Of a DNA stretch of 64,000 nucleotides, positions 1 to 64,000 are shown piece after piece (the first letter of the stretch is position 1; every line of letters begins with the position of its first letter). The notes beneath the pieces were generated by a model. The model was not told the origin of the DNA. It ran no database searches and saw only the letters and a program-made list of their open reading frames with translations. The stretch spans positions 62,001 to 126,000 of the forward strand of contig NZ_VZCB01000079.1 in assembly GCF_009494395.1 (NCBI RefSeq). Direction: 5' to 3'. The position numbers were made by a program, and so were the translations under genes. Origin of the DNA: Segatella copri. GTDB lineage: Bacteria; Bacteroidota; Bacteroidia; Bacteroidales; Bacteroidaceae.

Positions 1-1
1 C

Positions 2-337
2 CAGCGCAAGGATAAGTTCAGCGCATTATTTGAAGGAGCATCCGACAAATTGAAGGAACGCTACATGCGAAACTACGACCGACTCACCTTCAAGGACGAC
101 GAGGACTTCAACGGCTGGCTCGACCAGCAGAAGCCGTTCATCGAGAGCGACATCAAGGAGGAGAAGGCGCAGGGTGCCAAGACCACACCACCTGTCGGTG
201 GCAAGCGCAAGCCAGGCGAAGAGGCAGACCCAGCGGTCACCGCTTACCTTAATGCAGAGGCAAGCCGAGAGGCACAGACGGCATCGCCTGTAATCATCGG
301 ACTCGCACAACCAGCGCAGCAGGCACCACAGCAGTAG
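2..337 (+). CDS. Phage scaffold-like protein, C-terminal part (5' truncated by window)
   Basis: The frame is open from the first bases of the window, so this is the 3' end of a longer gene; the codon at 50 is only an internal in-frame possibility. The visible 111 residues are charged and predicted helical (an RMNYDRLTF-like stretch, then a DEDFNGWLDQQKPF segment), followed by a low-complexity Pro/Ala/Gln tail ending in QQAPQQ. It sits directly before the decoration-like and capsid genes, the usual place for a capsid scaffold or head maturation protein. That role is inferred from position and composition; I do not recognise a named family. Confidence 0.6.
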   Translation, partial: QRKDKFSALFEGASDKLKERYMRNYDRLTFKDDEDFNGWLDQQKPFIESDIKEEKAQGAKTTPPVGGKRKPGEEADPAVTAYLNAEASREAQTASPVIIGLAQPAQQAPQQ

Positions 338-367
338 CCAAGTTAAACATTTAAAAGGGAAAAAGCC

Positions 368-946
368 ATGAACAGAATGTTCAAGCACCAGGACGCAGCT
401 CCAGCCGACCCTATCATCTTCGAGACAATCACATCGGAGAAGCCAGGAGGTGGACTCGTCAAGAACCCAGAGTTCGATTTGAAGCCAGGTCTCGCAATGG
501 GACAGGACGCAAGCGGACTCTACGTCCCAATCAAGGGATACCGACTCGTAACAGAGCGCAAGACAGCTGACACCACTATCAAGATTGCCAAGGGTAGCGG
601 TATCAAGAAGGGAGACGTAATCGCCCACGGCAAGGTGGGTGTCGCCTGCACAGAGGTCGACACCACCACCAGCGACGATTACGATGTTGTAACCGTGACG
701 ATGGGCGTGGCAATCGCCCAGGATACCGTCCTCTACCAAGCAGCCGAAGCAGCGGACGGAAGCACAAAGGAGGCTGCACCAATTCACAAGCCAGAATACA
801 TCCTCGGCAATTTCATGGGCAACCTTGGAAAGGCAGGAGAGGGTGACTTCGAGGCTCGATTGATTAGAGCCGCAAGCCTTCGCAAGGAGACAGCACCTAT
901 AGCGCAGGAGGTCGTGGACTTGATGAAGGGCATCACGCTCGATTAA
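368..946 (+). CDS. Phage head decoration-like / capsid-associated protein
   Basis: This 192-residue protein starts at an ATG behind AAAGGGAAAAAGCC, 30 bp after the scaffold-like gene. The middle (about residues 60-130) is rich in Val/Thr beta strands with GSGIKKGDVIAHGKVG, resembling the small barrel of head decoration proteins. The C-terminus is helical (RLIRAASLRKETAPIAQEVVDLMKG). Its place between a scaffold-like gene and the major capsid gene supports a decoration or head-stabilising role. The family was not identified with certainty, so the function is inferred mainly from order. Confidence 0.55.
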   Translation: MNRMFKHQDAAPADPIIFETITSEKPGGGLVKNPEFDLKPGLAMGQDASGLYVPIKGYRLVTERKTADTTIKIAKGSGIKKGDVIAHGKVGVACTEVDTTTSDDYDVVTVTMGVAIAQDTVLYQAAEAADGSTKEAAPIHKPEYILGNFMGNLGKAGEGDFEARLIRAASLRKETAPIAQEVVDLMKGITLD

Positions 947-974
947 TTAATTAACACAAAGGAGAAAAGAAACA

Positions 975-2132
975 ATGGAAGCACCATTATTCGACATTGA
1001 CATCCCTGGAATGCAGGCAACCGTCAACAAGTTCCAGCCAGGTACAGGTCTTGCATGGGCTACCCTCTTCCCATTGAAATACACCCGAAAGTTCGATATC
1101 AAGGGCTTGGAGGGTGACGAGGGAATCCCTGTAGCTGCCGATCGTGTCGCATTCAACACCAAGGCTTCAAAGAAGACACGCCAGAAGGTCGGCACATGGA
1201 GCGGTAAGCTCTCCAAGTATTCCGTGAGCCGAGACAAGGACGAAATCGAGATAAATGAATACCTCGATGCACAGACACTCGCAAACTCAGCAACCGAGAA
1301 CCAGCAGGAAAAGCAGGAACTCGTTAACATGGTTTACGATGACGTTTCATTCGTCCGCAAGGCGATGGACTACAAGGTGGAGCTGGACTGCATGCGCATT
1401 GCATCAAGCGGTGTACAGACCTTCCCAGAAAAGATTGAAGGCGACATGGCATCACAGGACATCATCGACTTCAACGTACCGAAGGGCAACTTCATCGGTG
1501 TGAAGATTTCGGAGGTCAAGGCAGGAGCTGTCGTTAAGAAGAAGGGCTACGAGTGGAGCGATGAGGAGAACGCAGACGGACTCCTCGACCTCGCCAACGC
1601 CCAGGACATGATAGCAAAGCAGGGACTCACCAAGCCACGCTACGCATTCATGGAAAAAGCGAAGTTCCAGCAGCTGGTAGCACAGAAGAAGACAGCCAAG
1701 CGTTTGTACCCACAGGTCAACGACCTGTCCATGATTACAGCGGACATGATCACGCTGGAAAAAATCAACGCCTACAACGCAAGCCCAACCCGAGGCTATC
1801 CGCAGATTATCGTCCTCGATACCTACGTAAGCCTCGAGCACAAGGACGGCAACAAGGAGACCATCAAGCCATGGAACGTGAATGTGGTTACACTTTCACC
1901 AACCATCCAGCTCGGCTGGACTTATTACAAGAACGTCCCAATGGTACAGAACACGGCTGCCCTGCAGGTTTATGGCGGTTTCTACAAGGTGACACGCTAC
2001 AGCGAGGTCAACCCACAGACCGAGACCACCATGGCAGAGGCATACGTTCAGCCAGGACTCATCAACCGCAAGTCTCTCGTCTTCTTCAACACCGCAAACC
2101 AAACCTGGGCGAACGGAGAGGCGAGCGCATAA
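975..2132 (+). CDS. Phage major capsid protein
   Basis: This 385-residue protein forms the icosahedral head shell. Its length, the N-terminal ATLFPLKYTRKFDIKG region followed by a long helical charged stretch (about 95-145, with NSATENQQEKQELVNMVYDDVSFVRKAMDYK), and a C-terminal beta-rich part with LSPTIQLGWTYYKNVP suit a capsid protein of the HK97/phage E-like type. RBS AAAGGAGAAAAG lies just upstream. It follows the decoration-like gene and precedes the head-tail connectors, the standard head module order. The general call is fairly sure; the exact capsid family is not. Confidence 0.75.
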   Translation: MEAPLFDIDIPGMQATVNKFQPGTGLAWATLFPLKYTRKFDIKGLEGDEGIPVAADRVAFNTKASKKTRQKVGTWSGKLSKYSVSRDKDEIEINEYLDAQTLANSATENQQEKQELVNMVYDDVSFVRKAMDYKVELDCMRIASSGVQTFPEKIEGDMASQDIIDFNVPKGNFIGVKISEVKAGAVVKKKGYEWSDEENADGLLDLANAQDMIAKQGLTKPRYAFMEKAKFQQLVAQKKTAKRLYPQVNDLSMITADMITLEKINAYNASPTRGYPQIIVLDTYVSLEHKDGNKETIKPWNVNVVTLSPTIQLGWTYYKNVPMVQNTAALQVYGGFYKVTRYSEVNPQTETTMAEAYVQPGLINRKSLVFFNTANQTWANGEASA

Positions 2133-2154
2133 CAACGTTTTATAAACAAGCAGC

Positions 2155-2481
2155 ATGAAGACAAGCAACGCAATTAAAGCAATGAGCAGCTACCCGATAC
2201 CAGCAGCGACGATTGAGAACATCATCGATGAAGCTGGGCTGGATGCAGATGCGGACATCACCAGGGAGGTGCGAGCAAGCAACGAGTTCAAGAAGGCGAA
2301 AGCCCTCACATACGCCTTTCTTGCCGAAGCTCCGAACATCACCCAGGGAGGAATCAGCTACACATTCAACGAGGACGAACGCTCACGCTTTGCCAAGAAA
2401 TCGAACAGCCTGCTAGCAGAGCTGGGAGAGGACGAAGCAGGAACAGATATCCCATGCGGCTACATCGGGGAGGATTTCTGA
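2155..2481 (+). CDS. Head-tail connector-like protein
   Basis: This 108-residue, mostly helical acidic protein follows the capsid gene at 22 bp. It begins with an Ile/Pro-rich segment (IPAATIENIIDEAGLDADADI), then paired helices, like the small helical adaptor proteins that sit under the portal in long-tailed phages. Its TGA overlaps the next ATG by one base, so the two genes are probably translationally coupled. Function is inferred from size, helix content and position. Confidence 0.5.
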   Translation: MKTSNAIKAMSSYPIPAATIENIIDEAGLDADADITREVRASNEFKKAKALTYAFLAEAPNITQGGISYTFNEDERSRFAKKSNSLLAELGEDEAGTDIPCGYIGEDF

Positions 2482-2798
2482 TGATTATACAGAACGGCTT
2501 TCTTTTTACTTACGATACCACTGGAGGGGGAATGTTTCACGGCATCCCCCAAAAGGTGGAAACCAAGCTGAGCGACAAGGGCATCCCTTGCAATATCGTA
2601 AAAAACAAGAGCGACCACCAAGGCACGTACCAGGACGGCAAGTTCAGACAATTTGCAGCCAAGGTATTAATCGAACCGCAGGACTTCACCGCCAAAAGAG
2701 TGAAGCTAACCGACAACCGAGGCGTGGATCTCGGAGAGTTTGAAGTGCAGGACATCACCTACCTCGAAGCAGTAGAAGCATTGCAGATCACCGTCTAA
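2481..2798 (+). CDS. Phage head-closure/neck protein candidate
   Basis: This 105-residue, beta-rich protein starts at the ATG overlapping the stop of the gene before (TGATG at 2479-2483). An in-frame upstream ATG at 2454 would overlap far more and is less likely. The text FLFTYDTTGGGMFHGIPQKVETKLSDKGIPCNIV and several short strands fit a small beta-barrel head-closure (stopper) protein, which normally occupies this slot between the adaptor and the HK97 gp10-like gene. No family was recognised by sequence. Confidence 0.45.
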   Translation: MIIQNGFLFTYDTTGGGMFHGIPQKVETKLSDKGIPCNIVKNKSDHQGTYQDGKFRQFAAKVLIEPQDFTAKRVKLTDNRGVDLGEFEVQDITYLEAVEALQITV

Positions 2799-2809
2799 AA
2801 GATTTCACC

Positions 2810-3268
2810 ATGCCAATTAAACCCAACTTCACGCAAGCAGACATCCGAGCAAGGATGAACGCCATGATAGAGAACAGGAAGCAAGCCATCATCGCCCAGC
2901 TTTTCTACATTGGGGAGGAATGCCTGACCCAAGCAAGGAGCGGACACAAGTACTTGAACCAGACAGGCAACCTTTGCAGCTCTATCGGCTACTGCGTCCT
3001 CGTGGATGGCGAAATAGTACACGAGGGAGAATGGAAAGCCGTGAATGGAGGCAAGGGCGACGGAACAGAGGGAAAGAAACAAGGCGTAGCTTTTCTTCAT
3101 GAACTTGCGGCAAAGCAGACAACACAAGGCATTGTTTTTCTGATGGTAGCAGGAATGCCATACGCCCAATACGTCGAAGCCATGAGCCTCGACGTTCTCG
3201 ATACGAGCGAGCAGATGGCAGAACGCAAAATCAAGGCAATGCTTAACCGATTATTCAAAACGAAGTGA
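2810..3268 (+). CDS. HK97 gp10-like neck / tail-completion protein
   Basis: This 152-residue protein has the layout of gp10-like tail-completion proteins: an N-terminal helix (NAMIENRKQAIIAQLFYIGEECLTQAR), a TGNLCSSIGYCV strand region in the middle, and a GMPYAQYVEAMSLDVLD segment before a final helix. Such proteins join the tail to the head connector. It lies between the closure candidate and the tail-terminator candidate, exactly where gp10 homologues are found. Its stop overlaps a GTG that could start the next frame. Confidence 0.6.
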   Translation: MPIKPNFTQADIRARMNAMIENRKQAIIAQLFYIGEECLTQARSGHKYLNQTGNLCSSIGYCVLVDGEIVHEGEWKAVNGGKGDGTEGKKQGVAFLHELAAKQTTQGIVFLMVAGMPYAQYVEAMSLDVLDTSEQMAERKIKAMLNRLFKTK

Positions 3269-3270
3269 CA

Positions 3271-3687
3271 ATGGCAAGCAAAGGAACGACAACAATAGAA
3301 ATGGACATGTACGCAGCCCTTGAAGAGCTGATGGGACGTACGATTCAAGGAACATTCTACCCCAGCGAGCTGCGACCTATCGAAGCCAAGACCGAAGACG
3401 CAGTCCTTACATGTTCAAATGCCACAGCAGGACAGATCCAGGAAGGCAGGGCTAGGCTCAACATATACGTCCCCGACATCAATAACGGAGGAGCAAGCCT
3501 GGTGCCCGACAAAGCCAGACTGATGGAGCTGGAGGCAATCGACGAACAGGTGCTGCAGACCCTTAATGATTCCTGCACCGCCTACATCTTCGACAAGTTC
3601 CAGGCAACGGCTACCATTGCGGTACCAGAGAGGAACGAGCACTTCGTTAACATCGGGATTCATTTTAGATTAGCAACATTTTCATAA
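3271..3687 (+). CDS. Tail terminator-like protein
   Basis: This 138-residue protein follows the gp10-like gene. I chose ATG 3271; a GTG at 3265 overlapping the previous stop would add two residues. It has an N-terminal helix (MDMYAALEELMGRTIQGTFYPSELRP), strands around LNIYVPDIN, a central helix, and closing strands (TATIAVPERNEHFVNIGIHFRLATF). That alpha/beta pattern and the place just before the tail tube gene fit tail terminator proteins, which cap the tube at the head-proximal end. The call is by context and shape only. Confidence 0.5.
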   Translation: MASKGTTTIEMDMYAALEELMGRTIQGTFYPSELRPIEAKTEDAVLTCSNATAGQIQEGRARLNIYVPDINNGGASLVPDKARLMELEAIDEQVLQTLNDSCTAYIFDKFQATATIAVPERNEHFVNIGIHFRLATFS

Positions 3688-3704
3688 ACAAGGAGAACAA
3701 GCAC

Positions 3705-4262
3705 ATGGCAGATTCAAAGAAAATCATCATGGCATGGGGCAAGTGCAAGGTCGAGATTGGCGACACAGGAGAGAACGATGCATTCGCAACTACACTCTTC
3801 AACGTCGGCACCATCAAAGACCAGACAACGACCCTCACGTCCAACGATGGCGACCAGCTGCAGATGAAGGCAACAGGAGGCGAAGTCGTGGCGCAGGAAG
3901 ACCTCGAAGGAACACTCGAGGTGGAGACTACCGTCATCGAGCCAACTGCGGAGCTTTACGAGAAGCTGGGCATTGCAGCCAAGGACGCTGATGGCGAACA
4001 GAAGGTCAAGACCCACATTGTGCCAGGAGACAAATCGATTAAGATTACCCCACACAACAAGGGAGCGAGAGGCATCAAGGCTCCGCTCTGCCGCATCAAG
4101 GTAGCACCAGCGATGGACGAGCAGAACGGTAACGCCATCAAGATCACCGCTTCAATCTTCAAGACAACAGGCGTACCAGAGACACAAGCATCGGGTGACA
4201 CAGAAACTGTTGATAACAACTATTGGTACTCCCGTTTCACAACCAAAGAGGCTTTGAAATAA
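3705..4262 (+). CDS. Phage major tail (tube) protein
   Basis: This 185-residue protein is beta-rich with repeated short strands (KCKVEIGDTGE, TTTLTSNDGDQLQMKATGGEVV, EGTLEVETTVIEP), typical of tail tube proteins of long-tailed phages. RBS AAGGAGAACAAGCAC precedes the ATG. It lies between the terminator-like protein and the frameshifted chaperone pair, the usual place for the tube gene. A strong hairpin follows its stop, which would let this abundant structural protein be made above the level of its neighbours. No sheath gene is visible, pointing to a non-contractile tail. Confidence 0.7.
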   Translation: MADSKKIIMAWGKCKVEIGDTGENDAFATTLFNVGTIKDQTTTLTSNDGDQLQMKATGGEVVAQEDLEGTLEVETTVIEPTAELYEKLGIAAKDADGEQKVKTHIVPGDKSIKITPHNKGARGIKAPLCRIKVAPAMDEQNGNAIKITASIFKTTGVPETQASGDTETVDNNYWYSRFTTKEALK

Positions 4263-4277
4263 CCCATAATTTCATCC

Positions 4278-4316
4278 AAGAGCAGGAGGAAGCGACAGAG
4301 CCACCCTCCTGCTCTT
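4278..4316 (+). terminator. Hairpin terminator/attenuator after the tail tube gene
   Basis: AAGAGCAGGAGG (4278-4289) pairs perfectly with CCTCCTGCTCTT (4305-4316), giving a 12-bp stem with a 15-nt loop just after the tube gene stop. Only a short T run follows, so it may be partial. Confidence 0.65.
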
Positions 4317-4332
4317 TCACTTTAATCACAAC

Positions 4333-4866
4333 ATGGAAGAACAAAAGACATTGGAACAGCAGGTGGTCGATACCATCCTCCAGCGCAAGACAACCTCCCT
4401 GGAGATAGACGGACGCACATACGAGATACCAGCACCGACACCGGCAACCATAATGCTGGTGAGCGAGGAAACATCGAAGATGCCGTTAATTAACAAAGAG
4501 ACGAAGAGCATCTTCAGCGAGACCCTCCGAACCGCCAGGGACTGCAAAGCCATCGGACGCATTGCCGCCATATTGGTGCTCGGAGCAAAGCGCATACGAG
4601 AAAACCACCAGGTCGTGATTTCAGAGACGAAGAAATGGAGCTGGCGACATTTCAGATTCACCAAGCACCAGGAGACCATGAGCGAGCTGGACTTTGTAGC
4701 CATGCGCATCATGGAGGACATCACGCCAGAAACGCTGAACGAGACCATCACCAAGCGACTCATGGAGATGCAGCTGGGCGATTTTTTCGGGCTTACCACT
4801 TCCCTATCCGAAATAAACACGCTGGCGAGAACCAAGGAAGTGGAACAGACAGCCCCTGGTCAATAA
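4333..4866 (+). CDS. Tail assembly chaperone, short form (G-like)
   Basis: This 177-residue helical protein lies between the tail tube and the tape measure, the position of the lambda G/GT tail-assembly chaperones. Residues 23-36 (LEIDGRTYEIPAPT) form the N-terminal strands typical of this kind of chaperone; the rest is helical, with LDFVAMRIMEDITPETLNETITKRLMEMQLGDFFG near the end. The frame stops at TAA 4864-4866, inside the region shared with the -1 frame that encodes the longer form. The short form is the one expected in excess. Function rests on position, size and the frameshift arrangement. Confidence 0.7.
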   Translation: MEEQKTLEQQVVDTILQRKTTSLEIDGRTYEIPAPTPATIMLVSEETSKMPLINKETKSIFSETLRTARDCKAIGRIAAILVLGAKRIRENHQVVISETKKWSWRHFRFTKHQETMSELDFVAMRIMEDITPETLNETITKRLMEMQLGDFFGLTTSLSEINTLARTKEVEQTAPGQ

Positions 4867-5072
4867 TCATCGGCTGGGCGAAGAACATAGGAGCCACACC
4901 AGAGGAAATCCTATACGATTACAGCTACGCCAACCTTTCGCTTTATTCAGCAGCGACACCGCAGTTTGATGATGAGCAACCACCAAAATGGGATGCGAAA
5001 CTCGACGCAAACAATCCCGAAAATTTCACAGATGACGAAGACGAAGAGGAAGTCTTTGTAAAGGAGTATTAA
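4333..5072 (+). CDS. Tail assembly chaperone, frameshifted long form (GT-like)
   Basis: A -1 slip on T_TTT_TTC (4782-4788) joins 4333-4788 to 4788-5072 and gives about 246 residues. The added tail reads RAYHFPIRNK and then IIGWAKNIGATPEEILYDYSYANLSLYS, ending in an acidic stretch (DDEDEEEVF). The -1 frame has no convincing start of its own in this stretch, while its 3' part has protein-like sequence up to the tape measure ATG two bases after its stop. In lambda-like phages the T part recruits tape measure and tube protein. The join is inferred from sequence, not shown by data. Confidence 0.7.
4782..4843 (+). promoter_or_regulatory. Programmed -1 ribosomal frameshift signal
   Basis: The heptamer TTTTTTC (4782-4788) is in the right phase (GAT TTT TTC) for tandem -1 slippage. 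After a 7-nt spacer, CCACTTCC (4796-4803) is perfectly complementary to GGAAGTGG (4836-4843), forming an 8-bp stem with a 32-nt loop that could also support a pseudoknot. Spacer and stem match known -1 stimulators. Confidence 0.75.
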
Positions 5073-5073
5073 A

Positions 5074-8000
5074 ATGGCAGATTTCGACAACGGAAGAGAA
5101 GGATTCTCGATAGGCATAGACGATTCACAGCTCCAATCGGACGCTGAGAAGGTGGTGCAGCAGTTCGACAACATCGGAAGGCGAGCCACACAAGCTGGAC
5201 AGAAGATAGACTCAGCATTCAATGGGGTCAGCACAGAAGCCCTGCAGCAAGAGACGAAGGCAGCGGAAGATAAAATCCACGACCTCGGCAACGCTACCAA
5301 AAGCGAGACCGAGAAGATGGACGCAAGCCTCAAAAAGATTGCTGCAGGAATCGGTGCGTACTTTTCAATCCAGCGGCTAACCCAATTCGAGAGCAAGGTC
5401 ATCAGCATACGAAGCGAGATGGAAAGCCTGCAGACCTCCTTCAAGACCCTCGCAGGAGAACAGGTCGGTGGCGAGCTTTTCGAGCAGATAAAGGAATACG
5501 AACTTCGCACGCCAATGATTATGCAAGACCTCGCATCAGGAGCGCAGACCATGCTCGCCTTCAACATTCCTGCCCAGGACGTTATGCAGCACTTGAAAGC
5601 CATTGGCGACATTTCCATGGGCGACAGCGAGAAGTTCAAGAGCCTCACCCTTGCCTTCTCCCAGATGAGCGCAACAGGCAAGCTCATGGGACAGGACTTA
5701 TTGCAGATGATTAATGCAGGCTTCAACCCATTGCAGGTGATTAGCGAGCAGACAGGAAAGAGCATCGGACAGCTGAAGGAGGAAATGGAGAAAGGCGCAA
5801 TCTCCACCAAGATGGTGCAAGATGCGTTCCACGCAGCAGCCAGCGAGGGAGGTCAGTTCAACGGAATGCTCGAAGCACAGAGCAAGACCTTGAAGGGAGC
5901 GATATCCAACCTTGAAGGAGCCTGGCAGTACATGCTCAACGACATAGGCGAAGCCCAGGAAGGACTCATCGTAGGCAGCATCGACATGGCACAGAAGATA
6001 ATCGCCAACTACCAGCAGGTAGGACAGATTATCATGGGATTGATTACCACATACGGAATCTACAAGGCAGCGGTGGTTACAGCCATTGCAGCCGAGAAGC
6101 TCCACATCGAGACGCTGACCATCGCCAAGGTGCGAATTGCCGTCGTAGAGAAGGTACAAGCCGCCCTCAACGCAACGATGCTCGCCAACCCATACGTAGC
6201 AGCAGCCACCGTCCTCGGTGTATTGGTCGGTGTATTGGTAGCCTGCCACGACAGCACCACGGCAGAAGAAAAGGCGCAAGCAGACCTCAATGCAACCATG
6301 GAGACCGCAAGACAAAAGCAGCAGGAATACAACGAAGAGACCGACCGAGCCATCGAGAGAGCGCAGCAGGACGAGGATGCAACCCACGGACGCAGGAAGG
6401 CAATGAATCTGCTTATTCAGCGATATCCAGCCATCATAAAAAAATACATAGACGAAGAAGGACACCTCCGTGACATATTAAAACTAAAGAGAGAGATTGC
6501 AGCACAGGATGGACTTAACAGAGTACGGAGCCTCCGAACAGAAAAGAACGACTCAGACAGAGCCACACGAGCCTTCAAGCTGCAACAGCAGGCAAGAAAC
6601 AAGGCTATCAGTGCAGGAATGGGAGCCAGCCAATACAGGCAGTTCTTAACAGGCTCGCAGCAAGCCGAGGTGGACTGGGCGAATAAATGGTACGAAAACA
6701 AACGAGGGATCAAATGGTATAGCCCACACAAAGGAACCATCGAGGAACGAATTAAATATGCACAAGATTCTGCGGTCGGAGCCAATAAGAACGTCGCCAG
6801 GGAGCTGACAACGCAGAATGCGGACAAATTCGCTGAGACATTCAAGGACATGACGAAGCACCAGCTGCAGCAGGTCATTAACACGCTCACCAAAGGCAAG
6901 AGGACAGGCAAGAACGTCCGCTTCAACTTGAAGGGTCTCGGCAATTACGCATACAGCCAAAGCGATATCCTGTCCATGCTTACCAAGGCACAGGGAATCG
7001 CAGCAGCAAGAACCAGGTCGAAGACCACATACAATAAATCAGATTGGGAGAAGCAGCAGAAGGAGGCACAAGCCAAGCTCGACCAGATGGCAGACAGCCA
7101 GAAGGGAAGCAAGGAGTGGAACCAGCAGGTCTCGCTCGTTAAGGAAGCGCAAGACCACATCGCCAGCAGAACCGTCTCCACACACCAATCGAGAACCACG
7201 GCAGCGCATAAGCAGCAGACAGAAGCCGAGAAAGCAGCCAAGGAGCAAGCCAAGGCTAACGAGAAGACGGCAGAGGAAACCTACAGATATAGCCAGCAGC
7301 AGGAACAGCAGCAGAAAGCCAACCAGCTGCTCCAGGCGCAAGCCATCGTGGATGCCATGCAGGAGGGAGAGGCGAAGAAGCTCGCCCAGCTCGACCTCAA
7401 CTACAAGAAAGAGAAAGAAGCCATCGATAAGGAGGAACAATCGCTCCTCCAGGCAAAGATAGACCATGCGAAGAACCTATGGGATGCAGATCCAAAGCAT
7501 GAGAAGCAGGGCTTCTACGCAACAGGACAGCAGAAGGCTATCAAGCTAACCGATGAGGAAAAGGCTGGCATCACCGCCAAGAAACAATCGCTGGACGCTA
7601 CGACGACCCAGCAGAGGAGCGAGCTCATCAAGGCATTGCTCGACAAATACGATGACGAGAACGAGAAGGCAGAGAAGACACGCAAGGCTATCACGGACGA
7701 CATCGCCCAGCTTACAAAGCTGAGAGATGAAGCCGAGAAGCTGGGACAGAACGATATCGCCAAGAACTACGAGCATAAGAGACAGCAGGCAGCGCAAGCC
7801 CTGGAGGAGAACATACAAAGCGTTTACCTCGAGGAGCTGAAAAAATCCATTGATTGGGATGCAGTATTCAACAACCTCGACCGACAGACCACCGAACAGC
7901 TGAAGGCAACGAGAGACAAGCTCACCTCATACAAGAACAGCAAGGAATACCAGCAGGCGACACCAGAAAACAAGAAGGTGGTCTCCACGGCAATAGACCA

Positions 8001-9669
8001 GCTCAACGATGCCATCATCAAGGGGAGCGGAATATTCGGCAACCTGGCAGAGAACTGCCAGGCATACGAGAAAGCCAGCGAGCGATACACCACCGCCCTG
8101 CAAGAGCTGAACATCGCCCTATCGGAGTTTGATGACATCGAGGACAGCGACGCACCAGAAGAGGCGAAGGAGGCTGCGAAAAAGAAGGTCGAGGCTGCAC
8201 AGAAGAAGGCAGACGATGCGAAGAAAGACAAGGACACCAGCAAGGTGAACCGAGACAAGAGCTTCGACACCACGACGGACAACCTCATCCAGCTATCGCA
8301 GGCAATAACCCAGCTGGGCAGCACCAGCGAGATGAGCCTTTCAGAACTTGGCAACGTCGCAAGCAACGTCGCAAACGTATTCGAAAAGGCAGGCTCGAAG
8401 ATAGGAGGCATCATCGGTGCCATCCTTTCATTGCTTGATGCAATACAGAAGCAGGGACTCTTCAAGTTCGTAGGTAACGTTTTTCAATCAGTCTTTGGAG
8501 CGGTCGGTGGAGTTTTCCGAAGCCTTACAGGAAGCAAGCTATTCGGTACCGACACCAGCATCGAGGACACCATCAGCGACCTGACCAAATCCAACCAAGA
8601 CCTGGAATCAGCCGTAACAAGGCTGACTGAAGTCATGAAAGACAAGGCAGGACAGGAAGCAACAGACACCTACCAGCGAGCGAAGAAGAACCTCGAAGAT
8701 GCCACCGCCAACAAGCAGGAAATCCTGCGAGATACAGGTGGCGCATACAGTAACGGATTCATCGGCATAGGAGGGAAACACTCCTCGAACTCACATATAA
8801 ACGAATCCATGAGCTCCGCTGATTGGCAGCGAATCAGCCAAATCACAGGAGAAAACGTCCGCTCAGCCTCGGACTTCTGGAACCTTACCAGCGAGCAGAT
8901 GGCGAAGGTGGCAGACGAAGCGACAGACCTCTGGTCTAAGATTAAGAATGCCAGCAACGATGGATACAAGAGCAACGCCAGCAACATGGATGAGTACATC
9001 GAGTATTACAAGAAACTCATCGACTTGCAGAATGACTACAACGAGGCAGTGACGAACCTATCCTTCGACAACACCAGGGACGGATTGAAAGAGCTGCTGA
9101 GTGACACCACCAAGGGCGTGAAGGATGCAACCAAGAAGGTCAAGGAATACATGGAAGAAGCAGTTCTTACATACATCACCAAGACCACCCTCGCCAAGGA
9201 TATGCAGGATTGGTACACGCAGTTTGCAAGCGCAATGGCAGACGGCAAGCTCGACCAAAGCGAAAAAACTGACCTCCAAAAGAAATACGAGGAAGCATAC
9301 CGTAAGGGAGAGCAGGCAAGAGACAACGCCTACGCTGCCGCAGGAATCGACCCAAAGGAAGACTACACGCAGAGCAGCACAAGCGCAACTCTCAGCGGTG
9401 CGACGCAAGACCAGCAGGACGAGACAAACGGCAGACTTACCAGCATACAGAACAGCCTGTCCATTGTTGCAGATGCCGTCCAGCAGCAAGTGGAGAACAA
9501 CGCCATCATTGCCAACAGCGCAGCCATTATCCGCAGCAACATGGACGACATGATGGAGATGCAGATCCAAGCCGTCGGGTACCTGGAGAAGATAGAGCGA
9601 CACACCAGCGAGCTGCCATCGATGAACCAGAAGCTGGAGAAGATAAGAAAGAACACAGAAAAGTTATAA
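5074..9669 (+). CDS. Phage tail tape measure protein
   Basis: This 1,531-residue protein is by far the longest of the tail module and follows the chaperone pair, as tape measure proteins do; it sets tail length and helps deliver DNA. The N-terminus (about 80-300) contains the conserved tape-measure region with KTLAGEQVGGELFEQIKEY, DVMQHLKAIGDISMGDSEKFKSL and MGQDLLQMINAGFNPLQVIS. A hydrophobic segment lies at about 370-392 (YVAAATVLGVLVGVLVA). Long Lys/Glu/Gln coiled coils follow (about 395-1,100), a second hydrophobic/glycine region near 1,105-1,150, and a helical C-terminus. RBS AAGGAGTATTAAA lies before the ATG. Confidence 0.9.
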   Translation: MADFDNGREGFSIGIDDSQLQSDAEKVVQQFDNIGRRATQAGQKIDSAFNGVSTEALQQETKAAEDKIHDLGNATKSETEKMDASLKKIAAGIGAYFSIQRLTQFESKVISIRSEMESLQTSFKTLAGEQVGGELFEQIKEYELRTPMIMQDLASGAQTMLAFNIPAQDVMQHLKAIGDISMGDSEKFKSLTLAFSQMSATGKLMGQDLLQMINAGFNPLQVISEQTGKSIGQLKEEMEKGAISTKMVQDAFHAAASEGGQFNGMLEAQSKTLKGAISNLEGAWQYMLNDIGEAQEGLIVGSIDMAQKIIANYQQVGQIIMGLITTYGIYKAAVVTAIAAEKLHIETLTIAKVRIAVVEKVQAALNATMLANPYVAAATVLGVLVGVLVACHDSTTAEEKAQADLNATMETARQKQQEYNEETDRAIERAQQDEDATHGRRKAMNLLIQRYPAIIKKYIDEEGHLRDILKLKREIAAQDGLNRVRSLRTEKNDSDRATRAFKLQQQARNKAISAGMGASQYRQFLTGSQQAEVDWANKWYENKRGIKWYSPHKGTIEERIKYAQDSAVGANKNVARELTTQNADKFAETFKDMTKHQLQQVINTLTKGKRTGKNVRFNLKGLGNYAYSQSDILSMLTKAQGIAAARTRSKTTYNKSDWEKQQKEAQAKLDQMADSQKGSKEWNQQVSLVKEAQDHIASRTVSTHQSRTTAAHKQQTEAEKAAKEQAKANEKTAEETYRYSQQQEQQQKANQLLQAQAIVDAMQEGEAKKLAQLDLNYKKEKEAIDKEEQSLLQAKIDHAKNLWDADPKHEKQGFYATGQQKAIKLTDEEKAGITAKKQSLDATTTQQRSELIKALLDKYDDENEKAEKTRKAITDDIAQLTKLRDEAEKLGQNDIAKNYEHKRQQAAQALEENIQSVYLEELKKSIDWDAVFNNLDRQTTEQLKATRDKLTSYKNSKEYQQATPENKKVVSTAIDQLNDAIIKGSGIFGNLAENCQAYEKASERYTTALQELNIALSEFDDIEDSDAPEEAKEAAKKKVEAAQKKADDAKKDKDTSKVNRDKSFDTTTDNLIQLSQAITQLGSTSEMSLSELGNVASNVANVFEKAGSKIGGIIGAILSLLDAIQKQGLFKFVGNVFQSVFGAVGGVFRSLTGSKLFGTDTSIEDTISDLTKSNQDLESAVTRLTEVMKDKAGQEATDTYQRAKKNLEDATANKQEILRDTGGAYSNGFIGIGGKHSSNSHINESMSSADWQRISQITGENVRSASDFWNLTSEQMAKVADEATDLWSKIKNASNDGYKSNASNMDEYIEYYKKLIDLQNDYNEAVTNLSFDNTRDGLKELLSDTTKGVKDATKKVKEYMEEAVLTYITKTTLAKDMQDWYTQFASAMADGKLDQSEKTDLQKKYEEAYRKGEQARDNAYAAAGIDPKEDYTQSSTSATLSGATQDQQDETNGRLTSIQNSLSIVADAVQQQVENNAIIANSAAIIRSNMDDMMEMQIQAVGYLEKIERHTSELPSMNQKLEKIRKNTEKL

Positions 9670-9681
9670 GGAGACAGAGGC

Positions 9682-10140
9682 ATGAACAGAAAAGGCGAAC
9701 TTTTCATCAACGACATGGACGCATTCGGCATGTGGGGCGTTTGCTTAAGCGACTCCTCCCTTTGCTCCCTGGTAGAGCCAGAGCCGCTGAAGGATGCGGT
9801 CAGCAACAAATCCTCCACAGAGGACGGAAAGCAGATACGCAAGGAGGCGAAGCCAAAGGTGGACGAACGTGATATCACACTATTCGTCCAGCTTTACGCA
9901 ACCAGCAGGGACGACATGTTCAGCAAGCTCATCGCATTCAAGAAGGAATTGAAAAAGCGACGCATCAACATCAGAACCAAGTACGAGAAGGACGTGGTGT
10001 ACAGGTGCGATTACAAGAGCTGCAAGCAATTCAAATCATATTTCAAGGGAATGGCAACATTCAGCCTCACGCTGAACGAACCGAACCCAGCAAACAGAGG
10101 AACCAAAGATTCAGACGATTATGAAGGTACAGCTTTATAA
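9682..10140 (+). CDS. Distal tail-like protein
   Basis: This 152-residue protein follows the tape measure gene and overlaps the next gene by 20 bases. It opens with KGELFINDMDAFGMWGVCLSD and has DITLFVQLYATSRDDMFSKLIAFKKEL in the middle, a strand-helix pattern like the N-terminal ring domain of distal tail (Dit) proteins. That slot between the tape measure and a large tail-hub protein is the normal Dit position. It is shorter than full Dit proteins. The call is inferred. Confidence 0.55.
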   Translation: MNRKGELFINDMDAFGMWGVCLSDSSLCSLVEPEPLKDAVSNKSSTEDGKQIRKEAKPKVDERDITLFVQLYATSRDDMFSKLIAFKKELKKRRINIRTKYEKDVVYRCDYKSCKQFKSYFKGMATFSLTLNEPNPANRGTKDSDDYEGTAL

Positions 10141-13100
10141 CAGGGCGCAAGTCAAGGCATACACCATCCCTGTAGGCAGCGGAAGCACCTACACATGGAA
10201 GAAGCAGGAGGAGGAGTACATCACCGTGAACTTCTCCAGCGAATCCGTCCTGGCATTGAAGAAGGGATTCTACACCAACATAGAAAGCCTCGGACGATTC
10301 GAGGTCGTGGACTTGCCTACACCAACCAAGGCAAGCAAGGACATCGGCTACGAATACGAGCTGCGCCTAGACCGCCCATGGTATAAGTTCAAGAACCGCA
10401 TCATCTTCTTCAGAAGAGGAAGCGTGAACGGAATGGAAGCCAAATGGAGCCTTACGGACACCCTACAGGCGCACGCAGGCATTCTGACGGACAACCTTGC
10501 CAACATCGGCTACACCTACGCAGGGGAGGAATACCTCGTTTATATCCACGATGACGTAGAGAAGAGGAACGAGGCGAAGCTGATAGCATACGACAGCACC
10601 ACCCTGCTATCGGCACTCGACAAGATAGCCGAAGCATTCGAGACCGAATGGTGGATAACCGAGAATACAATTCATTTCGGCAGATGCGAGCAGGGACAGA
10701 CAATAACGCTGGAACAGGGCAAGGAGCTGAACGGACTGAGCAGAAGCGAGGACAGCGAGGAGCATGGCACTCGCCTCTACGCATTCGGATCAAGCCGCAA
10801 CCTCAACCAGAACTACAGGCGTAAGCTGAAGAACCCATTCACGATAGACGGATTCCATAGACTATACGGCACAAAGGTAAGATTCACCACCAACAAGCCG
10901 AAGAACTTCTTCAGCGAGAAGAGACGCATCAAAATAACCAGCAACAGCAAGTACGAAGGGCAGACATTCACATTCAAGGTCGTAAGCGGTTCATACACCA
11001 ACCCAGCAGCAGGACAGACGGTGTCCTGGAATAACCCAGTCTTCGAGATTGAGGTGGGCAGCATTGTAGATGCAATCGGCTTTCAGAACGGAACAGGCGT
11101 TCAGTTCATCATCGGAGACGAAACAGGTGGGCAGACAGAGGACAGCAAGACTACGATGGTGAAGGTGGAGCGAGACAGCTACCCTATTTTCAGTTTCAAG
11201 GACTTGCAGCTTCAGAAGAAAGCAATCACCCCAAACACCAGGGTGACGCTGGCAGACAAGACGGAGACAGGTATCGAGTTCATCGGCATAACCTCAGACG
11301 GAATGAGCAGCGTGAACGACGGCAGGGACTGCTACGCATTGACCGACAAGACAAAACAGCTGGCAGGAAGCAGCCAGCAGGTCACCCTCTCCCATCTTGC
11401 CATGGCATACGTCAGCAAGCTCTACACGGAGCCGATAGACGGACAGAGCGAGGTAGCGATACAAGGCGTCAGCGACACCATCCTACAGCTGCCAATCGGA
11501 ACCCCATACATCGACAGCGACGTGAACCTGGATCCAGACGACATCACGGACATCGTAAAGACATACGAGGACATCTACCCAAGGGCACTGCTTACCATTA
11601 CGGAGGTCACAGAGATAGCAGCCAAGACCACCGACACGGACACAGGCAACGTGACATATTGGACAGCATACCGATTCAAGGCGAAGCTCCAGGACGGCTC
11701 ACCATTCGTATTCGACAGCATCTACGAGACGCAGGAAGAAAACAAGCCGCTGAGCATCCATTTCGAGAGCGGTAAGCTGAACGGCATGGACTTCGAGGTA
11801 CACTTCAACCCAGATGCAGACACCGACGACAAACAGCTCTTCGAGATTACCAGGAACGACACCTACACCCTAGAGCTGCCGAACGAGACAATGAAGCCAG
11901 CCGTAGGAGACACGCTCTACATGTACAACATGGACATTACCTTCATCGATGACGAATTGGTGGAGGCAGCGGAAATGGAACTGAAGGCAGAAGCCGAGAA
12001 GGACATGAAGAAGATGAAGGTGGACAGCGGTACCTACACAGGAACCAAGAACCCCGTCCTTTTCGGACAGAAGGGAATCGAGCTGACATACGGCAGCAAG
12101 GTGAAGCTCGTAGCACCCGAGTACTTCGATGCAGAAGACCACGCAAGGGAAAGCCGCATCATCGGATGGGAACTAGACCTTGAAGACTTGACGCAGGGCG
12201 AATACACCATAGGCGAGAGCAAGCATTCAAGCAGGAGCGATACACTTGCAAGCACCGTGGACGAAATCGTGTACTACAACAACCAGCTGCAGAACACCAC
12301 CGCCCAGGGCAACCTGCCTGCATACGACAAGCTCATCACGGAGCTGCAGAATAAGATGCAATTCCTGGAAAAGCGGATGGACACCAAGCTGAGCAAGGTC
12401 TTCGAGGACACCGCCCAGCAGCTCATCACCCTATACAAGGGCATGACGATCGGTGAATTCGTGAGCGGACAATTCGGCAAGGGAGGACACATCGACCAGA
12501 TGGGAAGGGCAGAACTTCATAGCCTCACGCTCCGAGATTTCCTAGAGGCTCCCGAATTAAGATGCAACCGAGTGACAATCCAGATAGGCAACCGATGGAG
12601 AGCTCCAGGAGGAGGCATCATCAAGGAAGTGATACCAGACACCGACAGCGACGGCAACCAGCTGGCAACAGGAACCATCGTCCTCCACCTCCAGGACGGA
12701 GAGATAGGAAAGATTGCCGTTGATGACATATGCCAGGGCATCTGGCATGAGGGGATGAACATCGAGGACAACGAGAGCGACGACTACGACGATGGCATCG
12801 GCAACTTCAAGTTTGCAGGATTCTATACGGCATACTTCCGAATCACGGAAATCATAGACACCACCCACAACAGCAGGGTGCGCTACGCATTGCGTCCGAC
12901 AAGCGATACCTGGAAGACGCAGCACCACCCACACGAGGCGATGCACTTTGTGGCATACGGCAACTTCAGCGACACCACGAGACAGAAGAGCCGCTACAGC
13001 ACGCTGACATACGAGCGGTACCTGACGGACGTGAACAATTGGGAATTCAGCAAGGACATGATAGCCGCCCAATTCGGAGACTTGACGAATCTGAACATTT

Positions 13101-13501
13101 TCGGCTTCAATATGAAGGGCTACTCCGCTTACCTAAACAACATCTACATGAGCGGTACGATAGAGCAGTTCGAGAACATGGGCAGGAAGATGTACATAGA
13201 CCAGAGCCTGGACGGACACATGGCAGCGGATGAAACGGAGACCGTCACGATTCAGATCCTGGACGGATACATGCAAGACCACACGTCCGAATACAGCTTC
13301 AAGGTGGAGCGAGATACAGGAGACACGGCATCCGATGCCGTCTGGAACGCCAAGCCCGAGCACCTAAACTGCGGCTCATCGTTTAAGATTTCGTTTTCAG
13401 ATTTGCACATCAACCCGAACCACAGCGGAATCAGCACCCTATTCTACGTTATAGCAGACGACGGAAAAGACACTCCGATAACGGAGCCATTAGAATATTA
13501 A
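10121..13501 (+). CDS. Large tail hub/baseplate protein (tail-associated, Tal-like)
   Basis: This 1,126-residue protein begins inside the 3' end of the Dit-like gene, which suggests coupled translation. The N-terminal 400 residues are beta-rich with hub-like text (GFYTNIESLGRFEVVD, RPWYKFKNRIIFFRRGS, LSALDKIAEAFETEWWI), as in gp27/Tal-type hub proteins. A helical linker at about 710-790 (NLPAYDKLITELQNKMQFLEKRM) precedes a C-terminal part with DQMGRAELHSLTLRDFLEAPELRCNRVTIQIGNRW. Phage tail fibre/baseplate proteins of Bacteroidales commonly carry this last type of region. I saw no clear peptidase motif. Confidence 0.65.
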   Translation: MKVQLYNRAQVKAYTIPVGSGSTYTWKKQEEEYITVNFSSESVLALKKGFYTNIESLGRFEVVDLPTPTKASKDIGYEYELRLDRPWYKFKNRIIFFRRGSVNGMEAKWSLTDTLQAHAGILTDNLANIGYTYAGEEYLVYIHDDVEKRNEAKLIAYDSTTLLSALDKIAEAFETEWWITENTIHFGRCEQGQTITLEQGKELNGLSRSEDSEEHGTRLYAFGSSRNLNQNYRRKLKNPFTIDGFHRLYGTKVRFTTNKPKNFFSEKRRIKITSNSKYEGQTFTFKVVSGSYTNPAAGQTVSWNNPVFEIEVGSIVDAIGFQNGTGVQFIIGDETGGQTEDSKTTMVKVERDSYPIFSFKDLQLQKKAITPNTRVTLADKTETGIEFIGITSDGMSSVNDGRDCYALTDKTKQLAGSSQQVTLSHLAMAYVSKLYTEPIDGQSEVAIQGVSDTILQLPIGTPYIDSDVNLDPDDITDIVKTYEDIYPRALLTITEVTEIAAKTTDTDTGNVTYWTAYRFKAKLQDGSPFVFDSIYETQEENKPLSIHFESGKLNGMDFEVHFNPDADTDDKQLFEITRNDTYTLELPNETMKPAVGDTLYMYNMDITFIDDELVEAAEMELKAEAEKDMKKMKVDSGTYTGTKNPVLFGQKGIELTYGSKVKLVAPEYFDAEDHARESRIIGWELDLEDLTQGEYTIGESKHSSRSDTLASTVDEIVYYNNQLQNTTAQGNLPAYDKLITELQNKMQFLEKRMDTKLSKVFEDTAQQLITLYKGMTIGEFVSGQFGKGGHIDQMGRAELHSLTLRDFLEAPELRCNRVTIQIGNRWRAPGGGIIKEVIPDTDSDGNQLATGTIVLHLQDGEIGKIAVDDICQGIWHEGMNIEDNESDDYDDGIGNFKFAGFYTAYFRITEIIDTTHNSRVRYALRPTSDTWKTQHHPHEAMHFVAYGNFSDTTRQKSRYSTLTYERYLTDVNNWEFSKDMIAAQFGDLTNLNIFGFNMKGYSAYLNNIYMSGTIEQFENMGRKMYIDQSLDGHMAADETETVTIQILDGYMQDHTSEYSFKVERDTGDTASDAVWNAKPEHLNCGSSFKISFSDLHINPNHSGISTLFYVIADDGKDTPITEPLEY

Positions 13502-13525
13502 TATTTAAAGCAGAGGAGAAACAGA

Positions 13526-14797
13526 ATGGCAAACAAAAAGAGGGCATTCCAATCTGAGCGCAAGCACACAAGGCTCGACTTTTCGCCATTGAATCTGACA
13601 TGCGAGCTGGTCTGCATCACGCCAGACGCACCGACGGCACAGACAGCCAACACTGCGCTGGGGCAATACGAGCCAGACCGCTCGATTACCCCGACAATCA
13701 TCAGACCGCAGACGACGGTCAATGACCCCGACGGAATCTTCACGTCGGGAATCAACAACAGGAACCTTGCAAGCGACCAGCACGCATGGTTTGTGAATTC
13801 CACGCCAATCGCCAAGGTTTGGAAAGAGGGAACAGACTACGAGATCATCAAGGACGATACGGATGACAACGGCAGTTTGAAGGTGATGCGAAACATTACA
13901 CCAGGAGAGGTGGCGGCACTTTCGTACACGGGCATGTTCTACGATTTCCGAACAGGAACGAACAATTCGGTGAGCGGAAGCGGAATGGCACTCACCACGA
14001 CAGACAAGGGAGGAAACAAGCTGGCATGCTGCGTAGATTGCGAACAGCTCATCTACGACCCACTGAAGGATGAGCTCCTCCTTTACGAATACCTGGTAGC
14101 GGAAGGCATCGAGACAGCAGGGCAACGAGCCAAGTTCGTGAACGGAAAAAGCTACGAGCGAACCGTAACCATTACGCTCACCCAGGGAGACGCTACGCTG
14201 ACGAAGCTGCCAGCAGGAATCACGATGCGCCTCGTGGAGCGAGGAAAGACGGCTGCACTTGCAGCAGGAACGCTCCAGCACCCAGAAATCAAATCGATAG
14301 CATATCCGACAATCGGATTCGATATGCGATTCACATGGGAGAAGGAGTTCGAGGTTCAGTTTGTCGATGCCAAGGGCAACGTGAAGACCAGCACAGGTAT
14401 CACTCTCATTCGAGACATGAGCCTGCTGACACAACACGACGTGGCGAGAGGCAACGATGTTGTCCCAGGACAGCAACGCTACAACAACCACGGAATTTTT
14501 GCCGCAGGAAGCCAGCTCATCCAATACCCAGAGCTGTACTACAACATTCAATGGTGGACACAGGCGAGAGTTTATAACGCCACCAGCAAGGCGTATCAGT
14601 TTGCAGATAGAATCTACAGACAGACAGGCGAAAAGATGGAGTGCAGCGTTGATTCATTGGGCATCGGCTACGAGAAGAACCTTAGCTGGTTTGATGTTTC
14701 GATGGACATCGAGGAACGAGAGCCAGCAGCGATTCTGACAAGCGAGAACGCAAACATCGTCCTCACGGACGAGAAAGGTAAGGTTTTAATTTTTTAG
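13526..14797 (+). CDS. Phage tail/baseplate-associated protein of unknown fold
   Basis: This 423-residue protein follows the hub gene behind an AGAGGAGAAACAG ribosome site. It is rich in Thr/Asn/Gly strands and has no signal peptide or membrane segment. Recognisable features are SGINNRNLASDQHAWFVN near 80-95, a GSGMALTTTDKGGNKLACCVD region with two adjacent cysteines near residue 170, and LLTQHDVARGNDVVPGQQRYNNHGIF near 300-325. By position it is a tail-tip or baseplate component. I do not recognise a family. Confidence 0.5.
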   Translation: MANKKRAFQSERKHTRLDFSPLNLTCELVCITPDAPTAQTANTALGQYEPDRSITPTIIRPQTTVNDPDGIFTSGINNRNLASDQHAWFVNSTPIAKVWKEGTDYEIIKDDTDDNGSLKVMRNITPGEVAALSYTGMFYDFRTGTNNSVSGSGMALTTTDKGGNKLACCVDCEQLIYDPLKDELLLYEYLVAEGIETAGQRAKFVNGKSYERTVTITLTQGDATLTKLPAGITMRLVERGKTAALAAGTLQHPEIKSIAYPTIGFDMRFTWEKEFEVQFVDAKGNVKTSTGITLIRDMSLLTQHDVARGNDVVPGQQRYNNHGIFAAGSQLIQYPELYYNIQWWTQARVYNATSKAYQFADRIYRQTGEKMECSVDSLGIGYEKNLSWFDVSMDIEEREPAAILTSENANIVLTDEKGKVLIF

Positions 14798-14800
14798 CTT

Positions 14801-15013
14801 ATGAGATACGCAATTGTAGAGACAAGCAAGGCAGAAGCCAAAGGGCTGAAAGCCAAGCTCCATCGAACGAACAACACAGGTTCGAAGATGGCAGTGAACG
14901 AGAACGAATTGCTGAAGGTGAACGAGAACCCCGAGACAGCAGCAGCAGAGCTCGGAGGAAAACTACAGGAACTGCAGGAATTCAAGAATGAACTTAATAA
15001 ATGGGACGAATAA
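14801..15013 (+). CDS. Small phage tail-region protein, unknown
   Basis: This 70-residue protein starts three bases after the preceding stop and ends three bases before the next ATG, so it is tightly packed in the operon. It is charged and helical (YAIVETSKAEAKGLKAKLHR at the N-terminus, KLQELQEFKNELNKWDE at the end), with a possible C-terminal coiled coil. It may be a small chaperone or linker for the neighbouring tail proteins. Function is not recognised. Confidence 0.5.
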   Translation: MRYAIVETSKAEAKGLKAKLHRTNNTGSKMAVNENELLKVNENPETAAAELGGKLQELQEFKNELNKWDE

Positions 15014-15016
15014 CAA

Positions 15017-16117
15017 ATGGGAAACAAGATTAAAGGAGCGTTCACGGTGCGCTTCATCAGAACAGGCGACCAGATCTACGTCAGCAAATCCATCGTGAAA
15101 TTTGACAAGGCAGGAGCGGAAAGCGGAGGCTCGCTCTTCCAGGCAATCGACCCGACAAACGGAACATTGTCCGTCGATTGGAAGACCGACATCTACAACC
15201 AGCCAGCCTTGAAGGTGGGCATCAAGAGTGCAATCGGCAACCCTGTAACGATTACAGGCATCAAATGGACGTACCGAGGCACGGAGCTGACATTCAACAC
15301 CAGCGCAGCCACCACAGGCAACTACACAGGCTGGAACCTGTCAACAGATGGCAAGTTTGCCAAGAAGGAGGTGGACGGCTACTGCTACCTGCGACTAATT
15401 GACAACGCAGCAAGCACCACCATCATCTCGAACCAAATCATCGGATATGAAATCAGCTACATATCCAACAACGTCCGAGACTCCATCGCAGGAACAGAGG
15501 ATGTGCTGATTCAGCAGGCAGGAGCAGACAGCTACAGCATCAACATCACGACAAGCCGAAGCACGCTGAATGCGACAGACAAGAGCACCACGCTGACCGC
15601 AACATACCTGTACGGAACGAAGCCAATCAGCGATGAGGAATTCGCAAAGAATTGGAAGCTGGAGTGGTATAAGGATTTCGTCCTCATGAGCGGACAGAAC
15701 GGAAAGACAATCACCGTAACGAGAAGCGACGTAGATGGCAGCTCCGTATTCAGCGTCAAGCTCCTGCACAAGGAAGGCGATAACTGGGTCGCCAAAGCCG
15801 TCGATGCGCAACGAGTAACGGACGATTCAGACGAATGGATCATCGACTCAAACCCTGACGGAGCGAACCCCGACGCTATTTCAAAGACAAGCAACGCAAA
15901 GTTTGTCCTTTCGCTTAAGCAGAACGGAGTGAAATACACAGGAACCATAACATGGGGATGGGAAGTGTACAATGCGCTCAACGTAAAGACCTACACAGGC
16001 TCGGGAGCAAATGTAACGCTGACAGCGGAAATGGCGAAATGCGTACCAGACGCAAGCAACCAGGGCAAAAATTATTATTCAGATGTAGCCTACGAAGTGA
16101 CTGCATCAATCTCATAA
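15017..16117 (+). CDS. Tail-tip protein with Ig-like/beta-sandwich repeats
   Basis: This 366-residue protein is almost entirely beta-strand. Residues about 170-260 (SYSINITTSRSTLNATDKSTTLTATYLYG and the following KLEWYKDFVLM) look like an immunoglobulin-type sandwich domain with its tryptophan. A second similar unit begins near residue 290 (ALSKTSNAKFVLSLKQNGVKY region). It lies just before the DGR target gene and is probably part of the same tail-tip complex, perhaps its structural base. Function inferred from fold and place. Confidence 0.5.
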   Translation: MGNKIKGAFTVRFIRTGDQIYVSKSIVKFDKAGAESGGSLFQAIDPTNGTLSVDWKTDIYNQPALKVGIKSAIGNPVTITGIKWTYRGTELTFNTSAATTGNYTGWNLSTDGKFAKKEVDGYCYLRLIDNAASTTIISNQIIGYEISYISNNVRDSIAGTEDVLIQQAGADSYSINITTSRSTLNATDKSTTLTATYLYGTKPISDEEFAKNWKLEWYKDFVLMSGQNGKTITVTRSDVDGSSVFSVKLLHKEGDNWVAKAVDAQRVTDDSDEWIIDSNPDGANPDAISKTSNAKFVLSLKQNGVKYTGTITWGWEVYNALNVKTYTGSGANVTLTAEMAKCVPDASNQGKNYYSDVAYEVTASIS

Positions 16118-16138
16118 CATTTAAAAAGGAGAATAGAT

Positions 16139-17518
16139 ATGGCAGACGTACAATATCAGAAAGTAACAGAATTCGGTACCACAACCGCTTTGAACGGAAG
16201 CGACTACGTGTTTGTAATCGCAGGAGGAACACCGAAAAGAATCACGCTCGACAACCTGCGAGCAATGATGGAAGAGAACCAGCAGCAGTTCTTAGACGAG
16301 AACGCATTCTGGATTGAAGAGAACACAGCATCAAGCAGGGGATCCGCATACTGCGAGACAGGAGGCAACAGCCTCATGCGCCAGATTTGGCTGTCGAAGA
16401 TTACGGCAATCCTCATGACACCAGACGGACACTTCACCCGTCTGAACCCGAACGACCACCACTACACAGCAGACGGAGACCAGGTCGTGAAGGACGGAGC
16501 CGTGGTAGCAGCATACAAGAATGCCGATTGGTTCGGTATGCTCGATGGCGGTTATTGGAACTACCTCCAGGAGGTGACAATCGGAGGAGTTAAGCACATC
16601 AGACACCACATATCGCTCACACCGCTGCCTGGTGGCTGGTTTACCAAGAACGTCCCTGTCGGCATGTTCAAGTGCACCATTCAGAACGGACAGATGCGAA
16701 GCATTCCGTTTGTGGTTCCGAGCGGAGGCAGCAACATTAATCAGTTCTTCAACTACGCCCAGGCACGAAGCAAGAACCATGGACTAGCAGGCGAGCCGTT
16801 CAGAAACCTGCTCCTGCAGTACATCATGGCGAAATACGGGTACCGAGACATTCAGAACCTCACAGCATCCGATGGTACAAAGATTTTCGGATGCGGTCTT
16901 GACGGAACAGAGAAGAGCGCAACTTCAACATTAGCGGACGGATTCGCAAGACAGAAGAACATCAAGACAGGCGCATGCCTGGCATTGGGCTACAGCGACG
17001 GAAAGGTCGCTGTCAAGGACGCAGACAACTTCACATGCCACAGCGTAAATGTTGGCGTATGGGGTGACCCATACGGTCAATATTGGGAAATGGACGGACA
17101 CCTTTGCTCGGTAGGAAGCGACGTTTATCAATGGGACGACAACTTCATGCCTACAGGCAAGCCGACGACGGACACCTTCAAGGCTATCAAGTACAACAAG
17201 CTGACCCGAGCAACAACCGACGGACTCCAGAACGTAGATATCAACCTCATCACCACGAAGGGAGCGCAGCACATGAGCTACGTACCGCTTAAGGCGCATA
17301 CAGGCGTGAGCTACGGAGATAACTATTGGTACAACGCAGAGGGACAGCTGTGGATTGGTGGCGGCGACTCGAGCTACGGTGCGTATTGCGGTCTCGCTTC
17401 TGCGAGCTCGACCAACGCCTGGTCGAATGCGCATGCGAGCATCTCGGCTCGGCTTGATTACCATGGCGACCTTAAAGAGGTCACCTCTGCCGAGCTGAAG
17501 AGACTCCTGGCATCTTAA
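16139..17518 (+). CDS. DGR target: tail-tip receptor-binding protein candidate with C-terminal variable repeat
   Basis: This 459-residue protein starts behind AAAAAGGAGAATAG. The N-terminus (QYQKVTEFGTTTALNGSDYVFVIAGG) resembles attachment domains of tail-tip proteins. The C-terminal part has GACLALGYSDGKV, SVNVGVWGDPYGQYWEMDGHLCS and then LWIGGGDSSYGAYCGLAS, the style of C-type-lectin-fold proteins diversified by DGRs. Variable codons alternate with a fixed frame of Gly, Cys, Ala, Ser and Trp, and about 21-25 residues follow the repeat. Downstream lie a second repeat copy and an RT. Altered residues would change the binding face and hence host range. That is inference from other DGR phages. 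Confidence 0.8.
   Translation: MADVQYQKVTEFGTTTALNGSDYVFVIAGGTPKRITLDNLRAMMEENQQQFLDENAFWIEENTASSRGSAYCETGGNSLMRQIWLSKITAILMTPDGHFTRLNPNDHHYTADGDQVVKDGAVVAAYKNADWFGMLDGGYWNYLQEVTIGGVKHIRHHISLTPLPGGWFTKNVPVGMFKCTIQNGQMRSIPFVVPSGGSNINQFFNYAQARSKNHGLAGEPFRNLLLQYIMAKYGYRDIQNLTASDGTKIFGCGLDGTEKSATSTLADGFARQKNIKTGACLALGYSDGKVAVKDADNFTCHSVNVGVWGDPYGQYWEMDGHLCSVGSDVYQWDDNFMPTGKPTTDTFKAIKYNKLTRATTDGLQNVDINLITTKGAQHMSYVPLKAHTGVSYGDNYWYNAEGQLWIGGGDSSYGAYCGLASASSTNAWSNAHASISARLDYHGDLKEVTSAELKRLLAS
17339..17452 (+). repeat. DGR variable repeat (VR)
   Basis: This 114-bp stretch in the 3' end of the target gene matches 17653-17766 at a constant offset of 314 bp with 99 of 114 identities. Differences sit at 17341, 17354, 17366, 17367, 17373, 17376, 17384, 17406, 17412, 17426, 17427, 17432, 17433, 17439 and 17452. 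Almost all fall in the first two bases of codons that would read AAC or AAT if restored to adenine. Looser similarity, again of adenine-compatible type, continues to about 17463. The fixed 3' end ATCTCGGCTCG would be the priming-side (IMH-like) segment. Confidence 0.85.
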
Positions 17519-17562
17519 AAAGGAGCAGGAAACTCAGCGAGAAAGACATTTAAAAAGGGGGC

Positions 17563-17580
17563 GTGGGGGATTCCCCCCAC
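17563..17580 (+). other. GC-rich hairpin between target gene and template region
   Basis: GTGGGGG (17563-17569) pairs with CCCCCAC (17574-17580) over a four-base loop. It lies 44 bp after the target stop and could terminate the target transcript or act as the DNA hairpin that some DGRs carry after the VR. No T run follows, so a simple terminator is less likely. Confidence 0.5.
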
Positions 17581-17619
17581 CCTTCAAATTTAGCCAAGAA
17601 AAAAAATATAGACAAAACC

Positions 17620-18039
17620 CCTCGCCCAGCTCGTGGCGAGGTAGGCAAAAGGGAAGGACAGCTGTGGGTTGGTGGCGGCACCTCGAACTTCGGTGCGGAT
17701 TGCGGTCTCGCTTCTGCGATCTCGAGCAACGCCTGGTCGTCTGCGAGTGCGAACATCTCGGCTCGAATTACTTCAACGTTTACGAAATAATAAACGACAC
17801 CCATAAGGACATCGGTACTGCGTCATGGGAAAATGTCCGCCTTTCCCGAGCCTCGGCAGCTGGTGCATAAGTATAGCCAGTGTTCAGCCGAAACAAATCG
17901 AACTTGCGCAGGCAACGCCCAGCGACCTGCCCGTGGTGTTAGTAAATCCGACCAAAAGGGTCGGAAGTTGAAAGCTCTGCACAGAGTGAAGCAAGCCCAA
18001 CGAGAACAAAGAACGAGCACGACTTGAAAAAAGAAAATT
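17620..18039 (+). ncRNA. Probable DGR template RNA region with flanking stem-loops
   Basis: No believable gene lies in 17519-18039. Around the repeat copy I see CCTCGCC/GGCGAGG (17620-17626 with 17635-17641) just before it, GGGAAA/TTTCCC (17827-17832 with 17842-17847) after it, and CCGACC/GGTCGG (17948-17953 with 17959-17964) further on. In the Bordetella phage DGR the RNA downstream of TR is structured and needed for cDNA priming; this stretch, which runs up to the RT start, is the matching place. RNA ends are not known. Confidence 0.55.
17653..17766 (+). repeat. DGR template-position repeat copy (TR place, but not A-rich)
   Basis: This copy occupies the expected TR place: non-coding, between the target gene and the RT, same orientation. 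It is not a normal template. Where it differs from the VR it has A at only six of 15 sites (17655, 17680, 17687, 17746, 17753, 17766). At six sites the VR has A and this copy has G, C or T. At three sites (17698, 17720, 17726) neither has A. It therefore looks like a mutated copy itself. It could be an overwritten template, a second VR remnant or an assembly error. Confidence 0.75.
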
Positions 18040-19464
18040 ATGCCGAAGAGACAGGGTTACATATATGATTGCACCTGGCAATGGGACACCGTGAAGGAAG
18101 CGGACAGGGTCTCCACAAGGCGCAAGAAAAACTACGGAGTGAAGAAGCACAAGAAGCAATGGTTGAAAGACCTTGTGGAAGTTCAACAGCTCATCATCGA
18201 CCGAAAGATCAAGACGGACGAATACCAGCACATGAAGCTGAAGAACGGAAAGAAGGAACGAGACATCAGCAAGCTGAACTTCCACCCGAACCACGAATGG
18301 CATCAGAGCCTCGTCTTAGTAAGCCACGACAGAATAGAGCGCACGTTGATTTCACACACTTATGCGTCAAGAATCGGCTACGGACAGATAGCAGCTGCGC
18401 TTCAAGTCAAGAGATGGCTAAGAGAGAACAGAGAAGAATGCAGATGGTTCGCCCAGGGCGACATTTGCCATTATTACGCTAACATATTGCATGCATTGCT
18501 GAGACAGAACCTGGAGCACATCTTCAAGGACAAGGAGTTCATCGACGCATACATGGAGCCGTTCGAGAGATTCACAGATGACGAGAAAGGGATACCGCTA
18601 GGCATTCGACCAAGCCAGGACAGCGGAAACCTCGCCCTCACGAGATTCGACAGGTTTCTAAAGGAAGTAGCCAAGGCACACCTTTACATCCGATACCTTG
18701 ACGATTTCGTCATATTCGGCAAGACGAAGGGCGAGGTCAAGCGAAAGATGAAAATGGCTACCGCCTTTTTGAAGGAGCTGGGATTTGAGGCACATGAGCC
18801 AAAGATCCGTCCGATAAGCGAAGGCTTGGACTTCCTCGGTTTCGTTTACTACGAAGGAGGCGACATGTTCTGGAGGAAGAGCGACAAGGTACGCTGGCTC
18901 AAACGAAGAGCCAAGGTCACCAACAAGCGCAGGCTCCACGAAATCGATGCAGCAGCATGGGGAATGATAAAATGGGGAAACCGACATTGCAAAAGATTAT
19001 TTAAAATGGAAACAGGAATAAATTTATCAGACTTAGGCATCAAGATGCCCGAGAAAAAAGACAAGAACGGAAAGCGAATCATCGACGCACCGAAGATTAC
19101 AACAGCCGTCATCCTTAACAAGGAGATAGAGGTCGTCGATTGGGTGCGAGACGTTGAGACATCATACGGCAAGGGACGATACGCATTAGAGATTGAATTC
19201 TACGGAGGAAAGAACAAACTCATCGTAAACAGCCCGAGCATGAAGCAGCTCATCGATGCGTTCGAGCAGGCACGAGTTACAAGATTCAAGGCAGTGGTCA
19301 TCGACAAAGGAGGCTCGCACTTCGAGTTCAGCCAGGTCAAGATTCTCGAGATTGACAAGAGACCTGTCGCCAAGACAGAGGATGGCAAGCTGATATACAC
19401 AGACACAAACGAGGTCGTAGATCTCACCAAGTTCAACAATAAAAAAGAGGAGACAAAGCAATGA
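18040..19464 (+). CDS. DGR reverse transcriptase with C-terminal extension
   Basis: This 474-residue protein copies template RNA into adenine-mutated cDNA. The first catalytic Asp is D141 (FAQGDICHYY), the DGR-type motif LGIRPSQ is at 187-193, and the YLDD box is at 219-222 (RYLDDFVIF); LDFLGFVYY at 263-271 follows as expected. The RT domain proper ends near 325. Residues about 345-440 form an extra strand-rich region (VVDWVRDVETSYGKGRYALE and so on), longer than common DGR RTs of about 300-400 residues. Start ATG 18040 has only a weak A-rich leader. The stop overlaps the next ATG (ATGA). Confidence 0.88.
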   Translation: MPKRQGYIYDCTWQWDTVKEADRVSTRRKKNYGVKKHKKQWLKDLVEVQQLIIDRKIKTDEYQHMKLKNGKKERDISKLNFHPNHEWHQSLVLVSHDRIERTLISHTYASRIGYGQIAAALQVKRWLRENREECRWFAQGDICHYYANILHALLRQNLEHIFKDKEFIDAYMEPFERFTDDEKGIPLGIRPSQDSGNLALTRFDRFLKEVAKAHLYIRYLDDFVIFGKTKGEVKRKMKMATAFLKELGFEAHEPKIRPISEGLDFLGFVYYEGGDMFWRKSDKVRWLKRRAKVTNKRRLHEIDAAAWGMIKWGNRHCKRLFKMETGINLSDLGIKMPEKKDKNGKRIIDAPKITTAVILNKEIEVVDWVRDVETSYGKGRYALEIEFYGGKNKLIVNSPSMKQLIDAFEQARVTRFKAVVIDKGGSHFEFSQVKILEIDKRPVAKTEDGKLIYTDTNEVVDLTKFNNKKEETKQ

Positions 19465-19913
19465 AACAGAAGTACGGAAACATCAGAAGAGTGTTCATGA
19501 CAGAGCAGCCAGCGATTTATGACAAGCAGACTCGCATCGCATACATGAACTTCCGGAAGGACTCGCAGGTACAGACAACCACCAACAGCGAGACCAGCAC
19601 CAGCACATCATCCAAGAGCAGCAAGGCGAAGGATGAACAGACAACCATCGAAGGCTTCAGCGGTTTTGTAATTCAGACCGATGGCATCATGGACTACGCC
19701 CACATCAAGAGCCAGCTCGTAGAGGCAGCGTTCCCACAGAAGGAGGAGCACGCCCTGGCATTCAACACCATCGATGCGCTGATGAAGAAGGTAGATGGCG
19801 AGGAGCTGACAGCAGAGGAGCAGGCAGACATTGCGAGTTACAAGGAATTCGCAGAATACCGCAACATTTGCGCAAACTGCGCCAAAGCAATCCTTAGTTC
19901 ATTGAAAGATTAA
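19461..19913 (+). CDS. Unknown protein translationally coupled to the DGR RT
   Basis: Its ATG overlaps the RT stop (ATGA at 19461-19464), so the two are probably made together. The 150-residue protein has an N-terminal strand part (IRRVFMTEQPAIYDKQTRIAYMNF), a Ser/Thr-rich linker (about 38-55) and a helical C-terminus with two cysteines in NICANCAKAIL. It could be an RT partner or a structural chaperone of the fibre that follows. It lacks the short, strongly basic four-helix character of the DGR accessory protein Avd, so I do not call it Avd. Confidence 0.5.
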   Translation: MKQKYGNIRRVFMTEQPAIYDKQTRIAYMNFRKDSQVQTTTNSETSTSTSSKSSKAKDEQTTIEGFSGFVIQTDGIMDYAHIKSQLVEAAFPQKEEHALAFNTIDALMKKVDGEELTAEEQADIASYKEFAEYRNICANCAKAILSSLKD

Positions 19914-19918
19914 TTAAC

Positions 19919-22813
19919 ATGCAGAAAAAGCGAACATTCAAGGCAGCGTTCACCTGCAGGTGGGCTCCTTCAGACGGCAAGGACGGAGAGAACGGAAAGG
20001 ACGGCATCGGCATCAAGTCAGCCGACGTGGTATTCACGCTTTCCACGAGCAACACCACGCCACCAGCTGACAGCGTGACATGGGTCACCCTTTTCTCCCA
20101 ACTTTATCTGATGGAGAACACCTACGTCTGGAGCTGCACCAAGACCGTGCTCACCAGCGGAGCGACCACCTACACAGGCAAGCAATGCCTCGGTGCGAGC
20201 AAGGACTTTGCAACCATCACGGAGCAATACGCTGTAGGAAGCAGCGGCATAACCGCACCAACCAGCGGATGGGGAACGAGCTACACGCCAACCAAGGAGT
20301 TGTGGCTATGGACACGCAACCGAATAAGATGGACGAGCGGTGCATACACTTACACCACAGCCATCTGCATCGGTTACTTTGGCAAGGATGGCGACAAGGG
20401 TGACAAGGGAGACCCAGGCAAGGACGGAACAGACGGCAAGGACGGAGAGAACGGAAAGGACGGCACTGACGGAAAAGATGGAAACGGCATCAGCACACAA
20501 ACAACCTACTTCATCGCCACCGACCAGATGAAGGTCGCCTCCTATTCTTCGGTTTATGGCTGGAGCACCACCTTCCCGACAGCGACCGAACAGAAGCCAT
20601 ACGTATGGAAATGCGTGAAGACGACCTACACCAAGAGCGGAACAACCTACTCCACGCCAGAACTCATCACCACATACCATAGTGGAGACAACGCCAACAT
20701 CATCGACAACGCAGCCTTCACAAGCGCAGGCAACATGACGGCATGGGCACTCCAGAGCCAATACCAGGCATTAAGCGGAAAGCAGGTACCAAGCGACAAG
20801 GGAGCCATTGATCCAACCAACAAGAAGGACAACCGCAACTCCTACCATGACACCTGCAAGGCTACAGGAGCAACCATTACAATGAAGGAGGTGCTGCGGC
20901 AAGTCATCCATAAGCCAGGTACCATCAACAAGCTGGCAGCAGGGCAATGGTACACGTTCAGTTTTTGGGCGAAGGGAAGGCAAAAAGTTATCCCGATTAA
21001 CGAGACAAGCAGCAGCTACGGATTTGCGGAAAGAAGCCTATACCTCGTCGCAGGAAGAACCTACAACATCACCATCGTGGGCAAATGCAGCCAGGATGCC
21101 GTAAACAATGGCAAGGAGCTACGAACATACATCTACAAAAGCGATTGGAGCGAAAGCGCATACACATCCACAGACTCCACCATCGTAACAGGCATACGGA
21201 TGACCTTCACGCCTAAGAAAACAGGCGAATACAAGCTGAATAGCTACATGTACAACCAAGACTACCCTCGAACAGGCACGGTCACGGTGTACCAATACGA
21301 GATAACTGACGGACTCGACCTCACCACCTTCATCTATCCGACAGCGGTGGACACGAACACCAAGATGATTGTGGACGGAACCGAGAAAGCAGCAACGCCA
21401 TCAGACCTGGGAGTTAGCTGGGCATTGACAAACGAATGGAAGAGGCATACGGTAACATTCAAGACCAAGGAATCCATGAACAGCGACGAACAGGCTGTCC
21501 TGTTCAGATTGCAGCCGACACCGAACGAAGAGGCGTACCGAGAGGTATGGATCTGCATGCCGAAGCTGGAGAGCGGAATGTTCGCCACAGGCTTTGTGGA
21601 CGGAATCGATGACCTGCGAGGAATACCAGGACTCATCGAGAGGACGAGTGAATGGGCAGCAGGTGTCGAGTTCCACAACGACGAGAACCTGACAGGAGGC
21701 ATCCGATACCTTGACTTGGTGACCGTCACCAACAACACGACAGGTAAATTCGAGCTTTACCAATGCAGGGTGACACATACGTCCACAGCAGCGAACGCAC
21801 CGAGCGACAACAGCGCAGAATGGCTAAAGCTGAACCAGATGCGACCAATCTACACGCCACTCATCGTGGCGAAGAATGCCGTCCTTCGCTTTTCGCAGAC
21901 GAACAGAATCCTCATCACAAACAGCAAAGACAAGGTTCAAGGCTGCTTCGGAGGTGTCGAGGATGAGGCAAACGGCTACCCTTTGTGGATTGGAGCGATT
22001 ACTGCTGCAGCAGCTAAGTTCAGAGTGAAGTACGGAGGACAGCTGGAAGCGAGCGAAGTAAGTATCACGGGTACCATTAACGCAACGAGCGGAACCTTCA
22101 ACAACGTTTCAATCGACAGCGGAACAATCGGAGGATTCACCATCAGCGGAAATGGACTGACAAACGACAAGAACTTCAACAACGATGCCTACATCATTCT
22201 TAGGAACGACAACGCTGGAGCATTTGCAGGAATCGGAGGCAACTTGCTTCCAGCATCGAGCGGACTGAGAGCCGTGGCACGATTCGAGAACGAAAACAAA
22301 AGTAGATGGTTTGAATACGACAATCTCGGACAGAACATCGCAATGCTGCTGTCGGCAAAGAACGCAGACAGAAACGTGGCATTGGAAATTCTAGGAGGCT
22401 GCATCAAAGGATTTGCACTCAACACGAAAATCATCACAACTAAGACCTACACCATCAGCAGAGACGAGAATGTGGTAAGTTACATAAGCGACTCAAACGA
22501 AAGCGGTAATTGGGTAGAATTCACGTTACCAGACATGCAATGGTACGACGAGGGGCACTTTGTCATGCTTTCGAGAGAAGCGGTCGGAGAATACTCCTTC
22601 AAAGTCAAGCCAGGGTACTGCTACGACAAGAGCGGAAAGAGGTATGAGACCTACATCTACAACAAGGGTAAACGCTACACCAAGAGCGGATTTGATACCG
22701 ATTTTTTCAGCGCATACGGCTCTTGCATTCTTGTATATTGCCCACGATGGCAGGTCGTTTCAAAGAACGCAGTTTTAAACAAGGGAATATGGCTCGCATA
22801 CGGAGTCATGTAA
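19919..22813 (+). CDS. Phage tail fibre with collagen-like repeats
   Basis: This 964-residue protein has an N-terminal head (FKAAFTCRWAPSDGKDGENG) and a longer Gly-X-Y stretch at about 157-191 (GKDGDKGDKGDPGKDGTDGK and on), which would form a collagen-like trimeric stalk. Beta-rich domains follow, then near residue 665-770 a shaft-like region (PLIVAKNAVLRFSQTNRILI, TINATSGTFNNVSIDSGTIG) typical of phage minor structural/tail fibre proteins, and a compact C-terminal domain. It lies after the DGR and before the lysis genes. It probably forms a side or central fibre for host contact. Confidence 0.75.
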   Translation: MQKKRTFKAAFTCRWAPSDGKDGENGKDGIGIKSADVVFTLSTSNTTPPADSVTWVTLFSQLYLMENTYVWSCTKTVLTSGATTYTGKQCLGASKDFATITEQYAVGSSGITAPTSGWGTSYTPTKELWLWTRNRIRWTSGAYTYTTAICIGYFGKDGDKGDKGDPGKDGTDGKDGENGKDGTDGKDGNGISTQTTYFIATDQMKVASYSSVYGWSTTFPTATEQKPYVWKCVKTTYTKSGTTYSTPELITTYHSGDNANIIDNAAFTSAGNMTAWALQSQYQALSGKQVPSDKGAIDPTNKKDNRNSYHDTCKATGATITMKEVLRQVIHKPGTINKLAAGQWYTFSFWAKGRQKVIPINETSSSYGFAERSLYLVAGRTYNITIVGKCSQDAVNNGKELRTYIYKSDWSESAYTSTDSTIVTGIRMTFTPKKTGEYKLNSYMYNQDYPRTGTVTVYQYEITDGLDLTTFIYPTAVDTNTKMIVDGTEKAATPSDLGVSWALTNEWKRHTVTFKTKESMNSDEQAVLFRLQPTPNEEAYREVWICMPKLESGMFATGFVDGIDDLRGIPGLIERTSEWAAGVEFHNDENLTGGIRYLDLVTVTNNTTGKFELYQCRVTHTSTAANAPSDNSAEWLKLNQMRPIYTPLIVAKNAVLRFSQTNRILITNSKDKVQGCFGGVEDEANGYPLWIGAITAAAAKFRVKYGGQLEASEVSITGTINATSGTFNNVSIDSGTIGGFTISGNGLTNDKNFNNDAYIILRNDNAGAFAGIGGNLLPASSGLRAVARFENENKSRWFEYDNLGQNIAMLLSAKNADRNVALEILGGCIKGFALNTKIITTKTYTISRDENVVSYISDSNESGNWVEFTLPDMQWYDEGHFVMLSREAVGEYSFKVKPGYCYDKSGKRYETYIYNKGKRYTKSGFDTDFFSAYGSCILVYCPRWQVVSKNAVLNKGIWLAYGVM

Positions 22814-22835
22814 AAATAAAAAGGAGAACAGAACG

Positions 22836-23123
22836 ATGAAAATTAATTTTGAAAGAGTGGAGGTTTTCACGAACCTCGCCAAGACCAAGGCAGCGGTCAT
22901 CGACATCAAGGAAGGATTTGCAGACGCAATCTACACCCAGGGACAGGGCATCGCCTGCCACGCCCTAGCCATGAAGATTTACAACTCCCATGGGGAGGAG
23001 GAGTACAGCGACAAGGAAGCCGAGCTCATCAGCAGATGCTCCGAGCTTTGCACCCCAGCAGTGATGGACGGCATCCAAGCAGCCATCACAAAGGGCAGAG
23101 AGCAGAAGGAGGAGCAGGCATGA
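22836..23123 (+). CDS. Small unknown protein before the lysis genes
   Basis: This 95-residue cytosolic protein follows RBS AAAAGGAGAACAG. It starts with strands (KINFERVEVFTNLAKTKAAVIDI) and continues with helices (DAIYTQGQGIACHALAMKIYNS, ELISRCSELCTPAVMDGIQAAI). No signal or membrane segment is seen. Its stop overlaps the ATG of the next gene. It is placed between fibre and lysis genes; function not recognised. Confidence 0.5.
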   Translation: MKINFERVEVFTNLAKTKAAVIDIKEGFADAIYTQGQGIACHALAMKIYNSHGEEEYSDKEAELISRCSELCTPAVMDGIQAAITKGREQKEEQA

Positions 23124-23521
23124 GCGCAGAGATTCTACAGGCAATAGCAACCGCCCTCGTTACCATTTTGGGCTGCTTCATGTTCTACGACAGCAAGAAG
23201 CGAACCGAGGCTGCGAAGGCATCGCAGGAGGAAGCCAAGGCAACGGCTCAATACGCAAGCGGATGGAAAGACCTCTGCGAGCGAAAGGACAGCGAGCTGA
23301 AAGCCAAGGACGAGAAGATAGACAGCCTCTACGATGTCCTAAACCAGCACCGAGCAAGCGAGGATAAGCTGAAGGACGAAAACATGGAGCTCCGTCTGCA
23401 ACTCCAGGAGTCAAGCTGGAACAGATGCATCCGCAACGGATGCGAGCGGAGAAGCCCACCACGCAAGAGGGAACAGGAAGAGGAGAACTACACAGACAGA
23501 ACAGACGAAGAAGGCGTATGA
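23120..23521 (+). CDS. Lysis-region membrane protein with coiled coil
   Basis: ATG 23120 overlaps the previous stop (ATGA), giving 133 residues; an upstream frame start is a shadow. One transmembrane helix lies at about 3-22 (EILQAIATALVTILGCFMFY), followed by a long charged coiled coil (about 27-100) and a basic tail. This is the shape of an inner-membrane spanin or a holin-associated protein. It is followed by a two-helix membrane protein and an endolysin. Its exact role is open because the outer lipoprotein downstream has its own C-terminal membrane segment. Confidence 0.55.
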   Translation: MSAEILQAIATALVTILGCFMFYDSKKRTEAAKASQEEAKATAQYASGWKDLCERKDSELKAKDEKIDSLYDVLNQHRASEDKLKDENMELRLQLQESSWNRCIRNGCERRSPPRKREQEEENYTDRTDEEGV

Positions 23522-23811
23522 GACTTACAACATATTTAATGAAGCTCATCCAAACCAACAGCGGAGCATCCAGCAAGGCATTCTTTTTGGTAAGCGTGAC
23601 CATCATCGGATGCCTCCTGCTGTTGACAATAGGATTCGTCCTGCTATACGAGGTGCTCACCACGAACACCATCCACACCGACCTCATGGGCATTGCTGCA
23701 GTAATCGGTGCGATTGGCTCACTTTTCGCAACAGCAGGCATAACAAAAGCATTCGGGGAGAGGAACGAGCCAACCTCCCCAGGTAACCAACAATCCAAAA
23801 CGGAGGAATAA
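23518..23811 (+). CDS. Holin-like two-helix membrane protein
   Basis: ATG 23518 overlaps the previous stop. The 97-residue protein has two hydrophobic helices, about 18-44 (AFFLVSVTIIGCLLLLTIGFVLLYEV) and 51-70 (DLMGIAAVIGAIGSLFATAG), with a charged C-terminus (KAFGERNEPTS...KTEE). It sits directly before the endolysin. Size and layout fit a class II holin, which would open the inner membrane to release the endolysin. There is no family-level proof. Confidence 0.6.
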   Translation: MRLTTYLMKLIQTNSGASSKAFFLVSVTIIGCLLLLTIGFVLLYEVLTTNTIHTDLMGIAAVIGAIGSLFATAGITKAFGERNEPTSPGNQQSKTEE

Positions 23812-23814
23812 ACA

Positions 23815-24345
23815 ATGGCAGAAGTAGAGAAATTCGCACCTTTCGTCCTTAAATGGGAAGGAGGTGCCAAGTATACGAACAACAAGCACGACAGAGGTGG
23901 AGCCACCAAGTACGGAATCACCATCGCCACCTGGCGTACCGTAGGCTACGACAAGAACGGAGACGGCAAGATAGACGAGAAGGACGTGAAGCTCCTCGAC
24001 GAGGAGGACTTCAAGATGGTGCTCAAGCGCAACTTCTGGGACACATGGAAGGCAGACCAAATCAAAGACCAGAAGGTAGCAGAGAGCCTGGTCGATTGGG
24101 TCTGGAACAGCGGAAAATGGGGAATCATCAAACCGCAGCAGCTCCTGGGAGTGAAGGCAGACGGCATCGTCGGAGCGAAGACCCTGGCAGCGGTCAACAA
24201 CTACCCGAACCAACACCAGCTCTTCGAGGCATTGAAGAACGCACGAAAGGCGTACATCAACAAGCTGATAAAAAAAGACCCGAGCCAGATCGTCTTCAAA
24301 AAAGGCTGGCTCAACAGAATCAACGATTTAAAATATGAGGATTAA
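23815..24345 (+). CDS. Endolysin, GH108-type N-acetylmuramidase
   Basis: This 176-residue protein carries the GH108 signature: E15 in VLKWEGGAKY followed by DRGGATKYGIT, with the Glu as catalytic acid. The C-terminal part (about 105-145, QQLLGVKADGIVGAKTLAAVNNY) matches the peptidoglycan-binding part paired with this enzyme. It cuts the glycan strands of peptidoglycan at the end of infection. There is no signal peptide, so export needs the holin candidate just upstream. RBS GGAGGAATAAACA precedes the start. Confidence 0.85.
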   Translation: MAEVEKFAPFVLKWEGGAKYTNNKHDRGGATKYGITIATWRTVGYDKNGDGKIDEKDVKLLDEEDFKMVLKRNFWDTWKADQIKDQKVAESLVDWVWNSGKWGIIKPQQLLGVKADGIVGAKTLAAVNNYPNQHQLFEALKNARKAYINKLIKKDPSQIVFKKGWLNRINDLKYED

Positions 24346-24349
24346 CACC

Positions 24350-24928
24350 ATGACGAAAGAACGAAAGACAAGCATCCTCGCCCTGATCATCATCTGCATT
24401 GCATGCCTTTTGGCAGGATGCGCAACGAAGAAAAAGGCAATGACAGAGACGGCAACAGAGCAAGAGACAACGAAGGTGGAACAAGTGAAGGACACTGCCA
24501 TCACGGAGACCCACGACACCACCAGGATCACCCAGAAGCTGGTACCCGTTGAGATTGCGGTACCAGAAGCCAAGCTGGAGCGAACCACCAAGGACACCAC
24601 GTCGGTGCTGGAGACAGACCTGTACAAATCCACCGCAACCTGGGCAAACGGAAAGCTGACGCACACGCTGGAGGCAAAGCCAGGGGCAAAGGTCAAGGGA
24701 CAGACAGCGGTCACGGACACCACCAAAATCTCCAAAAAGAGCTCATCCACGAAAAACACGAGGAACTCCTCGTCGGATTCAAAGAACAGCCAAAAGGACA
24801 CCCAGCAAACCACCAAGACAACGCAGGCGAGCTGGGACATTTGGCTGGGAGCTGGTATAATAATAGGTATAGGAGCAACCACCGCCATTATTTGGATCTG
24901 GAGAAAGCGAAAGAAGCCGAAAAACTAG
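24350..24928 (+). CDS. Unimolecular spanin (u-spanin) candidate
   Basis: I chose ATG 24350; ATG 24335 would add five residues. The 192-residue protein has a lipoprotein signal ending in LLAGC (Cys24), a long Thr/Lys/Glu-rich periplasmic part, and a C-terminal transmembrane helix (WLGAGIIIGIGATTAIIWIW) ending in a basic RKRKKPKN tail. A lipid anchor in the outer membrane plus a C-terminal inner-membrane helix in one chain is the layout of phage T1-type u-spanins, which fuse the two membranes in the last lysis step. Place after the endolysin agrees. It closes the late operon. Confidence 0.65.
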   Translation: MTKERKTSILALIIICIACLLAGCATKKKAMTETATEQETTKVEQVKDTAITETHDTTRITQKLVPVEIAVPEAKLERTTKDTTSVLETDLYKSTATWANGKLTHTLEAKPGAKVKGQTAVTDTTKISKKSSSTKNTRNSSSDSKNSQKDTQQTTKTTQASWDIWLGAGIIIGIGATTAIIWIWRKRKKPKN

Positions 24929-24933
24929 AAAGA

Positions 24934-24970
24934 GACCTCTTCACCGACAAGGTGGAGGGGTCTTTTTTTT
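24934..24970 (+). terminator. Strong intrinsic terminator ending the late operon
   Basis: GACCTCTTCACC (24934-24945) pairs with GGTGGAGGGGTC (24951-24962) with two G-T pairs and a five-base loop, followed by eight T (24963-24970). The next genes must use another promoter. Confidence 0.9.
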
Positions 24971-25050
24971 GATAACTTTCTTTAGCTAAGTAGTTGATTT
25001 TCTGTAACTTATAATAACTATAAAGTTATACAACTTTGCGAAAAATTGAT

Positions 25051-25058
25051 TATCTTTG
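25051..25058 (+). promoter_or_regulatory. Bacteroidetes-type -7 box for the small-gene block
   Basis: TATCTTTG fits TAnnTTTG and lies 57 bases before the first small gene and after the late terminator. A well-spaced -33 TTTG was not found; a TTTG at 25035 is too close. Confidence 0.55.
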
Positions 25059-25080
25059 CATCAGAAAAAGAAAAGGAAAC

Positions 25081-25099
25081 GCCCCCCTAACCAAGGGGC
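25081..25099 (+). promoter_or_regulatory. Leader hairpin with CTAACCA loop
   Basis: GCCCC (25081-25085) pairs with GGGGC (25095-25099). The loop contains CTAACCA and the stem ends exactly 16 bases before the ATG at 25116. No AAGGAG-type site is present. The same layout recurs at 26579-26599. Confidence 0.55.
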
Positions 25100-25115
25100 A
25101 TAAAATACAAAAATT

Positions 25116-25346
25116 ATGGCAAGAGCTACATATTACATTAAGGAACAGACAACTTGGAGAGACACCGAGAAAGAAGAGGTTAGAGAAGTTTTCAACTCTA
25201 CAAGAAAAGCAGAGACCGAGCGATTCTTCAACAGACTCGAAAAGGGAAACGAGAACATCACCGACAGAAGAATGGGATACTTCAAGATTGAGGAGTTCAC
25301 CATGGCTGGCAAGATGACAACAGAATACTGGATAGAGAAATATTAA
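25116..25346 (+). CDS. Small phage protein, unknown (first of small-gene block)
   Basis: This 76-residue protein is charged and helical (TWRDTEKEEVREVFNSTRKAETERFF) with a tyrosine-rich end (MGYFKIEEFTM, TTEYWIEKY). It has no clear ribosome site but a leader hairpin 16 bases upstream. It stands first behind the promoter box, so it may be made early. No family was recognised. Confidence 0.5.
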   Translation: MARATYYIKEQTTWRDTEKEEVREVFNSTRKAETERFFNRLEKGNENITDRRMGYFKIEEFTMAGKMTTEYWIEKY

Positions 25347-25355
25347 AGACAACCA

Positions 25356-25407
25356 GGGAGGCGCAAGCCTCCCACAACTTAAGCCCTACGGCAGCACGGT
25401 AAAGCCG
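25356..25407 (+). promoter_or_regulatory. Two intergenic stem-loops before the next small gene
   Basis: GGGAGGC/GCCTCCC (25356-25362 with 25367-25373) closes on a GCAA tetraloop, and CGGC/GCCG (25389-25392 with 25404-25407) ends six bases before the ATG at 25414. No purine-rich ribosome site is seen. It may act as an attenuator or translation control. Confidence 0.45.
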
Positions 25408-25413
25408 CATTTT

Positions 25414-25665
25414 ATGACAAAGACAGGCGACGCTTTTATATACAAGCACATGACAGGGATCATCGACAACATCATGGAAGGATACCCTGTAGTTCTTACA
25501 ACCGAGGACGGCACAACCTTAACCATCACATACGAGGGAGAGGCAGCAGACAAGCCATTCAAGGTTACACTTAAAAAGAGAGCAACCCGAGTAAAGGCTT
25601 TCCTTTCAATTGAGACAATGGAATTCTACCTCGGCAGATTCAATTACACAGACATTAAATTTTAA
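25414..25665 (+). CDS. Small phage protein, unknown
   Basis: This 83-residue protein is strand-rich with a small-barrel pattern (IIDNIMEGYPVVLTTEDGTTLTITYEG) and a basic centre (VTLKKRATRVKAF). The start lacks an AAGGAG site and follows two hairpins. It lies in the block of small genes between the late terminator and the integrase. Not recognised. Confidence 0.5.
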   Translation: MTKTGDAFIYKHMTGIIDNIMEGYPVVLTTEDGTTLTITYEGEAADKPFKVTLKKRATRVKAFLSIETMEFYLGRFNYTDIKF

Positions 25666-25678
25666 GGAGGAACAAACA

Positions 25679-25909
25679 ATGAAAAAAGAATTAGCAGACA
25701 ACATCATAAGCCAGATAAAGAAAGACAAGGTTCAACAAGCAACCATCACTCTCAAGAGCGGAAAGGAGATAGAGTTCAACCCAACAGACGATGACTGCAG
25801 ATTGATGAAGCAACCAGACAGCATCTATTCAAGCAGCATCCTCATCATAGAAGGAGAAGGAGGTACGAGTTTTATCGAATGCGAGGAAATAGCAATGATT
25901 AATATTTAA
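25679..25909 (+). CDS. Small phage protein, unknown
   Basis: I chose ATG 25679 because TAAGGAGGAACAAACA lies just before it; a longer frame from 25610 overlaps the previous gene. The 76-residue protein has a helix (LADNIISQIKKDKV), then strands (QATITLKSGKEIEFNPTDDD, SSILIIEGEGGTSFIECEEIAM) like a small beta-sheet fold. It is part of the small-gene block. Not recognised. Confidence 0.5.
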   Translation: MKKELADNIISQIKKDKVQQATITLKSGKEIEFNPTDDDCRLMKQPDSIYSSSILIIEGEGGTSFIECEEIAMINI

Positions 25910-25922
25910 GGAGGACAGCGAC

Positions 25923-26156
25923 ATGGAAACAGCAATTAGAATCACAATAAGCCTTGGCGACGCAAGAGAAGGAATCGACAGAATCCTGGATAACCCATAC
26001 TTCGAATGCCTTCAGCGCACAGCAACCAACCAATGGGAGAGCGAAAGATTCGACGATGAGGATGAGGACGAAGCAGACGACCTCTACGAATTGAAGGAGA
26101 CCCTCACCCACACCCTGGCAGGGCTTGATTACGACATAGAGGACATTGAATATTAA
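25923..26156 (+). CDS. Small acidic phage protein, unknown
   Basis: This 77-residue, strongly acidic protein (FDDEDEDEADDLYELKETL in the middle, DYDIEDIEY at the end) has an N-terminal strand and helix (AIRITISLGDAREGIDRIL). RBS AAGGAGGACAGCGAC precedes the ATG. Short, acidic, early-type phage proteins are sometimes DNA mimics or host inhibitors, but nothing here proves that. Confidence 0.5.
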   Translation: METAIRITISLGDAREGIDRILDNPYFECLQRTATNQWESERFDDEDEDEADDLYELKETLTHTLAGLDYDIEDIEY

Positions 26157-26182
26157 CATTTTAAAGATAGGAGACAAGAATC

Positions 26183-26569
26183 ATGATGAAACAAGAATTT
26201 GAAGAAAGAGCAAACTTCAAGGTTAGCCCAGAGTGCTACCACACATTCATAGAGCCAGGATACAACGCAAGCAACCTGGACAAAGACGAATGGGTGAAGG
26301 AGTGGAAGAAGAACGGAGGTGTTCAAGCTGCCTACGATTGGGAATGCGCAAAGCGAATCAAGGCAGAGAAGGCAGCCAAAGGAGCTGAAGGCGAAAAGAC
26401 AAACATGGCGAAGGCACTCATCAAGAAGGCTGACCAATTCAACGACGAAGAGATGAACCGCATGGCGATCGCCATCATCGGAGAAAGAGATTACCTGGTT
26501 TATAAGCTAGAGAACCAGCTGAAGCTCACAGAGGACGATAAGAAGCGAATCCTCGCCAACTTGAAGTAA
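26183..26569 (+). CDS. Small phage protein, unknown
   Basis: This 128-residue protein begins MMKQEFEERANFKVSPECYHTFIEPGYN. The middle is charged (WVKEWKKNGGVQAAYDWECAKRIKAEKAAK), and the C-terminus is two helices (MAKALIKKADQFNDEEMNRMAIAI, LENQLKLTEDDKKRILANLK). RBS ATAGGAGACAAG precedes it. No family recognised. Confidence 0.5.
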   Translation: MMKQEFEERANFKVSPECYHTFIEPGYNASNLDKDEWVKEWKKNGGVQAAYDWECAKRIKAEKAAKGAEGEKTNMAKALIKKADQFNDEEMNRMAIAIIGERDYLVYKLENQLKLTEDDKKRILANLK

Positions 26570-26578
26570 GAAGGAAAC

Positions 26579-26599
26579 GGCTGGGCTAACCACCCAGCC
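26579..26599 (+). promoter_or_regulatory. Second leader hairpin with CTAACCA loop
   Basis: GGCTGGG (26579-26585) pairs perfectly with CCCAGCC (26593-26599) over the loop CTAACCA. The stem ends 16 bases before the ATG at 26616, as at 25081-25099, and the leader is A/C-rich with no AAGGAG. Confidence 0.6.
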
Positions 26600-26615
26600 A
26601 CAACACAACAAGAAT

Positions 26616-26846
26616 ATGAACAAGAAAAGAAGAACAGCATTAAACGAGCTCCTCACCAAGCTCGAAGAGATAAAAAACCAGGTAGAGGAGCTCATGGATG
26701 AGGAGCAGACGGCACTAGAGAATCTGCCCGAAGCCTTCCAGGAAGGAGAAAAAGGCGACACGATGCAGGAAGCCATCGACAATTTGTCGAACGCAATGGA
26801 CGCAATCGACGAAGCCACAGAATACATTAATGAAGCAACGAACTAG
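26616..26846 (+). CDS. Small coiled-coil phage protein, unknown
   Basis: This 76-residue protein is almost all helix (RRTALNELLTKLEEIKNQVEELMDEEQTALEN, then MQEAIDNLSNAMDAIDEATEYINEA) and acidic after a basic start (MNKKRRT). It has a leader hairpin but no AAGGAG site. It may dimerise through the first helix. Function not recognised. Confidence 0.5.
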   Translation: MNKKRRTALNELLTKLEEIKNQVEELMDEEQTALENLPEAFQEGEKGDTMQEAIDNLSNAMDAIDEATEYINEATN

Positions 26847-26862
26847 AAGAAAGGAGGACAAC

Positions 26863-27264
26863 ATGGCAAATTACATCCGTGAATGGAACAACATGGCAAG
26901 ATGCTACAACCCATTTGGCTGCCCTTTCAAGGCAGCACACCAGGGAACGACAGAGAGACGCTGTACCCTGGAGGAAGACTGCGTGAGCAAAGACAAGAAG
27001 GCTACGTACAACTACGTAAAAAAGAATGAAGACTACGTAGTACTGAACGAGAAACAGAGAACAAAGCAAGCAGCCAGCATGACAGGGCAGGAGCTCGACC
27101 AGAAAATCGAGGCAGCAAAGCAGCTCCTCAACCAGCTAGAAGAGCTTGGAAATGAGTTCGATTTGAAGGAGACAATCAAGGAGGTGCGTAAATGCATCGA
27201 CATCTACACCAAAGAGCGAGACCAACGCAAGGAGGCTGGCACTTGGAAAAAATGGGGAGTTTAA
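26863..27264 (+). CDS. Small protein with Cys-rich N-terminus, possible zinc binder
   Basis: ATG 26863 follows AAAGGAGGACAAC; a longer frame from 26830 is not needed. The 133-residue protein has four cysteines in CYNPFGCP and RRCTLEEDC near residues 14-40, a spacing that could bind a metal. Helices follow (LDQKIEAAKQLLNQLEELGNEF, ETIKEVRKCIDIYTKERDQR). It could be a regulator or a host-factor binder. Not recognised. Confidence 0.5.
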   Translation: MANYIREWNNMARCYNPFGCPFKAAHQGTTERRCTLEEDCVSKDKKATYNYVKKNEDYVVLNEKQRTKQAASMTGQELDQKIEAAKQLLNQLEELGNEFDLKETIKEVRKCIDIYTKERDQRKEAGTWKKWGV

Positions 27265-27286
27265 TTTTTAAAAAGGAGAACAGAAC

Positions 27287-27502
27287 ATGGCAGAACCAAG
27301 AAAATACAAGTCAAGCAAGCGAGGCGACGGACGCACCCAGAAACGAATCGGGGTCGCCATTGACAGCGAGCTGGAGGATTGGCTGAACACCAAGCCAAAC
27401 AAGAACCGCTACATCAACGAGCTGATACGACAAGACATGACACGCCACAAGGTGATTATTACGACGGCAGGAAAGCCAGAGATTAAAATAATCGAGCCTT
27501 GA
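27287..27502 (+). CDS. Small ribbon-helix-helix-like protein
   Basis: This 71-residue protein has a basic N-terminus (RKYKSSKRGDGRTQKRIGVAI), then a strand followed by two helices (DSELEDWLNTKPNKNRYINELIRQDM). A strand-helix-helix of this length resembles Arc/MetJ-type DNA-binding repressors. The RBS AAAAAGGAGAACAG is strong. It is next to the integrase and could control it or the block. The fold call is by eye only. Confidence 0.5.
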   Translation: MAEPRKYKSSKRGDGRTQKRIGVAIDSELEDWLNTKPNKNRYINELIRQDMTRHKVIITTAGKPEIKIIEP

Positions 27503-27513
27503 CAGACAGGAGA

Positions 27514-27543
27514 AAGGGAGAATCCTACACAGGATCCTCCCTT
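27514..27543. terminator. Bidirectional terminator between small-gene block and integrase
   Basis: AAGGGAGAATCCT (27514-27526) pairs with AGGATCCTCCCTT (27531-27543) with a single mismatch and a four-base loop. It lies between convergent genes and overlaps the integrase stop. Confidence 0.7.
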
Positions 27544-28792
27544 ATTTCGTACCGTAGAACACCCAATCGAGGACACGACGATTCGCCTCGTCCACCTTCC
27601 GCTGGTCGAAATCGATATAGATATCGGTAACGGAAGACCCACCATGACCAAGAGCATGGGCGATAACGTCCTTTGGGATATCCAGGGAAGCAGCAATCGT
27701 CGCCCAGGAATGGCGAGCCACATAGGAAGACAGCATCGGGAAGGCAGGACGGAACACCTCCACTTCACGATACACGCCCAGATCATCGGTGCGCCATTCC
27801 TTCACGACAGAACCAACAGCCTTCAAGCCACGGCACATTTGCATGGTAAAGGAGGTATAGCGTTTTCGGTTTTCCCCCCAGGAGACAAGCCGACCACAGG
27901 AGCCGTGATACTTCTCGATGAGAGCTGCAGCCTCTGGCTCCACCTTGATATCATAGAGCCGCCCAGTTTTGGAGCGACGATAGGACAGGCGACCATCGAC
28001 AAGCTGCCCATCTTTCAGAGCTAGCAGATCAACCAGGTTAATGCCAACCAGACAGAACGAGAGCTTGAAGGCATCGACATACTGTTGCTGCCAGGTCAAA
28101 CCAGGGAACGAGAACAGCGAGCGAAGAGCCTCCACCGACACAGCTCGTTTCTTGGTCGCCTCCGATTTCACCTTGAAGGAGCGGAACGGGTACCAGGAGG
28201 TGATACCATTATCGATGGCATCATTGAAGACAGCCCGAACGTTTCGCAGATGGATGGAGCGAGCATTCACAGAAGGACACCCACCCTGCTCGGTACCAAG
28301 CCACGCCTCGAACCTGGACAGCCAATCTTTCGTGATGCGCTCGAAGGAGAGAGACTCGGCATGAGAGTCAAACGCAAGCACCTTCTTAACGGTCACCAGG
28401 TAGATATCACGAGTTCGAGGAGACCTGCACAGCGAGGCATAGGAGCGGAAACGAGCCAAGAACCGATTATCGACACCAGCATCAGGGCGAAGTTCAGCAG
28501 CCACCCGATTCTTCACCTCGACAGCCGACAAGCCAACGAGATTACCAGCAGAGGTCAGCTTCAGAATGATTTCAGAGACACGAGCCATCTGCTGCAGCAG
28601 GAAGAGATTTGTGGATTCGTCGTTCATGGTACCACGCACCTTTTGCGCCTTGGCATCCCACTGAGAAGGAAGCAGGCGAATACCAACAGGGAGCTGGGAA
28701 TGGGAACGCTGACGGCAGAAATCGAACTTCAAGGAAGCAAGACCACCGTCGGGGACACCACGAACATCAAGATAATAATGCACTCTAATCAT
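27542..28792 (-). CDS. Tyrosine integrase (phage site-specific recombinase)
   Basis: I place the start at ATG 28792 (MIRVHYYLDVRGVPDG, 416 residues). The open frame continues upstream through the tRNA and is not coding there. An N-terminal arm/SAM-like domain (to about 210) is followed by the catalytic domain. R360 and H361 (YVARHSWAT), H383 (LGHG) and nucleophile Y392 (TDIYIDFD) are in place, with K275 (RRSKTGR) in the beta hairpin. The usual first Arg (GLR) is replaced by N252 in LVGINLVDL; I recall this kind of substitution in phage integrases of Bacteroidetes. It integrates and excises the prophage at the neighbouring tRNA. Confidence 0.85.
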   Translation of the reverse strand: MIRVHYYLDVRGVPDGGLASLKFDFCRQRSHSQLPVGIRLLPSQWDAKAQKVRGTMNDESTNLFLLQQMARVSEIILKLTSAGNLVGLSAVEVKNRVAAELRPDAGVDNRFLARFRSYASLCRSPRTRDIYLVTVKKVLAFDSHAESLSFERITKDWLSRFEAWLGTEQGGCPSVNARSIHLRNVRAVFNDAIDNGITSWYPFRSFKVKSEATKKRAVSVEALRSLFSFPGLTWQQQYVDAFKLSFCLVGINLVDLLALKDGQLVDGRLSYRRSKTGRLYDIKVEPEAAALIEKYHGSCGRLVSWGENRKRYTSFTMQMCRGLKAVGSVVKEWRTDDLGVYREVEVFRPAFPMLSSYVARHSWATIAASLDIPKDVIAHALGHGGSSVTDIYIDFDQRKVDEANRRVLDWVFYGTK

Positions 28793-28809
28793 TTTTCCGA
28801 GATTTAACT

Positions 28810-28870
28810 GCACGCATTTTGCACGCATTTTGCAACAAAGAGAAACAAAAGGGAGACAAGCGCAACAAAG
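28810..28870. repeat. Short direct repeats near the att end, possible integrase arm sites
   Basis: GCACGCATTTT occurs twice in tandem (28810-28820, 28821-28831), and GCAACAAAG occurs twice (28832-28840, 28862-28870). They lie between the integrase start and the tRNA. Arm-type integrase sites or excisionase sites often look like this. Confidence 0.5.
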
Positions 28871-28920
28871 GTGGCAGACCAAAAACGCAATAAATAAAGG
28901 AGAAATAAACTGATTATAAG

Positions 28921-28945
28921 CGGAAAGAGGGGGATTCGAACCCCC
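28921..28945. other. Probable right attachment site (att) at the 3' end of tRNA-Ser
   Basis: Inferred from the integrase reading away from the tRNA 3' end and from phage-type sequence ending here. The matching copy at the left prophage end is outside the window, so the core length is not known. Confidence 0.45.
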
Positions 28946-29008
28946 GATTCCCTTTAGGGGAATACACGCTTTCCAGGCGTGCCTCTTCAGCCACTCGAGC
29001 ACCTTTCC
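28921..29008 (-). tRNA. tRNA-Ser (anticodon GGA)
   Basis: Read on the minus strand from 29008, the acceptor stem GGAAAGG pairs with TCTTTCC near 28922-28928. The T arm GGGGGTTCGAATCCCCC, the anticodon loop CTGGAAA (GGA, reads UCC and UCU) and the long variable arm with CCC/GGG pairs are all visible; 88 bases with discriminator G is typical for serine. The 3' end faces the integrase, so this is the probable phage attachment site. It stays intact. A -7 box lies just upstream. Confidence 0.95.
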
Positions 29009-29021
29009 TTTATTTCGGAAT

Positions 29022-29030
29022 GCAAAAGTA
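29022..29030 (-). promoter_or_regulatory. -7 box for tRNA-Ser
   Basis: The minus strand reads TACTTTTGC (fits TAnnTTTGC), ending 14 bases before the tRNA 5' end at 29008. It would start transcription close to the mature 5' end. Confidence 0.6.
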
Positions 29031-29097
29031 TCAATTTTTATCCGAAATGCCACATATTCGCTTGCTTTTTACATTTCTTTAACGAAAACAGCAAGAA

Positions 29098-29161
29098 GAG
29101 GGTGTGGCATAAGTTTCTTGCCTAGAGTATAAATAAGGCAAGAAACTAATGCCACACCCTC
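29098..29161. terminator. Large hairpin after GH84 gene, terminator candidate
   Basis: Two arms of about 25 bp, GAGGGTGTGGCAT (29098-29110) plus AGTTTCTTGCCT (29112-29123), pair with AGGCAAGAAACT (29136-29147) and ATGCCACACCCTC (29149-29161), with one A-A mismatch and a 12-base loop. It lies between the tRNA and the GH84 stop. The T run is weak. Confidence 0.6.
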
Positions 29162-29174
29162 AATCATATAAATC

Positions 29175-31712
29175 CTACTTCTCAGGAATAATCTCGAAGA
29201 TTTCGGCTGAGCCTTCTATCTGAAGCTTGGCTGCCTTCTTCACCAATTCTACCTTGCAGAATGAACTGTCGATGGTGGTAGTGGCAAGAACCTTGCCCTT
29301 GGCATTCAACTGACGACAAACCAAAGAACTGCCTGGAGTCAACTTCAGAAGCAGGGTGTAACCCTTTACTTCCTTTTCTACACCCATGGTAAGGATGCCC
29401 TCGTTGGTGAATGAGGTGCAAGGATTCTCATCGAAACCATACATCGCTGCCTGAAAGTTGGTTGCCTCTACAGGGAAGCTCAAACGCTCTGGAGTGGTTG
29501 GATTCACCTCGAAGGTGCGGACAGCTGCCCAGTTACGCTTGTCTGACTTCAACTTCTTGATACGGATATAACGAGCCTCAACAGGAGTGTCGGTCTTCCA
29601 GTTGATGATATACTGCTTCTTCAACTCGCCTGTCAGCGCCTTCCATTCCTTTCTGTCTACAGAATACTCCAATACGGTGTTGTCGAAGTAATCCACATCA
29701 TCCACAGAGTTGCGGCCCTGAAGGATTCTTACCTCTGAAACGGAACGAACGCAGCCCAGGTCAGCACCAATCCAGTCGCCTGTATTCTGGCCGTTACCCG
29801 ATGTATAATAGGTAGTAGAATCGTTGTCGAACATCGCCTTGCTCTGGGTAGTTCTCAAGGTAGCATAGGTACCGATACCCTTATAGAAAGCAGGCACCTT
29901 GCCGGTCAACTTCTTGAAGAAACCAGATGCCATATCGTCCATAGACTGCTCGTAGAATGGCTGCAATACCATGGTTCCTGACTTATGCTTCTCGTAGGCA
30001 GCCACATCTTCCTTGCTCATGCGGTTGTTCACGTAACCCTCCCAGAATGCCTGGTCGTTGCCAGCCTTGTATTCCTTGATAAGACTCATGGTCTTCAAGC
30101 CACGCTCACCCAACTTGCCAAACTCTTTGAGCCAAGGGCGAAGTTCCTTCATCAGCAGGGCGTTCTTACAGTTTGCCTCCATCTGGGCAGGAGCATTCTT
30201 CACCTTGACAAACTCATTCTGCAAAGCGTTGAACTGTGCATCTGTGAAGTTGTCGATGCGGAAGCTCTTGGTCTCCCATGATTCGATGCGGCGATAACCG
30301 GTCTCGGTATCGCAAGAGTGCATGGCGAAGGTGCGATATGCCTCATGTGCTTCTGGGGTGAGATCTACCAGACCACGCTCCCAGTTATCGAGCGGATTAT
30401 AGTTGGCGATATTCCAGCTATAGTCAGCTACACCATAGAGCGCCAGCTTGGATGCCTCTCCGTGCTCCATCGGATTACTTACGAAACCGCAGAGATCCTT
30501 GTTGGTCAGGTCGGTCTGCAATCCGTAGGTAGGCCCCTGCATGATGATATGGCGAGCATAATCGGTTACAGGGAAGTTCCACCAGTAATAAGCAGGACGC
30601 TTGATACGGGAGTTTACCCAGTCGAGCGTCTCGCGGGTCAAGTCGCTACATACCACATCACCTGTCCAGAATACGTTGATAGAAGGGTCGAGGGTATTTC
30701 CGAAGATGGCGAGAGAACCGGTTGGCTTTGGATTCGCCCAGAGACGGGTATAATCGGTAGGACACATCACGAGCGGAGTTACATCGCCCTTAGCCTTCAC
30801 AAATTCCTTTTCGAGACGGTTGAGAAGTTCAGACTGCTTTACCGGGTTGGCACCCTCGCCGGAAATATCATCGAAGAAGATAGCGAAAGAACGAACACCA
30901 AGGTCGTACATCAGATCGAGCTTGTGAACCAGGTTCTGATAGTCTTCCTCGTTCCACTTGATGTCCTGTCCCGGATGGATAGCCCACACGAAGTCTACTC
31001 GGTTGCGGCGACAAGCCTGAACGAGTTCGCTAATGTTCTTAGCCTCTTTCTCAGGATAAGGCAGACGCCAGTTTGGACAACTGTGATATGGATCGTCCTT
31101 CGGACCGTAGAGATAGGTGTTCATCTTATTCTTTCCGTAATAGTCGATGAGGGAAAGACGCACCTGATGAGACCAAGGTTCGCCATAGAAGCCTTCTACC
31201 ACACCACGGTTTGGAAGATCTGGGTAGTCGTTGCAGGTGGTGTAAGGCATCTGTCCCTTTGCCATCTCGCTGTTAACAATCTGGCGCAGAGTCTGCAAAC
31301 CGTAGAAGGCACCACGCTCGTCGTAGCCCACAATCTGGATACCCTTGGCATCAGCCTTCAGGCTGTAAGCACCCGAAACAGGCTTTACGCCAGCCTTGGC
31401 AGCGAGTTTTTCACCGAAATCGATAGTCAGGCGAATGCCCTTGGCGTTGACGGTAAGAAACTTCACGTCATCGGCAAACTTGCCTTTCTTGTCTATCACC
31501 TTGACACCTTTCTGCAGGTCGAGTCGGTTAGCAGCATCCACATTCAGGAGATGTGGTGTAGGGCTCACGATGAGTCCGTGATGATCCAGTTTCTTACCGG
31601 GAATCATGTTTACGTCCTGCTTTTCAGAACGCTGGCCGCTCAGGTCTTGTGCCTGAGTGCCCTGTGCAAATGCAGCCATCAGGAGGGCTGCCATCAACAT
31701 TTTTCTAGTCAT
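29175..31712 (-). CDS. GH84 beta-N-acetylglucosaminidase (secreted)
   Basis: This 845-residue protein has a signal peptide (MTRKMLMAALLMAAFAQGTQAQ), an N-terminal GH84-associated domain, then the GH84 catalytic domain with GVVEGFYGEPWSH near 170 and the two catalytic aspartates D281 and D282 in FAIFFDDISGEG. A C-terminal galactose-binding-like domain follows (about 610-720, with IGADLGCVRSVSEVRIL and EYSVDRKEW). Enzymes of this family remove terminal GlcNAc from glycans such as mucin O-glycans or hyaluronan. It probably works in the periplasm or at the cell surface. It is the last gene of a minus-strand group. Confidence 0.9.
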   Translation of the reverse strand: MTRKMLMAALLMAAFAQGTQAQDLSGQRSEKQDVNMIPGKKLDHHGLIVSPTPHLLNVDAANRLDLQKGVKVIDKKGKFADDVKFLTVNAKGIRLTIDFGEKLAAKAGVKPVSGAYSLKADAKGIQIVGYDERGAFYGLQTLRQIVNSEMAKGQMPYTTCNDYPDLPNRGVVEGFYGEPWSHQVRLSLIDYYGKNKMNTYLYGPKDDPYHSCPNWRLPYPEKEAKNISELVQACRRNRVDFVWAIHPGQDIKWNEEDYQNLVHKLDLMYDLGVRSFAIFFDDISGEGANPVKQSELLNRLEKEFVKAKGDVTPLVMCPTDYTRLWANPKPTGSLAIFGNTLDPSINVFWTGDVVCSDLTRETLDWVNSRIKRPAYYWWNFPVTDYARHIIMQGPTYGLQTDLTNKDLCGFVSNPMEHGEASKLALYGVADYSWNIANYNPLDNWERGLVDLTPEAHEAYRTFAMHSCDTETGYRRIESWETKSFRIDNFTDAQFNALQNEFVKVKNAPAQMEANCKNALLMKELRPWLKEFGKLGERGLKTMSLIKEYKAGNDQAFWEGYVNNRMSKEDVAAYEKHKSGTMVLQPFYEQSMDDMASGFFKKLTGKVPAFYKGIGTYATLRTTQSKAMFDNDSTTYYTSGNGQNTGDWIGADLGCVRSVSEVRILQGRNSVDDVDYFDNTVLEYSVDRKEWKALTGELKKQYIINWKTDTPVEARYIRIKKLKSDKRNWAAVRTFEVNPTTPERLSFPVEATNFQAAMYGFDENPCTSFTNEGILTMGVEKEVKGYTLLLKLTPGSSLVCRQLNAKGKVLATTTIDSSFCKVELVKKAAKLQIEGSAEIFEIIPEK

Positions 31713-31753
31713 AATGAATAGTTGGTTTAGGATTTATATTTATTAAAGTTTAT

Positions 31754-32581
31754 TTATTTCAAATGGAATACTCTTTCCACGGTTTCATTGGTTTGCTTGG
31801 CAAACTCTTCTTCGCTCACGTTGTAGGCTTTCGCCAAGGTTTTAAGAACTTCTACTACGAAGGCGCTCTCATTGCGCTTTCCGCGATATGGAACGGGAGC
31901 CATGTATGGAGAGTCGGTTTCCAAAACGATGCGGTTCATCGGAACCACGGCTGGAAGGTCTTCACGCAGATGACTGCTTTTGAAGGTAGAGACTCCACCG
32001 ATGCCCAGCACGAAGTTGTCGAACGAGAGGAGTTCCTCGGCTTCCTTCTGATTGCCGGTAAAGCAATGGAACACGCCGCCCGGCAGGTCTTTCTGATACT
32101 GTTTGAGCAGATGTACCATCTCGTTCTGCGCCTTGCGGCAATGAATCATCAATGGCAAGCGGGTATCTACCGACCACTTCACCTGCTCTTCGAAAGCCTC
32201 CAGCTGCTCATGTTCGAACTCACGGCTCCAATAGTAATCCAATCCGATTTCGCCAATGGCAATAAAGTCAGAAACCTGTGGAGAATCGCCTGCAGGATTA
32301 GCATTCCCTGTTATGCGATGTTCCTCTAATATCTTCCGGAGTTCTGCCAGCTGCTCCTTCCAGTCTTCCTTCACCTCCTCAGGGTGCAAGCCAATCATGG
32401 GATAGGCGTAGCCCGGATATTCCCGGCTCAAAGCCAGGACTGCGTGCGTGGTTTTCAAGTCGATGGCAGGCAAGAACACCTTGCCTACCCCCGCTTCACT
32501 GGCACGAGCGAAAGCCTCCGCCCTATCCTCATCAAATTCCTCCGCATCAAAATGCGTATGCGTATCTATTACTTTGAACAT
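31754..32581 (-). CDS. TatD family metal-dependent hydrolase (DNase-like)
   Basis: This 275-residue protein starts MFKVIDTHTHFD, with the metal-binding HTH (H8, H10), and carries GLHPEEV near residue 90, AIGEIGLDYYW, PLMIHCRKAQNEM, FHCFTGNQKEA and ETDSPYMAPVPYRGKRNE, all typical for TatD. Family members are 3'-5' exonucleases for DNA. It lies 84 bp after the polyprenyl synthase gene and 41 bp before GH84. Its start codon lies in a heptamer repeat run. Confidence 0.9.
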   Translation of the reverse strand: MFKVIDTHTHFDAEEFDEDRAEAFARASEAGVGKVFLPAIDLKTTHAVLALSREYPGYAYPMIGLHPEEVKEDWKEQLAELRKILEEHRITGNANPAGDSPQVSDFIAIGEIGLDYYWSREFEHEQLEAFEEQVKWSVDTRLPLMIHCRKAQNEMVHLLKQYQKDLPGGVFHCFTGNQKEAEELLSFDNFVLGIGGVSTFKSSHLREDLPAVVPMNRIVLETDSPYMAPVPYRGKRNESAFVVEVLKTLAKAYNVSEEEFAKQTNETVERVFHLK

Positions 32582-32606
32582 TGAACTTTGAACTTTGAAC
32601 TTTGAA
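32572..32606. repeat. Heptamer repeat run at the TatD start
   Basis: CTTTGAA occurs at 32572-32578, 32586-32592, 32593-32599 and 32600-32606, with a one-base variant CATTGAA at 32579-32585 that holds the TatD start codon (CAT at 32579-32581). Copy number may change by slippage. Confidence 0.7.
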
Positions 32607-32665
32607 CTTTATGATTAGTAAAGCCGATGAATTTTTCACTCTTCGTTCTTCACTCTTCACTTAAA

Positions 32666-33640
32666 TTAGTACTGGCGCTTCATCATTTTCTGAGCATACT
32701 TTGCCAACTCCTCCTTGCGCTCAGCAGGCACATTCACTGCATCCAGATACTTCTTGCTCTGCTCGAAGTAATAAGCTATCTTGTCCTGAGCCATCTTGTC
32801 AATACCAATCTCGTTGTAAAGACGGGTAACGGCAGCTACCTTTTCCTTGCGGTCGAACTCCTTGGCATCCAACCACTTCTGGAGTTCTGCACGCTGAGCG
32901 TCGTTGGCATGGTTGAAGGCATTGATGAGCATGAAGGTCTTCTTGTTGGAAGTGATATCGCCACCAATCTCCTTACCGAACACCTTGGTATCGCCATAGA
33001 CATCGAGGAAATCATCCTGCAACTGGAAAGCCAGGCCAATCTGCTCACCAAACTTATACAGGTTCTCGGCATCTTCCTCAGAAGCATCAGCCAAAACAGC
33101 ACCAATCTTCAGAGCACAAGCCAGGAGTACGCTGGTCTTGAGACGGATCATCTCGATATACTCCTCTTCCTTCACATCGTTGCGTGTCTCAAACTCCATA
33201 TCATACTGCTGTCCCTCTCCTATTTCGAGAGCGGTGGTGGTGAAGATTTTCAACACCTTGGCAAGATGCTTTTCGTCACACTGTGCCATGCGCTCATAGG
33301 CAAGAACCAGCATGCTGTCGCCCGAGAGGATGGCTGTATTGGCATCCCACTTCTTGTGAACGGTCTCGTGACCACGGCGCAGGTCGGCATTGTCCATCAG
33401 GTCATCATGGAGCAAGGTATAGTTGTGATAAGTCTCCAGGGCGATGGCATTCATCAGGATTTTCTCCGGGTCGTTCTTGAAGATGTTGTAACCCAGGAGC
33501 ATCAGGGTTGGACGGATGCGCTTGCCCCCCATAGAGAGCACATACTTTATCGGCTCATATAGCGAATATGGTTTACGGTCGTATGGCAAGTTTTCCAAGA
33601 ACTCGTTCACCATGTTTAAAATTTCATCAGCTGTCTTCAT
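32666..33640 (-). CDS. Polyprenyl diphosphate synthase
   Basis: This 324-residue protein joins isoprenyl units. The first Asp-rich motif is at D79-D83 with the RRG after it (LLHDDLMDNADLRRG); the second is D209-D213 (FQLQDDFLDVYGD). GGKRIRP at 39-44 is the substrate-binding start. The length and sequence match short to medium chain-length enzymes (farnesyl/geranylgeranyl type), but chain length cannot be told from sequence. Products feed quinone or lipid carrier synthesis. It is between the TonB-like gene and TatD, all on the minus strand. Confidence 0.9.
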   Translation of the reverse strand: MKTADEILNMVNEFLENLPYDRKPYSLYEPIKYVLSMGGKRIRPTLMLLGYNIFKNDPEKILMNAIALETYHNYTLLHDDLMDNADLRRGHETVHKKWDANTAILSGDSMLVLAYERMAQCDEKHLAKVLKIFTTTALEIGEGQQYDMEFETRNDVKEEEYIEMIRLKTSVLLACALKIGAVLADASEEDAENLYKFGEQIGLAFQLQDDFLDVYGDTKVFGKEIGGDITSNKKTFMLINAFNHANDAQRAELQKWLDAKEFDRKEKVAAVTRLYNEIGIDKMAQDKIAYYFEQSKKYLDAVNVPAERKEELAKYAQKMMKRQY

Positions 33641-33687
33641 AATAATGTATAATTTATAATGAATAATTTACAAAATAATTTATAATC

Positions 33688-34425
33688 CTATAACTGGAAT
33701 ACCACCGGAACGGCAATCATGGTACGGCATACCTTGTTTCTATCCATTCCCGGTTTCCATTTCGGCATCATCTTCATCACCCTGAGAGCCTCAGCATCAA
33801 GCACCGGATCTACCGAAGTGCTTACTCTCGTATCTGCTATACTGCCATCCTTGTTCACGATGAAGGTGATGACAACGGTTCCCTGCACCTTGTTTTTCTG
33901 CGCTGCAGAAGGATATTTCAGGTTCTTGGTGAGCCATTGCATGAATGCCGACCATCCGCCCGGAAATTCCGGAATTTTCTGCACCACTGTAAATTTGATG
34001 GGTTCTTCTGGCGTATTGTCAGAATTATCAATCGCAGTCTCAGGTGCAGCTTCCTTCACATCGGCACCTTCCACCGCTCCCGAACCGTCACCGATAACCA
34101 GTTTGCTGGTAGTGGTACTGAGTTTATCGGGCGATTTCACCATCTGCTGTTCGGTAGGTTTCACCTCCTGCGTGATGGCTTCTGATGCAGGTGCCTTCGA
34201 CATAGCCTCAGCACTCACCATGTCCTTCTGGTCGGGTGGTGTCTGCATATCCAGGTCTTGTGCCAGATCCTCAAAGTTCTCAGCCCAGTCATCTCCTCCC
34301 TGAGGTCCCTTCTGATATTGAAGTCCCACGAAGAGGAAGGTAAAAGCCAGAAGAAGCCCAAGCAGGAAAAAGGTGACCCGCTTGTCGTCCAACTGTACTT
34401 TCTTCGATTTTTTAATTTCCAACAT
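33688..34425 (-). CDS. TonB-like energy transducer
   Basis: ATG 34425 (MLEIKKSKKVQLDDKRVTFF) gives 245 residues; a longer frame to 34485 lacks support. One N-terminal membrane helix (about 20-37, FFLLGLLLAFTFLFVGLQ) is followed by a Pro/Glu-rich periplasmic linker and a C-terminal TonB domain (about 160-245) with KFPEFPGGWSAFMQWL-like start and GTVVITFIVNKDGSIAD, PVLDAEALRVMKMMPKWKPG. It carries energy from the inner membrane to outer-membrane transporters such as SusC. Confidence 0.85.
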   Translation of the reverse strand: MLEIKKSKKVQLDDKRVTFFLLGLLLAFTFLFVGLQYQKGPQGGDDWAENFEDLAQDLDMQTPPDQKDMVSAEAMSKAPASEAITQEVKPTEQQMVKSPDKLSTTTSKLVIGDGSGAVEGADVKEAAPETAIDNSDNTPEEPIKFTVVQKIPEFPGGWSAFMQWLTKNLKYPSAAQKNKVQGTVVITFIVNKDGSIADTRVSTSVDPVLDAEALRVMKMMPKWKPGMDRNKVCRTMIAVPVVFQL

Positions 34426-34557
34426 TCTTCTATTTCTATCTAGTCTGCAGCCCCACTTCCCCATTTTTAGGAGCAGAAACTGCAATATTTCACTATCAAT
34501 TCCGTTCTTTTCTACGAAAACAATGCAAATTTACTGTATATTCTTGAAAAAAGCTGT

Positions 34558-34565
34558 ATCTTTGC
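34558..34565 (+). promoter_or_regulatory. -7 box upstream of porQ
   Basis: TATCTTTG lies 20 bases before the ATG at 34586, so the leader would be short. The TonB-like gene reads away on the other strand. A clear -33 box is not seen. Confidence 0.6.
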
Positions 34566-34585
34566 CAAAGATTTATAGAATTTAA

Positions 34586-35536
34586 ATGAAAAAAATAGTT
34601 TTTTCCCTCGTATTGACGCTTTTTGCGGCTTTTATGAACGCTCAGGAGAGCCAAACGAGTTATAACTTTCTGCGCTTACCGGTCAGTGCACATGCCGCAG
34701 CCCTCGGAGGCGATAACATCACCTTGATAGAAGATGATGAAGCCCTCGTATTTCATAATCCGGCGCTGCTGTCGTCGGTGAGCGATAAGACCATCAACCT
34801 CAACTACATGAATTACATGTCGGGGGTGAACGTGGCATCGGCTTCCTTCAACCGCATCGTGAAGGAAAAGGCATCATGGGCGGTGTCGGCTCAATACATC
34901 GACTATGGTAAGATGAAACAGACGGATGAGAACAACATCGAGATGGGCGAATTCTCGGCAAAGGACATTGCGCTTGCGGGCCATTTCTCCTATATGCTTG
35001 CCCAGAATCTCGCAGGTGGTATCTCTGCCAGATTCATCACCTCCTATATCGGTGATTACAACTCCATCGCCATGGGCGTAGACCTGGGTTTGAACTATTA
35101 CGACCCGGAGCAGGACCTTTCTATCTCTGCCGTTGCCAAGAACCTGGGTGGACAGCTCAAGGCGTATGATGAGGAATATGAGAAGATGCCGATAGACCTG
35201 CAGGTGGGAGCCACCAAACGGTTTGAGAGCACCCCGTTCCGCATTTCTGCCACCCTGGTGAATCTGAACCATTGGGACAGCGGACTGAAGAACCATCTTG
35301 TGGTGGGAGCAGAACTTCTCCTGGGCGAGAGTCTGTGGCTGGGAGCAGGATATAATGCCCGCCGTGCCGACGAGATGACGATTTCTACAGGCGAGGAGAA
35401 CGAGGAGAGCAGTCATGGAGCCGGATGGTCATTCGGTGGAGGCATCAACCTGAAGCGCTTCCAGCTGAATGTGACCTATGGCAAATATCACGTCAGCAGC
35501 AACAGTCTGGTGCTGAGTGTGAATTATAAATTGTAA
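34586..35536 (+). CDS. porQ: Type IX secretion system PorQ-like protein
   Basis: This 316-residue protein has a signal peptide (MKKIVFSLVLTLFAAFMNAQ), the NFLRLPVSAHAAALGGDNITL start typical of PorQ, and then beta-barrel-like strands up to the C-terminal SLVLSVNYKL, which ends in an aromatic/Leu pattern. In PorV/PorQ-type proteins this outer-membrane barrel works with the type IX secretion machinery. The cmk gene follows 27 bp later, probably in the same transcript. Confidence 0.8.
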   Translation: MKKIVFSLVLTLFAAFMNAQESQTSYNFLRLPVSAHAAALGGDNITLIEDDEALVFHNPALLSSVSDKTINLNYMNYMSGVNVASASFNRIVKEKASWAVSAQYIDYGKMKQTDENNIEMGEFSAKDIALAGHFSYMLAQNLAGGISARFITSYIGDYNSIAMGVDLGLNYYDPEQDLSISAVAKNLGGQLKAYDEEYEKMPIDLQVGATKRFESTPFRISATLVNLNHWDSGLKNHLVVGAELLLGESLWLGAGYNARRADEMTISTGEENEESSHGAGWSFGGGINLKRFQLNVTYGKYHVSSNSLVLSVNYKL

Positions 35537-35563
35537 ATTATAAATTATAAATCAGTTCGAAAT

Positions 35564-36256
35564 ATGAAGAAGATAACAATAGCAATTGATGGTTATTCAT
35601 CATGTGGCAAGAGTACCATGGCTAAGGACCTTGCCAAGGAGATTGGATATGTGTATGTAGATACAGGCGCCATGTACCGTTCTGTTACGCTCTACGCCTT
35701 GAGAAACAAGCTGTTTGATGCAGAGGGCAATGTCAAGGTAGATGAGCTGGAGAAGAAGATGCCTGAAATTCACATCTCGTTCAAGTTTAATGAAGCTACC
35801 GGTCACCCGGACTGTTATCTCAATGGCGAACTCGTAGAGAAGGAGATTCGCTCATTGGAGGTTTCCAGCCACGTGAGTCCGATTGCCGCCATCCCATTCG
35901 TCAGAGAGGCTTTGGTGGCACAGCAGAAGAAGATGGGTGAAGACAAGGGCATCGTGATGGACGGCCGCGACATCGGCACCACCGTTTTCCCTGACGCAGA
36001 ACTCAAGATATTCGTCACCGCCAGCTCCCAGGTGAGAGCACAGCGCCGATATGATGAGCTGCAGGAGAAGGGAATGCCAGCTGATTTCGAGGACATCCTG
36101 AAAAACGTGGAAGAGCGCGACTACATCGATACCCATCGAGAGACTTCTCCTCTGCGCCAGGCAGAAGATGCCATCGTTCTCGACAACAGCCAGCTGACCA
36201 TCCCTCAGCAGAAGGCATGGCTCATGAAACAGTATCAGAAAGCCATCAAGGCATAG
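35564..36256 (+). CDS. cmk: Cytidylate kinase
   Basis: This 230-residue enzyme turns CMP/dCMP into the diphosphates. The P-loop is GYSSCGKST (10-18), followed by [36 protein letters not shown] and [20 protein letters not shown] are family marks for nucleotide and CMP binding. It lies behind porQ and is probably co-transcribed. Length is normal. Confidence 0.95.
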
Positions 36257-36346
36257 GTGTTTGCAAAAATAAGTTAAAATAAAATAATTTAACGAGAAAA
36301 TAGAATTATTCATTGACACTACCTTGCAAAAAAAGCAATGATTTAT

Positions 36347-36463
36347 TATCTTTGCAGCACTATTTAAAGGTAGTAATGATATAGATTATAAATTTTGAGT
36401 TAATTACTGTTTTTTGAAGGTGGTAAGTCTTCGGGAGAAGATTTACCACTTGTTTTGTTTTTA
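36347..36463 (+). ncRNA. Small RNA candidate between cmk and ispH
   Basis: TATCTTTG (36347-36354) with TTG 20 bases upstream (36324-36326) forms a good Bacteroidetes promoter. About 100 bases later GTGGTAA-GTCTTC pairs with GAAGAT-TTACCAC (36421-36450 region, one G-T pair), followed by a T-rich run. Between them no plus-strand gene exists. It may be a small RNA of about 100 bases or an end of a leader. Confidence 0.45.
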
Positions 36464-36479
36464 TACATTCCAGAATTCC

Positions 36480-36513
36480 AAGAGATTACCCCTGAATTCA
36501 AAGAGATTACCCC
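36480..36513. repeat. Tandem duplication at the ispH 3' end
   Basis: AAGAGATTACCCC occurs at 36480-36492 and again at 36501-36513, with the GAATTC that follows also repeated (period about 21). The real stop is in the second copy. Confidence 0.7.
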
Positions 36514-37385
36514 TTGAATTCATTGATAATCTTTTCCTTACATTCTTCCATCAGCCATTTGGGAGTACTTGTGGCACCACAGATGCCCACGGTATTGACG
36601 CCCTGGAACCATGCCATGTCTATTTCGTCAGCACTCTCTATCTGATAGCTGTTGTCATTCACGCTCTTGCATTCCTTGAAGAGCACCTTACCGTTGCTAC
36701 TCTTTCTGCCGCTCACGAAGAGCACCACATCATGCTTGCTGGCAAAGATGGCGATATTCGGCATGCGGTTAGCCACCTGTCGGCAGATGGTATCAAAGCT
36801 CTTGAAGGTAGCACCTTCCACGATATGCGCCTGGCAGTATTCGATGATGCGATGGAACTCTTCCAGGCTCTTGGTGGTCTGAGAATAGAGATAGATGTCC
36901 TTGGAGAAATCCAGCCTTCCTATCTCCCTCAGATGTTCCACATCCTCCAGCTTCTCTACCACGAGAGCGTGACTCTGGGTCTGTCCTACCAAACCCAGAA
37001 CTTCGGCATGTCCCTTCTTTCCGAAGATGACAATCTGCGCCTCCGGATTGTTGACATACTGCTTCTTGATGCGTCGCTGCAACTGCAGTACCACAGGGCA
37101 GGTGGCATCAATGATTTCAATGTTGTTGCGCTCGGCAAGGGCATAGGTCTCAGGTGGTTCTCCATGGGCACGAAGCAATACCTTCACGCCATGCAGCTCC
37201 TCCATCTGCTCGTGGTCGATGGTGATGAGTCCTGCTTCATGCAGTCGTTCCACCTCCATACCGTTATGCACGATATCTCCCAGGCAGTAGAGTTTACTGC
37301 CTTTCTCCAACTCTTCTTCAGCTTTCTTGATGGCAGTGGTCACGCCGAAGCAGAAACCACTGCCGTTATCTATTTCTATCTGCAC
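36507..37385 (-). CDS. ispH: 4-hydroxy-3-methylbut-2-enyl diphosphate reductase
   Basis: This 292-residue iron-sulphur enzyme makes the isoprenoid precursors IPP and DMAPP at the end of the MEP pathway. The three cluster cysteines are C12 (GFCFGV), C96 (DATCPVV) and C201 (FDTICRQVANR), with H40 (GDIVHN) and H74 (RAHGEPPE) for substrate. It lies head-to-head in opposite sense to cmk. Length is typical and the gene is complete. A short tandem duplication overlaps its 3' end. Confidence 0.95.
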   Translation of the reverse strand: MQIEIDNGSGFCFGVTTAIKKAEEELEKGSKLYCLGDIVHNGMEVERLHEAGLITIDHEQMEELHGVKVLLRAHGEPPETYALAERNNIEIIDATCPVVLQLQRRIKKQYVNNPEAQIVIFGKKGHAEVLGLVGQTQSHALVVEKLEDVEHLREIGRLDFSKDIYLYSQTTKSLEEFHRIIEYCQAHIVEGATFKSFDTICRQVANRMPNIAIFASKHDVVLFVSGRKSSNGKVLFKECKSVNDNSYQIESADEIDMAWFQGVNTVGICGATSTPKWLMEECKEKIINEFKG

Positions 37386-37447
37386 GGTTTATTTCAATTT
37401 ATAATTTATAATGTATAATGTATTCATTGTACATTATTCATTGTACA

Positions 37448-38512
37448 TTATTTAACATGAATCTTCACTACCACCTTTGCCTGGTCAGGATCATTCGTAA
37501 TCATGAGGATACGAGGGGTCTTCACACGCGATTTCTTCAGTTCGGCAGCCACTGCCGTCACCTTCATCTTCACGGTTTCTCCCGGCTGAATCTTGCTCTT
37601 CTTCAAACTTACCTGCAAGCCCATGGTAAACATCTGCATGCTTCTGATGTCGAGTTCCGACTTACCCTTGTTGGTGAGGGTGATAAGTCCCTTCAGCTTC
37701 TTCTTGCCGTTGAAGCTGCCGAGGTTCAGTTCCGTTGCCGATATTTCCAACTTCGGAGCCTTTGCCTTCTGCTCGGCTGTCAACTTGTCAAAGTCAGGAA
37801 GGAGGACAGCAGAAACCACGATTTCCTTCTCTGGGGCAATCTTGTCGCCAGGACGCTCGCCCAGATAGATGGAAGTCTGGTTCAGTCCCAGGTCACGCAG
37901 CTTCTTGGAATCCAAGCCCAATACGACGACGGCAGAATGATGAGGAGCCACCTTGGATGGAGATACCTGTGCCTGGAGATAATTAGGCAGATGCATCACC
38001 ACCGGTTCCATCACGCGGTCGGTAGGATTGAAGATGTGGATGCGCTGCACCGGACGGTCGCCACGGTTTACGTCATCAAACTCCACTTCCTGGACATCCG
38101 ACTTGATGTCACCCAGAAGCTGGTCGTAAGAACCTGCGAAGTCTACCACGCTGCCCACCACCTTGCCTCTCATCATGACGATGAAAGGTTCGTCAGAGGC
38201 ATTGCTGTAGAGGCATATCTGCTTCATGAAGGTACCCACCTGCTTGGAGTCATAGACAGCCTTGACCGTGAAGGTCTCGCCTGCTGCGATACTCTTCTTA
38301 GGATATTCCACGGATGTACAACCGCAGCTCTTCAATACATTGTTAATCACCAAAGGCTTGTGGCCTTCGTTCTTCATCACGAACTCAGCAGTTACGGGCT
38401 TGCGGAACAACACCTGTCCGCAGTCCACCACCTCGTGCTGGGTTGTAATCTTCTGTGCTGATGCCGGCAGCGCCAACAGCGCTGAGAGCATCCATATATT
38501 CATCCGTTTCAT
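37448..38512 (-). CDS. DUF1573 domain protein (secreted)
   Basis: This 354-residue protein has a signal peptide (MKRMNIWMLSALLALPASAQ), then a DUF1573 region (CGQVLFRKPVTAEFVMKNEGHKPLVINNVLKSCGCTSVEYPK), with the conserved CGC. Further Ig-like repeats follow (IKLEISATELNLGSFNGKKKLKGLITLTNKGKSEL, and VKMKVTAVAAELKKS). It is probably a periplasmic or surface protein of Bacteroidales with beta-sandwich folds. Function is not known for this family. It lies behind the large macroglobulin gene. Confidence 0.75.
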   Translation of the reverse strand: MKRMNIWMLSALLALPASAQKITTQHEVVDCGQVLFRKPVTAEFVMKNEGHKPLVINNVLKSCGCTSVEYPKKSIAAGETFTVKAVYDSKQVGTFMKQICLYSNASDEPFIVMMRGKVVGSVVDFAGSYDQLLGDIKSDVQEVEFDDVNRGDRPVQRIHIFNPTDRVMEPVVMHLPNYLQAQVSPSKVAPHHSAVVVLGLDSKKLRDLGLNQTSIYLGERPGDKIAPEKEIVVSAVLLPDFDKLTAEQKAKAPKLEISATELNLGSFNGKKKLKGLITLTNKGKSELDIRSMQMFTMGLQVSLKKSKIQPGETVKMKVTAVAAELKKSRVKTPRILMITNDPDQAKVVVKIHVK

Positions 38513-38553
38513 ACTATTCTATTTTAAATTATCAATCTATAAACTTTTTACAA

Positions 38554-41500
38554 TCAATTATTAACTTTCAATTCATAAGCCTCTGTGCGGCCACCAAACT
38601 CCGGACTGTAAGTGCACTGTACGGTGCAAGTTCCACTCTGATAGTCGCCCTTTCTATCCACGTAATACTCCATTTCTACGATGTGCTTACCTTTAGATAA
38701 ACGATCGAAATAGAAATTTGTTGCATGATCTCTTGGAGAAACATAGCAGCCTATGCCCCACTGATAACCGCTCAACTGGTTGACCGGTTCCAGACATGCC
38801 GCACGCTTATCCGTAATCTGCACAAAGTCGTAGTCGCGGTCGGCGGTGATGATGAGCGTTACCTTCACCTTCTCGCCTACCTTCGCCTGCGCCTTGCCCT
38901 TGCTCTCAGATTCGGCAGGAACGATGACACGGCGCACCTTGATGCCCGACTCCATAGAACCGATTTCGCTGATAGGCTGCTTAAACTCTGCATAGACGGC
39001 TCCCCAGCTGGTATAATCGCTCTTTTTGTCGATACTCAGCTTAGATGCCTTGCCCGGTCTTTCGGTCTTCACATAGCCCAAAGTAGTGGAATCCTGCGGC
39101 ATCGGCAGCAGCTTGCCATCCAGTTTCAGAACGGCATTCTCAGCCTTTCTGTTCCAGTTGCCTTCATTGCCCTTCATAAAGGCATAGACGGCATCCACGG
39201 TGTTCACCGGCGTATCCCAAACCTGGGTACGCTTCGACATCAGAAGCCAGTGCTGCATCTCCTCGATGGTCTGCTGTTTGCTAATAGCAAACGATGCTGA
39301 TGAAATAGCAGCTATTGACTGAGCATCCAAAGCCTGTAGAGCCTCGATGGCAGCCACCTCTGTCGGAATCTTATAGTTTCTCCAACTATAGTACGCCTTG
39401 CGAGTATCATAATATCTGCCCATATCCTCACGATAGACTGAATATTCCTCCATGCTCTTCAAGTAGTCGGCAGCCGTCTTGTAATCGTAGTTTAGGGCGA
39501 GTATCACAGCAGCCTTCGCCTTGCCATAGATGGTCAACGAACGGGTCATCTTCTTCAGTTTTCCGAGGAGATAATCCATGTCATTCAAAGCAGGAGCTTT
39601 GAGTTTCACACAAGTCCCATCCATTGCGACAATATAGAGATAATGCAAAGCCACCTCGCTTGGCGTAGCCTGGTAAGCCTCGCCCTTCTTGCCATTGCGA
39701 GCGGCTTTCTGCGCAGCCTTTGCCTCATCCTCCTTCATCGCCTTCACCTCACGAGCCGTTTGCTGACGCAGATAGTCGATTGCTCCCGAAAGCATACTTG
39801 CGGTAGAGGATTGTCTGCCCACGATGGCATTGAGACGAACCATCATCTCTGCCACAGCCGTGGTCATATATCTGCTGCCGCTCATGCCCTTCCACCAAGA
39901 GAAGGAACCATCCTTGTTTTGGAGTTTCTTCAGGAGAGCGACATACTTGTTCACCTTCTTTTCCAAGGTATCAGAAGCCGATGTCAAGCCCGAAGCATCG
40001 TCGATGTCCTTGGCATTCACGTTCAAGGTCTTCTGGACATGGCGGCTCACGGTGTTGGCATAGATGGCAGCCATCAAGGAGAGTGCATCCTCCTCGGTAG
40101 GATTACTGATAGCTGGCAGCGCCTTCACCATCAGCCAACTTGGGTTATTGGTGTACTCGATGGTTACCTTTGCCTCTTCAGCGCCCTTCGCCTGCTTGCC
40201 CTCCTTGTTCAGGAAGAGTTTGCTCAGGTCGAAGTTCTGCTCACCCTTCTGATGCAGGGTGATAGGCAGGGTGTTCACCACGAGTTCACGGTTGCTCAAA
40301 ACCGGCAGATAGTGCTGCTCGCCATCGCTGTAGCCATTACCGGCAGCCACCACCTTATTAATATATACACCTTCTTTCAGTCCCTGGACATCAAAGGAGA
40401 TGGTAGCAGAGCCCTCAGCATCGATGCTGTAGTTCTGCGTCTTCTGCCAAACCACCTTGTTGGTCTCCGGGTCGAGAATCTGCATACGGGTGTTGCCGCT
40501 CACCTTCTTGTCGGAAGTATTGAAGAGTTTCACCACGATAATTGCCTTATCGCCCTCACGAAGGAAGCGAGGCATGTTAGGCTGTACCATCACGGTCTTC
40601 TGAGCCACAGCCTCATCCACCAGCAAACCGTTGCGCATCTCCTTGTCATGAGCCAATCCCATGAACTTCCAGGTAGTCACGCTCTCCGGCAGGGTAAATC
40701 TGATGGCTACGTTGCCATTGTTGTCGCTCTCCAAGGCAGGATAGAAGAAGGCGGTCTCGTTCATATTCTCACGCACCTGAACATGGTTGAGTGCCGCTTC
40801 ATCGGCAGAAGAAAGAACCTTATTAGATCCTCCACCTCCAAATTCTTCATGCATCACCATTTTTTCCTTCAAAACCAGGTCCATCTCAGAAAGCAAAGGC
40901 TTCGAAGAAGCAGCTCCGAAACGGGTCATCTTAGAACCACGAATTCTCATGACTTTCGCCTCATCTCGAACCAGCTCGTCTTTCTGTATACGAACAGCCT
41001 CAACGGTTCCGCCAGAAGAACGTTCCAACTTGCTCAGTTCCACCGCCTGCATATAAGCATAATAGCTAAAGAATTTGCCATCAAACTTATCCACATCCAA
41101 TTGCTTCTCGTCATAAAACTTGGTAGGATAGATACCCAGCAAATCCATCGTATAATATTTCAGATTGCTCCGCCAATAGCAGCTTGGCAACCACTGGCTG
41201 AATCCCAGCGACATTCTCCAGCTATGCTCAGCCAACTGGTCGAGCGACTTGTCATAGAGCACACTCATCAGCTGTGCCTTGGCTGGTTTGCCGTCAGGAG
41301 TGGTAATCTGCAAGGTCCACTTCTCCTTCTGTCCCGGAGTGAGACGGTCGCGGAAAGTCTTCCAGGCGATGTTCAGCTTCTTCTCCGGCAGAGGACGTGC
41401 GATATTGATGGTTCGAGCATAGCATTCTCCGTTCTTCACGAAACTATAGTTGATGACCACGCCCGACGCATATTCCTCCTTGTAGGTGAATGGCAGGGTC

Positions 41501-44133
41501 ACGATACTGTCGCCCAACTCCCAGGCACCTTTCTCCAGCAGTTTGTTGCCGGCGATGATGGAATAAACGATGTGCGCTCCGTTCTCCGAAGAGCCCACCT
41601 GCACGTATACCGGCTTTCCATCACGAGGGAAGGTCTTCGCCGTCTGATAATACCATTCGGTGGTTGTTTCCATCGGATGGGTATCCTTCATGCTGAAAAG
41701 GGTGAACTTCTGCTGCAGGGTATCTGTTCCGCAGATTGCCTCCAGCTGATGAACGCCCGATTTCCAAACATGGGCAGAAGAAGCGTTAAGTTCCTTGATG
41801 GCGATAGGAGCATTTGCCTCAGCCACCTTCCATTCGCCTTTATCAATGCGATATTTCAGCTGGCTCGAAATCGGCATTCCGCTGGCATTTCTATAAGCAA
41901 AAGTCACGGTCTTCAAACTGTCTACCTCTATCCGCTTCGGCATATCCACCGAGAAAGCAGTAGACCTGGTGCCCAAAGGCAGACTCATCTCGCCTTCATG
42001 ACTCTCGCCGCTGATATCCGTAACCACGGCAGAAACCGTGAAATTAAAGAAGCGGGCGATGCGCATGAAGTCGTTCTTCTCCGATTCTGCAACCTCCAAT
42101 GGGATTTCCACCTCAAAGGTTCCGTCCTCGCGGGTCACGGTGGATTCTGTCTTTACCAGCTTATCGGAAGAACTGGCACCCCTCCACCACATCTGGTTTC
42201 TGCGGGTCACCTTATATTCCACCTTGGCTCCCTGCACAGGCACACCAGCATAGGTCTTGGCTGTAGCCTTCACCACTATAGTATCGCCCCAGGTATATCG
42301 CTCGTTCACCTTCGGGAAAGTAATCTCGAAGGTAGGACGCTTGTATTCCTCTACTCTGACATATTCTGTTGCCGTACCATTCACGGAGATAGAAAACATT
42401 CCCGTCTTTCCCTCCTTCGGCAATTCGAAATCCACCGAAGCCGTACCGTATTCATCGGTCGTAGCCTTCTGCTCAGCCACCTGCTTCCATTCAGCGTCTC
42501 TCAGGATAAACTTCAGTTCCTTGCTCTTGCCCGGCACGCTGGCATCCAAGCCCTTCTTCACGATGAAGGAGACGGCAGTGGCATGCATCTTCTGTCCCGG
42601 TCGATAGATGCTGCGGTCGGTAAACAGCTGATATGCAGTCTTGTCATCCTTCCGTTCGAAATAGCGGTCACGGCTGAGATAGATGTATTTGGCTGGCGCA
42701 TACTTATCTGCAGAAGTGGAAATCAACACCTCTCCATCCACATTCTTGAAGTAAGCCTCACCATTGCTGTCAGTAGTCAAGCGGGCATGAACCAGTCGCT
42801 TATGCTTGCCCGTCTTCACATCATAATCCTTTTCATAGAGTTCAATCTTAGCCCCTGCGACAGGCTGGCCATCGGTAGCATTCACTACCACATAGCGATG
42901 TTTGTCATCAGGCAACTGCTGGATCATCACCGCCAGATTGCTCACATAGAAAAGCAGTCGCTGCGGAGCGATGCCGGTATTATCCGAAGTTACCTCCATC
43001 AGATAGGCGCCCAGCGGCAGATTGCCACCGATTTCGATGGAATCCTTCACCTCTTCATAATCCGGACGACCGTAGTAGTTCCTGCTGTAATCCTTCTGAT
43101 GCAGCTTCGTAGTCTTCTTCAGGAGCATCTTATAGGTAGCCTCATCCTGCGCATCATAATTATTATCTGCCGTGATATCAAGACGGGAAATGCTGAACTT
43201 CAGGTTCTGGAGATTGCGCACATTCAGATGCACCCACGCCTTCTCTCCTGGACGCAATACCTGCGGCATATCCTGCACCTGGAACATCGGTTCGGTGAGT
43301 CGCTTCTGCGCATTTCTCAGTTCGTTCATTCTCGACCAACCGCCCCAGCGGCTCAGCGCATAGTTGATATAGTTGAGCTTATCCTGCGGTTTGGCATCGG
43401 AAGAACGCTCCATGAAGCGGTAGTGCTCCACGGCAAGTTCGCCTGCCTCCGGAATATCCTGATAAACGTGGATGAGCGAGTCGATGGTATGGAGATACTT
43501 CGACTTCTTCACCTCTCTCACGTCGTCCTGACTGTATTTTTCAATGAGCTTATAGGCACAGAGACAAGCCGCGCCCCTATTTCCCACCTTATTATAATAG
43601 GTGTACAGCTGCAGATACGCCTCCTTGCTGTCTGCCTCGAAACCAATGAGATGCAGCAGATCGTTGTTGAAGGAACTTCCATCCACGCCCTTCAGCGTCA
43701 ATGGAACATACTCTGTAGATGTATGTCGAGCAAGAAGTTCAGGCTGTTCCAAGGCCTTCTTGAAGAACTCCTGGCTTTTCTTTTCGTTCATATCACAGTA
43801 CACCTTACCCAGCACGGCATATCTCACCGCCTTCAATGCCGGGTCTTTCACCTTCAGCACCTCTGCTTCCATCCGCTTCACGTTAGGCGTCAGCGAGTCA
43901 GCCGAAATCTCATTCCAGAGTGTCATCAGTCTTGTCTCAGCCGCCAGCAGCTGCCCGTAATCTTTGGCAGCCGAAGCCTTGGCGATGATTTTCTTCATCA
44001 CCGCGATTTCGCTCTTAGGCTGGTCCTTCTGAGCAATGATTTCAGCTTGCTTCCACAAGTTGTCGTATGTCTGAGCCGCTACCTGCAAGGTTGCAAAGAG
44101 GGCTATCAGAAGTGATAAAATGTTTCTTTTCAT
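38554..44133 (-). CDS. Large alpha-2-macroglobulin-like protein (secreted)
   Basis: I place the start at ATG 44133 (MKRNILSLLIALFATLQVAAQ), not at 44199, because a signal peptide follows. The 1,859-residue protein has an N-terminal helical repeat region (to about 300), then MG-type sandwich domains (LFYVSNLAVMIQQLPDDKHRYVVVNATDGQPVAGAKIELYE; LFTDRSIYRPGQKMHATAVSF; RVEEYKRPTFEITFPKV), and a macroglobulin core with TFYPALESDNNGNVAIRFTLPESVTTWKFMGLAHD. No CxEQ thioester is visible. Bacterial relatives are thought to protect against proteases or help the envelope. A -7 box lies upstream on this strand. Confidence 0.8.
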   Translation of the reverse strand: MKRNILSLLIALFATLQVAAQTYDNLWKQAEIIAQKDQPKSEIAVMKKIIAKASAAKDYGQLLAAETRLMTLWNEISADSLTPNVKRMEAEVLKVKDPALKAVRYAVLGKVYCDMNEKKSQEFFKKALEQPELLARHTSTEYVPLTLKGVDGSSFNNDLLHLIGFEADSKEAYLQLYTYYNKVGNRGAACLCAYKLIEKYSQDDVREVKKSKYLHTIDSLIHVYQDIPEAGELAVEHYRFMERSSDAKPQDKLNYINYALSRWGGWSRMNELRNAQKRLTEPMFQVQDMPQVLRPGEKAWVHLNVRNLQNLKFSISRLDITADNNYDAQDEATYKMLLKKTTKLHQKDYSRNYYGRPDYEEVKDSIEIGGNLPLGAYLMEVTSDNTGIAPQRLLFYVSNLAVMIQQLPDDKHRYVVVNATDGQPVAGAKIELYEKDYDVKTGKHKRLVHARLTTDSNGEAYFKNVDGEVLISTSADKYAPAKYIYLSRDRYFERKDDKTAYQLFTDRSIYRPGQKMHATAVSFIVKKGLDASVPGKSKELKFILRDAEWKQVAEQKATTDEYGTASVDFELPKEGKTGMFSISVNGTATEYVRVEEYKRPTFEITFPKVNERYTWGDTIVVKATAKTYAGVPVQGAKVEYKVTRRNQMWWRGASSSDKLVKTESTVTREDGTFEVEIPLEVAESEKNDFMRIARFFNFTVSAVVTDISGESHEGEMSLPLGTRSTAFSVDMPKRIEVDSLKTVTFAYRNASGMPISSQLKYRIDKGEWKVAEANAPIAIKELNASSAHVWKSGVHQLEAICGTDTLQQKFTLFSMKDTHPMETTTEWYYQTAKTFPRDGKPVYVQVGSSENGAHIVYSIIAGNKLLEKGAWELGDSIVTLPFTYKEEYASGVVINYSFVKNGECYARTINIARPLPEKKLNIAWKTFRDRLTPGQKEKWTLQITTPDGKPAKAQLMSVLYDKSLDQLAEHSWRMSLGFSQWLPSCYWRSNLKYYTMDLLGIYPTKFYDEKQLDVDKFDGKFFSYYAYMQAVELSKLERSSGGTVEAVRIQKDELVRDEAKVMRIRGSKMTRFGAASSKPLLSEMDLVLKEKMVMHEEFGGGGSNKVLSSADEAALNHVQVRENMNETAFFYPALESDNNGNVAIRFTLPESVTTWKFMGLAHDKEMRNGLLVDEAVAQKTVMVQPNMPRFLREGDKAIIVVKLFNTSDKKVSGNTRMQILDPETNKVVWQKTQNYSIDAEGSATISFDVQGLKEGVYINKVVAAGNGYSDGEQHYLPVLSNRELVVNTLPITLHQKGEQNFDLSKLFLNKEGKQAKGAEEAKVTIEYTNNPSWLMVKALPAISNPTEEDALSLMAAIYANTVSRHVQKTLNVNAKDIDDASGLTSASDTLEKKVNKYVALLKKLQNKDGSFSWWKGMSGSRYMTTAVAEMMVRLNAIVGRQSSTASMLSGAIDYLRQQTAREVKAMKEDEAKAAQKAARNGKKGEAYQATPSEVALHYLYIVAMDGTCVKLKAPALNDMDYLLGKLKKMTRSLTIYGKAKAAVILALNYDYKTAADYLKSMEEYSVYREDMGRYYDTRKAYYSWRNYKIPTEVAAIEALQALDAQSIAAISSASFAISKQQTIEEMQHWLLMSKRTQVWDTPVNTVDAVYAFMKGNEGNWNRKAENAVLKLDGKLLPMPQDSTTLGYVKTERPGKASKLSIDKKSDYTSWGAVYAEFKQPISEIGSMESGIKVRRVIVPAESESKGKAQAKVGEKVKVTLIITADRDYDFVQITDKRAACLEPVNQLSGYQWGIGCYVSPRDHATNFYFDRLSKGKHIVEMEYYVDRKGDYQSGTCTVQCTYSPEFGGRTEAYELKVNN

Positions 44134-44187
44134 AAGCCAACTGTATAAAATGTTTATAGAATGATGATAATCATCAAACTTTTCATT

Positions 44188-44196
44188 GCAAAAATA
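44188..44196 (-). promoter_or_regulatory. -7 box for the macroglobulin-like gene
   Basis: The minus strand reads TATTTTTGC (fits TAnnTTTGC), 55 bases before the ATG at 44133. It is one half of a divergent promoter region. Confidence 0.6.
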
Positions 44197-44239
44197 CAAA
44201 AAAAAACTGTTTTCTAACCCCGAAACTGAAACTTTTTAC

Positions 44240-44247
44240 TATCTTTG
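44240..44247 (+). promoter_or_regulatory. -7 box for the GH94 gene
   Basis: TATCTTTG lies 44 bases before the ATG at 44292. The leader between is A/T-rich. It is the other half of the divergent region. Confidence 0.65.
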
Positions 44248-44291
44248 CACCAAAATAGTATATTTTACCAAGAAATAACATTAAAAAAACA

Positions 44292-46787
44292 ATGGCAGAA
44301 AAAAAGTATGGTCATTTTGATGACGCCAATCGCGAGTACGTGATTACTGACCCAAAGACCCCATGGCCTTGGATCAATTATTTGGGTAACGAGGATTTCT
44401 TCTCGCTCATCTCAAACACAGCAGGTGGTTATTCTTTCTACAAGGATGCCAAGTTCCGTCGTATCACCCGTTATCGCTACAATGGTGTGCCGATGGATAA
44501 CGGCGGTCGCTATTTCTACATCAAGGATGGCGATACCGTATGGAACCCAGGGTGGAAACCTTGCAAGACACCGCTCGACAGCTACGAGTGCCGCCACGGC
44601 ATGAACTATACCCGCATCACGGGCAGCAAGAACGGCGTGGAGGCAAGTGTGCTCTTCTTCGTTCCGCTCCATACATGGGCTGAGGTGCAGAAGATGACGC
44701 TGAAGAACCAGACTGAGGAGGTGAAGACCCTCAAGGTGTTCTCCTTTGCAGAGTGGTGCCTCTGGAATGCAGCTACCGATATGGAGAACTTCCAGCGAAA
44801 CTTCTCTACAGGCGAAGTGGAGGTAGAGGGTTCTACCATCTATCACAAGACCGAATACCGCGAGCGCCGCAACCACTATGCTTTCTACACCGTGAATACA
44901 GAGATTCAGGGATATGATACCGACCGCGAGAGCTTCATCGGACTCTATAACGAGTTTGCCGAGCCTGAGGCAGTCATCGAAGGCAAGCCACGCAACAGCT
45001 TTGCCCACGGCTGGAGCCCTATCGCATCTCATTATATCGAGGTTACCCTGCAGCCAGGCGAGAGCCGCGACCTCATCTTCCTCCTGGGATATGTGGAGAA
45101 CGAGCAGGACAAGAAGTTCAGCGCCAAGAAGGTAATCAACAAGGAGAAGGCTCATGAGCTTATCGCCAAGTTTGATACCACAGAAAAGGTGGATGCTGCC
45201 TTCGCAGAACTCAACCAGTACTGGGATAACCTGCTGAACATCTTCACCGTGAAGAGCGGCAACGACAAGTTAGACCGCATGGTGAACATTTGGAACCAGT
45301 ATCAGTGCATGATTACCTTCTGCATGTCGCGTTCGGCAAGTTTCTTCGAGAGTGGCATCGGACGAGGCATGGGCTTCCGCGATTCCAACCAGGACCTCGT
45401 AGGCTTCGTTCATCAGATTCCTACCCGTGCCCGCCAGCGCATCATCGACATCGCCAGCACCCAGTTCCCTGACGGTGGCTGCTATCACCAGTACCAGCCA
45501 CTCACCAAGCGCGGCAACAACGATATCGGTGGCGGTTTCAACGATGACCCTTGCTGGCTCATCTTCGGTACCGTGGCATACATCAAGGAAACGGGCGACT
45601 TCTCTATCCTCGCTGAGCAGGTGCCTTTCGACAACCAGCCGGGCACAGAAGTAAGCCTCTTCGAGCACCTCAAGATTTCAATGAACCATGTCATCAACAA
45701 CCTGGGTCCGCACAAATTGCCGCTCATCGGCAGAGCCGACTGGAACGACTGTCTGAACCTGAACTGCTTCTCCTGGGATCCTAACGAGAGTTTCCAGACC
45801 ACCGAGAACAAGGGCGAAGGCAGCAAGGCTGAAAGCCTGATGATTGCCGGCCTGTTCGTAGTAACCGGCAAGGACTATGTAGCCCTCTGCAAGCAGCTTG
45901 CCAAGGTAGCCGTGAACAGCCATGAAGGCGCTATCGCCGGACTAGCCGAGGAAGATTACCTGGCAGAAGCCGAGCGTATGCAGCAGGCGGTAGACGCAAT
46001 GAGCGAAGCCGTGAAGCAGCATGGATGGGACGGCGAATGGTTCCTCCGTGCCTACGATTTCTTCGGCAACAAGATAGGTAGTGATGAGAACGAGGAAGGC
46101 AAGATCTTCATCGAGAGCCAGGGCTGGTGCACCATGGCTGGCATCGGACTGGAAGACGGTCTCTGCGACAAGGCATTGGACAGCGCCAAGGAGCGTCTGG
46201 AGTGCGAGCACGGACTGGTATTGAACAACCCTGCCTATACCACCTATCATGTAGAGATGGGCGAGATATCATCCTATCCTGAAGGTTACAAGGAGAATGC
46301 CGGCATCTTCTGCCACAACAATCCTTGGGTTATCATCGGTGAAACCGTAGCCGGTCGTGGCAACGATGCCTGGAACCATTATACCAAGATTCTGCCAAGC
46401 TATGTAGAAGAGAAGTATCAGACTCTGCACAAGGTAGAACCTTACGTAAACTGCCAGATGGTAGCCGGTAAGGATGCAGCCAAACCGGGCGAAGGAAAGA
46501 ACTCCTGGCTCACCGGTACAGCAGCATGGATGTGGTATACGGTCAGCGAGTTCATCCTCGGCATCAAGCCAGATTACGAGGGTCTGAACATCGACCCATG
46601 TCTCCCAAGCACCGCCCATGAGTACGAGGTAACCCGTAAGTTCCGTGGTGGCGAATACCACATCGTGGTAAAGAACCCAGAAGGCAAGGAGAAGGGCATC
46701 AAGCAGATAACCGTTGATGGTCAACCTATCCCAGGCACCATCATTCCATGCCAGGAAGGCAAACACGAGGTAATCGTAGAAATGTAA
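44292..46787 (+). CDS. Cellobiose phosphorylase (GH94)
   Basis: This 831-residue cytosolic enzyme (no signal peptide) splits cellobiose with phosphate into glucose 1-phosphate and glucose. N-terminal GH94 domain: [29 protein letters not shown]. Catalytic region: [23 protein letters not shown] (354-375), [32 protein letters not shown] and [10 protein letters not shown], with D483 as the general acid. Length is close to known cellobiose phosphorylases. It suggests the cell takes up beta-1,4-glucan pieces. Other GH94 disaccharide substrates cannot be excluded. Confidence 0.9.
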
Positions 46788-46790
46788 ATA

Positions 46791-46834
46791 AAAAAAGAGG
46801 ATGCGTCATGAGTCCATGGCACATCCTCTTTTTT
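46791..46834. terminator. Terminator after GH94
   Basis: AAAAAAGAGGATG (46791-46803) pairs with CATCCTCTTTTTT (46822-46834) over an 18-base loop. The A and T runs make it usable on both strands. Confidence 0.85.
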
Positions 46835-47268
46835 GTTTCTTTAATCGTCCCACAGATATCACAGATAACGCAGATTTAGGATTTTAGAATTTGTAAAGAA
46901 TTACGAGTAAAGGATACCCTCTGAAAAACTGAAGGTTGTGAAGGAAGGGTCACAAAAAAAAGCTGAAATCTGAAATTAAAAACTCATTTTTATATGCAGC
47001 GTAGAGTAAAAAAGATGCAATTATATGATTATTAGGTAATTGCAATATATTTATACCAAGTGTTAAAATGCAGTTTTTGACATGAAATTATTATTTTGAA
47101 AAAGTGCCTTCAGTCCTTCAGCCAATAATTTTGTCCATTCTCCTTACTTTTTAACCCTATTTTAACACTCCAAAAAACTTTGCCTTCAGTTCCTTCAGTT
47201 TTCGTGTCTTATTTTTTTATTTTCCCTCTTTTTCCAAAGAATCAAGATTTTTCAATACGCTATTATTT

Positions 47269-47346
47269 TATCTCTCAGAGATATAGTTTTATCTCACAGA
47301 GATAATATTTTATCGCTCAGAGATATTTTATTATTTCTCAGAGATA
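47269..47346. repeat. Four palindromes with exact 21-bp period
   Basis: In the gene-free stretch 46835-47462, four copies of a 15-bp palindrome begin at 47269, 47290, 47311 and 47332. The first is TATCTCTCAGAGATA (a perfect inverted repeat around TCA); the others differ by one base each (TATCTCACAGAGATA, TATCGCTCAGAGATA, TATTTCTCAGAGATA). Steps are exactly 21 bp, two helix turns. They lie about 65-145 bp upstream of the Rpn -33 box. They could be operator sites or a mobile-element-like repeat. The rest of the stretch is A/T-rich with nothing recognised. Confidence 0.7.
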
Positions 47347-47411
47347 TTTTCCCAATCTAACAGCTTCTTTAGAACACCCCCAAGGAAAAACAAAGAAATT
47401 CCAGAAAAAGC

Positions 47412-47442
47412 TTGCGGGTTTGAAAATAAAGTCGTAACTTTG
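47412..47442 (+). promoter_or_regulatory. Promoter of the Rpn-type gene
   Basis: TTG (47412-47414), 20 bases, then TAACTTTG (47435-47442), matching the Bacteroidetes -33/-7 layout. The ATG is at 47463. Confidence 0.7.
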
Positions 47443-47462
47443 CGCTGTAGATTTTAAAACAG

Positions 47463-48359
47463 ATGGTTATGAAGTACTTAGATCCTAAGGCAGACCTCAC
47501 GTTCAAGAAGATATTCGGCAATCATCCTAAAAGACTGATCAGCCTTCTGAACGCACTCCTGCCACTCAGCGAAGAGGAGCAGATACAAGAAATCAAGTAT
47601 CTGCCAACAGAACTTGTGCCCCAGCTCGAAGGGGGAAAGAACACCATTGTTGATGTACTCTGCACCGACGTCAGAGGCAGGAAGTTCTGCGTGGAGATGC
47701 AGATGGAATGGTCTGATGCTTTCCAGCAACGAGTATTGTTCAATGCCTCCAAGCTCTATGTGAGTCAGGCTAAAAAGGGAGGAAAATACAGCGAACTCCA
47801 ACCTGTGTATTCTCTCAACCTGATAAATGATATCTTTGCGCATGATACTCCGGATTTCATCCACAACTACCGCATCGTGCACGATAAGGACAGCAATAAG
47901 GTCATCGAGGGTTTGCATTTCACCTTCATAGAACTCCCTAAGTTCACACCACATTCCATCGCCGACAAGCGCATGATGGTGCTGTGGCTCCGTTTCCTGA
48001 CGGAAATCAATTCCAACACGAAGGAGATTCCTTCCGACCTGCTTAATGACCCGGAGATAGGAAAAGCCGTAGAGGAACTGGAGATTTCCGGATTCACAGA
48101 TGCCGAACTCTGGGCCTACGACAAATTCTGGGATTCCGTAAGCGTTGAAAGAACCCTCATTGATGACAGCTACCAGAAAGGTAAGGAAGAGGGAATGGAG
48201 AAAGGCATAGAAAAAGGCAGAGCTGAAGGTAAAGAAGAAGGCATGAACCAGCGAAGCCTTGAGATTGCCAGAAAGATGCTGGCACAGGGTATGGATGAAG
48301 CAATGGTCATGGATTTGACGGGGCTGACGGCAGAGGAAATCAAGCAGATGAAACTCTAG
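47463..48359 (+). CDS. Rpn family / PD-(D/E)XK nuclease family transposase-like protein
   Basis: This 298-residue protein starts MVMKYLDPKADLTFKKIFG (a start at 47469 is possible). The N-terminal domain has the nuclease core: D64 (IVDVLCTDV) and E78-x-Q80 (KFCVEMQMEW). LPKFTPHSIADKRMMVLWLRFL follows. The C-terminus has Lys/Glu/Gly repeats (KGKEEGMEKGIEKGRAEGKEEG), then a helical end with LTGLTAEEIKQ. Family members cleave DNA and promote recombination; many exist in Bacteroidales. It lies alone behind its own promoter and is followed by a terminator. Confidence 0.85.
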   Translation: MVMKYLDPKADLTFKKIFGNHPKRLISLLNALLPLSEEEQIQEIKYLPTELVPQLEGGKNTIVDVLCTDVRGRKFCVEMQMEWSDAFQQRVLFNASKLYVSQAKKGGKYSELQPVYSLNLINDIFAHDTPDFIHNYRIVHDKDSNKVIEGLHFTFIELPKFTPHSIADKRMMVLWLRFLTEINSNTKEIPSDLLNDPEIGKAVEELEISGFTDAELWAYDKFWDSVSVERTLIDDSYQKGKEEGMEKGIEKGRAEGKEEGMNQRSLEIARKMLAQGMDEAMVMDLTGLTAEEIKQMKL

Positions 48360-48420
48360 TCATGCAGCGCCCCATCAGACCGCATGGCGCCATCCTTCGG
48401 TATCCCTGATACAATAAGAA

Positions 48421-48464
48421 GGGTCTATACGCCACCCGATTATCGTGGCATATAGACCCTTTTT
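48421..48464 (+). terminator. Terminator after the Rpn-type gene
   Basis: GGGTCTATACGCCAC (48421-48435) pairs with GTGGCATATAGACCC (48445-48459) with one mismatch and a nine-base loop, followed by a T run (48459-48464). Confidence 0.85.
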
Positions 48465-48632
48465 TCTATTGTATCTGTGAAAATCTGTGGAATCTGTGGG
48501 ACAAGAAATAACTCCCGCAGCTTCACCTTTCCCTCCTGCCGCCGATTTTCAATTCGCAAACGTCGCAGATTTTTACCGAGTAAAACCTAGGAATCCAAAA
48601 ACATTCTCATAATTTTTTTTGTATTTTGGGGA

Positions 48633-48858
48633 TAAAAAAAATCCACAGCGAGCTTCAACAGCGGGCTGTGGACTTCTAGAATACAATTCTATAAACCTAA
48701 AAAACTAAACCTATAAACCTAAAAACCTAACTAACCTAAACTTAAAAACTTTTACCTTAAACTTAACCTAAAACAACTAAACCTAAACTTATAATCGTAA
48801 ACCATATCATCCTGAAACGAATCGATTCACCGTAAGTAAACCAAACCTTTCTGAATTC
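48633..48858 (-). ncRNA. Small RNA candidate with low-complexity AGGTTTA text
   Basis: On the minus strand a TATCTTTG -7 box (48871-48864) is followed by about 220 bases with no gene. Most of it repeats short TTTAGGTTT-like text (seen on the plus strand as repeated AAACCTAAA between about 48690 and 48800). It ends with a hairpin TCCACAGC/GCTGTGGA (48642-48649 with 48665-48672) and a T run on the minus strand (48634-48640). Promoter and terminator both fit, so it is probably an independent RNA. The rest of 48465-49007 shows nothing else. Confidence 0.6.
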
Positions 48859-48863
48859 TGGTG

Positions 48864-48871
48864 CAAAGATA
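48864..48871 (-). promoter_or_regulatory. -7 box of the low-complexity RNA
   Basis: The minus strand reads TATCTTTG, followed by CACCAG. No clear -33 box at the right distance. Confidence 0.6.
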
Positions 48872-49007
48872 AGGTATTTCTGTATATAATAGGTGAAAAA
48901 ATCGTTCAAAAAACAGCAATTTTTGGCATTTTTACGCATCAAGAACGATTTATTGTATCAAATGAACGATAATTATACGCTCAAAAGACTATCAGACGAA
49001 AAAGAAA

Positions 49008-49038
49008 TTGGTTTTTCAGAGGATTTTTTGTAATTTTG
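49008..49038 (+). promoter_or_regulatory. Promoter of the small lipoprotein gene
   Basis: TTG (49008-49010), 20 bases, TAATTTTG (49031-49038). The ATG follows at 49059. Confidence 0.65.
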
Positions 49039-49058
49039 CAGGCAAAAAACAGATAATC

Positions 49059-49481
49059 ATGAAGAAGATTTTATACTTCGTGGCTGCCATTGCCGCCACA
49101 ACCCTTATTACGACAACCGGTACCAGCTGTAAGTTCGCACCCGAACAGCAGGATGGTGACACCGTGGCTGCCAGCGAGTTCTATCCGGAAGATACATCGT
49201 CTGCCCACGCCAAAAAGATGGCGAAAAAGACAGCTGAGCAGGCTGCCATCGTGGACAGTACCGACATATTTTATATAGGCAGCGGTTCTACCAAGGATAT
49301 CATCCAGCTGGTATCCTACCCTTCACGCCGCGACACCTTTATATATAGCAAGACCCTACATATCAAGGTGAAGGGTAATGCCGACATCAACCACGTGGTA
49401 AGAGTAGACTACTATCTGCTGAACGGCAAGGATTCGCTGGTGAAATATGTAGAGGAGGTAAAACTCGATGCGAAGAAATAA
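49059..49481 (+). CDS. Small lipoprotein, unknown
   Basis: ATG 49059 gives 140 residues; the frame from 49008 covers the promoter and is not used. A lipoprotein signal (MKKILYFVAAIAATTLITTTGTSC, Cys24) is followed by an acidic linker, a Lys/Ala helix (AHAKKMAKKTAEQAA), and a strand-rich part (IIQLVSYPSRRDTFIYSKTLHIKVKG, VRVDYYLLNGKDSLVKYVEEVKL). It probably sits in the outer membrane. No family recognised. It converges on the GH115 gene. Confidence 0.7.
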   Translation: MKKILYFVAAIAATTLITTTGTSCKFAPEQQDGDTVAASEFYPEDTSSAHAKKMAKKTAEQAAIVDSTDIFYIGSGSTKDIIQLVSYPSRRDTFIYSKTLHIKVKGNADINHVVRVDYYLLNGKDSLVKYVEEVKLDAKK

Positions 49482-49501
49482 TTCCCGTAAAACACGCCCT
49501 C

Positions 49502-51922
49502 TCAATACACACAAACCTGGTCCAAAACCAAGCCTTCGTCCAATGCCTTGATGAGAATGCGATGCTTCTTCATTCGGGCTACTGGCAATGTAAAGGATAC
49601 GCGAGCCTGACATTGCAGGGTGTTCACCTTCCACTGCTCACTTCTGCCACTGGTCTGAACCTCCCCTTCAACCGGATTTTCACCGTCCAACGACAGGAAG
49701 AAACGAAGTTTGTTATCCATAGGATGAGTCGGAACCCAACGAACCTGGATGGTAATCGAATCACCCTTCACCTTCTTACCGTCGAAAACAAAACCTATCT
49801 CTTGATTTCGGACTATACTAATCGCCTTACCTTCATAACCCAATCCCTTCCACAAGTAAAGAGGACTGGCAGAAATGCAATCGTTGGCGCTCAAACATGC
49901 TATATATTCAGGATCTTTTGCCAAAGGCTGGGTAGCCACGGTATGAGGCACACGGTTGAATACCGGCAGCCTGCGTGGCTGGAAATCCATCATGCGGTTC
50001 CACTTGCCCTGATTGTAATAACCCTCGTTGTATACCTTGGTGAGACTGACGATGCTGTCGTAAGCCGCTTCGCTCTTCTTCCAATACTCGGCAGAAATGT
50101 CACGGGAAGAACTGCGGAATTCTCCTGAGATCTCCTTTCCGTGGCGAGCCAGCTGCCCATAGAGCAGTTTATTGTTCATCTGGGCAGCAGCCTGCACGGG
50201 ATATTTGAATAGCTGATAGAACTCATCCTTGCGTTCCTTAGGCAATTCGCCCTTGGCTATCGCCTTATCGAGCATTCCCCCTATCTTCTCTGCCTTGTCA
50301 GAAATCGACTTGTAATCAGCCAATCTTGCCCGGATATAGGCTTCGCTCCATGGCAGGTCAGTGATTACCTTATATTTCGGATTTCTTTCCTCGCATCGCG
50401 TATTCGCCATGAACTCCGGCTTGCGGATATACGCCAGCCGATAGCTCTCCTGCATCACCGGCAGCATCTCTGCAGCCAGCTTCTTGCCGAACTCGCGCGT
50501 CCAGAAATTTCTCTCGTGCTCTGCCAGCCATTCATTGTTTGGTTGCAGCTCCTTCTCTGGGGTATCGCCTGGATAGATGCGGTTCATATTCCACGCCATA
50601 TCCAGGAAGAGCTCTATCTGATACTCAGCAGGCTTGATATCGCCCACATTGAGAATCCAGAACTTCTGAATGCCTTTGTGCCAGGCTTCAGACATCTGCT
50701 GGTAGAGTAAAGCTGGCGAGAAGGTGCCGAGCCAGAGATAATCATGAGGACGGCCCCAATAACTCACGTGATAGTAGATGCCGTTACCACCCTTGCGGGC
50801 ACGCTCTACGGCTGTAGGAAAGTGGCGCACCATGCCATAATTGTCGTCGCACCATACGAGGCATACATCATCAGGCACCTGCAGACCTGCATGATACACA
50901 TCGAGCACCTCCTTGTAAGGCACGAACAGCTGAGGTACCTGCGCCACATCCTTATTCACATATTTTCCCAATAACTCTCTCTGCGCCTTCAAGACGCTAT
51001 CTAATACTGTTTTCTGTTCCTCAGTTGTCTTGGCTCCCTGCATGGCTCCATCATGAACGCCACGCATTCCGATGGTATAGAGGATAGGCTGACCAGCCAC
51101 CTCCTTCACACGGTCTTCCCAAAACTGGAGCACATTCTCCCTGTTGTTCAGAAAATCATATTCTCCTACTCCTCTCATCTTCCATTCGCCAGCCGTGCTC
51201 GAAGCCATCGGCTCGCAATGGGAACCGCCGATGTAGATGCCATACTGCTGAGCCACCTCTCTGTTGCCTTCTGTCAGGAAGAAAGGACGGGTGCATTCGT
51301 GCATCGCCGGCCAGTAGGTATTGGCACGAAGACGGAGCAGGAGTTCGAAGATGCGGGCATTGGTCTTCGGACCTATATGACCAGGAATATCCGATGGTTC
51401 ATAGGTCTTTCCCGACCATGGCATCAGTCCCCAATCCTCATCATTGATGAAGATGCCTCGATACTCCACCGATGGTGCCTGCTCATTGTGATATCCTTCC
51501 TTCAGGGAGAATGCCTTGAGCTGCTTAGGCTCGGCATCTGCCCACCATTCCCACGGTGAAACGCCCAAGAGGCGAGACACCTCGAGGATGCCATAAGCCA
51601 ATCCATGATCATCGCTACCTTTTATATATAGGTAACCATTGGCAGACTTTAGCAGGAAAGCTTCCTTCTTGTAGGCGAAGGCAGCGGCATCCCTCTGCAG
51701 GATGATGGAACTATTAACAGAAGTATTAACAAGTTTCATTTCCGAACCCAGCACTTTTCGGATATCGCCCTTCAACATCTTCAAAGCTGTCTTAGCCACG
51801 GGTTCCATCCGGGCTGTATCAGCAGAAACCACCACCATCTGGCCGCTCTTCACTTCGAAAGCATTCGAAGCAAGACTCATCAGCATCGCCAAACTCTGAG
51901 TTATAATATACTTATATGTCAT
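49502..51922 (-). CDS. GH115 xylan alpha-glucuronidase-like enzyme
   Basis: I place the start at ATG 51922 (MTYKYIITQSLAMLMSLASNAFEVKSG), which gives a signal peptide; a longer frame to 51991 adds unlikely text. The 806-residue protein carries GH115 marks: YRGIFINDEDWGLMPW, RLRANTYWPAMHECTRPFF, YGIYIGGSHCEPMASS and VCLVWCDDNYGMVRHFPT, then YHVSYWGRPHDYLWL. A C-terminal beta domain (from about 660) completes it. The family removes 4-O-methyl-glucuronic acid from xylan. The uxuA/uxuB genes that degrade the product follow upstream on the same strand. Confidence 0.9.
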   Translation of the reverse strand: MTYKYIITQSLAMLMSLASNAFEVKSGQMVVVSADTARMEPVAKTALKMLKGDIRKVLGSEMKLVNTSVNSSIILQRDAAAFAYKKEAFLLKSANGYLYIKGSDDHGLAYGILEVSRLLGVSPWEWWADAEPKQLKAFSLKEGYHNEQAPSVEYRGIFINDEDWGLMPWSGKTYEPSDIPGHIGPKTNARIFELLLRLRANTYWPAMHECTRPFFLTEGNREVAQQYGIYIGGSHCEPMASSTAGEWKMRGVGEYDFLNNRENVLQFWEDRVKEVAGQPILYTIGMRGVHDGAMQGAKTTEEQKTVLDSVLKAQRELLGKYVNKDVAQVPQLFVPYKEVLDVYHAGLQVPDDVCLVWCDDNYGMVRHFPTAVERARKGGNGIYYHVSYWGRPHDYLWLGTFSPALLYQQMSEAWHKGIQKFWILNVGDIKPAEYQIELFLDMAWNMNRIYPGDTPEKELQPNNEWLAEHERNFWTREFGKKLAAEMLPVMQESYRLAYIRKPEFMANTRCEERNPKYKVITDLPWSEAYIRARLADYKSISDKAEKIGGMLDKAIAKGELPKERKDEFYQLFKYPVQAAAQMNNKLLYGQLARHGKEISGEFRSSSRDISAEYWKKSEAAYDSIVSLTKVYNEGYYNQGKWNRMMDFQPRRLPVFNRVPHTVATQPLAKDPEYIACLSANDCISASPLYLWKGLGYEGKAISIVRNQEIGFVFDGKKVKGDSITIQVRWVPTHPMDNKLRFFLSLDGENPVEGEVQTSGRSEQWKVNTLQCQARVSFTLPVARMKKHRILIKALDEGLVLDQVCVY

Positions 51923-51987
51923 ATATGATATTCTTAATAATTTATATTTTCTGTTACTATAACCGACTATATCTTTTGTTTTCTGCT

Positions 51988-51996
51988 GCAAAATTA
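51988..51996 (-). promoter_or_regulatory. -7 box for GH115
   Basis: The minus strand reads TAATTTTGC, 66 bases before the ATG at 51922. Confidence 0.6.
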
Positions 51997-52022
51997 ATAC
52001 GAATAATTGGAAGAGAACACCT

Positions 52023-52059
52023 AAAATTCGTCAAAAAAACTGCAAAATTCGTCAAAAAC
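52023..52059. repeat. Direct repeat upstream of the GH115 promoter
   Basis: AAAATTCGTCAAAAA occurs at 52023-52037 and 52045-52059, spaced 22 bp (two helix turns), just upstream of the -7 box of GH115. It could bind an activator. Confidence 0.55.
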
Positions 52060-52100
52060 AAAAAAAGGCTAGTCATCATAGCAGATGCTAGCCTTTTTTT
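52060..52100. terminator. Terminator between uxuA and GH115
   Basis: AAAAAAAGGCTAG (52060-52072) pairs with CTAGCCTTTTTTT (52088-52100). On the minus strand it ends the uxuB-uxuA transcript. Confidence 0.85.
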
Positions 52101-52142
52101 ATATTTCATCAGAATTAATCACTAATAACTAATCATTAATCA

Positions 52143-53414
52143 CTAATCATAGAATCCCGGCTGCTTATACTCAATGCCGAGTTCATCATCTACTGTTGCG
52201 ATGACACCCTGAATCTGACCCATGGCAAACATACGGCCGAGGAGAGTGTAACCGGCATTGTGACCGTGGTTGCTCTCATCGAATACGCCACCTGGCTCAT
52301 CAGTGAAGGTCATACCGTGGTCTACTCGCATTGGCAATCGACGGCCGGAATTGCACTTGCCTTCCTGCTCAGCCTTCTCGAAGATGCGGCAAAGTTCAAT
52401 GAGATGGCCGCGACCACCCAAGTGAGAAGCCTCTGTAAAGTTGCCGTTAGGGAAGATGTAGCAAGAGCGCAGATGAACAAAATGAGTGCGGTCAGCAAAC
52501 TGCTTAGCCATTGCCACACAGTCGTTGTGCTCGCCGGCAGAGAATGAACCTGCACAGAAAGTCAGACCATTGTGCTTGTTTGGCACAGCATCGAGCATCC
52601 ACTGGATATCCTCGGCACGACCGATGATTCTTGGCAAGCCGAATACAGGATAAGGAGGATCGTCTGGGTGAACACACATGTTGATATCGTATTCATCGCA
52701 GATAGGCATGATAGCCTCCAGCCAGTACTTCATGTTCTCCTGCAACTTCTTCTTGTCGATGCCATCGTAAAGCTTCAACAGGTCGCGGAACTTCTGGACA
52801 GGAGCAGAATCGCCCTCGCTGAAGTTACCCGATACGAAACCCTGGGTCTTGATGATGATATTCTCTACCAGGGCATGATCCTGCTCTGGTGTAGAAGTCT
52901 TCTTGATTTCATCAGCCTCAGCCACGAGGTCTCTGCCCCACTTGTGCTCCTTAGAGAACTCAGCCCAATCCTCACGAGCGCCTTCACGCTGGAGGATATA
53001 GATGTCAAAGTAGGCAAACTCGCCCCAGTTCATATAGAGGTTGTTGGCTCCGTTAGGATTGTCGTGAGACAAATCGGTACGTGCCCAGTCCAAGACTGGC
53101 ATGAAGTTGTAGCAGATGCATTTGATGCCTTCCTCACCCAGGTTGCGGAGACTTTCCTTGTAAACCTCAATCTGATGATCACGGTCAGGACCACCATATT
53201 TCAGGGTTTCAACAACAGGCAAAGACTCTACCACGCTCCATTTCATACCATAAGACTCGATGTACTCCTTGAGTTCATGAATCTTCTCACGAGTCCAAAC
53301 CTCGCCCAGAGGAACATCGTGCAATGCAGTCACGATACCCTCCACACCTATCTGTTTCAGCTGGGCAAGCGTAATCTTATCCTTCTTGCCAAACCAGCGC
53401 CATGTTCTTTCCAT
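52143..53414 (-). CDS. uxuA: Mannonate dehydratase
   Basis: This 423-residue enzyme turns D-mannonate into 2-keto-3-deoxygluconate in glucuronate breakdown. It starts MERTWRWFGKKDKITLAQLKQIGVEGIVTALHDVPLGEVW, has IKCICYNFMPVLDWARTDL in the middle, MCVHPDDPPYPVFGLPRI (metal-binding region), and HLRSCYIFPNGNFTEASHLGGRGHLIELCRIF and RVDHGMTF toward the end, all UxuA marks. Length is normal. It follows uxuB by 42 bp and is surely in the same operon. Confidence 0.95.
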   Translation of the reverse strand: MERTWRWFGKKDKITLAQLKQIGVEGIVTALHDVPLGEVWTREKIHELKEYIESYGMKWSVVESLPVVETLKYGGPDRDHQIEVYKESLRNLGEEGIKCICYNFMPVLDWARTDLSHDNPNGANNLYMNWGEFAYFDIYILQREGAREDWAEFSKEHKWGRDLVAEADEIKKTSTPEQDHALVENIIIKTQGFVSGNFSEGDSAPVQKFRDLLKLYDGIDKKKLQENMKYWLEAIMPICDEYDINMCVHPDDPPYPVFGLPRIIGRAEDIQWMLDAVPNKHNGLTFCAGSFSAGEHNDCVAMAKQFADRTHFVHLRSCYIFPNGNFTEASHLGGRGHLIELCRIFEKAEQEGKCNSGRRLPMRVDHGMTFTDEPGGVFDESNHGHNAGYTLLGRMFAMGQIQGVIATVDDELGIEYKQPGFYD

Positions 53415-53456
53415 ATATCTTTATATATAATGTATTGGTTAAATCAAAAAAATGAA

Positions 53457-55046
53457 TTATCTTGCAGCAACGTACTTGTGCAATGTCTGTCTTACGGCAC
53501 CCTTGCCGGCGAAGAGTTCCTTCACCATGCCTTCTATCTGCTCGCCGAAGCCAGCCTCGTAGAGATCGAGTCCGAATACATCCTTGCGAGAATAGAGGTT
53601 CTTGAGGCAAGAGTAGTCCTGATCAGCCTTGCCTACTTCAAGAGGAGCTACGATAGCCTGGAGTTCTGCCAGCAATGGGTCGGAAGATGGCTCGAATGGC
53701 TTCAGATTATCATCCAATGCCTTGAGATAACGGGCGTAACCTGCCAATACCAATGGAATCAGCACGAGATTGCTCTTGTCGAGACCACGGTCGATATACT
53801 TCTTGATAGTCTCACCGAAACGGATAGAGAGTTTCTGGCTGGTATCGGTAGCGATACGCTGAGGAGCATCTGGCATGAATGGGTTAGGCAGACGCTTGTT
53901 GATAACAGTGCCGATAAACTCGTATGGATTCAATACACCTGGATCTGTTACTACTGGCATTGCCTCGATATAACCAATCTTCTGGATGAATGAACGCAAA
54001 TCCTCATCAGCCATCTCGGCAGAAATCAAGGTATAGTCGAGCATGCAACCATAGATTGACATCGCTGTATGGAGAGGGTTCAGACAGGTGGTTACCTTCA
54101 TGGTCTCAACCTCATCTACAGTCTTGCGGGATGTATAGAGTGCACCGCCCAACTCCAATGGCGGACGACCGTTGGTATAAGTATCCTCGCAAACGAGATA
54201 CTGCACTTCCTCGGCATTGACGAAAGGAGCGGTGAAAGTATGCTTCTCGGTGATAATCGTATTGTTATCCTCGAAACCATCCTCAGCGAGCATCGCCTGT
54301 ACCTTCTCGTGTGGACGAGGAGTAATCTTATCTATCATAGACCAAGGATAGGTAATCTTGCTGCTGTCATTGATATAATCTACGAAACCAGCCTCTACAA
54401 TACCATCCTGTGCCCAACGCTCAGCATAAGCCTTTACGCCAGCCTTAACATGGTCGCCGTTGTGAGAACAGTTGTCGGTAGACTGAAGAGTAAGCGGCAA
54501 CTTGCCTGCCTTATAACGCTCATAGAGAAGAGCGGTAAGCTTACCCATAGCAAATACTGCATCAAGACCACGTGCCAAATCTGCATCATTATAAGAATAT
54601 CCCTTCTCGGTGATGGTAAAAGTAACCATCTGCAAAGTTGGAGCCTGGAAAATCTGAACCAGACGCGCCCAGTCGTCAGCAAACTGCTTGTCAGCCTTAA
54701 CACTTTCGGTAATAGATGCGATAACCTTCTTTTCGATAGTACCATTAGACTGGAGGCTTACGAGAAGAGAGAGATTATTGTAAGGACGATAAGCCTTATC
54801 GATAATTTCGTAGTCGAAGCTTTCTGCTACGATTACACCACGGTCATACTTGCCTGTGTTAAGCGCATCGTTGAGGATGGCTGCCGGGAACGCACGGAAG
54901 ATGTTACCTGCACCAAAGTGAACCCAAGTAGGCTCGTCGTGAGTCTTCTTAGCTACGGCTGCGATGTCATACTTAGGAAGCTCATAACCCTTAGCTTCCC
55001 ATTCTGCAGCATTAAAGCTGTCTGATAGAATTTCGTTCAGTTTCAT
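53457..55046 (-). CDS. uxuB: Fructuronate reductase / mannitol dehydrogenase family
   Basis: This 529-residue NAD-dependent enzyme converts D-fructuronate to D-mannonate. The N-terminal nucleotide domain has VHFGAGNIFRAFPAAILNDAL; the C-terminal domain has TCLNPLHTAMSIYGCMLDYTLI and the KRLPNPFMPDAPQRIATDTSQKLSIRFGET region typical of the long-chain mannitol dehydrogenase family. Because uxuA follows directly, fructuronate is the likely substrate rather than mannitol or tagaturonate. Confidence 0.9.
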   Translation of the reverse strand: MKLNEILSDSFNAAEWEAKGYELPKYDIAAVAKKTHDEPTWVHFGAGNIFRAFPAAILNDALNTGKYDRGVIVAESFDYEIIDKAYRPYNNLSLLVSLQSNGTIEKKVIASITESVKADKQFADDWARLVQIFQAPTLQMVTFTITEKGYSYNDADLARGLDAVFAMGKLTALLYERYKAGKLPLTLQSTDNCSHNGDHVKAGVKAYAERWAQDGIVEAGFVDYINDSSKITYPWSMIDKITPRPHEKVQAMLAEDGFEDNNTIITEKHTFTAPFVNAEEVQYLVCEDTYTNGRPPLELGGALYTSRKTVDEVETMKVTTCLNPLHTAMSIYGCMLDYTLISAEMADEDLRSFIQKIGYIEAMPVVTDPGVLNPYEFIGTVINKRLPNPFMPDAPQRIATDTSQKLSIRFGETIKKYIDRGLDKSNLVLIPLVLAGYARYLKALDDNLKPFEPSSDPLLAELQAIVAPLEVGKADQDYSCLKNLYSRKDVFGLDLYEAGFGEQIEGMVKELFAGKGAVRQTLHKYVAAR

Positions 55047-55104
55047 GATTATACGGTATTTTTTGATTGTTTCATGTACTCGCCTATCTTTCCGAAAAGG
55101 CGTG

Positions 55105-55113
55105 GCAAAAATA
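55105..55113 (-). promoter_or_regulatory. -7 box of the uxuB-uxuA operon
   Basis: The minus strand reads TATTTTTGC, 58 bases before the uxuB ATG at 55046. The rest of 55047-55275 is A/T-rich with nothing else recognised. Confidence 0.6.
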
Positions 55114-55275
55114 CAAAGAAAAATCGAAACCCGCTCATTTTAAAGGCTATAATTTCATAAAATGAACGATTTGCAAATACATTTGAACGAAAAGGTAAAC
55201 GTCACGGATCAGATGAACCCGTTTTTAACGATTATGTTACATCAAATAAAAAAGGGTTACATCAGAAAAACAGAA

Positions 55276-55309
55276 AAGAGGACGTAAGTTCTTGCCCCCA
55301 CATCCTCTT
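55276..55309. terminator. Terminator candidate after rmuC
   Basis: AAGAGGACGT (55276-55285) pairs with ACATCCTCTT (55300-55309) with one mismatch and a 14-base loop; A/T runs flank it. Confidence 0.5.
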
Positions 55310-55334
55310 CTTTTTATCTTTAGATTTCATTTTC

Positions 55335-55390
55335 CTATTCTTCCAGCGATTTGATCTGCTTTTCTATTCTTCCAGCGATTTAATCTGCTT
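55335..55390. repeat. 29-bp tandem duplication over the rmuC 3' end
   Basis: A 27-base unit at 55335-55361 is repeated with one difference at 55364-55390. The unit covers the last codons and stop of rmuC, so a broken second copy of the gene end lies just downstream of the real stop. Confidence 0.75.
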
Positions 55391-56677
55391 CTTCGGCGTA
55401 ACGCCAAGACCTTTCAAGCTTTCCACTCTTCTCATCACATTTCCTGTTCCGTCGTAAAGTTGCTTCTTTGCCTTGTCGAAGGTTCCGGACAGACGGGTTA
55501 TCAAATCGCCGATTCCTGTAAAGGTATCTTCGAAGCCAGCTACCTTATCATACAGGTCAGCAGCCGTCTTCACGATTTTCTCCACATTCTTGTTCTGCCG
55601 GTCATACTGCCAGAGATTATAGGCAAGCTGGAGTGCCATGAGCAGATTACTTGGTGAGATGATGATAATCTTCTTCTGATAAGCATAACGGCTGAGATCC
55701 GGCTGCTGCTTCATCGCTGCGATATAGCTGGTCTCGTTAGGAATGAACATCAGTACGAAGCCGATGGCATCATCCACCAGTTTGGAATAGTCTTTGGCTG
55801 CCAGTTCATCGATGTGCTTTCGTACGCTCAGCGCATGTGCCTTCATCAGGCGTTCCTGTTCAGCCTCATCTTCAGCTGCCAGAGCATCGGAATAGGCGGT
55901 AAGCGAAACCTTGGAATCGATGACCACACTTCTGCCTTCTGGGAATCTGACGATGACATCCGGACGATAGTTCTTTCCCTCTTCATCTTTCGTATTCTCC
56001 TGAATGAAGAATTCCTCATCTTTACGAAGTCCGCTGTTCTCCAGGATGGTTTCCAGCACCATCTCGCCCCAGTCGCCCTGCATCTTGCTGTCGCCCTTCA
56101 ATGCCTTGGTCAGATTGGCAGCATCGGAGCCAATCTTCTCGGTCTGCTCCTTCAGGTTCAGTACAGCCTGCTGCTGTTCCTGCTGGAAGAGTTTCATCGT
56201 TGCCTCGAAGGTGTTCTGCAGTTCCTTCTTGTTCACCTCGTTCTGGGTTTTGCTCTCCTCTACCGATTTCTTGAAATCAGCAAACTGTTCCTTGATAGGT
56301 TTCAGGAGTTCATCCATCTGCAGACGGTTGTTTTCCTGCAGAGCCGACTGCTTGGCAGCCAACTGCTCAGCCGCCACCTTCTGCTGTTCTATCGTCATTC
56401 GCTGCATTTCCTGCTTCAGGCTCTCGAGTTTCTGTGCCCACTGCTGGTCGCTTTCTGCCCTGAGTTTCGCCGCATACAGCCGCTCGTTCTCCATTTGAGA
56501 TTTCATTGATTGAACCTCAGAAGCATGATGCAGTTTTATCTGTTCAATGTTAGCCGCCAGCACCTGAGCCTTCGCTACGAGCTGGGTTTTCTCCTCGCCC
56601 GCACTTTTTGCTTCCATCAGTTTTCCCACGAAGAATCCGATGGCAAGCCCTATGATGATTCCAATTACTATTTCCAT
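55364..56677 (-). CDS. rmuC: DNA recombination protein RmuC homologue
   Basis: This 437-residue protein has an N-terminal membrane helix (MEIVIGIIIGLAIGFFVGKLMEAK), a long coiled coil (about 25-190) and the RmuC nuclease-like domain with GDWGEMVLETILENSGLRKDEEFFIQ, YRPDVIVRFPEGRSVVIDSKVSLTAY (Asp and Lys of a PD-(D/E)XK-type core) and SPSNLLMALQLAYNLW. RmuC limits inversions and other rearrangements in E. coli. It is a single gene between uxuB and GH3. Confidence 0.9.
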   Translation of the reverse strand: MEIVIGIIIGLAIGFFVGKLMEAKSAGEEKTQLVAKAQVLAANIEQIKLHHASEVQSMKSQMENERLYAAKLRAESDQQWAQKLESLKQEMQRMTIEQQKVAAEQLAAKQSALQENNRLQMDELLKPIKEQFADFKKSVEESKTQNEVNKKELQNTFEATMKLFQQEQQQAVLNLKEQTEKIGSDAANLTKALKGDSKMQGDWGEMVLETILENSGLRKDEEFFIQENTKDEEGKNYRPDVIVRFPEGRSVVIDSKVSLTAYSDALAAEDEAEQERLMKAHALSVRKHIDELAAKDYSKLVDDAIGFVLMFIPNETSYIAAMKQQPDLSRYAYQKKIIIISPSNLLMALQLAYNLWQYDRQNKNVEKIVKTAADLYDKVAGFEDTFTGIGDLITRLSGTFDKAKKQLYDGTGNVMRRVESLKGLGVTPKKQIKSLEE

Positions 56678-56813
56678 TTATCCTTGTTTTAAATGATTCT
56701 GAAAATCTGCAAAAAATTATGATTTGCAAAAGTAATCATTTCAAGACATAACACCAAACATCATGGGGGATTCTTGTAGATATTTAACTCTTCTGCATTT
56801 TACTATGCAAACA

Positions 56814-56845
56814 AAAAGAGCGCACCACTATTGGCACGCTCTTTT
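56814..56845. terminator. Terminator between GH3 and rmuC
   Basis: AAAAGAGCG (56814-56822) pairs with CGCTCTTTT (56837-56845). It sits after the GH3 stop on the minus strand. Confidence 0.75.
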
Positions 56846-56870
56846 CTTTAACTCATCTTTTAAATATACA

Positions 56871-59189
56871 TTATCGGTTGGCAGTAGGCCACTGATAAGT
56901 ATCAGTGCAATGGATATCGGCACTCTGGTCGGCAATCATCAACTTGAAGTCGCCTTCCTCCAATCTCCATTTATCATTCCAACCTACGAAGGCCAAATCG
57001 TCTGCCTTTAATTCAAATGTCATGGTCTTGGTCTCACCAGGCTGAAGTTCCACCTTGTCGAAGGCACGGAGACGACGGCCATCAGGCACCATACTAGCGA
57101 TGAGATCGCTACTGAACAGGAGAACACTCTCCTTGCCTGCCACCTTTCCCGTATTCTTCACATCCACGCTCACCTTGATGATGTCGCCGTGGCGGAAATC
57201 AGACTGAGAAACCTTCAGGTTGCTATATTTGTAAGTGGTATAACTCAAACCATATCCGAAGCCCCACTGCTGGGTAATCTTCGCATTGTAGTCGTAAGCA
57301 CCTTCCATCGTACCCACCTCCTCACTCTTCTTGAAGTCATAGTTGGCGAGCGAATTGATTTCCTTAGGATAGGTGTAAGGCATCTTGCCACTGAAGTTTG
57401 ACTTGCCCGATACCAAGTTTACCAAGGCATCGCCGCCCATGTTGCCAGGGATAAGGATGTCGATGATGCCCTGTGCCAATGGTTCGATGTCAGCAATGAG
57501 ACGAGGACGACCTTCATTCAATACCAGAACGACAGGCTTACCGGTCTTGGCGAGTTCCTTCACGAGATTGCGTTGGTTCTCTGAAAGCCAAAGGTCGGTC
57601 AGATTGCCCGGAGTCTCTGTGTAAGAGTTCTCACCGATGCAGGCAACGATGACATCAACATTCTTTGCGGCATCAACTGCGCCCTGAATCTGAGGTTCGT
57701 TCTCCTCCCAGTATTTTCCCTTCTCATTATAGGTAACACCCTGGTTCAAGATGACATTCTCCTTGCCATACTCATTACAGAATGCCTCATAGATGGTATT
57801 GTATTTGCCGGCAAACTCATCAGCACGATGACCCTGCCAGGTATAGCTCCACCCACCGTCCAGACAGCGCATCTGATTGGCATTAGGACCCGTGAGGAGA
57901 ATCTTCTTGCCATGCTGCAAAGGAAGGATATTACCCTCGTTCTTCAGGAGCACCATACTCTCGGTAGCTCCCTCCAAGGCGAGCTTGGCAAACTCCTTGC
58001 CACCAAACTTAGGATAATTCTTCAGTTTCTGGGTTGGGTTCTTGAAGAGGTCGAGACGGTACTTCATGCGAAGCACACGACGGCAGGCATCATCGATGCG
58101 ACTCATCGGAATCTTACCTTCCTTCACCAGTTCTACAAGGTAGCCACAAGCATCGCAAGAATAAGGTTCCATAATCATGTCGATACCAGCATTGATGGCA
58201 ATGCGGAGCGCATCCTTCTTGTCCTTTGCCACCATCTCACGAGTATAGAGATTGTTGATGTCTGCCCAGTCGGTGATGAGCACACCATCCCATCCAGTCT
58301 CTTCCTTCAGCCATCCTGTCAGGATGTCCTTGTTGGCATGCATCGGCATACCGTTGACGGAAGCGGAATTCACCATCACGGTCAAGGCTCCAGCCTGCAG
58401 ACCCGCCAGGAAAGGAGCGAAGTGCTTCTCTCGCAAGTCGGCAGGAGAGATATAGGCTGGCGTACGGTCTTTACCGGTCCAAGGCACACCATAGCCCATG
58501 AAGTGCTTCATTGAAGTGGCAATGTGATACTGGTCGATGTTGTTTGGGTCCTCGCCCTGGAAACCATAGACCATCGCCTTGCCCATCTCTGAACTGAGGT
58601 AGCAATCCTCGCCAAAGTTCTCCCAGATGCGAGGCCAACGGGCATCACGACCGAGGTCAACGGTAGGACTGTAAGTCCAAGGTATGCTCACTGCACGAGT
58701 CTCATAAGCGGTAGCCTCAGCCGAACGGCGAGCTATCTCACGATTGAAGGAGGCAGCCACATTGATGTTCTGCGGGAAGAGGGTTCCGCCCTGTGTATAA
58801 GTAGAACCATGGTTCTGGTCGAGACCGAAGACACAAGGGATGCCGATGCGCTTCATCGAGATCTTCTGGATTTGCGCGATGTACTTCTCCCACTGCTTGG
58901 CGGTTGGTGCGCAAGTATTAGGAGCGTTGAGGATAGAGCCGATCTTATAGCGGGAAAGGATAGAATCGGTCTTGTGCTCGTCGATATAGAACACACCGTT
59001 CTTGTCGTTGGCACCAAAGAGGTCGGTCACCAATTCCATCATCTGACCTATCTTTTCCTCCAAGGTGAGTTTCTTCAGAGTTTGTTCTACCTGAGCCTCT
59101 ATCTTAGGGTCGCTCTTGATAACTGGAACATTGGCACTGGCTGTATAAGCCAATGCCAACATTGAAATAGATAATAATATTTTCTTCAT
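56871..59189 (-). CDS. GH3 beta-glycosidase (secreted, BglX-like)
   Basis: This 772-residue enzyme has a signal peptide ([20 protein letters not shown]). The GH3 N-terminal barrel contains [42 protein letters not shown] and the nucleophile D307 in [12 protein letters not shown]. The second domain has [21 protein letters not shown], and the C-terminal fibronectin-like domain ends [31 protein letters not shown]. It probably cuts beta-glucosides from oligosaccharides in the periplasm. It is the last gene of the SusCD locus. The glycan is not certain. Confidence 0.9.
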
Positions 59190-59240
59190 AAACAGTAAAG
59201 GTTTGACGTTTTATGATAAAACGGAAATCTTTCCAATATA

Positions 59241-60239
59241 TTATTCAATAGTTACTTTTTTTACGGTGTAACCGTCACCCACGAGGAGGAGACCATTCTG
59301 CTCTGTCAAGAGCTGGATAGAGAGGTCGGTCAGTTCAAACTCCCATTTAGCAGGTCCATTCACCATGATGTCGCCACGCTCTGGATCGCCCTTACCTGTA
59401 AGGATGTTGTTCCACCAAGCTGTGGCAGCGGTACCCTGACCATTTCCATCTACATAGACACGGAGGATGGTGCCAGCCTTCACCTTTGAGAGGAAGGTAT
59501 CCTTCAAGGCATCGAATGGTGTACCCCATGTCACGGCAAACTCACCTTCCCAGATGGTGTTCTCCATAGATGGGCGAGCCTCGGTGGTTACCTTGATGGT
59601 ACCGCAAGGGAACTGTACACCACTGCCATCTACCAATGTAATGTCGTAATCGCCATTGGCGAGGTCGGAAGGAGCAGTAACTTTCAATGCCGTACCCTCA
59701 TCGAGCACTTCGAAGGCAGCCTCCTTACCAGCGATGAGTACTTTCTGAACGAGACCCAGGTTCTTACACTTGTGGATGGTTGTAGTTTCTCCCGGAGCTA
59801 CCCAAAGCTCGATGGCATTGGTACCCAAGGCTGGGTCATCGGCAGCAGGAGTCACGGTAACGTTCAAGGTGCGGGATGTGGTCTTGCCCTTGGTGGTGGT
59901 TGCCACAATCTTCAGTTCATGATTACCTACAGGCAAAGTTTGGTCGATGGTAGTACCTTCAGCAATCTGAGTGCCATCGAGCAACCATGTCACAGTGGTG
60001 TAGTGAACAGGAGTCACCTTGATTTCCAACTTATAATTAGTCTTGCGGTCTATCTTGGAATCAGCCAAGTCGGTGTTCAAGATACGTGGATTGTCATCTT
60101 CGCTGACAGTGAAGTATGGTTCATCGTCAGAAGAGCAAGAAGACAAGGTAGATGTACCAGCCAGTGCGAAACCCACGGCTAAGAGCATCATCATAGCCTT
60201 CAAGACTTTTCCCTTATATTGTTTCATTGTCTTATTCAT
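59241..60239 (-). CDS. Surface glycan-binding lipoprotein candidate
   Basis: This 332-residue protein has a lipoprotein signal (LAGTSTLSSC, Cys35) followed by SSDDE, the acidic outer-membrane export signal of Bacteroidetes. A PKD/Ig-like domain follows (about 45-130, YKLEIKVTPVHYTTVTWLLDG and GNHELKIVATTTKGKTTSRT), a second IPT/TIG-like domain, and a C-terminal glycan-binding-like sandwich (WEGEFAVTWGTPFDALKDTFL, AWWNNILTG). Its place after susD fits a surface glycan-binding protein. The start at 60239 or 60227 is not certain. Confidence 0.75.
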   Translation of the reverse strand: MNKTMKQYKGKVLKAMMMLLAVGFALAGTSTLSSCSSDDEPYFTVSEDDNPRILNTDLADSKIDRKTNYKLEIKVTPVHYTTVTWLLDGTQIAEGTTIDQTLPVGNHELKIVATTTKGKTTSRTLNVTVTPAADDPALGTNAIELWVAPGETTTIHKCKNLGLVQKVLIAGKEAAFEVLDEGTALKVTAPSDLANGDYDITLVDGSGVQFPCGTIKVTTEARPSMENTIWEGEFAVTWGTPFDALKDTFLSKVKAGTILRVYVDGNGQGTAATAWWNNILTGKGDPERGDIMVNGPAKWEFELTDLSIQLLTEQNGLLLVGDGYTVKKVTIE

Positions 60240-60299
60240 AATTAATTATTCTATTCTATTGTCCTATAAGACTTAACATTTAACACTTAACATTAAACA

Positions 60300-62075
60300 C
60301 TACTTGCTATATCCCTTTCCGAATGGAGGATTGAAGTCTGGCTGAAGGTTTACATCAGCCTTGTCCCACCAGAGGTGCTTGTGCCAATCGTCTGTACCAC
60401 CCATGCGGTCGATGGCAGCCTTGTAGTTGGCATTGTTGTACTGAGCTTCCAACTCAGGATACTGCAAGCGGACAGGCATTGACCAATCGGAATCCGTATA
60501 AGTGAAACCATTCTTGGTCAAGAGATCACGATTCAAGATGGCAGGATAGTCAGAGCGGCGCATGTTAGCCCAACCCTCAGAAGGGTTCATCATGTGGAGA
60601 ATCCAAGCCTGGGTGTTGATGGTCTCCTTAGGATTGTCACCCAACTTGTTGTTGGCAATGAACTCATTGATCTCATCCTCAGAAATCTTGTTGGATGTAA
60701 GATAGTAGTTGTTGAGCAACTCCATGCTGGCACGAACACCAGCCTCGTAGTGACTCTCAGCATCACCACCACCTACATTCCAACCCTTGGTTGCAGCCTC
60801 AGCCTTGAGGAACTCTACCTCAGCATAGCTCATCAAGTCGCCAGGACAAGAAGGCATCTCGAAGTCGATGTTCAGGCAAGGACGACTAGCTCGGGCTATA
60901 TAATCAGAGTTGGCATAAGTGTTCTCGTCAATCTCTGCATACTTCTTCAAAGTAGGAAGGTCATCCAACGTAGCTGGATTCATCCAGTCTGTGTACCAGG
61001 CTGCACCAGGGTTGCAAGGCTCCTCACCGAGACCTTTGTTCTGGAAGTAAGCCAGGAAATCATCGGTCAAGTCGATGTTCTGTTCCTTATCTGGCTTCAC
61101 CTGACTACGCTTGATATTGTAGTAGTGACGGCAGATGCGATAGAGACGAGGGTCATTGGTATTCTGCAACTGATAGAACAAGGTAGAGCATACCATGGTA
61201 GGCGATGTGGCATCCTGACCATAGAGAGTCTCGCTCAATGCATTGGCACGGAAATCGTAGTCGTTGGCTCCATCATAATAGGTAAATGGAGAATCAGCAT
61301 ACTTGATATAAGCATCATCTGCTGCACTGGCGATGGCACCGGCAGCTACAGCCTTCTCAAACTCCTCCTTTGCCTTCTGTGGATTAACATCGGAAATGCG
61401 CATGGCATAGCGCATACGGAGTGCATTGGCATACTTCTTCCACTGAGCTACATCACCACCCATGCTGGTGACATCACCAGAAATGTGGTCGGTACCTGTG
61501 CCAAGCTGCTTCTCGCAAGCGTCAAGTTCCTCGAAGAACCAGCTGTAGAGTTCCTCTACGGTATCATACTTAGGGGTGGAGATACCTGAGATATAACCCA
61601 GACCTGCCTCCGAACAAGGCACGTCACCGTAGGTATCTGCCAAAACTGCCGTGATATAGACACGATGGATACGAAGTGCCGCATTCAAGTTTGCCTTGTC
61701 AGCAGAATTGTGGATGGCATCCACAAGGTTCTTGATACTGATTTCATAATAGCGGTCCCAGACGCGACGGGTCATATCATCTTCTCTGAAATTAGAACCA
61801 GCGTAATTGGTTACATTCCAACCACCAGCGAAATACTGTGGAAAACCAGTTATATAGTTACGGTAGGTATCCATCAGACTGAAGTCACCGTAAGTCTGCA
61901 ACAAAGCTGTTGTCAACTGTGCGTTAGGGTCGAGCTCGCTCACCTTGGTCTTGTCGGTATTGATGTTGCTCAAGGTATCATCAGAGCAAGAAATCATCGC
62001 AGTGCCGGTTGCCATCAGGGCGAAAGCCATCATCAAGCTGCTCTTACCTATATATTTCTTGATTATATTGTTCAT
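60300..62075 (-). CDS. SusD/RagB family nutrient-binding lipoprotein
   Basis: This 591-residue protein has a lipoprotein signal (MATGTAMISC, Cys30) followed by SDD. The SusD-type TPR part begins with NPNAQLTTALLQTYGDF-like text, RVYITAVLADTYGDVPCSEA and KKYANALRMRYAMRISDVNP; the C-terminus has EGWANMRRSDYPAIL and QYPELEAQYNNANYKAAIDRMGGTD. It covers the SusC barrel and captures glycans. It follows susC by 58 bp and is followed by the glycan-binding gene. Confidence 0.92.
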   Translation of the reverse strand: MNNIIKKYIGKSSLMMAFALMATGTAMISCSDDTLSNINTDKTKVSELDPNAQLTTALLQTYGDFSLMDTYRNYITGFPQYFAGGWNVTNYAGSNFREDDMTRRVWDRYYEISIKNLVDAIHNSADKANLNAALRIHRVYITAVLADTYGDVPCSEAGLGYISGISTPKYDTVEELYSWFFEELDACEKQLGTGTDHISGDVTSMGGDVAQWKKYANALRMRYAMRISDVNPQKAKEEFEKAVAAGAIASAADDAYIKYADSPFTYYDGANDYDFRANALSETLYGQDATSPTMVCSTLFYQLQNTNDPRLYRICRHYYNIKRSQVKPDKEQNIDLTDDFLAYFQNKGLGEEPCNPGAAWYTDWMNPATLDDLPTLKKYAEIDENTYANSDYIARASRPCLNIDFEMPSCPGDLMSYAEVEFLKAEAATKGWNVGGGDAESHYEAGVRASMELLNNYYLTSNKISEDEINEFIANNKLGDNPKETINTQAWILHMMNPSEGWANMRRSDYPAILNRDLLTKNGFTYTDSDWSMPVRLQYPELEAQYNNANYKAAIDRMGGTDDWHKHLWWDKADVNLQPDFNPPFGKGYSK

Positions 62076-62133
62076 TTTCTTACATTATTATATATTAGAA
62101 CTCTTCTAAAGAAATTGATTCATTTTTTCGAGA

Positions 62134-64000
62134 CTAGAACTTCACGTTCACGTTCAAACCATAACTCTTGCGAGATGGCAGGGAACCATATTCCAGACCG
62201 AGACCTGAGGTGTTGTAGCTGGAGTCTGGGTCGATGTTAGGAATGTTCTTCCAAACAATGAATGGGTTACGAGCCACGAAGGATACGGTTAAGCCCTTGA
62301 CATACTTGCCCAGGATGCTCTCTGGGAAGGTATAGCCGAAAGTAATCTCACGACACTTCACGTAAGAGTTGTCGTAAATGAAGGCACTCTGCACGCCATT
62401 TGCCACATGCTTCCAGTAATCTTCAGGGTTCACGGCGATGTCGTTCTTGCGATAAGTACCGTCGCCATTGTCGATGACACCCTCTACGACAAATCCCTTG
62501 CAGTTACCTGTTTCACGCCATGCAGCAAGGTCCATACCCGAAGCCTTGCGAGCCTCCTCAGAAGTGTACCACTCCTCACGGCCTGCCAATGTTCCCTTTG
62601 CCTTACCTGTCTGATATGCGGAACGCATGGACATAGAGTAGATGTCGGCACCTACCTTCACATCGAATGCAGCTGAGAGGCGGAAGTTCTTGTAGCTGAA
62701 GGTTGAGTAGAAACCACCTGTCCAGTCCCAAGTAGAATTGCCGATAGTCTTGATTTTCTGGTCAACCTTTGGAAGACCAGTAGCTGCATCGACAACCACC
62801 TGACCCTTGTCGTTATAGAGGAAGTCATGTCCACGGATAGCTCCATAGTTCTCACCTACCTTGGCACCTACAGAAACACCGCACCAGTATGCCTTCGCCA
62901 ACTCGAAGTAGTCCATGCCATCGGTGAGCGACTTCACCTTGTTGGTATTCTTCGAGAAGTTGACACCCAAGTCCCAAGCGAAGTCCTTGATCTGCAAGGC
63001 ACGGGCATTGAGGGCAATCTCGATACCCTGGTTCTGAATCTCACCGGCATTGATGAGGCGGTAAGCATAGCCAGAGGTGGTGGTTGAAGCCAAACTCAAA
63101 ATCTGGTCCTTGGAGTTCTGGTTGTAATAGGTGGCATCCAAGCCCAAGCGTCCGTTAAGGAACTTCATCTCCAAACCTACCTCGTAAGAACCTGTCATAG
63201 TAGGCTTCAAATCCTTGTTTGGCTGTGTTGAGTTGGCTATCATACCGATGGTATAACCCGAGTAGCTGTACTTGCCCGTGGTATAGTTGAGTGCCAACAG
63301 GTATGGATCGGTATCGCTACCTACCTTTGCCCAAGATGCGCGAATCTTACCGTAATTGATGAACTTCTTGTTCTTGATAAACTCAGAGAAAACCAAGCTA
63401 CCAGATACAGAAGGATATATATATGTATTATTGCCCGAAGGGAGCGTAGAAGACTTATCTCCACGGAGTGTTCCCTCCAGATAGTAAGTATGCTTGTAGC
63501 CGAGGCTCGCGCTGGCATAGAGAGAGCTGATCTGCTTCTTATACATGCTCTCGCGAGTATTCTGCTCCTGATAGTTCATGATGTTCTTGATGCCATTCAT
63601 CTGCTGGTTGAGACCGACGTTGGTAGTGGTCTTGTTGTTCACCTTGAAGATGTTACCACCAGCGGTAGCGTTGACATCGAAGTCGCCCCATGAGTTGTTG
63701 TAGAGGGCGAGTATCTCGGCGTTGAATGTGCGGTTGTTGAAGATTTGGTCGGTAAGCTTTCCGGCAGGAGTTCCAGGAGTTGTCTTGGCGATGAAGTCCT
63801 CGAAGTTCATGCTGTTGATATCGGTACCGATGGTACCCTGCAACTTGAGGTGCTTGTCGATGTTCCAGATGGCCTTACCCGTAAAACGGAACACGTCCTT
63901 GTCGGATGTATTGCTGTTCTTATAGAGATCCCAGTATGGGTTCTTGTTATACTGGTCGTTACCATTCCAGTTGGAGTAGTTGCCGTCGGCATCCTCATAG
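62134..64000 (-). CDS. SusC/RagA TonB-dependent outer-membrane transporter, C-terminal part (cut by window end)
   Basis: The frame stays open to the last base of the window (the GTG at 63894 is only an internal codon), so the N-terminal extension, plug and first strands lie outside. About 622 residues are seen: barrel strands such as ASLGYKHTYYLEGTLRGDKSSTLP, KKFINYGKIRASWAKVGSDTDPYLL and KPTMTGSYEVGLEMKFLNGRLGLDATYYNQ, and the C-terminal SYGLNVNVKF with the closing aromatic residue. It imports oligosaccharides with SusD and TonB energy. It is the first gene of the locus in reading order. Confidence 0.92.
   Translation of the reverse strand, partial: YEDADGNYSNWNGNDQYNKNPYWDLYKNSNTSDKDVFRFTGKAIWNIDKHLKLQGTIGTDINSMNFEDFIAKTTPGTPAGKLTDQIFNNRTFNAEILALYNNSWGDFDVNATAGGNIFKVNNKTTTNVGLNQQMNGIKNIMNYQEQNTRESMYKKQISSLYASASLGYKHTYYLEGTLRGDKSSTLPSGNNTYIYPSVSGSLVFSEFIKNKKFINYGKIRASWAKVGSDTDPYLLALNYTTGKYSYSGYTIGMIANSTQPNKDLKPTMTGSYEVGLEMKFLNGRLGLDATYYNQNSKDQILSLASTTTSGYAYRLINAGEIQNQGIEIALNARALQIKDFAWDLGVNFSKNTNKVKSLTDGMDYFELAKAYWCGVSVGAKVGENYGAIRGHDFLYNDKGQVVVDAATGLPKVDQKIKTIGNSTWDWTGGFYSTFSYKNFRLSAAFDVKVGADIYSMSMRSAYQTGKAKGTLAGREEWYTSEEARKASGMDLAAWRETGNCKGFVVEGVIDNGDGTYRKNDIAVNPEDYWKHVANGVQSAFIYDNSYVKCREITFGYTFPESILGKYVKGLTVSFVARNPFIVWKNIPNIDPDSSYNTSGLGLEYGSLPSRKSYGLNVNVKF

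Follow-up and report, generated by a model that had tools for sequence, protein, structure and literature searches.

In the model DGR, the template is protected by its distinct 3′ end. The template (TR) of the BPP-1 DGR "remains unchanged throughout the process", as a passage of PMC3240598 puts it, and an excerpt of PMC8867640 refers to an "invariant template RNA sequence". In the alignments summarized in a section of the survey PMC8144416, overwhelmingly at least 75% of the mismatches were at template A, and seven clusters were odd. In the collection of Yan et al. 2019, mismatches away from A are by themselves no rarity: a section of that paper lists non-A changes in 868 of 1,874 TR-VR pairs, and in 98 pairs these are the sole changes (PMC6642488).

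We analysed a window of 64,000 nt (the whole stretch of DNA under study) from Segatella copri, in which a near-identical pair of repeats adjoins a reverse transcriptase (RT) gene and one copy lies inside a target gene, the arrangement expected of a DGR (Table 1). The locus resembles the BPP-1 DGR in its RT class, in a TR located beside the RT, in a VR placed in a tail gene, and in the distinct 3′ ends of template and target. The RT class was assigned via 8ub7_A, which we take to be the BPP-1 RT and which was the nearest solved chain for a profile of 10 RTs (1e-22). The RT also matched Pfam RVT_1 (3.7e-13) and PHROG 1423 (6e-53), and its LGIRPSQ (residues 187-193), invariant across the alignment of 10 RTs, fits the (I/V/L)GxxxSQ motif described for DGR RTs in a section of PMC3521204. 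The target gene matched the tail protein PHROG 5302 (6e-11) and was 83% identical to its orthologues in the three close relatives described below. No convincing solved relative was found for this protein (best E 0.04), and the predicted structures were of too low a confidence to place either VR in a C-type lectin or Ig-like domain (mean pLDDT 33.6 for the VR1 target and 57.9 for the VR2 target). Directly downstream of the DGR, a tail-fibre-like protein with short collagen-like repeats is encoded at 19919-22813. Unlike the BPP-1 DGR, this locus has a mutated template and no identified Avd gene; the 150-aa ORF after the RT gave no family in Pfam and PHROG profile comparison and is, by position alone, a possible accessory protein.

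Table 1. Positions of the DGR features (window coordinates, except for the VR2 gene).
Feature	Position	Strand	Remarks
Target gene, 459 aa, tail-protein-like	16139..17518	+	ORF; VR1 near 3′ end
VR1, variable repeat	17339..17452	+	9/24 core template A's mutated
TR locus, adenine-mutated	17653..17766	+	11 changes vs relatives' clean template, 11/11 at A
Changed sites in TR	17668, 17681, 17689, 17690, 17698, 17714, 17720, 17726, 17740, 17741, 17747		
Template-type 3′ end, IMH*-like by position	17756..17774	+	Same as in relatives' three templates; differs from VR1 and VR2 ends
TR-RT spacer, presumed structured part of template RNA	17775..18039	+	17 mismatches in 258 compared columns vs G427
DGR reverse transcriptase, 474 aa, intact	18040..19464	+	LGIRPSQ and YLDD present
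150-aa ORF overlapping RT stop	19461..19913	+	ORF; no family found
VR2 gene, 201-aa protein, PHROG 11581 (unknown function)	L003:1111-1716 (G000:C24)		Second DGR target, 35 kb upstream of RT

VR1 and the template-position copy differ at 15 sites, a count from an earlier note on this DNA that our recount reproduced to the base. Its division of these sites was also recovered: A was present only in the template-position copy at six, only in VR1 at six, and in neither copy at three (17384/17698, 17406/17720, and 17412/17726). Differences in a DGR are expected at template A. When the window's own copy was used as the template, only 4 of the 13 core mismatches to VR1 and 6 of the 14 to VR2 were at A, the remaining 9 and 8 lying off the A's of the present template. 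The same comparison with the clean template of the relatives placed 9 of 9 differences of VR1 and 14 of 15 of VR2 at A. Judged by descent and layout, the locus is a DGR whose template has lost the restriction of differences to A, and neither VR1 nor VR2 can derive from the present template. The present template was therefore rewritten after the last writing of both VRs, or apart from them. With these counts, the window would fall among the outliers of earlier surveys (Roux et al.; Yan et al. 2019), and similar cases may therefore sit unrecognised there; the outliers described in sections of those surveys differ from the window in that no mutated template is demonstrated by means of close relatives. 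DiGReF requires at least 7 A-to-B changes, according to a passage of PMC3521204, and would therefore probably have missed the locus. Within the open papers covered, we found no report of a mutated DGR template.

The ancestral state of the template was recognizable in three close relatives, namely G427 (taken to be NZ_NOVE01000003.1, Prevotella sp. 885) and the IMG/VR contigs 3300029928_000016 (L008) and 3300001528_001090 (L009). Their phage DGRs share with the window the target gene, the remote VR2 gene, the place of the template, the spacer, and the RT, which showed amino acid identities of 89% (G427) and 88% (L008 and L009). The dN/dS of the RT was 0.09 in each of the three comparisons; the RT is under purifying selection. 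An RT search of 100 related genomes at E 1e-20 matched four including the source genome, the other three being 27-30% identical. With at most two candidates scored per genome and the source genome included, the repeat matched 4 of the 398 genomes surveyed in the genus and 20 of the 399 surveyed in the family. In 50,697 phage records, the matches were no longer than 75 nt and came from five Bacteroides or Phocaeicola phages.

G427 and L009 share a single template-position sequence over 119 nt, with A at every core site. Two A's are lost in L008 (its only differences from them) and 11 in the window. Over the 119 nt, the 11 changes of the window copy are all at A (28 A's; P = 2e-8). General divergence from G427 was 10% in the upstream 100 bp, 7% in the spacer, and 13% in the RT gene, with mismatches at A of G427 in 3 of 9, 5 of 17, and 48 of 183 cases, respectively. 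Related prophages with A at the variable sites, which a lost template predicts, were therefore found, fully in G427 and L009 and minus two A's in L008, and the proposal that both window copies are mutated products of a lost A-bearing template was borne out, as the relatives retain a template of this kind at the corresponding position. The proposal had extended to all 15 sites and held for 13, where the relatives' clean template has A; at the other two, 17341/17655 and 17452/17766 at the repeat edges, the templates of all three relatives share their base with the window's template-position copy, and these are ordinary differences between template-type and VR-type sequence.

Both outer flanks of the template are in place in the window, and its 3′ end is CGAATTAC, the template type, versus CGGCTTG after both VRs. 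The 3′ ends of templates and VRs, compared by sequence as IMH* and IMH, differ consistently across the four phages. Taken together, the clean templates of the relatives and the flank comparison indicated that the window copy is the orthologous template locus, which has kept its template-type 3′ end and has lost only A's. We are reasonably confident that a DGR-mutated sequence truly sits in the template locus.

The surrounding RNA features were also compared. A hairpin is located at 17777-17796, about 11 nt behind the template repeat; each of the four close phages has it, and its stem changes are partly compensated. A gained target-type end or hairpin behind the template was considered and set aside as uninformative, because all four phages share the hairpin and the template acquired no VR-type end. 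Of 75 predicted pairs in the TR-RT structure of the four phages, 4 were kept through two-sided changes and 4 were broken in one sequence each, three of the latter in the window (columns read by eye); the covariation term was only -1.62. An Rfam search gave no hit.

The third repeat copy, VR2, lies outside the window on the same contig, 35 kb upstream (G000:C24:44231-44337). Its gene is about 1 kb downstream of recT (the RecT annealing protein matched PF03837, 3e-27), near a gene of metallo-beta-lactamase fold, and its protein matches no tail family apart from the VR part. The gene was present in the four close phages and in four more distant contigs. Because it occurs together with VR1, TR, and RT on the contigs of L008, L009, and G427, the VR2 gene belongs to the same phage. 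A repeat search of the assembly (3.93 Mb, 111 contigs; 100% complete, 0.08% contaminated) found three copies, all mutated, and no hidden clean template. Accordingly, the suggestion of an active template elsewhere in the genome gained no support. A working template on an unassembled replicon or phage, with the window copy as a retired one, would account for the A's that both VRs require and the window copy lacks, but all three close relatives carry the template at exactly the window position and no copy beyond the three mutated ones was found in the assembly; we regard this explanation as very improbable. The sole other RT match at E 1e-3 (L007:940-2346, C40) was rejected as a second DGR RT on its QGG and YADD motifs, from which it is probably of the group II intron type.

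We next compared the mutation load of the window template with that of VRs. Relative to the clean template, 11 of the 24 core A's are mutated in the window template (4 to G, 4 to T, and 3 to C), 9 in VR1, and 14 in VR2, which has one T>G in addition. In the remaining six VRs, those of the three relatives, 11-16 core A's are mutated, giving a range of 9-16 for all eight VRs of the four phages. The load and spectrum of the template look like those of a VR and would correspond to about one round of DGR mutagenesis. No non-A change was present at 91 sites of the window template. Assuming that the event released the template from constraint, it would fall within roughly the most recent 8-9% of the period since the lineage split from the relatives. 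The six VRs of the three relatives fit their own templates except for T>G changes (0, 0, 0, 1, 2, and 3).

The four close phages have eight VRs between them, and all seven non-A changes in these were T>G (e.g., L003:1555, L009:9318, and L009:9349). Among the 42 non-A changes in 35 control pairs, there were 18 T>G versus 2 T>C and 2 T>A, together with 10 G>C, apparently edge effects. The T>G excess may come from selection, or this RT clade may have a second mutation channel that runs in one direction. T>C is given as the preferred change at T in a section of PMC6642488.

The 35 control pairs came from 30 other DGRs and had 449 of 491 mismatches at template A. The first control run comprised 24 entries, namely the window, three duplicates, two entries that formed no pair (L060 and L040), and 18 distinct DGRs; sites with A in the VR only were absent in 17 of these 18, with one site in L019 and six in the window. 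Twelve further DGRs came from searching genomes across the family, which gave 19 loci, all but these 12 having no second copy; here the downstream copy was taken as the template by position alone, and clean templates are favoured among these controls because the clean template had served as the search query. Over all pairs, VR-only A sites numbered zero in 32 of 35, and 1, 2, and 2 in L019, L057/L029, and L092, some of which may sit at misaligned edges; the window had 6 and 3. As to the loci counted, L053 was left out of the 17 RT-based viral loci because it starts at the RT; only L059 and L060 were run out of 11 RT-based genome loci (the others were at most 30% identical), L060 giving no pair; and seven of the 19 family-survey loci had at most one copy (L082, L083, L086, L087, L090, L091, and L093). 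L014 and L027 (VR2 only), as well as L024, L030, L039, and L040, were left unpaired, L044-L046 share one template over the compared stretch, and L051 and L052 are near duplicates. Two other loci have unusual template-position copies. That of L060/L038 (about 330 bp upstream of the RT in L038) has ACC and GCT versus the family-majority AAC and AAT and no VR partner, and the L047 template (L047:4672-4780) has AGC at one variable codon where most of the family have A. The L038 and L047 copies are possible further worn templates.

The earlier note had raised mis-assembly of a mixed population; a VR variant would then have been placed at the template position. This explanation has no direct support, and further VR variants in a mixed population could supply the content. 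However, the content cannot be composed as a mosaic from VR1, VR2, and the clean template. Of the 11 mutated bases, 6 are absent from both VRs, and the longest identical runs are 21 nt to VR1 and 18 nt to VR2. Towards the left, 12 nt shared with VR1 separate the last template-type base from the first mutated base, and towards the right, 18 nt lie between 17747, the last mutated base, and 17766, a base of template type. With such short shared stretches on both sides, artefactual joins would need reads spanning both. Considering also the completeness and low contamination of the genome, we judge an artefact unlikely.

How the mutated sequence reached the template locus was then considered. While the lost A's, the template-type flanks, and the intact RT are read directly from the DNA, the route is one that we infer. 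Our tentative preference is that a true DGR template locus was overwritten once, recently, by an adenine-mutagenised copy via its own cDNA (self-homing). VR1 and VR2 would be older products of the then-clean template. A mutated cDNA would have been made from clean template RNA, would have annealed to template DNA in place of a VR, and would have been incorporated between the template's own flanks. A single such event would suffice and no donor would be required, and we count the RecT of the phage in favour. For a reconstituted DGR, the authors of PMC12875486 argue in one section that the cDNA pairs with target DNA exposed in single-stranded form, the target stem-loop being important, though not strictly required, and IMH* is named there as the start place of cDNA synthesis. 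Against self-homing, the template keeps its distinct 3′ end, the protective feature of the model DGR; since this end is unchanged in the window, the protection would have leaked or been bypassed.

We lean towards self-homing over transfer from a VR, although a sister-phage VR would be almost as probable a source. In such a transfer, a realistic if less favoured possibility, the template interior would have been replaced by recombination or RecT annealing, with both outer flanks kept. Replacement by a second VR, as the note had proposed, is tenable only in this internal form, not for the whole copy, because the outer flanks and the template-type 3′ end were retained. At core positions 26 and 59, the window template has C, as do seven of the eight close VRs at each, and the phage has a recT gene. 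In an exploratory test, the mutated template resembled known VRs more than unselected mutagenesis would, with mixed results over five VR sets: the eight close VRs gave P = 0.022, four VR2s gave 0.007, 25 VRs gave 0.031, and 17 VR1s gave 0.059, but the four close VR1s alone gave 0.18, not significant, and all four of these scored above the template. This resemblance favours copying from a VR; site-specific bias of the RT could yield the same. The template of L008 (L008:9615-9733) also bears on transfer. It has lost the first two variable A's only (A>T and A>C at the first two variable codons), a 5′-limited tract that is odd for homing started from the 3′ side, and both L008 VRs carry the derived T and C. 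On the other hand, the donor in the window was neither VR1 nor VR2, since 6 of the 11 mutated bases are found in neither and the longest identity to either is 21 nt. As VR1 cannot have been rewritten from the present template, the donor would have to come from another genome copy.

The template still holds 13 of its 24 core A's. On the preferred reading, the DGR is eroded, not dead, and the remaining A's mean that new VRs would still be possible from a smaller repertoire. The term "frozen", suggested earlier for this DGR, is therefore too strong, given also the intact RT under purifying selection.

The mutated template of the window is the single clear case so far. In L008, all 14 core mismatches of VR1 and 11 of the 12 of VR2 fall on A's of the template in its changed form. 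Two of two changes at A gives P = 0.054 and C occurs at the second site in seven of the eight close VRs, so that L008 is only suggestive as a second worn template. If this reading of L008 is true, a worn template goes on working. We offer, as a rather doubtful extension, that DGR templates are mutable: phages of this family may occasionally write mutated sequence back, which would fix residues in every subsequent variant and reduce diversification step by step, as a one-way ratchet or by template assimilation. The window would then be a fresh large event and L008 an older small one, after which the altered template was used for both L008 VRs.

The window holds a natural template hit by its own kind of mutagenesis, and would be a rare case if the machine overwrote its own master copy. 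What protects the template from cDNA, how this protection fails, and whether DGRs wear out or adopt successful variants are now testable, with the close relatives and their clean templates as a built-in control.
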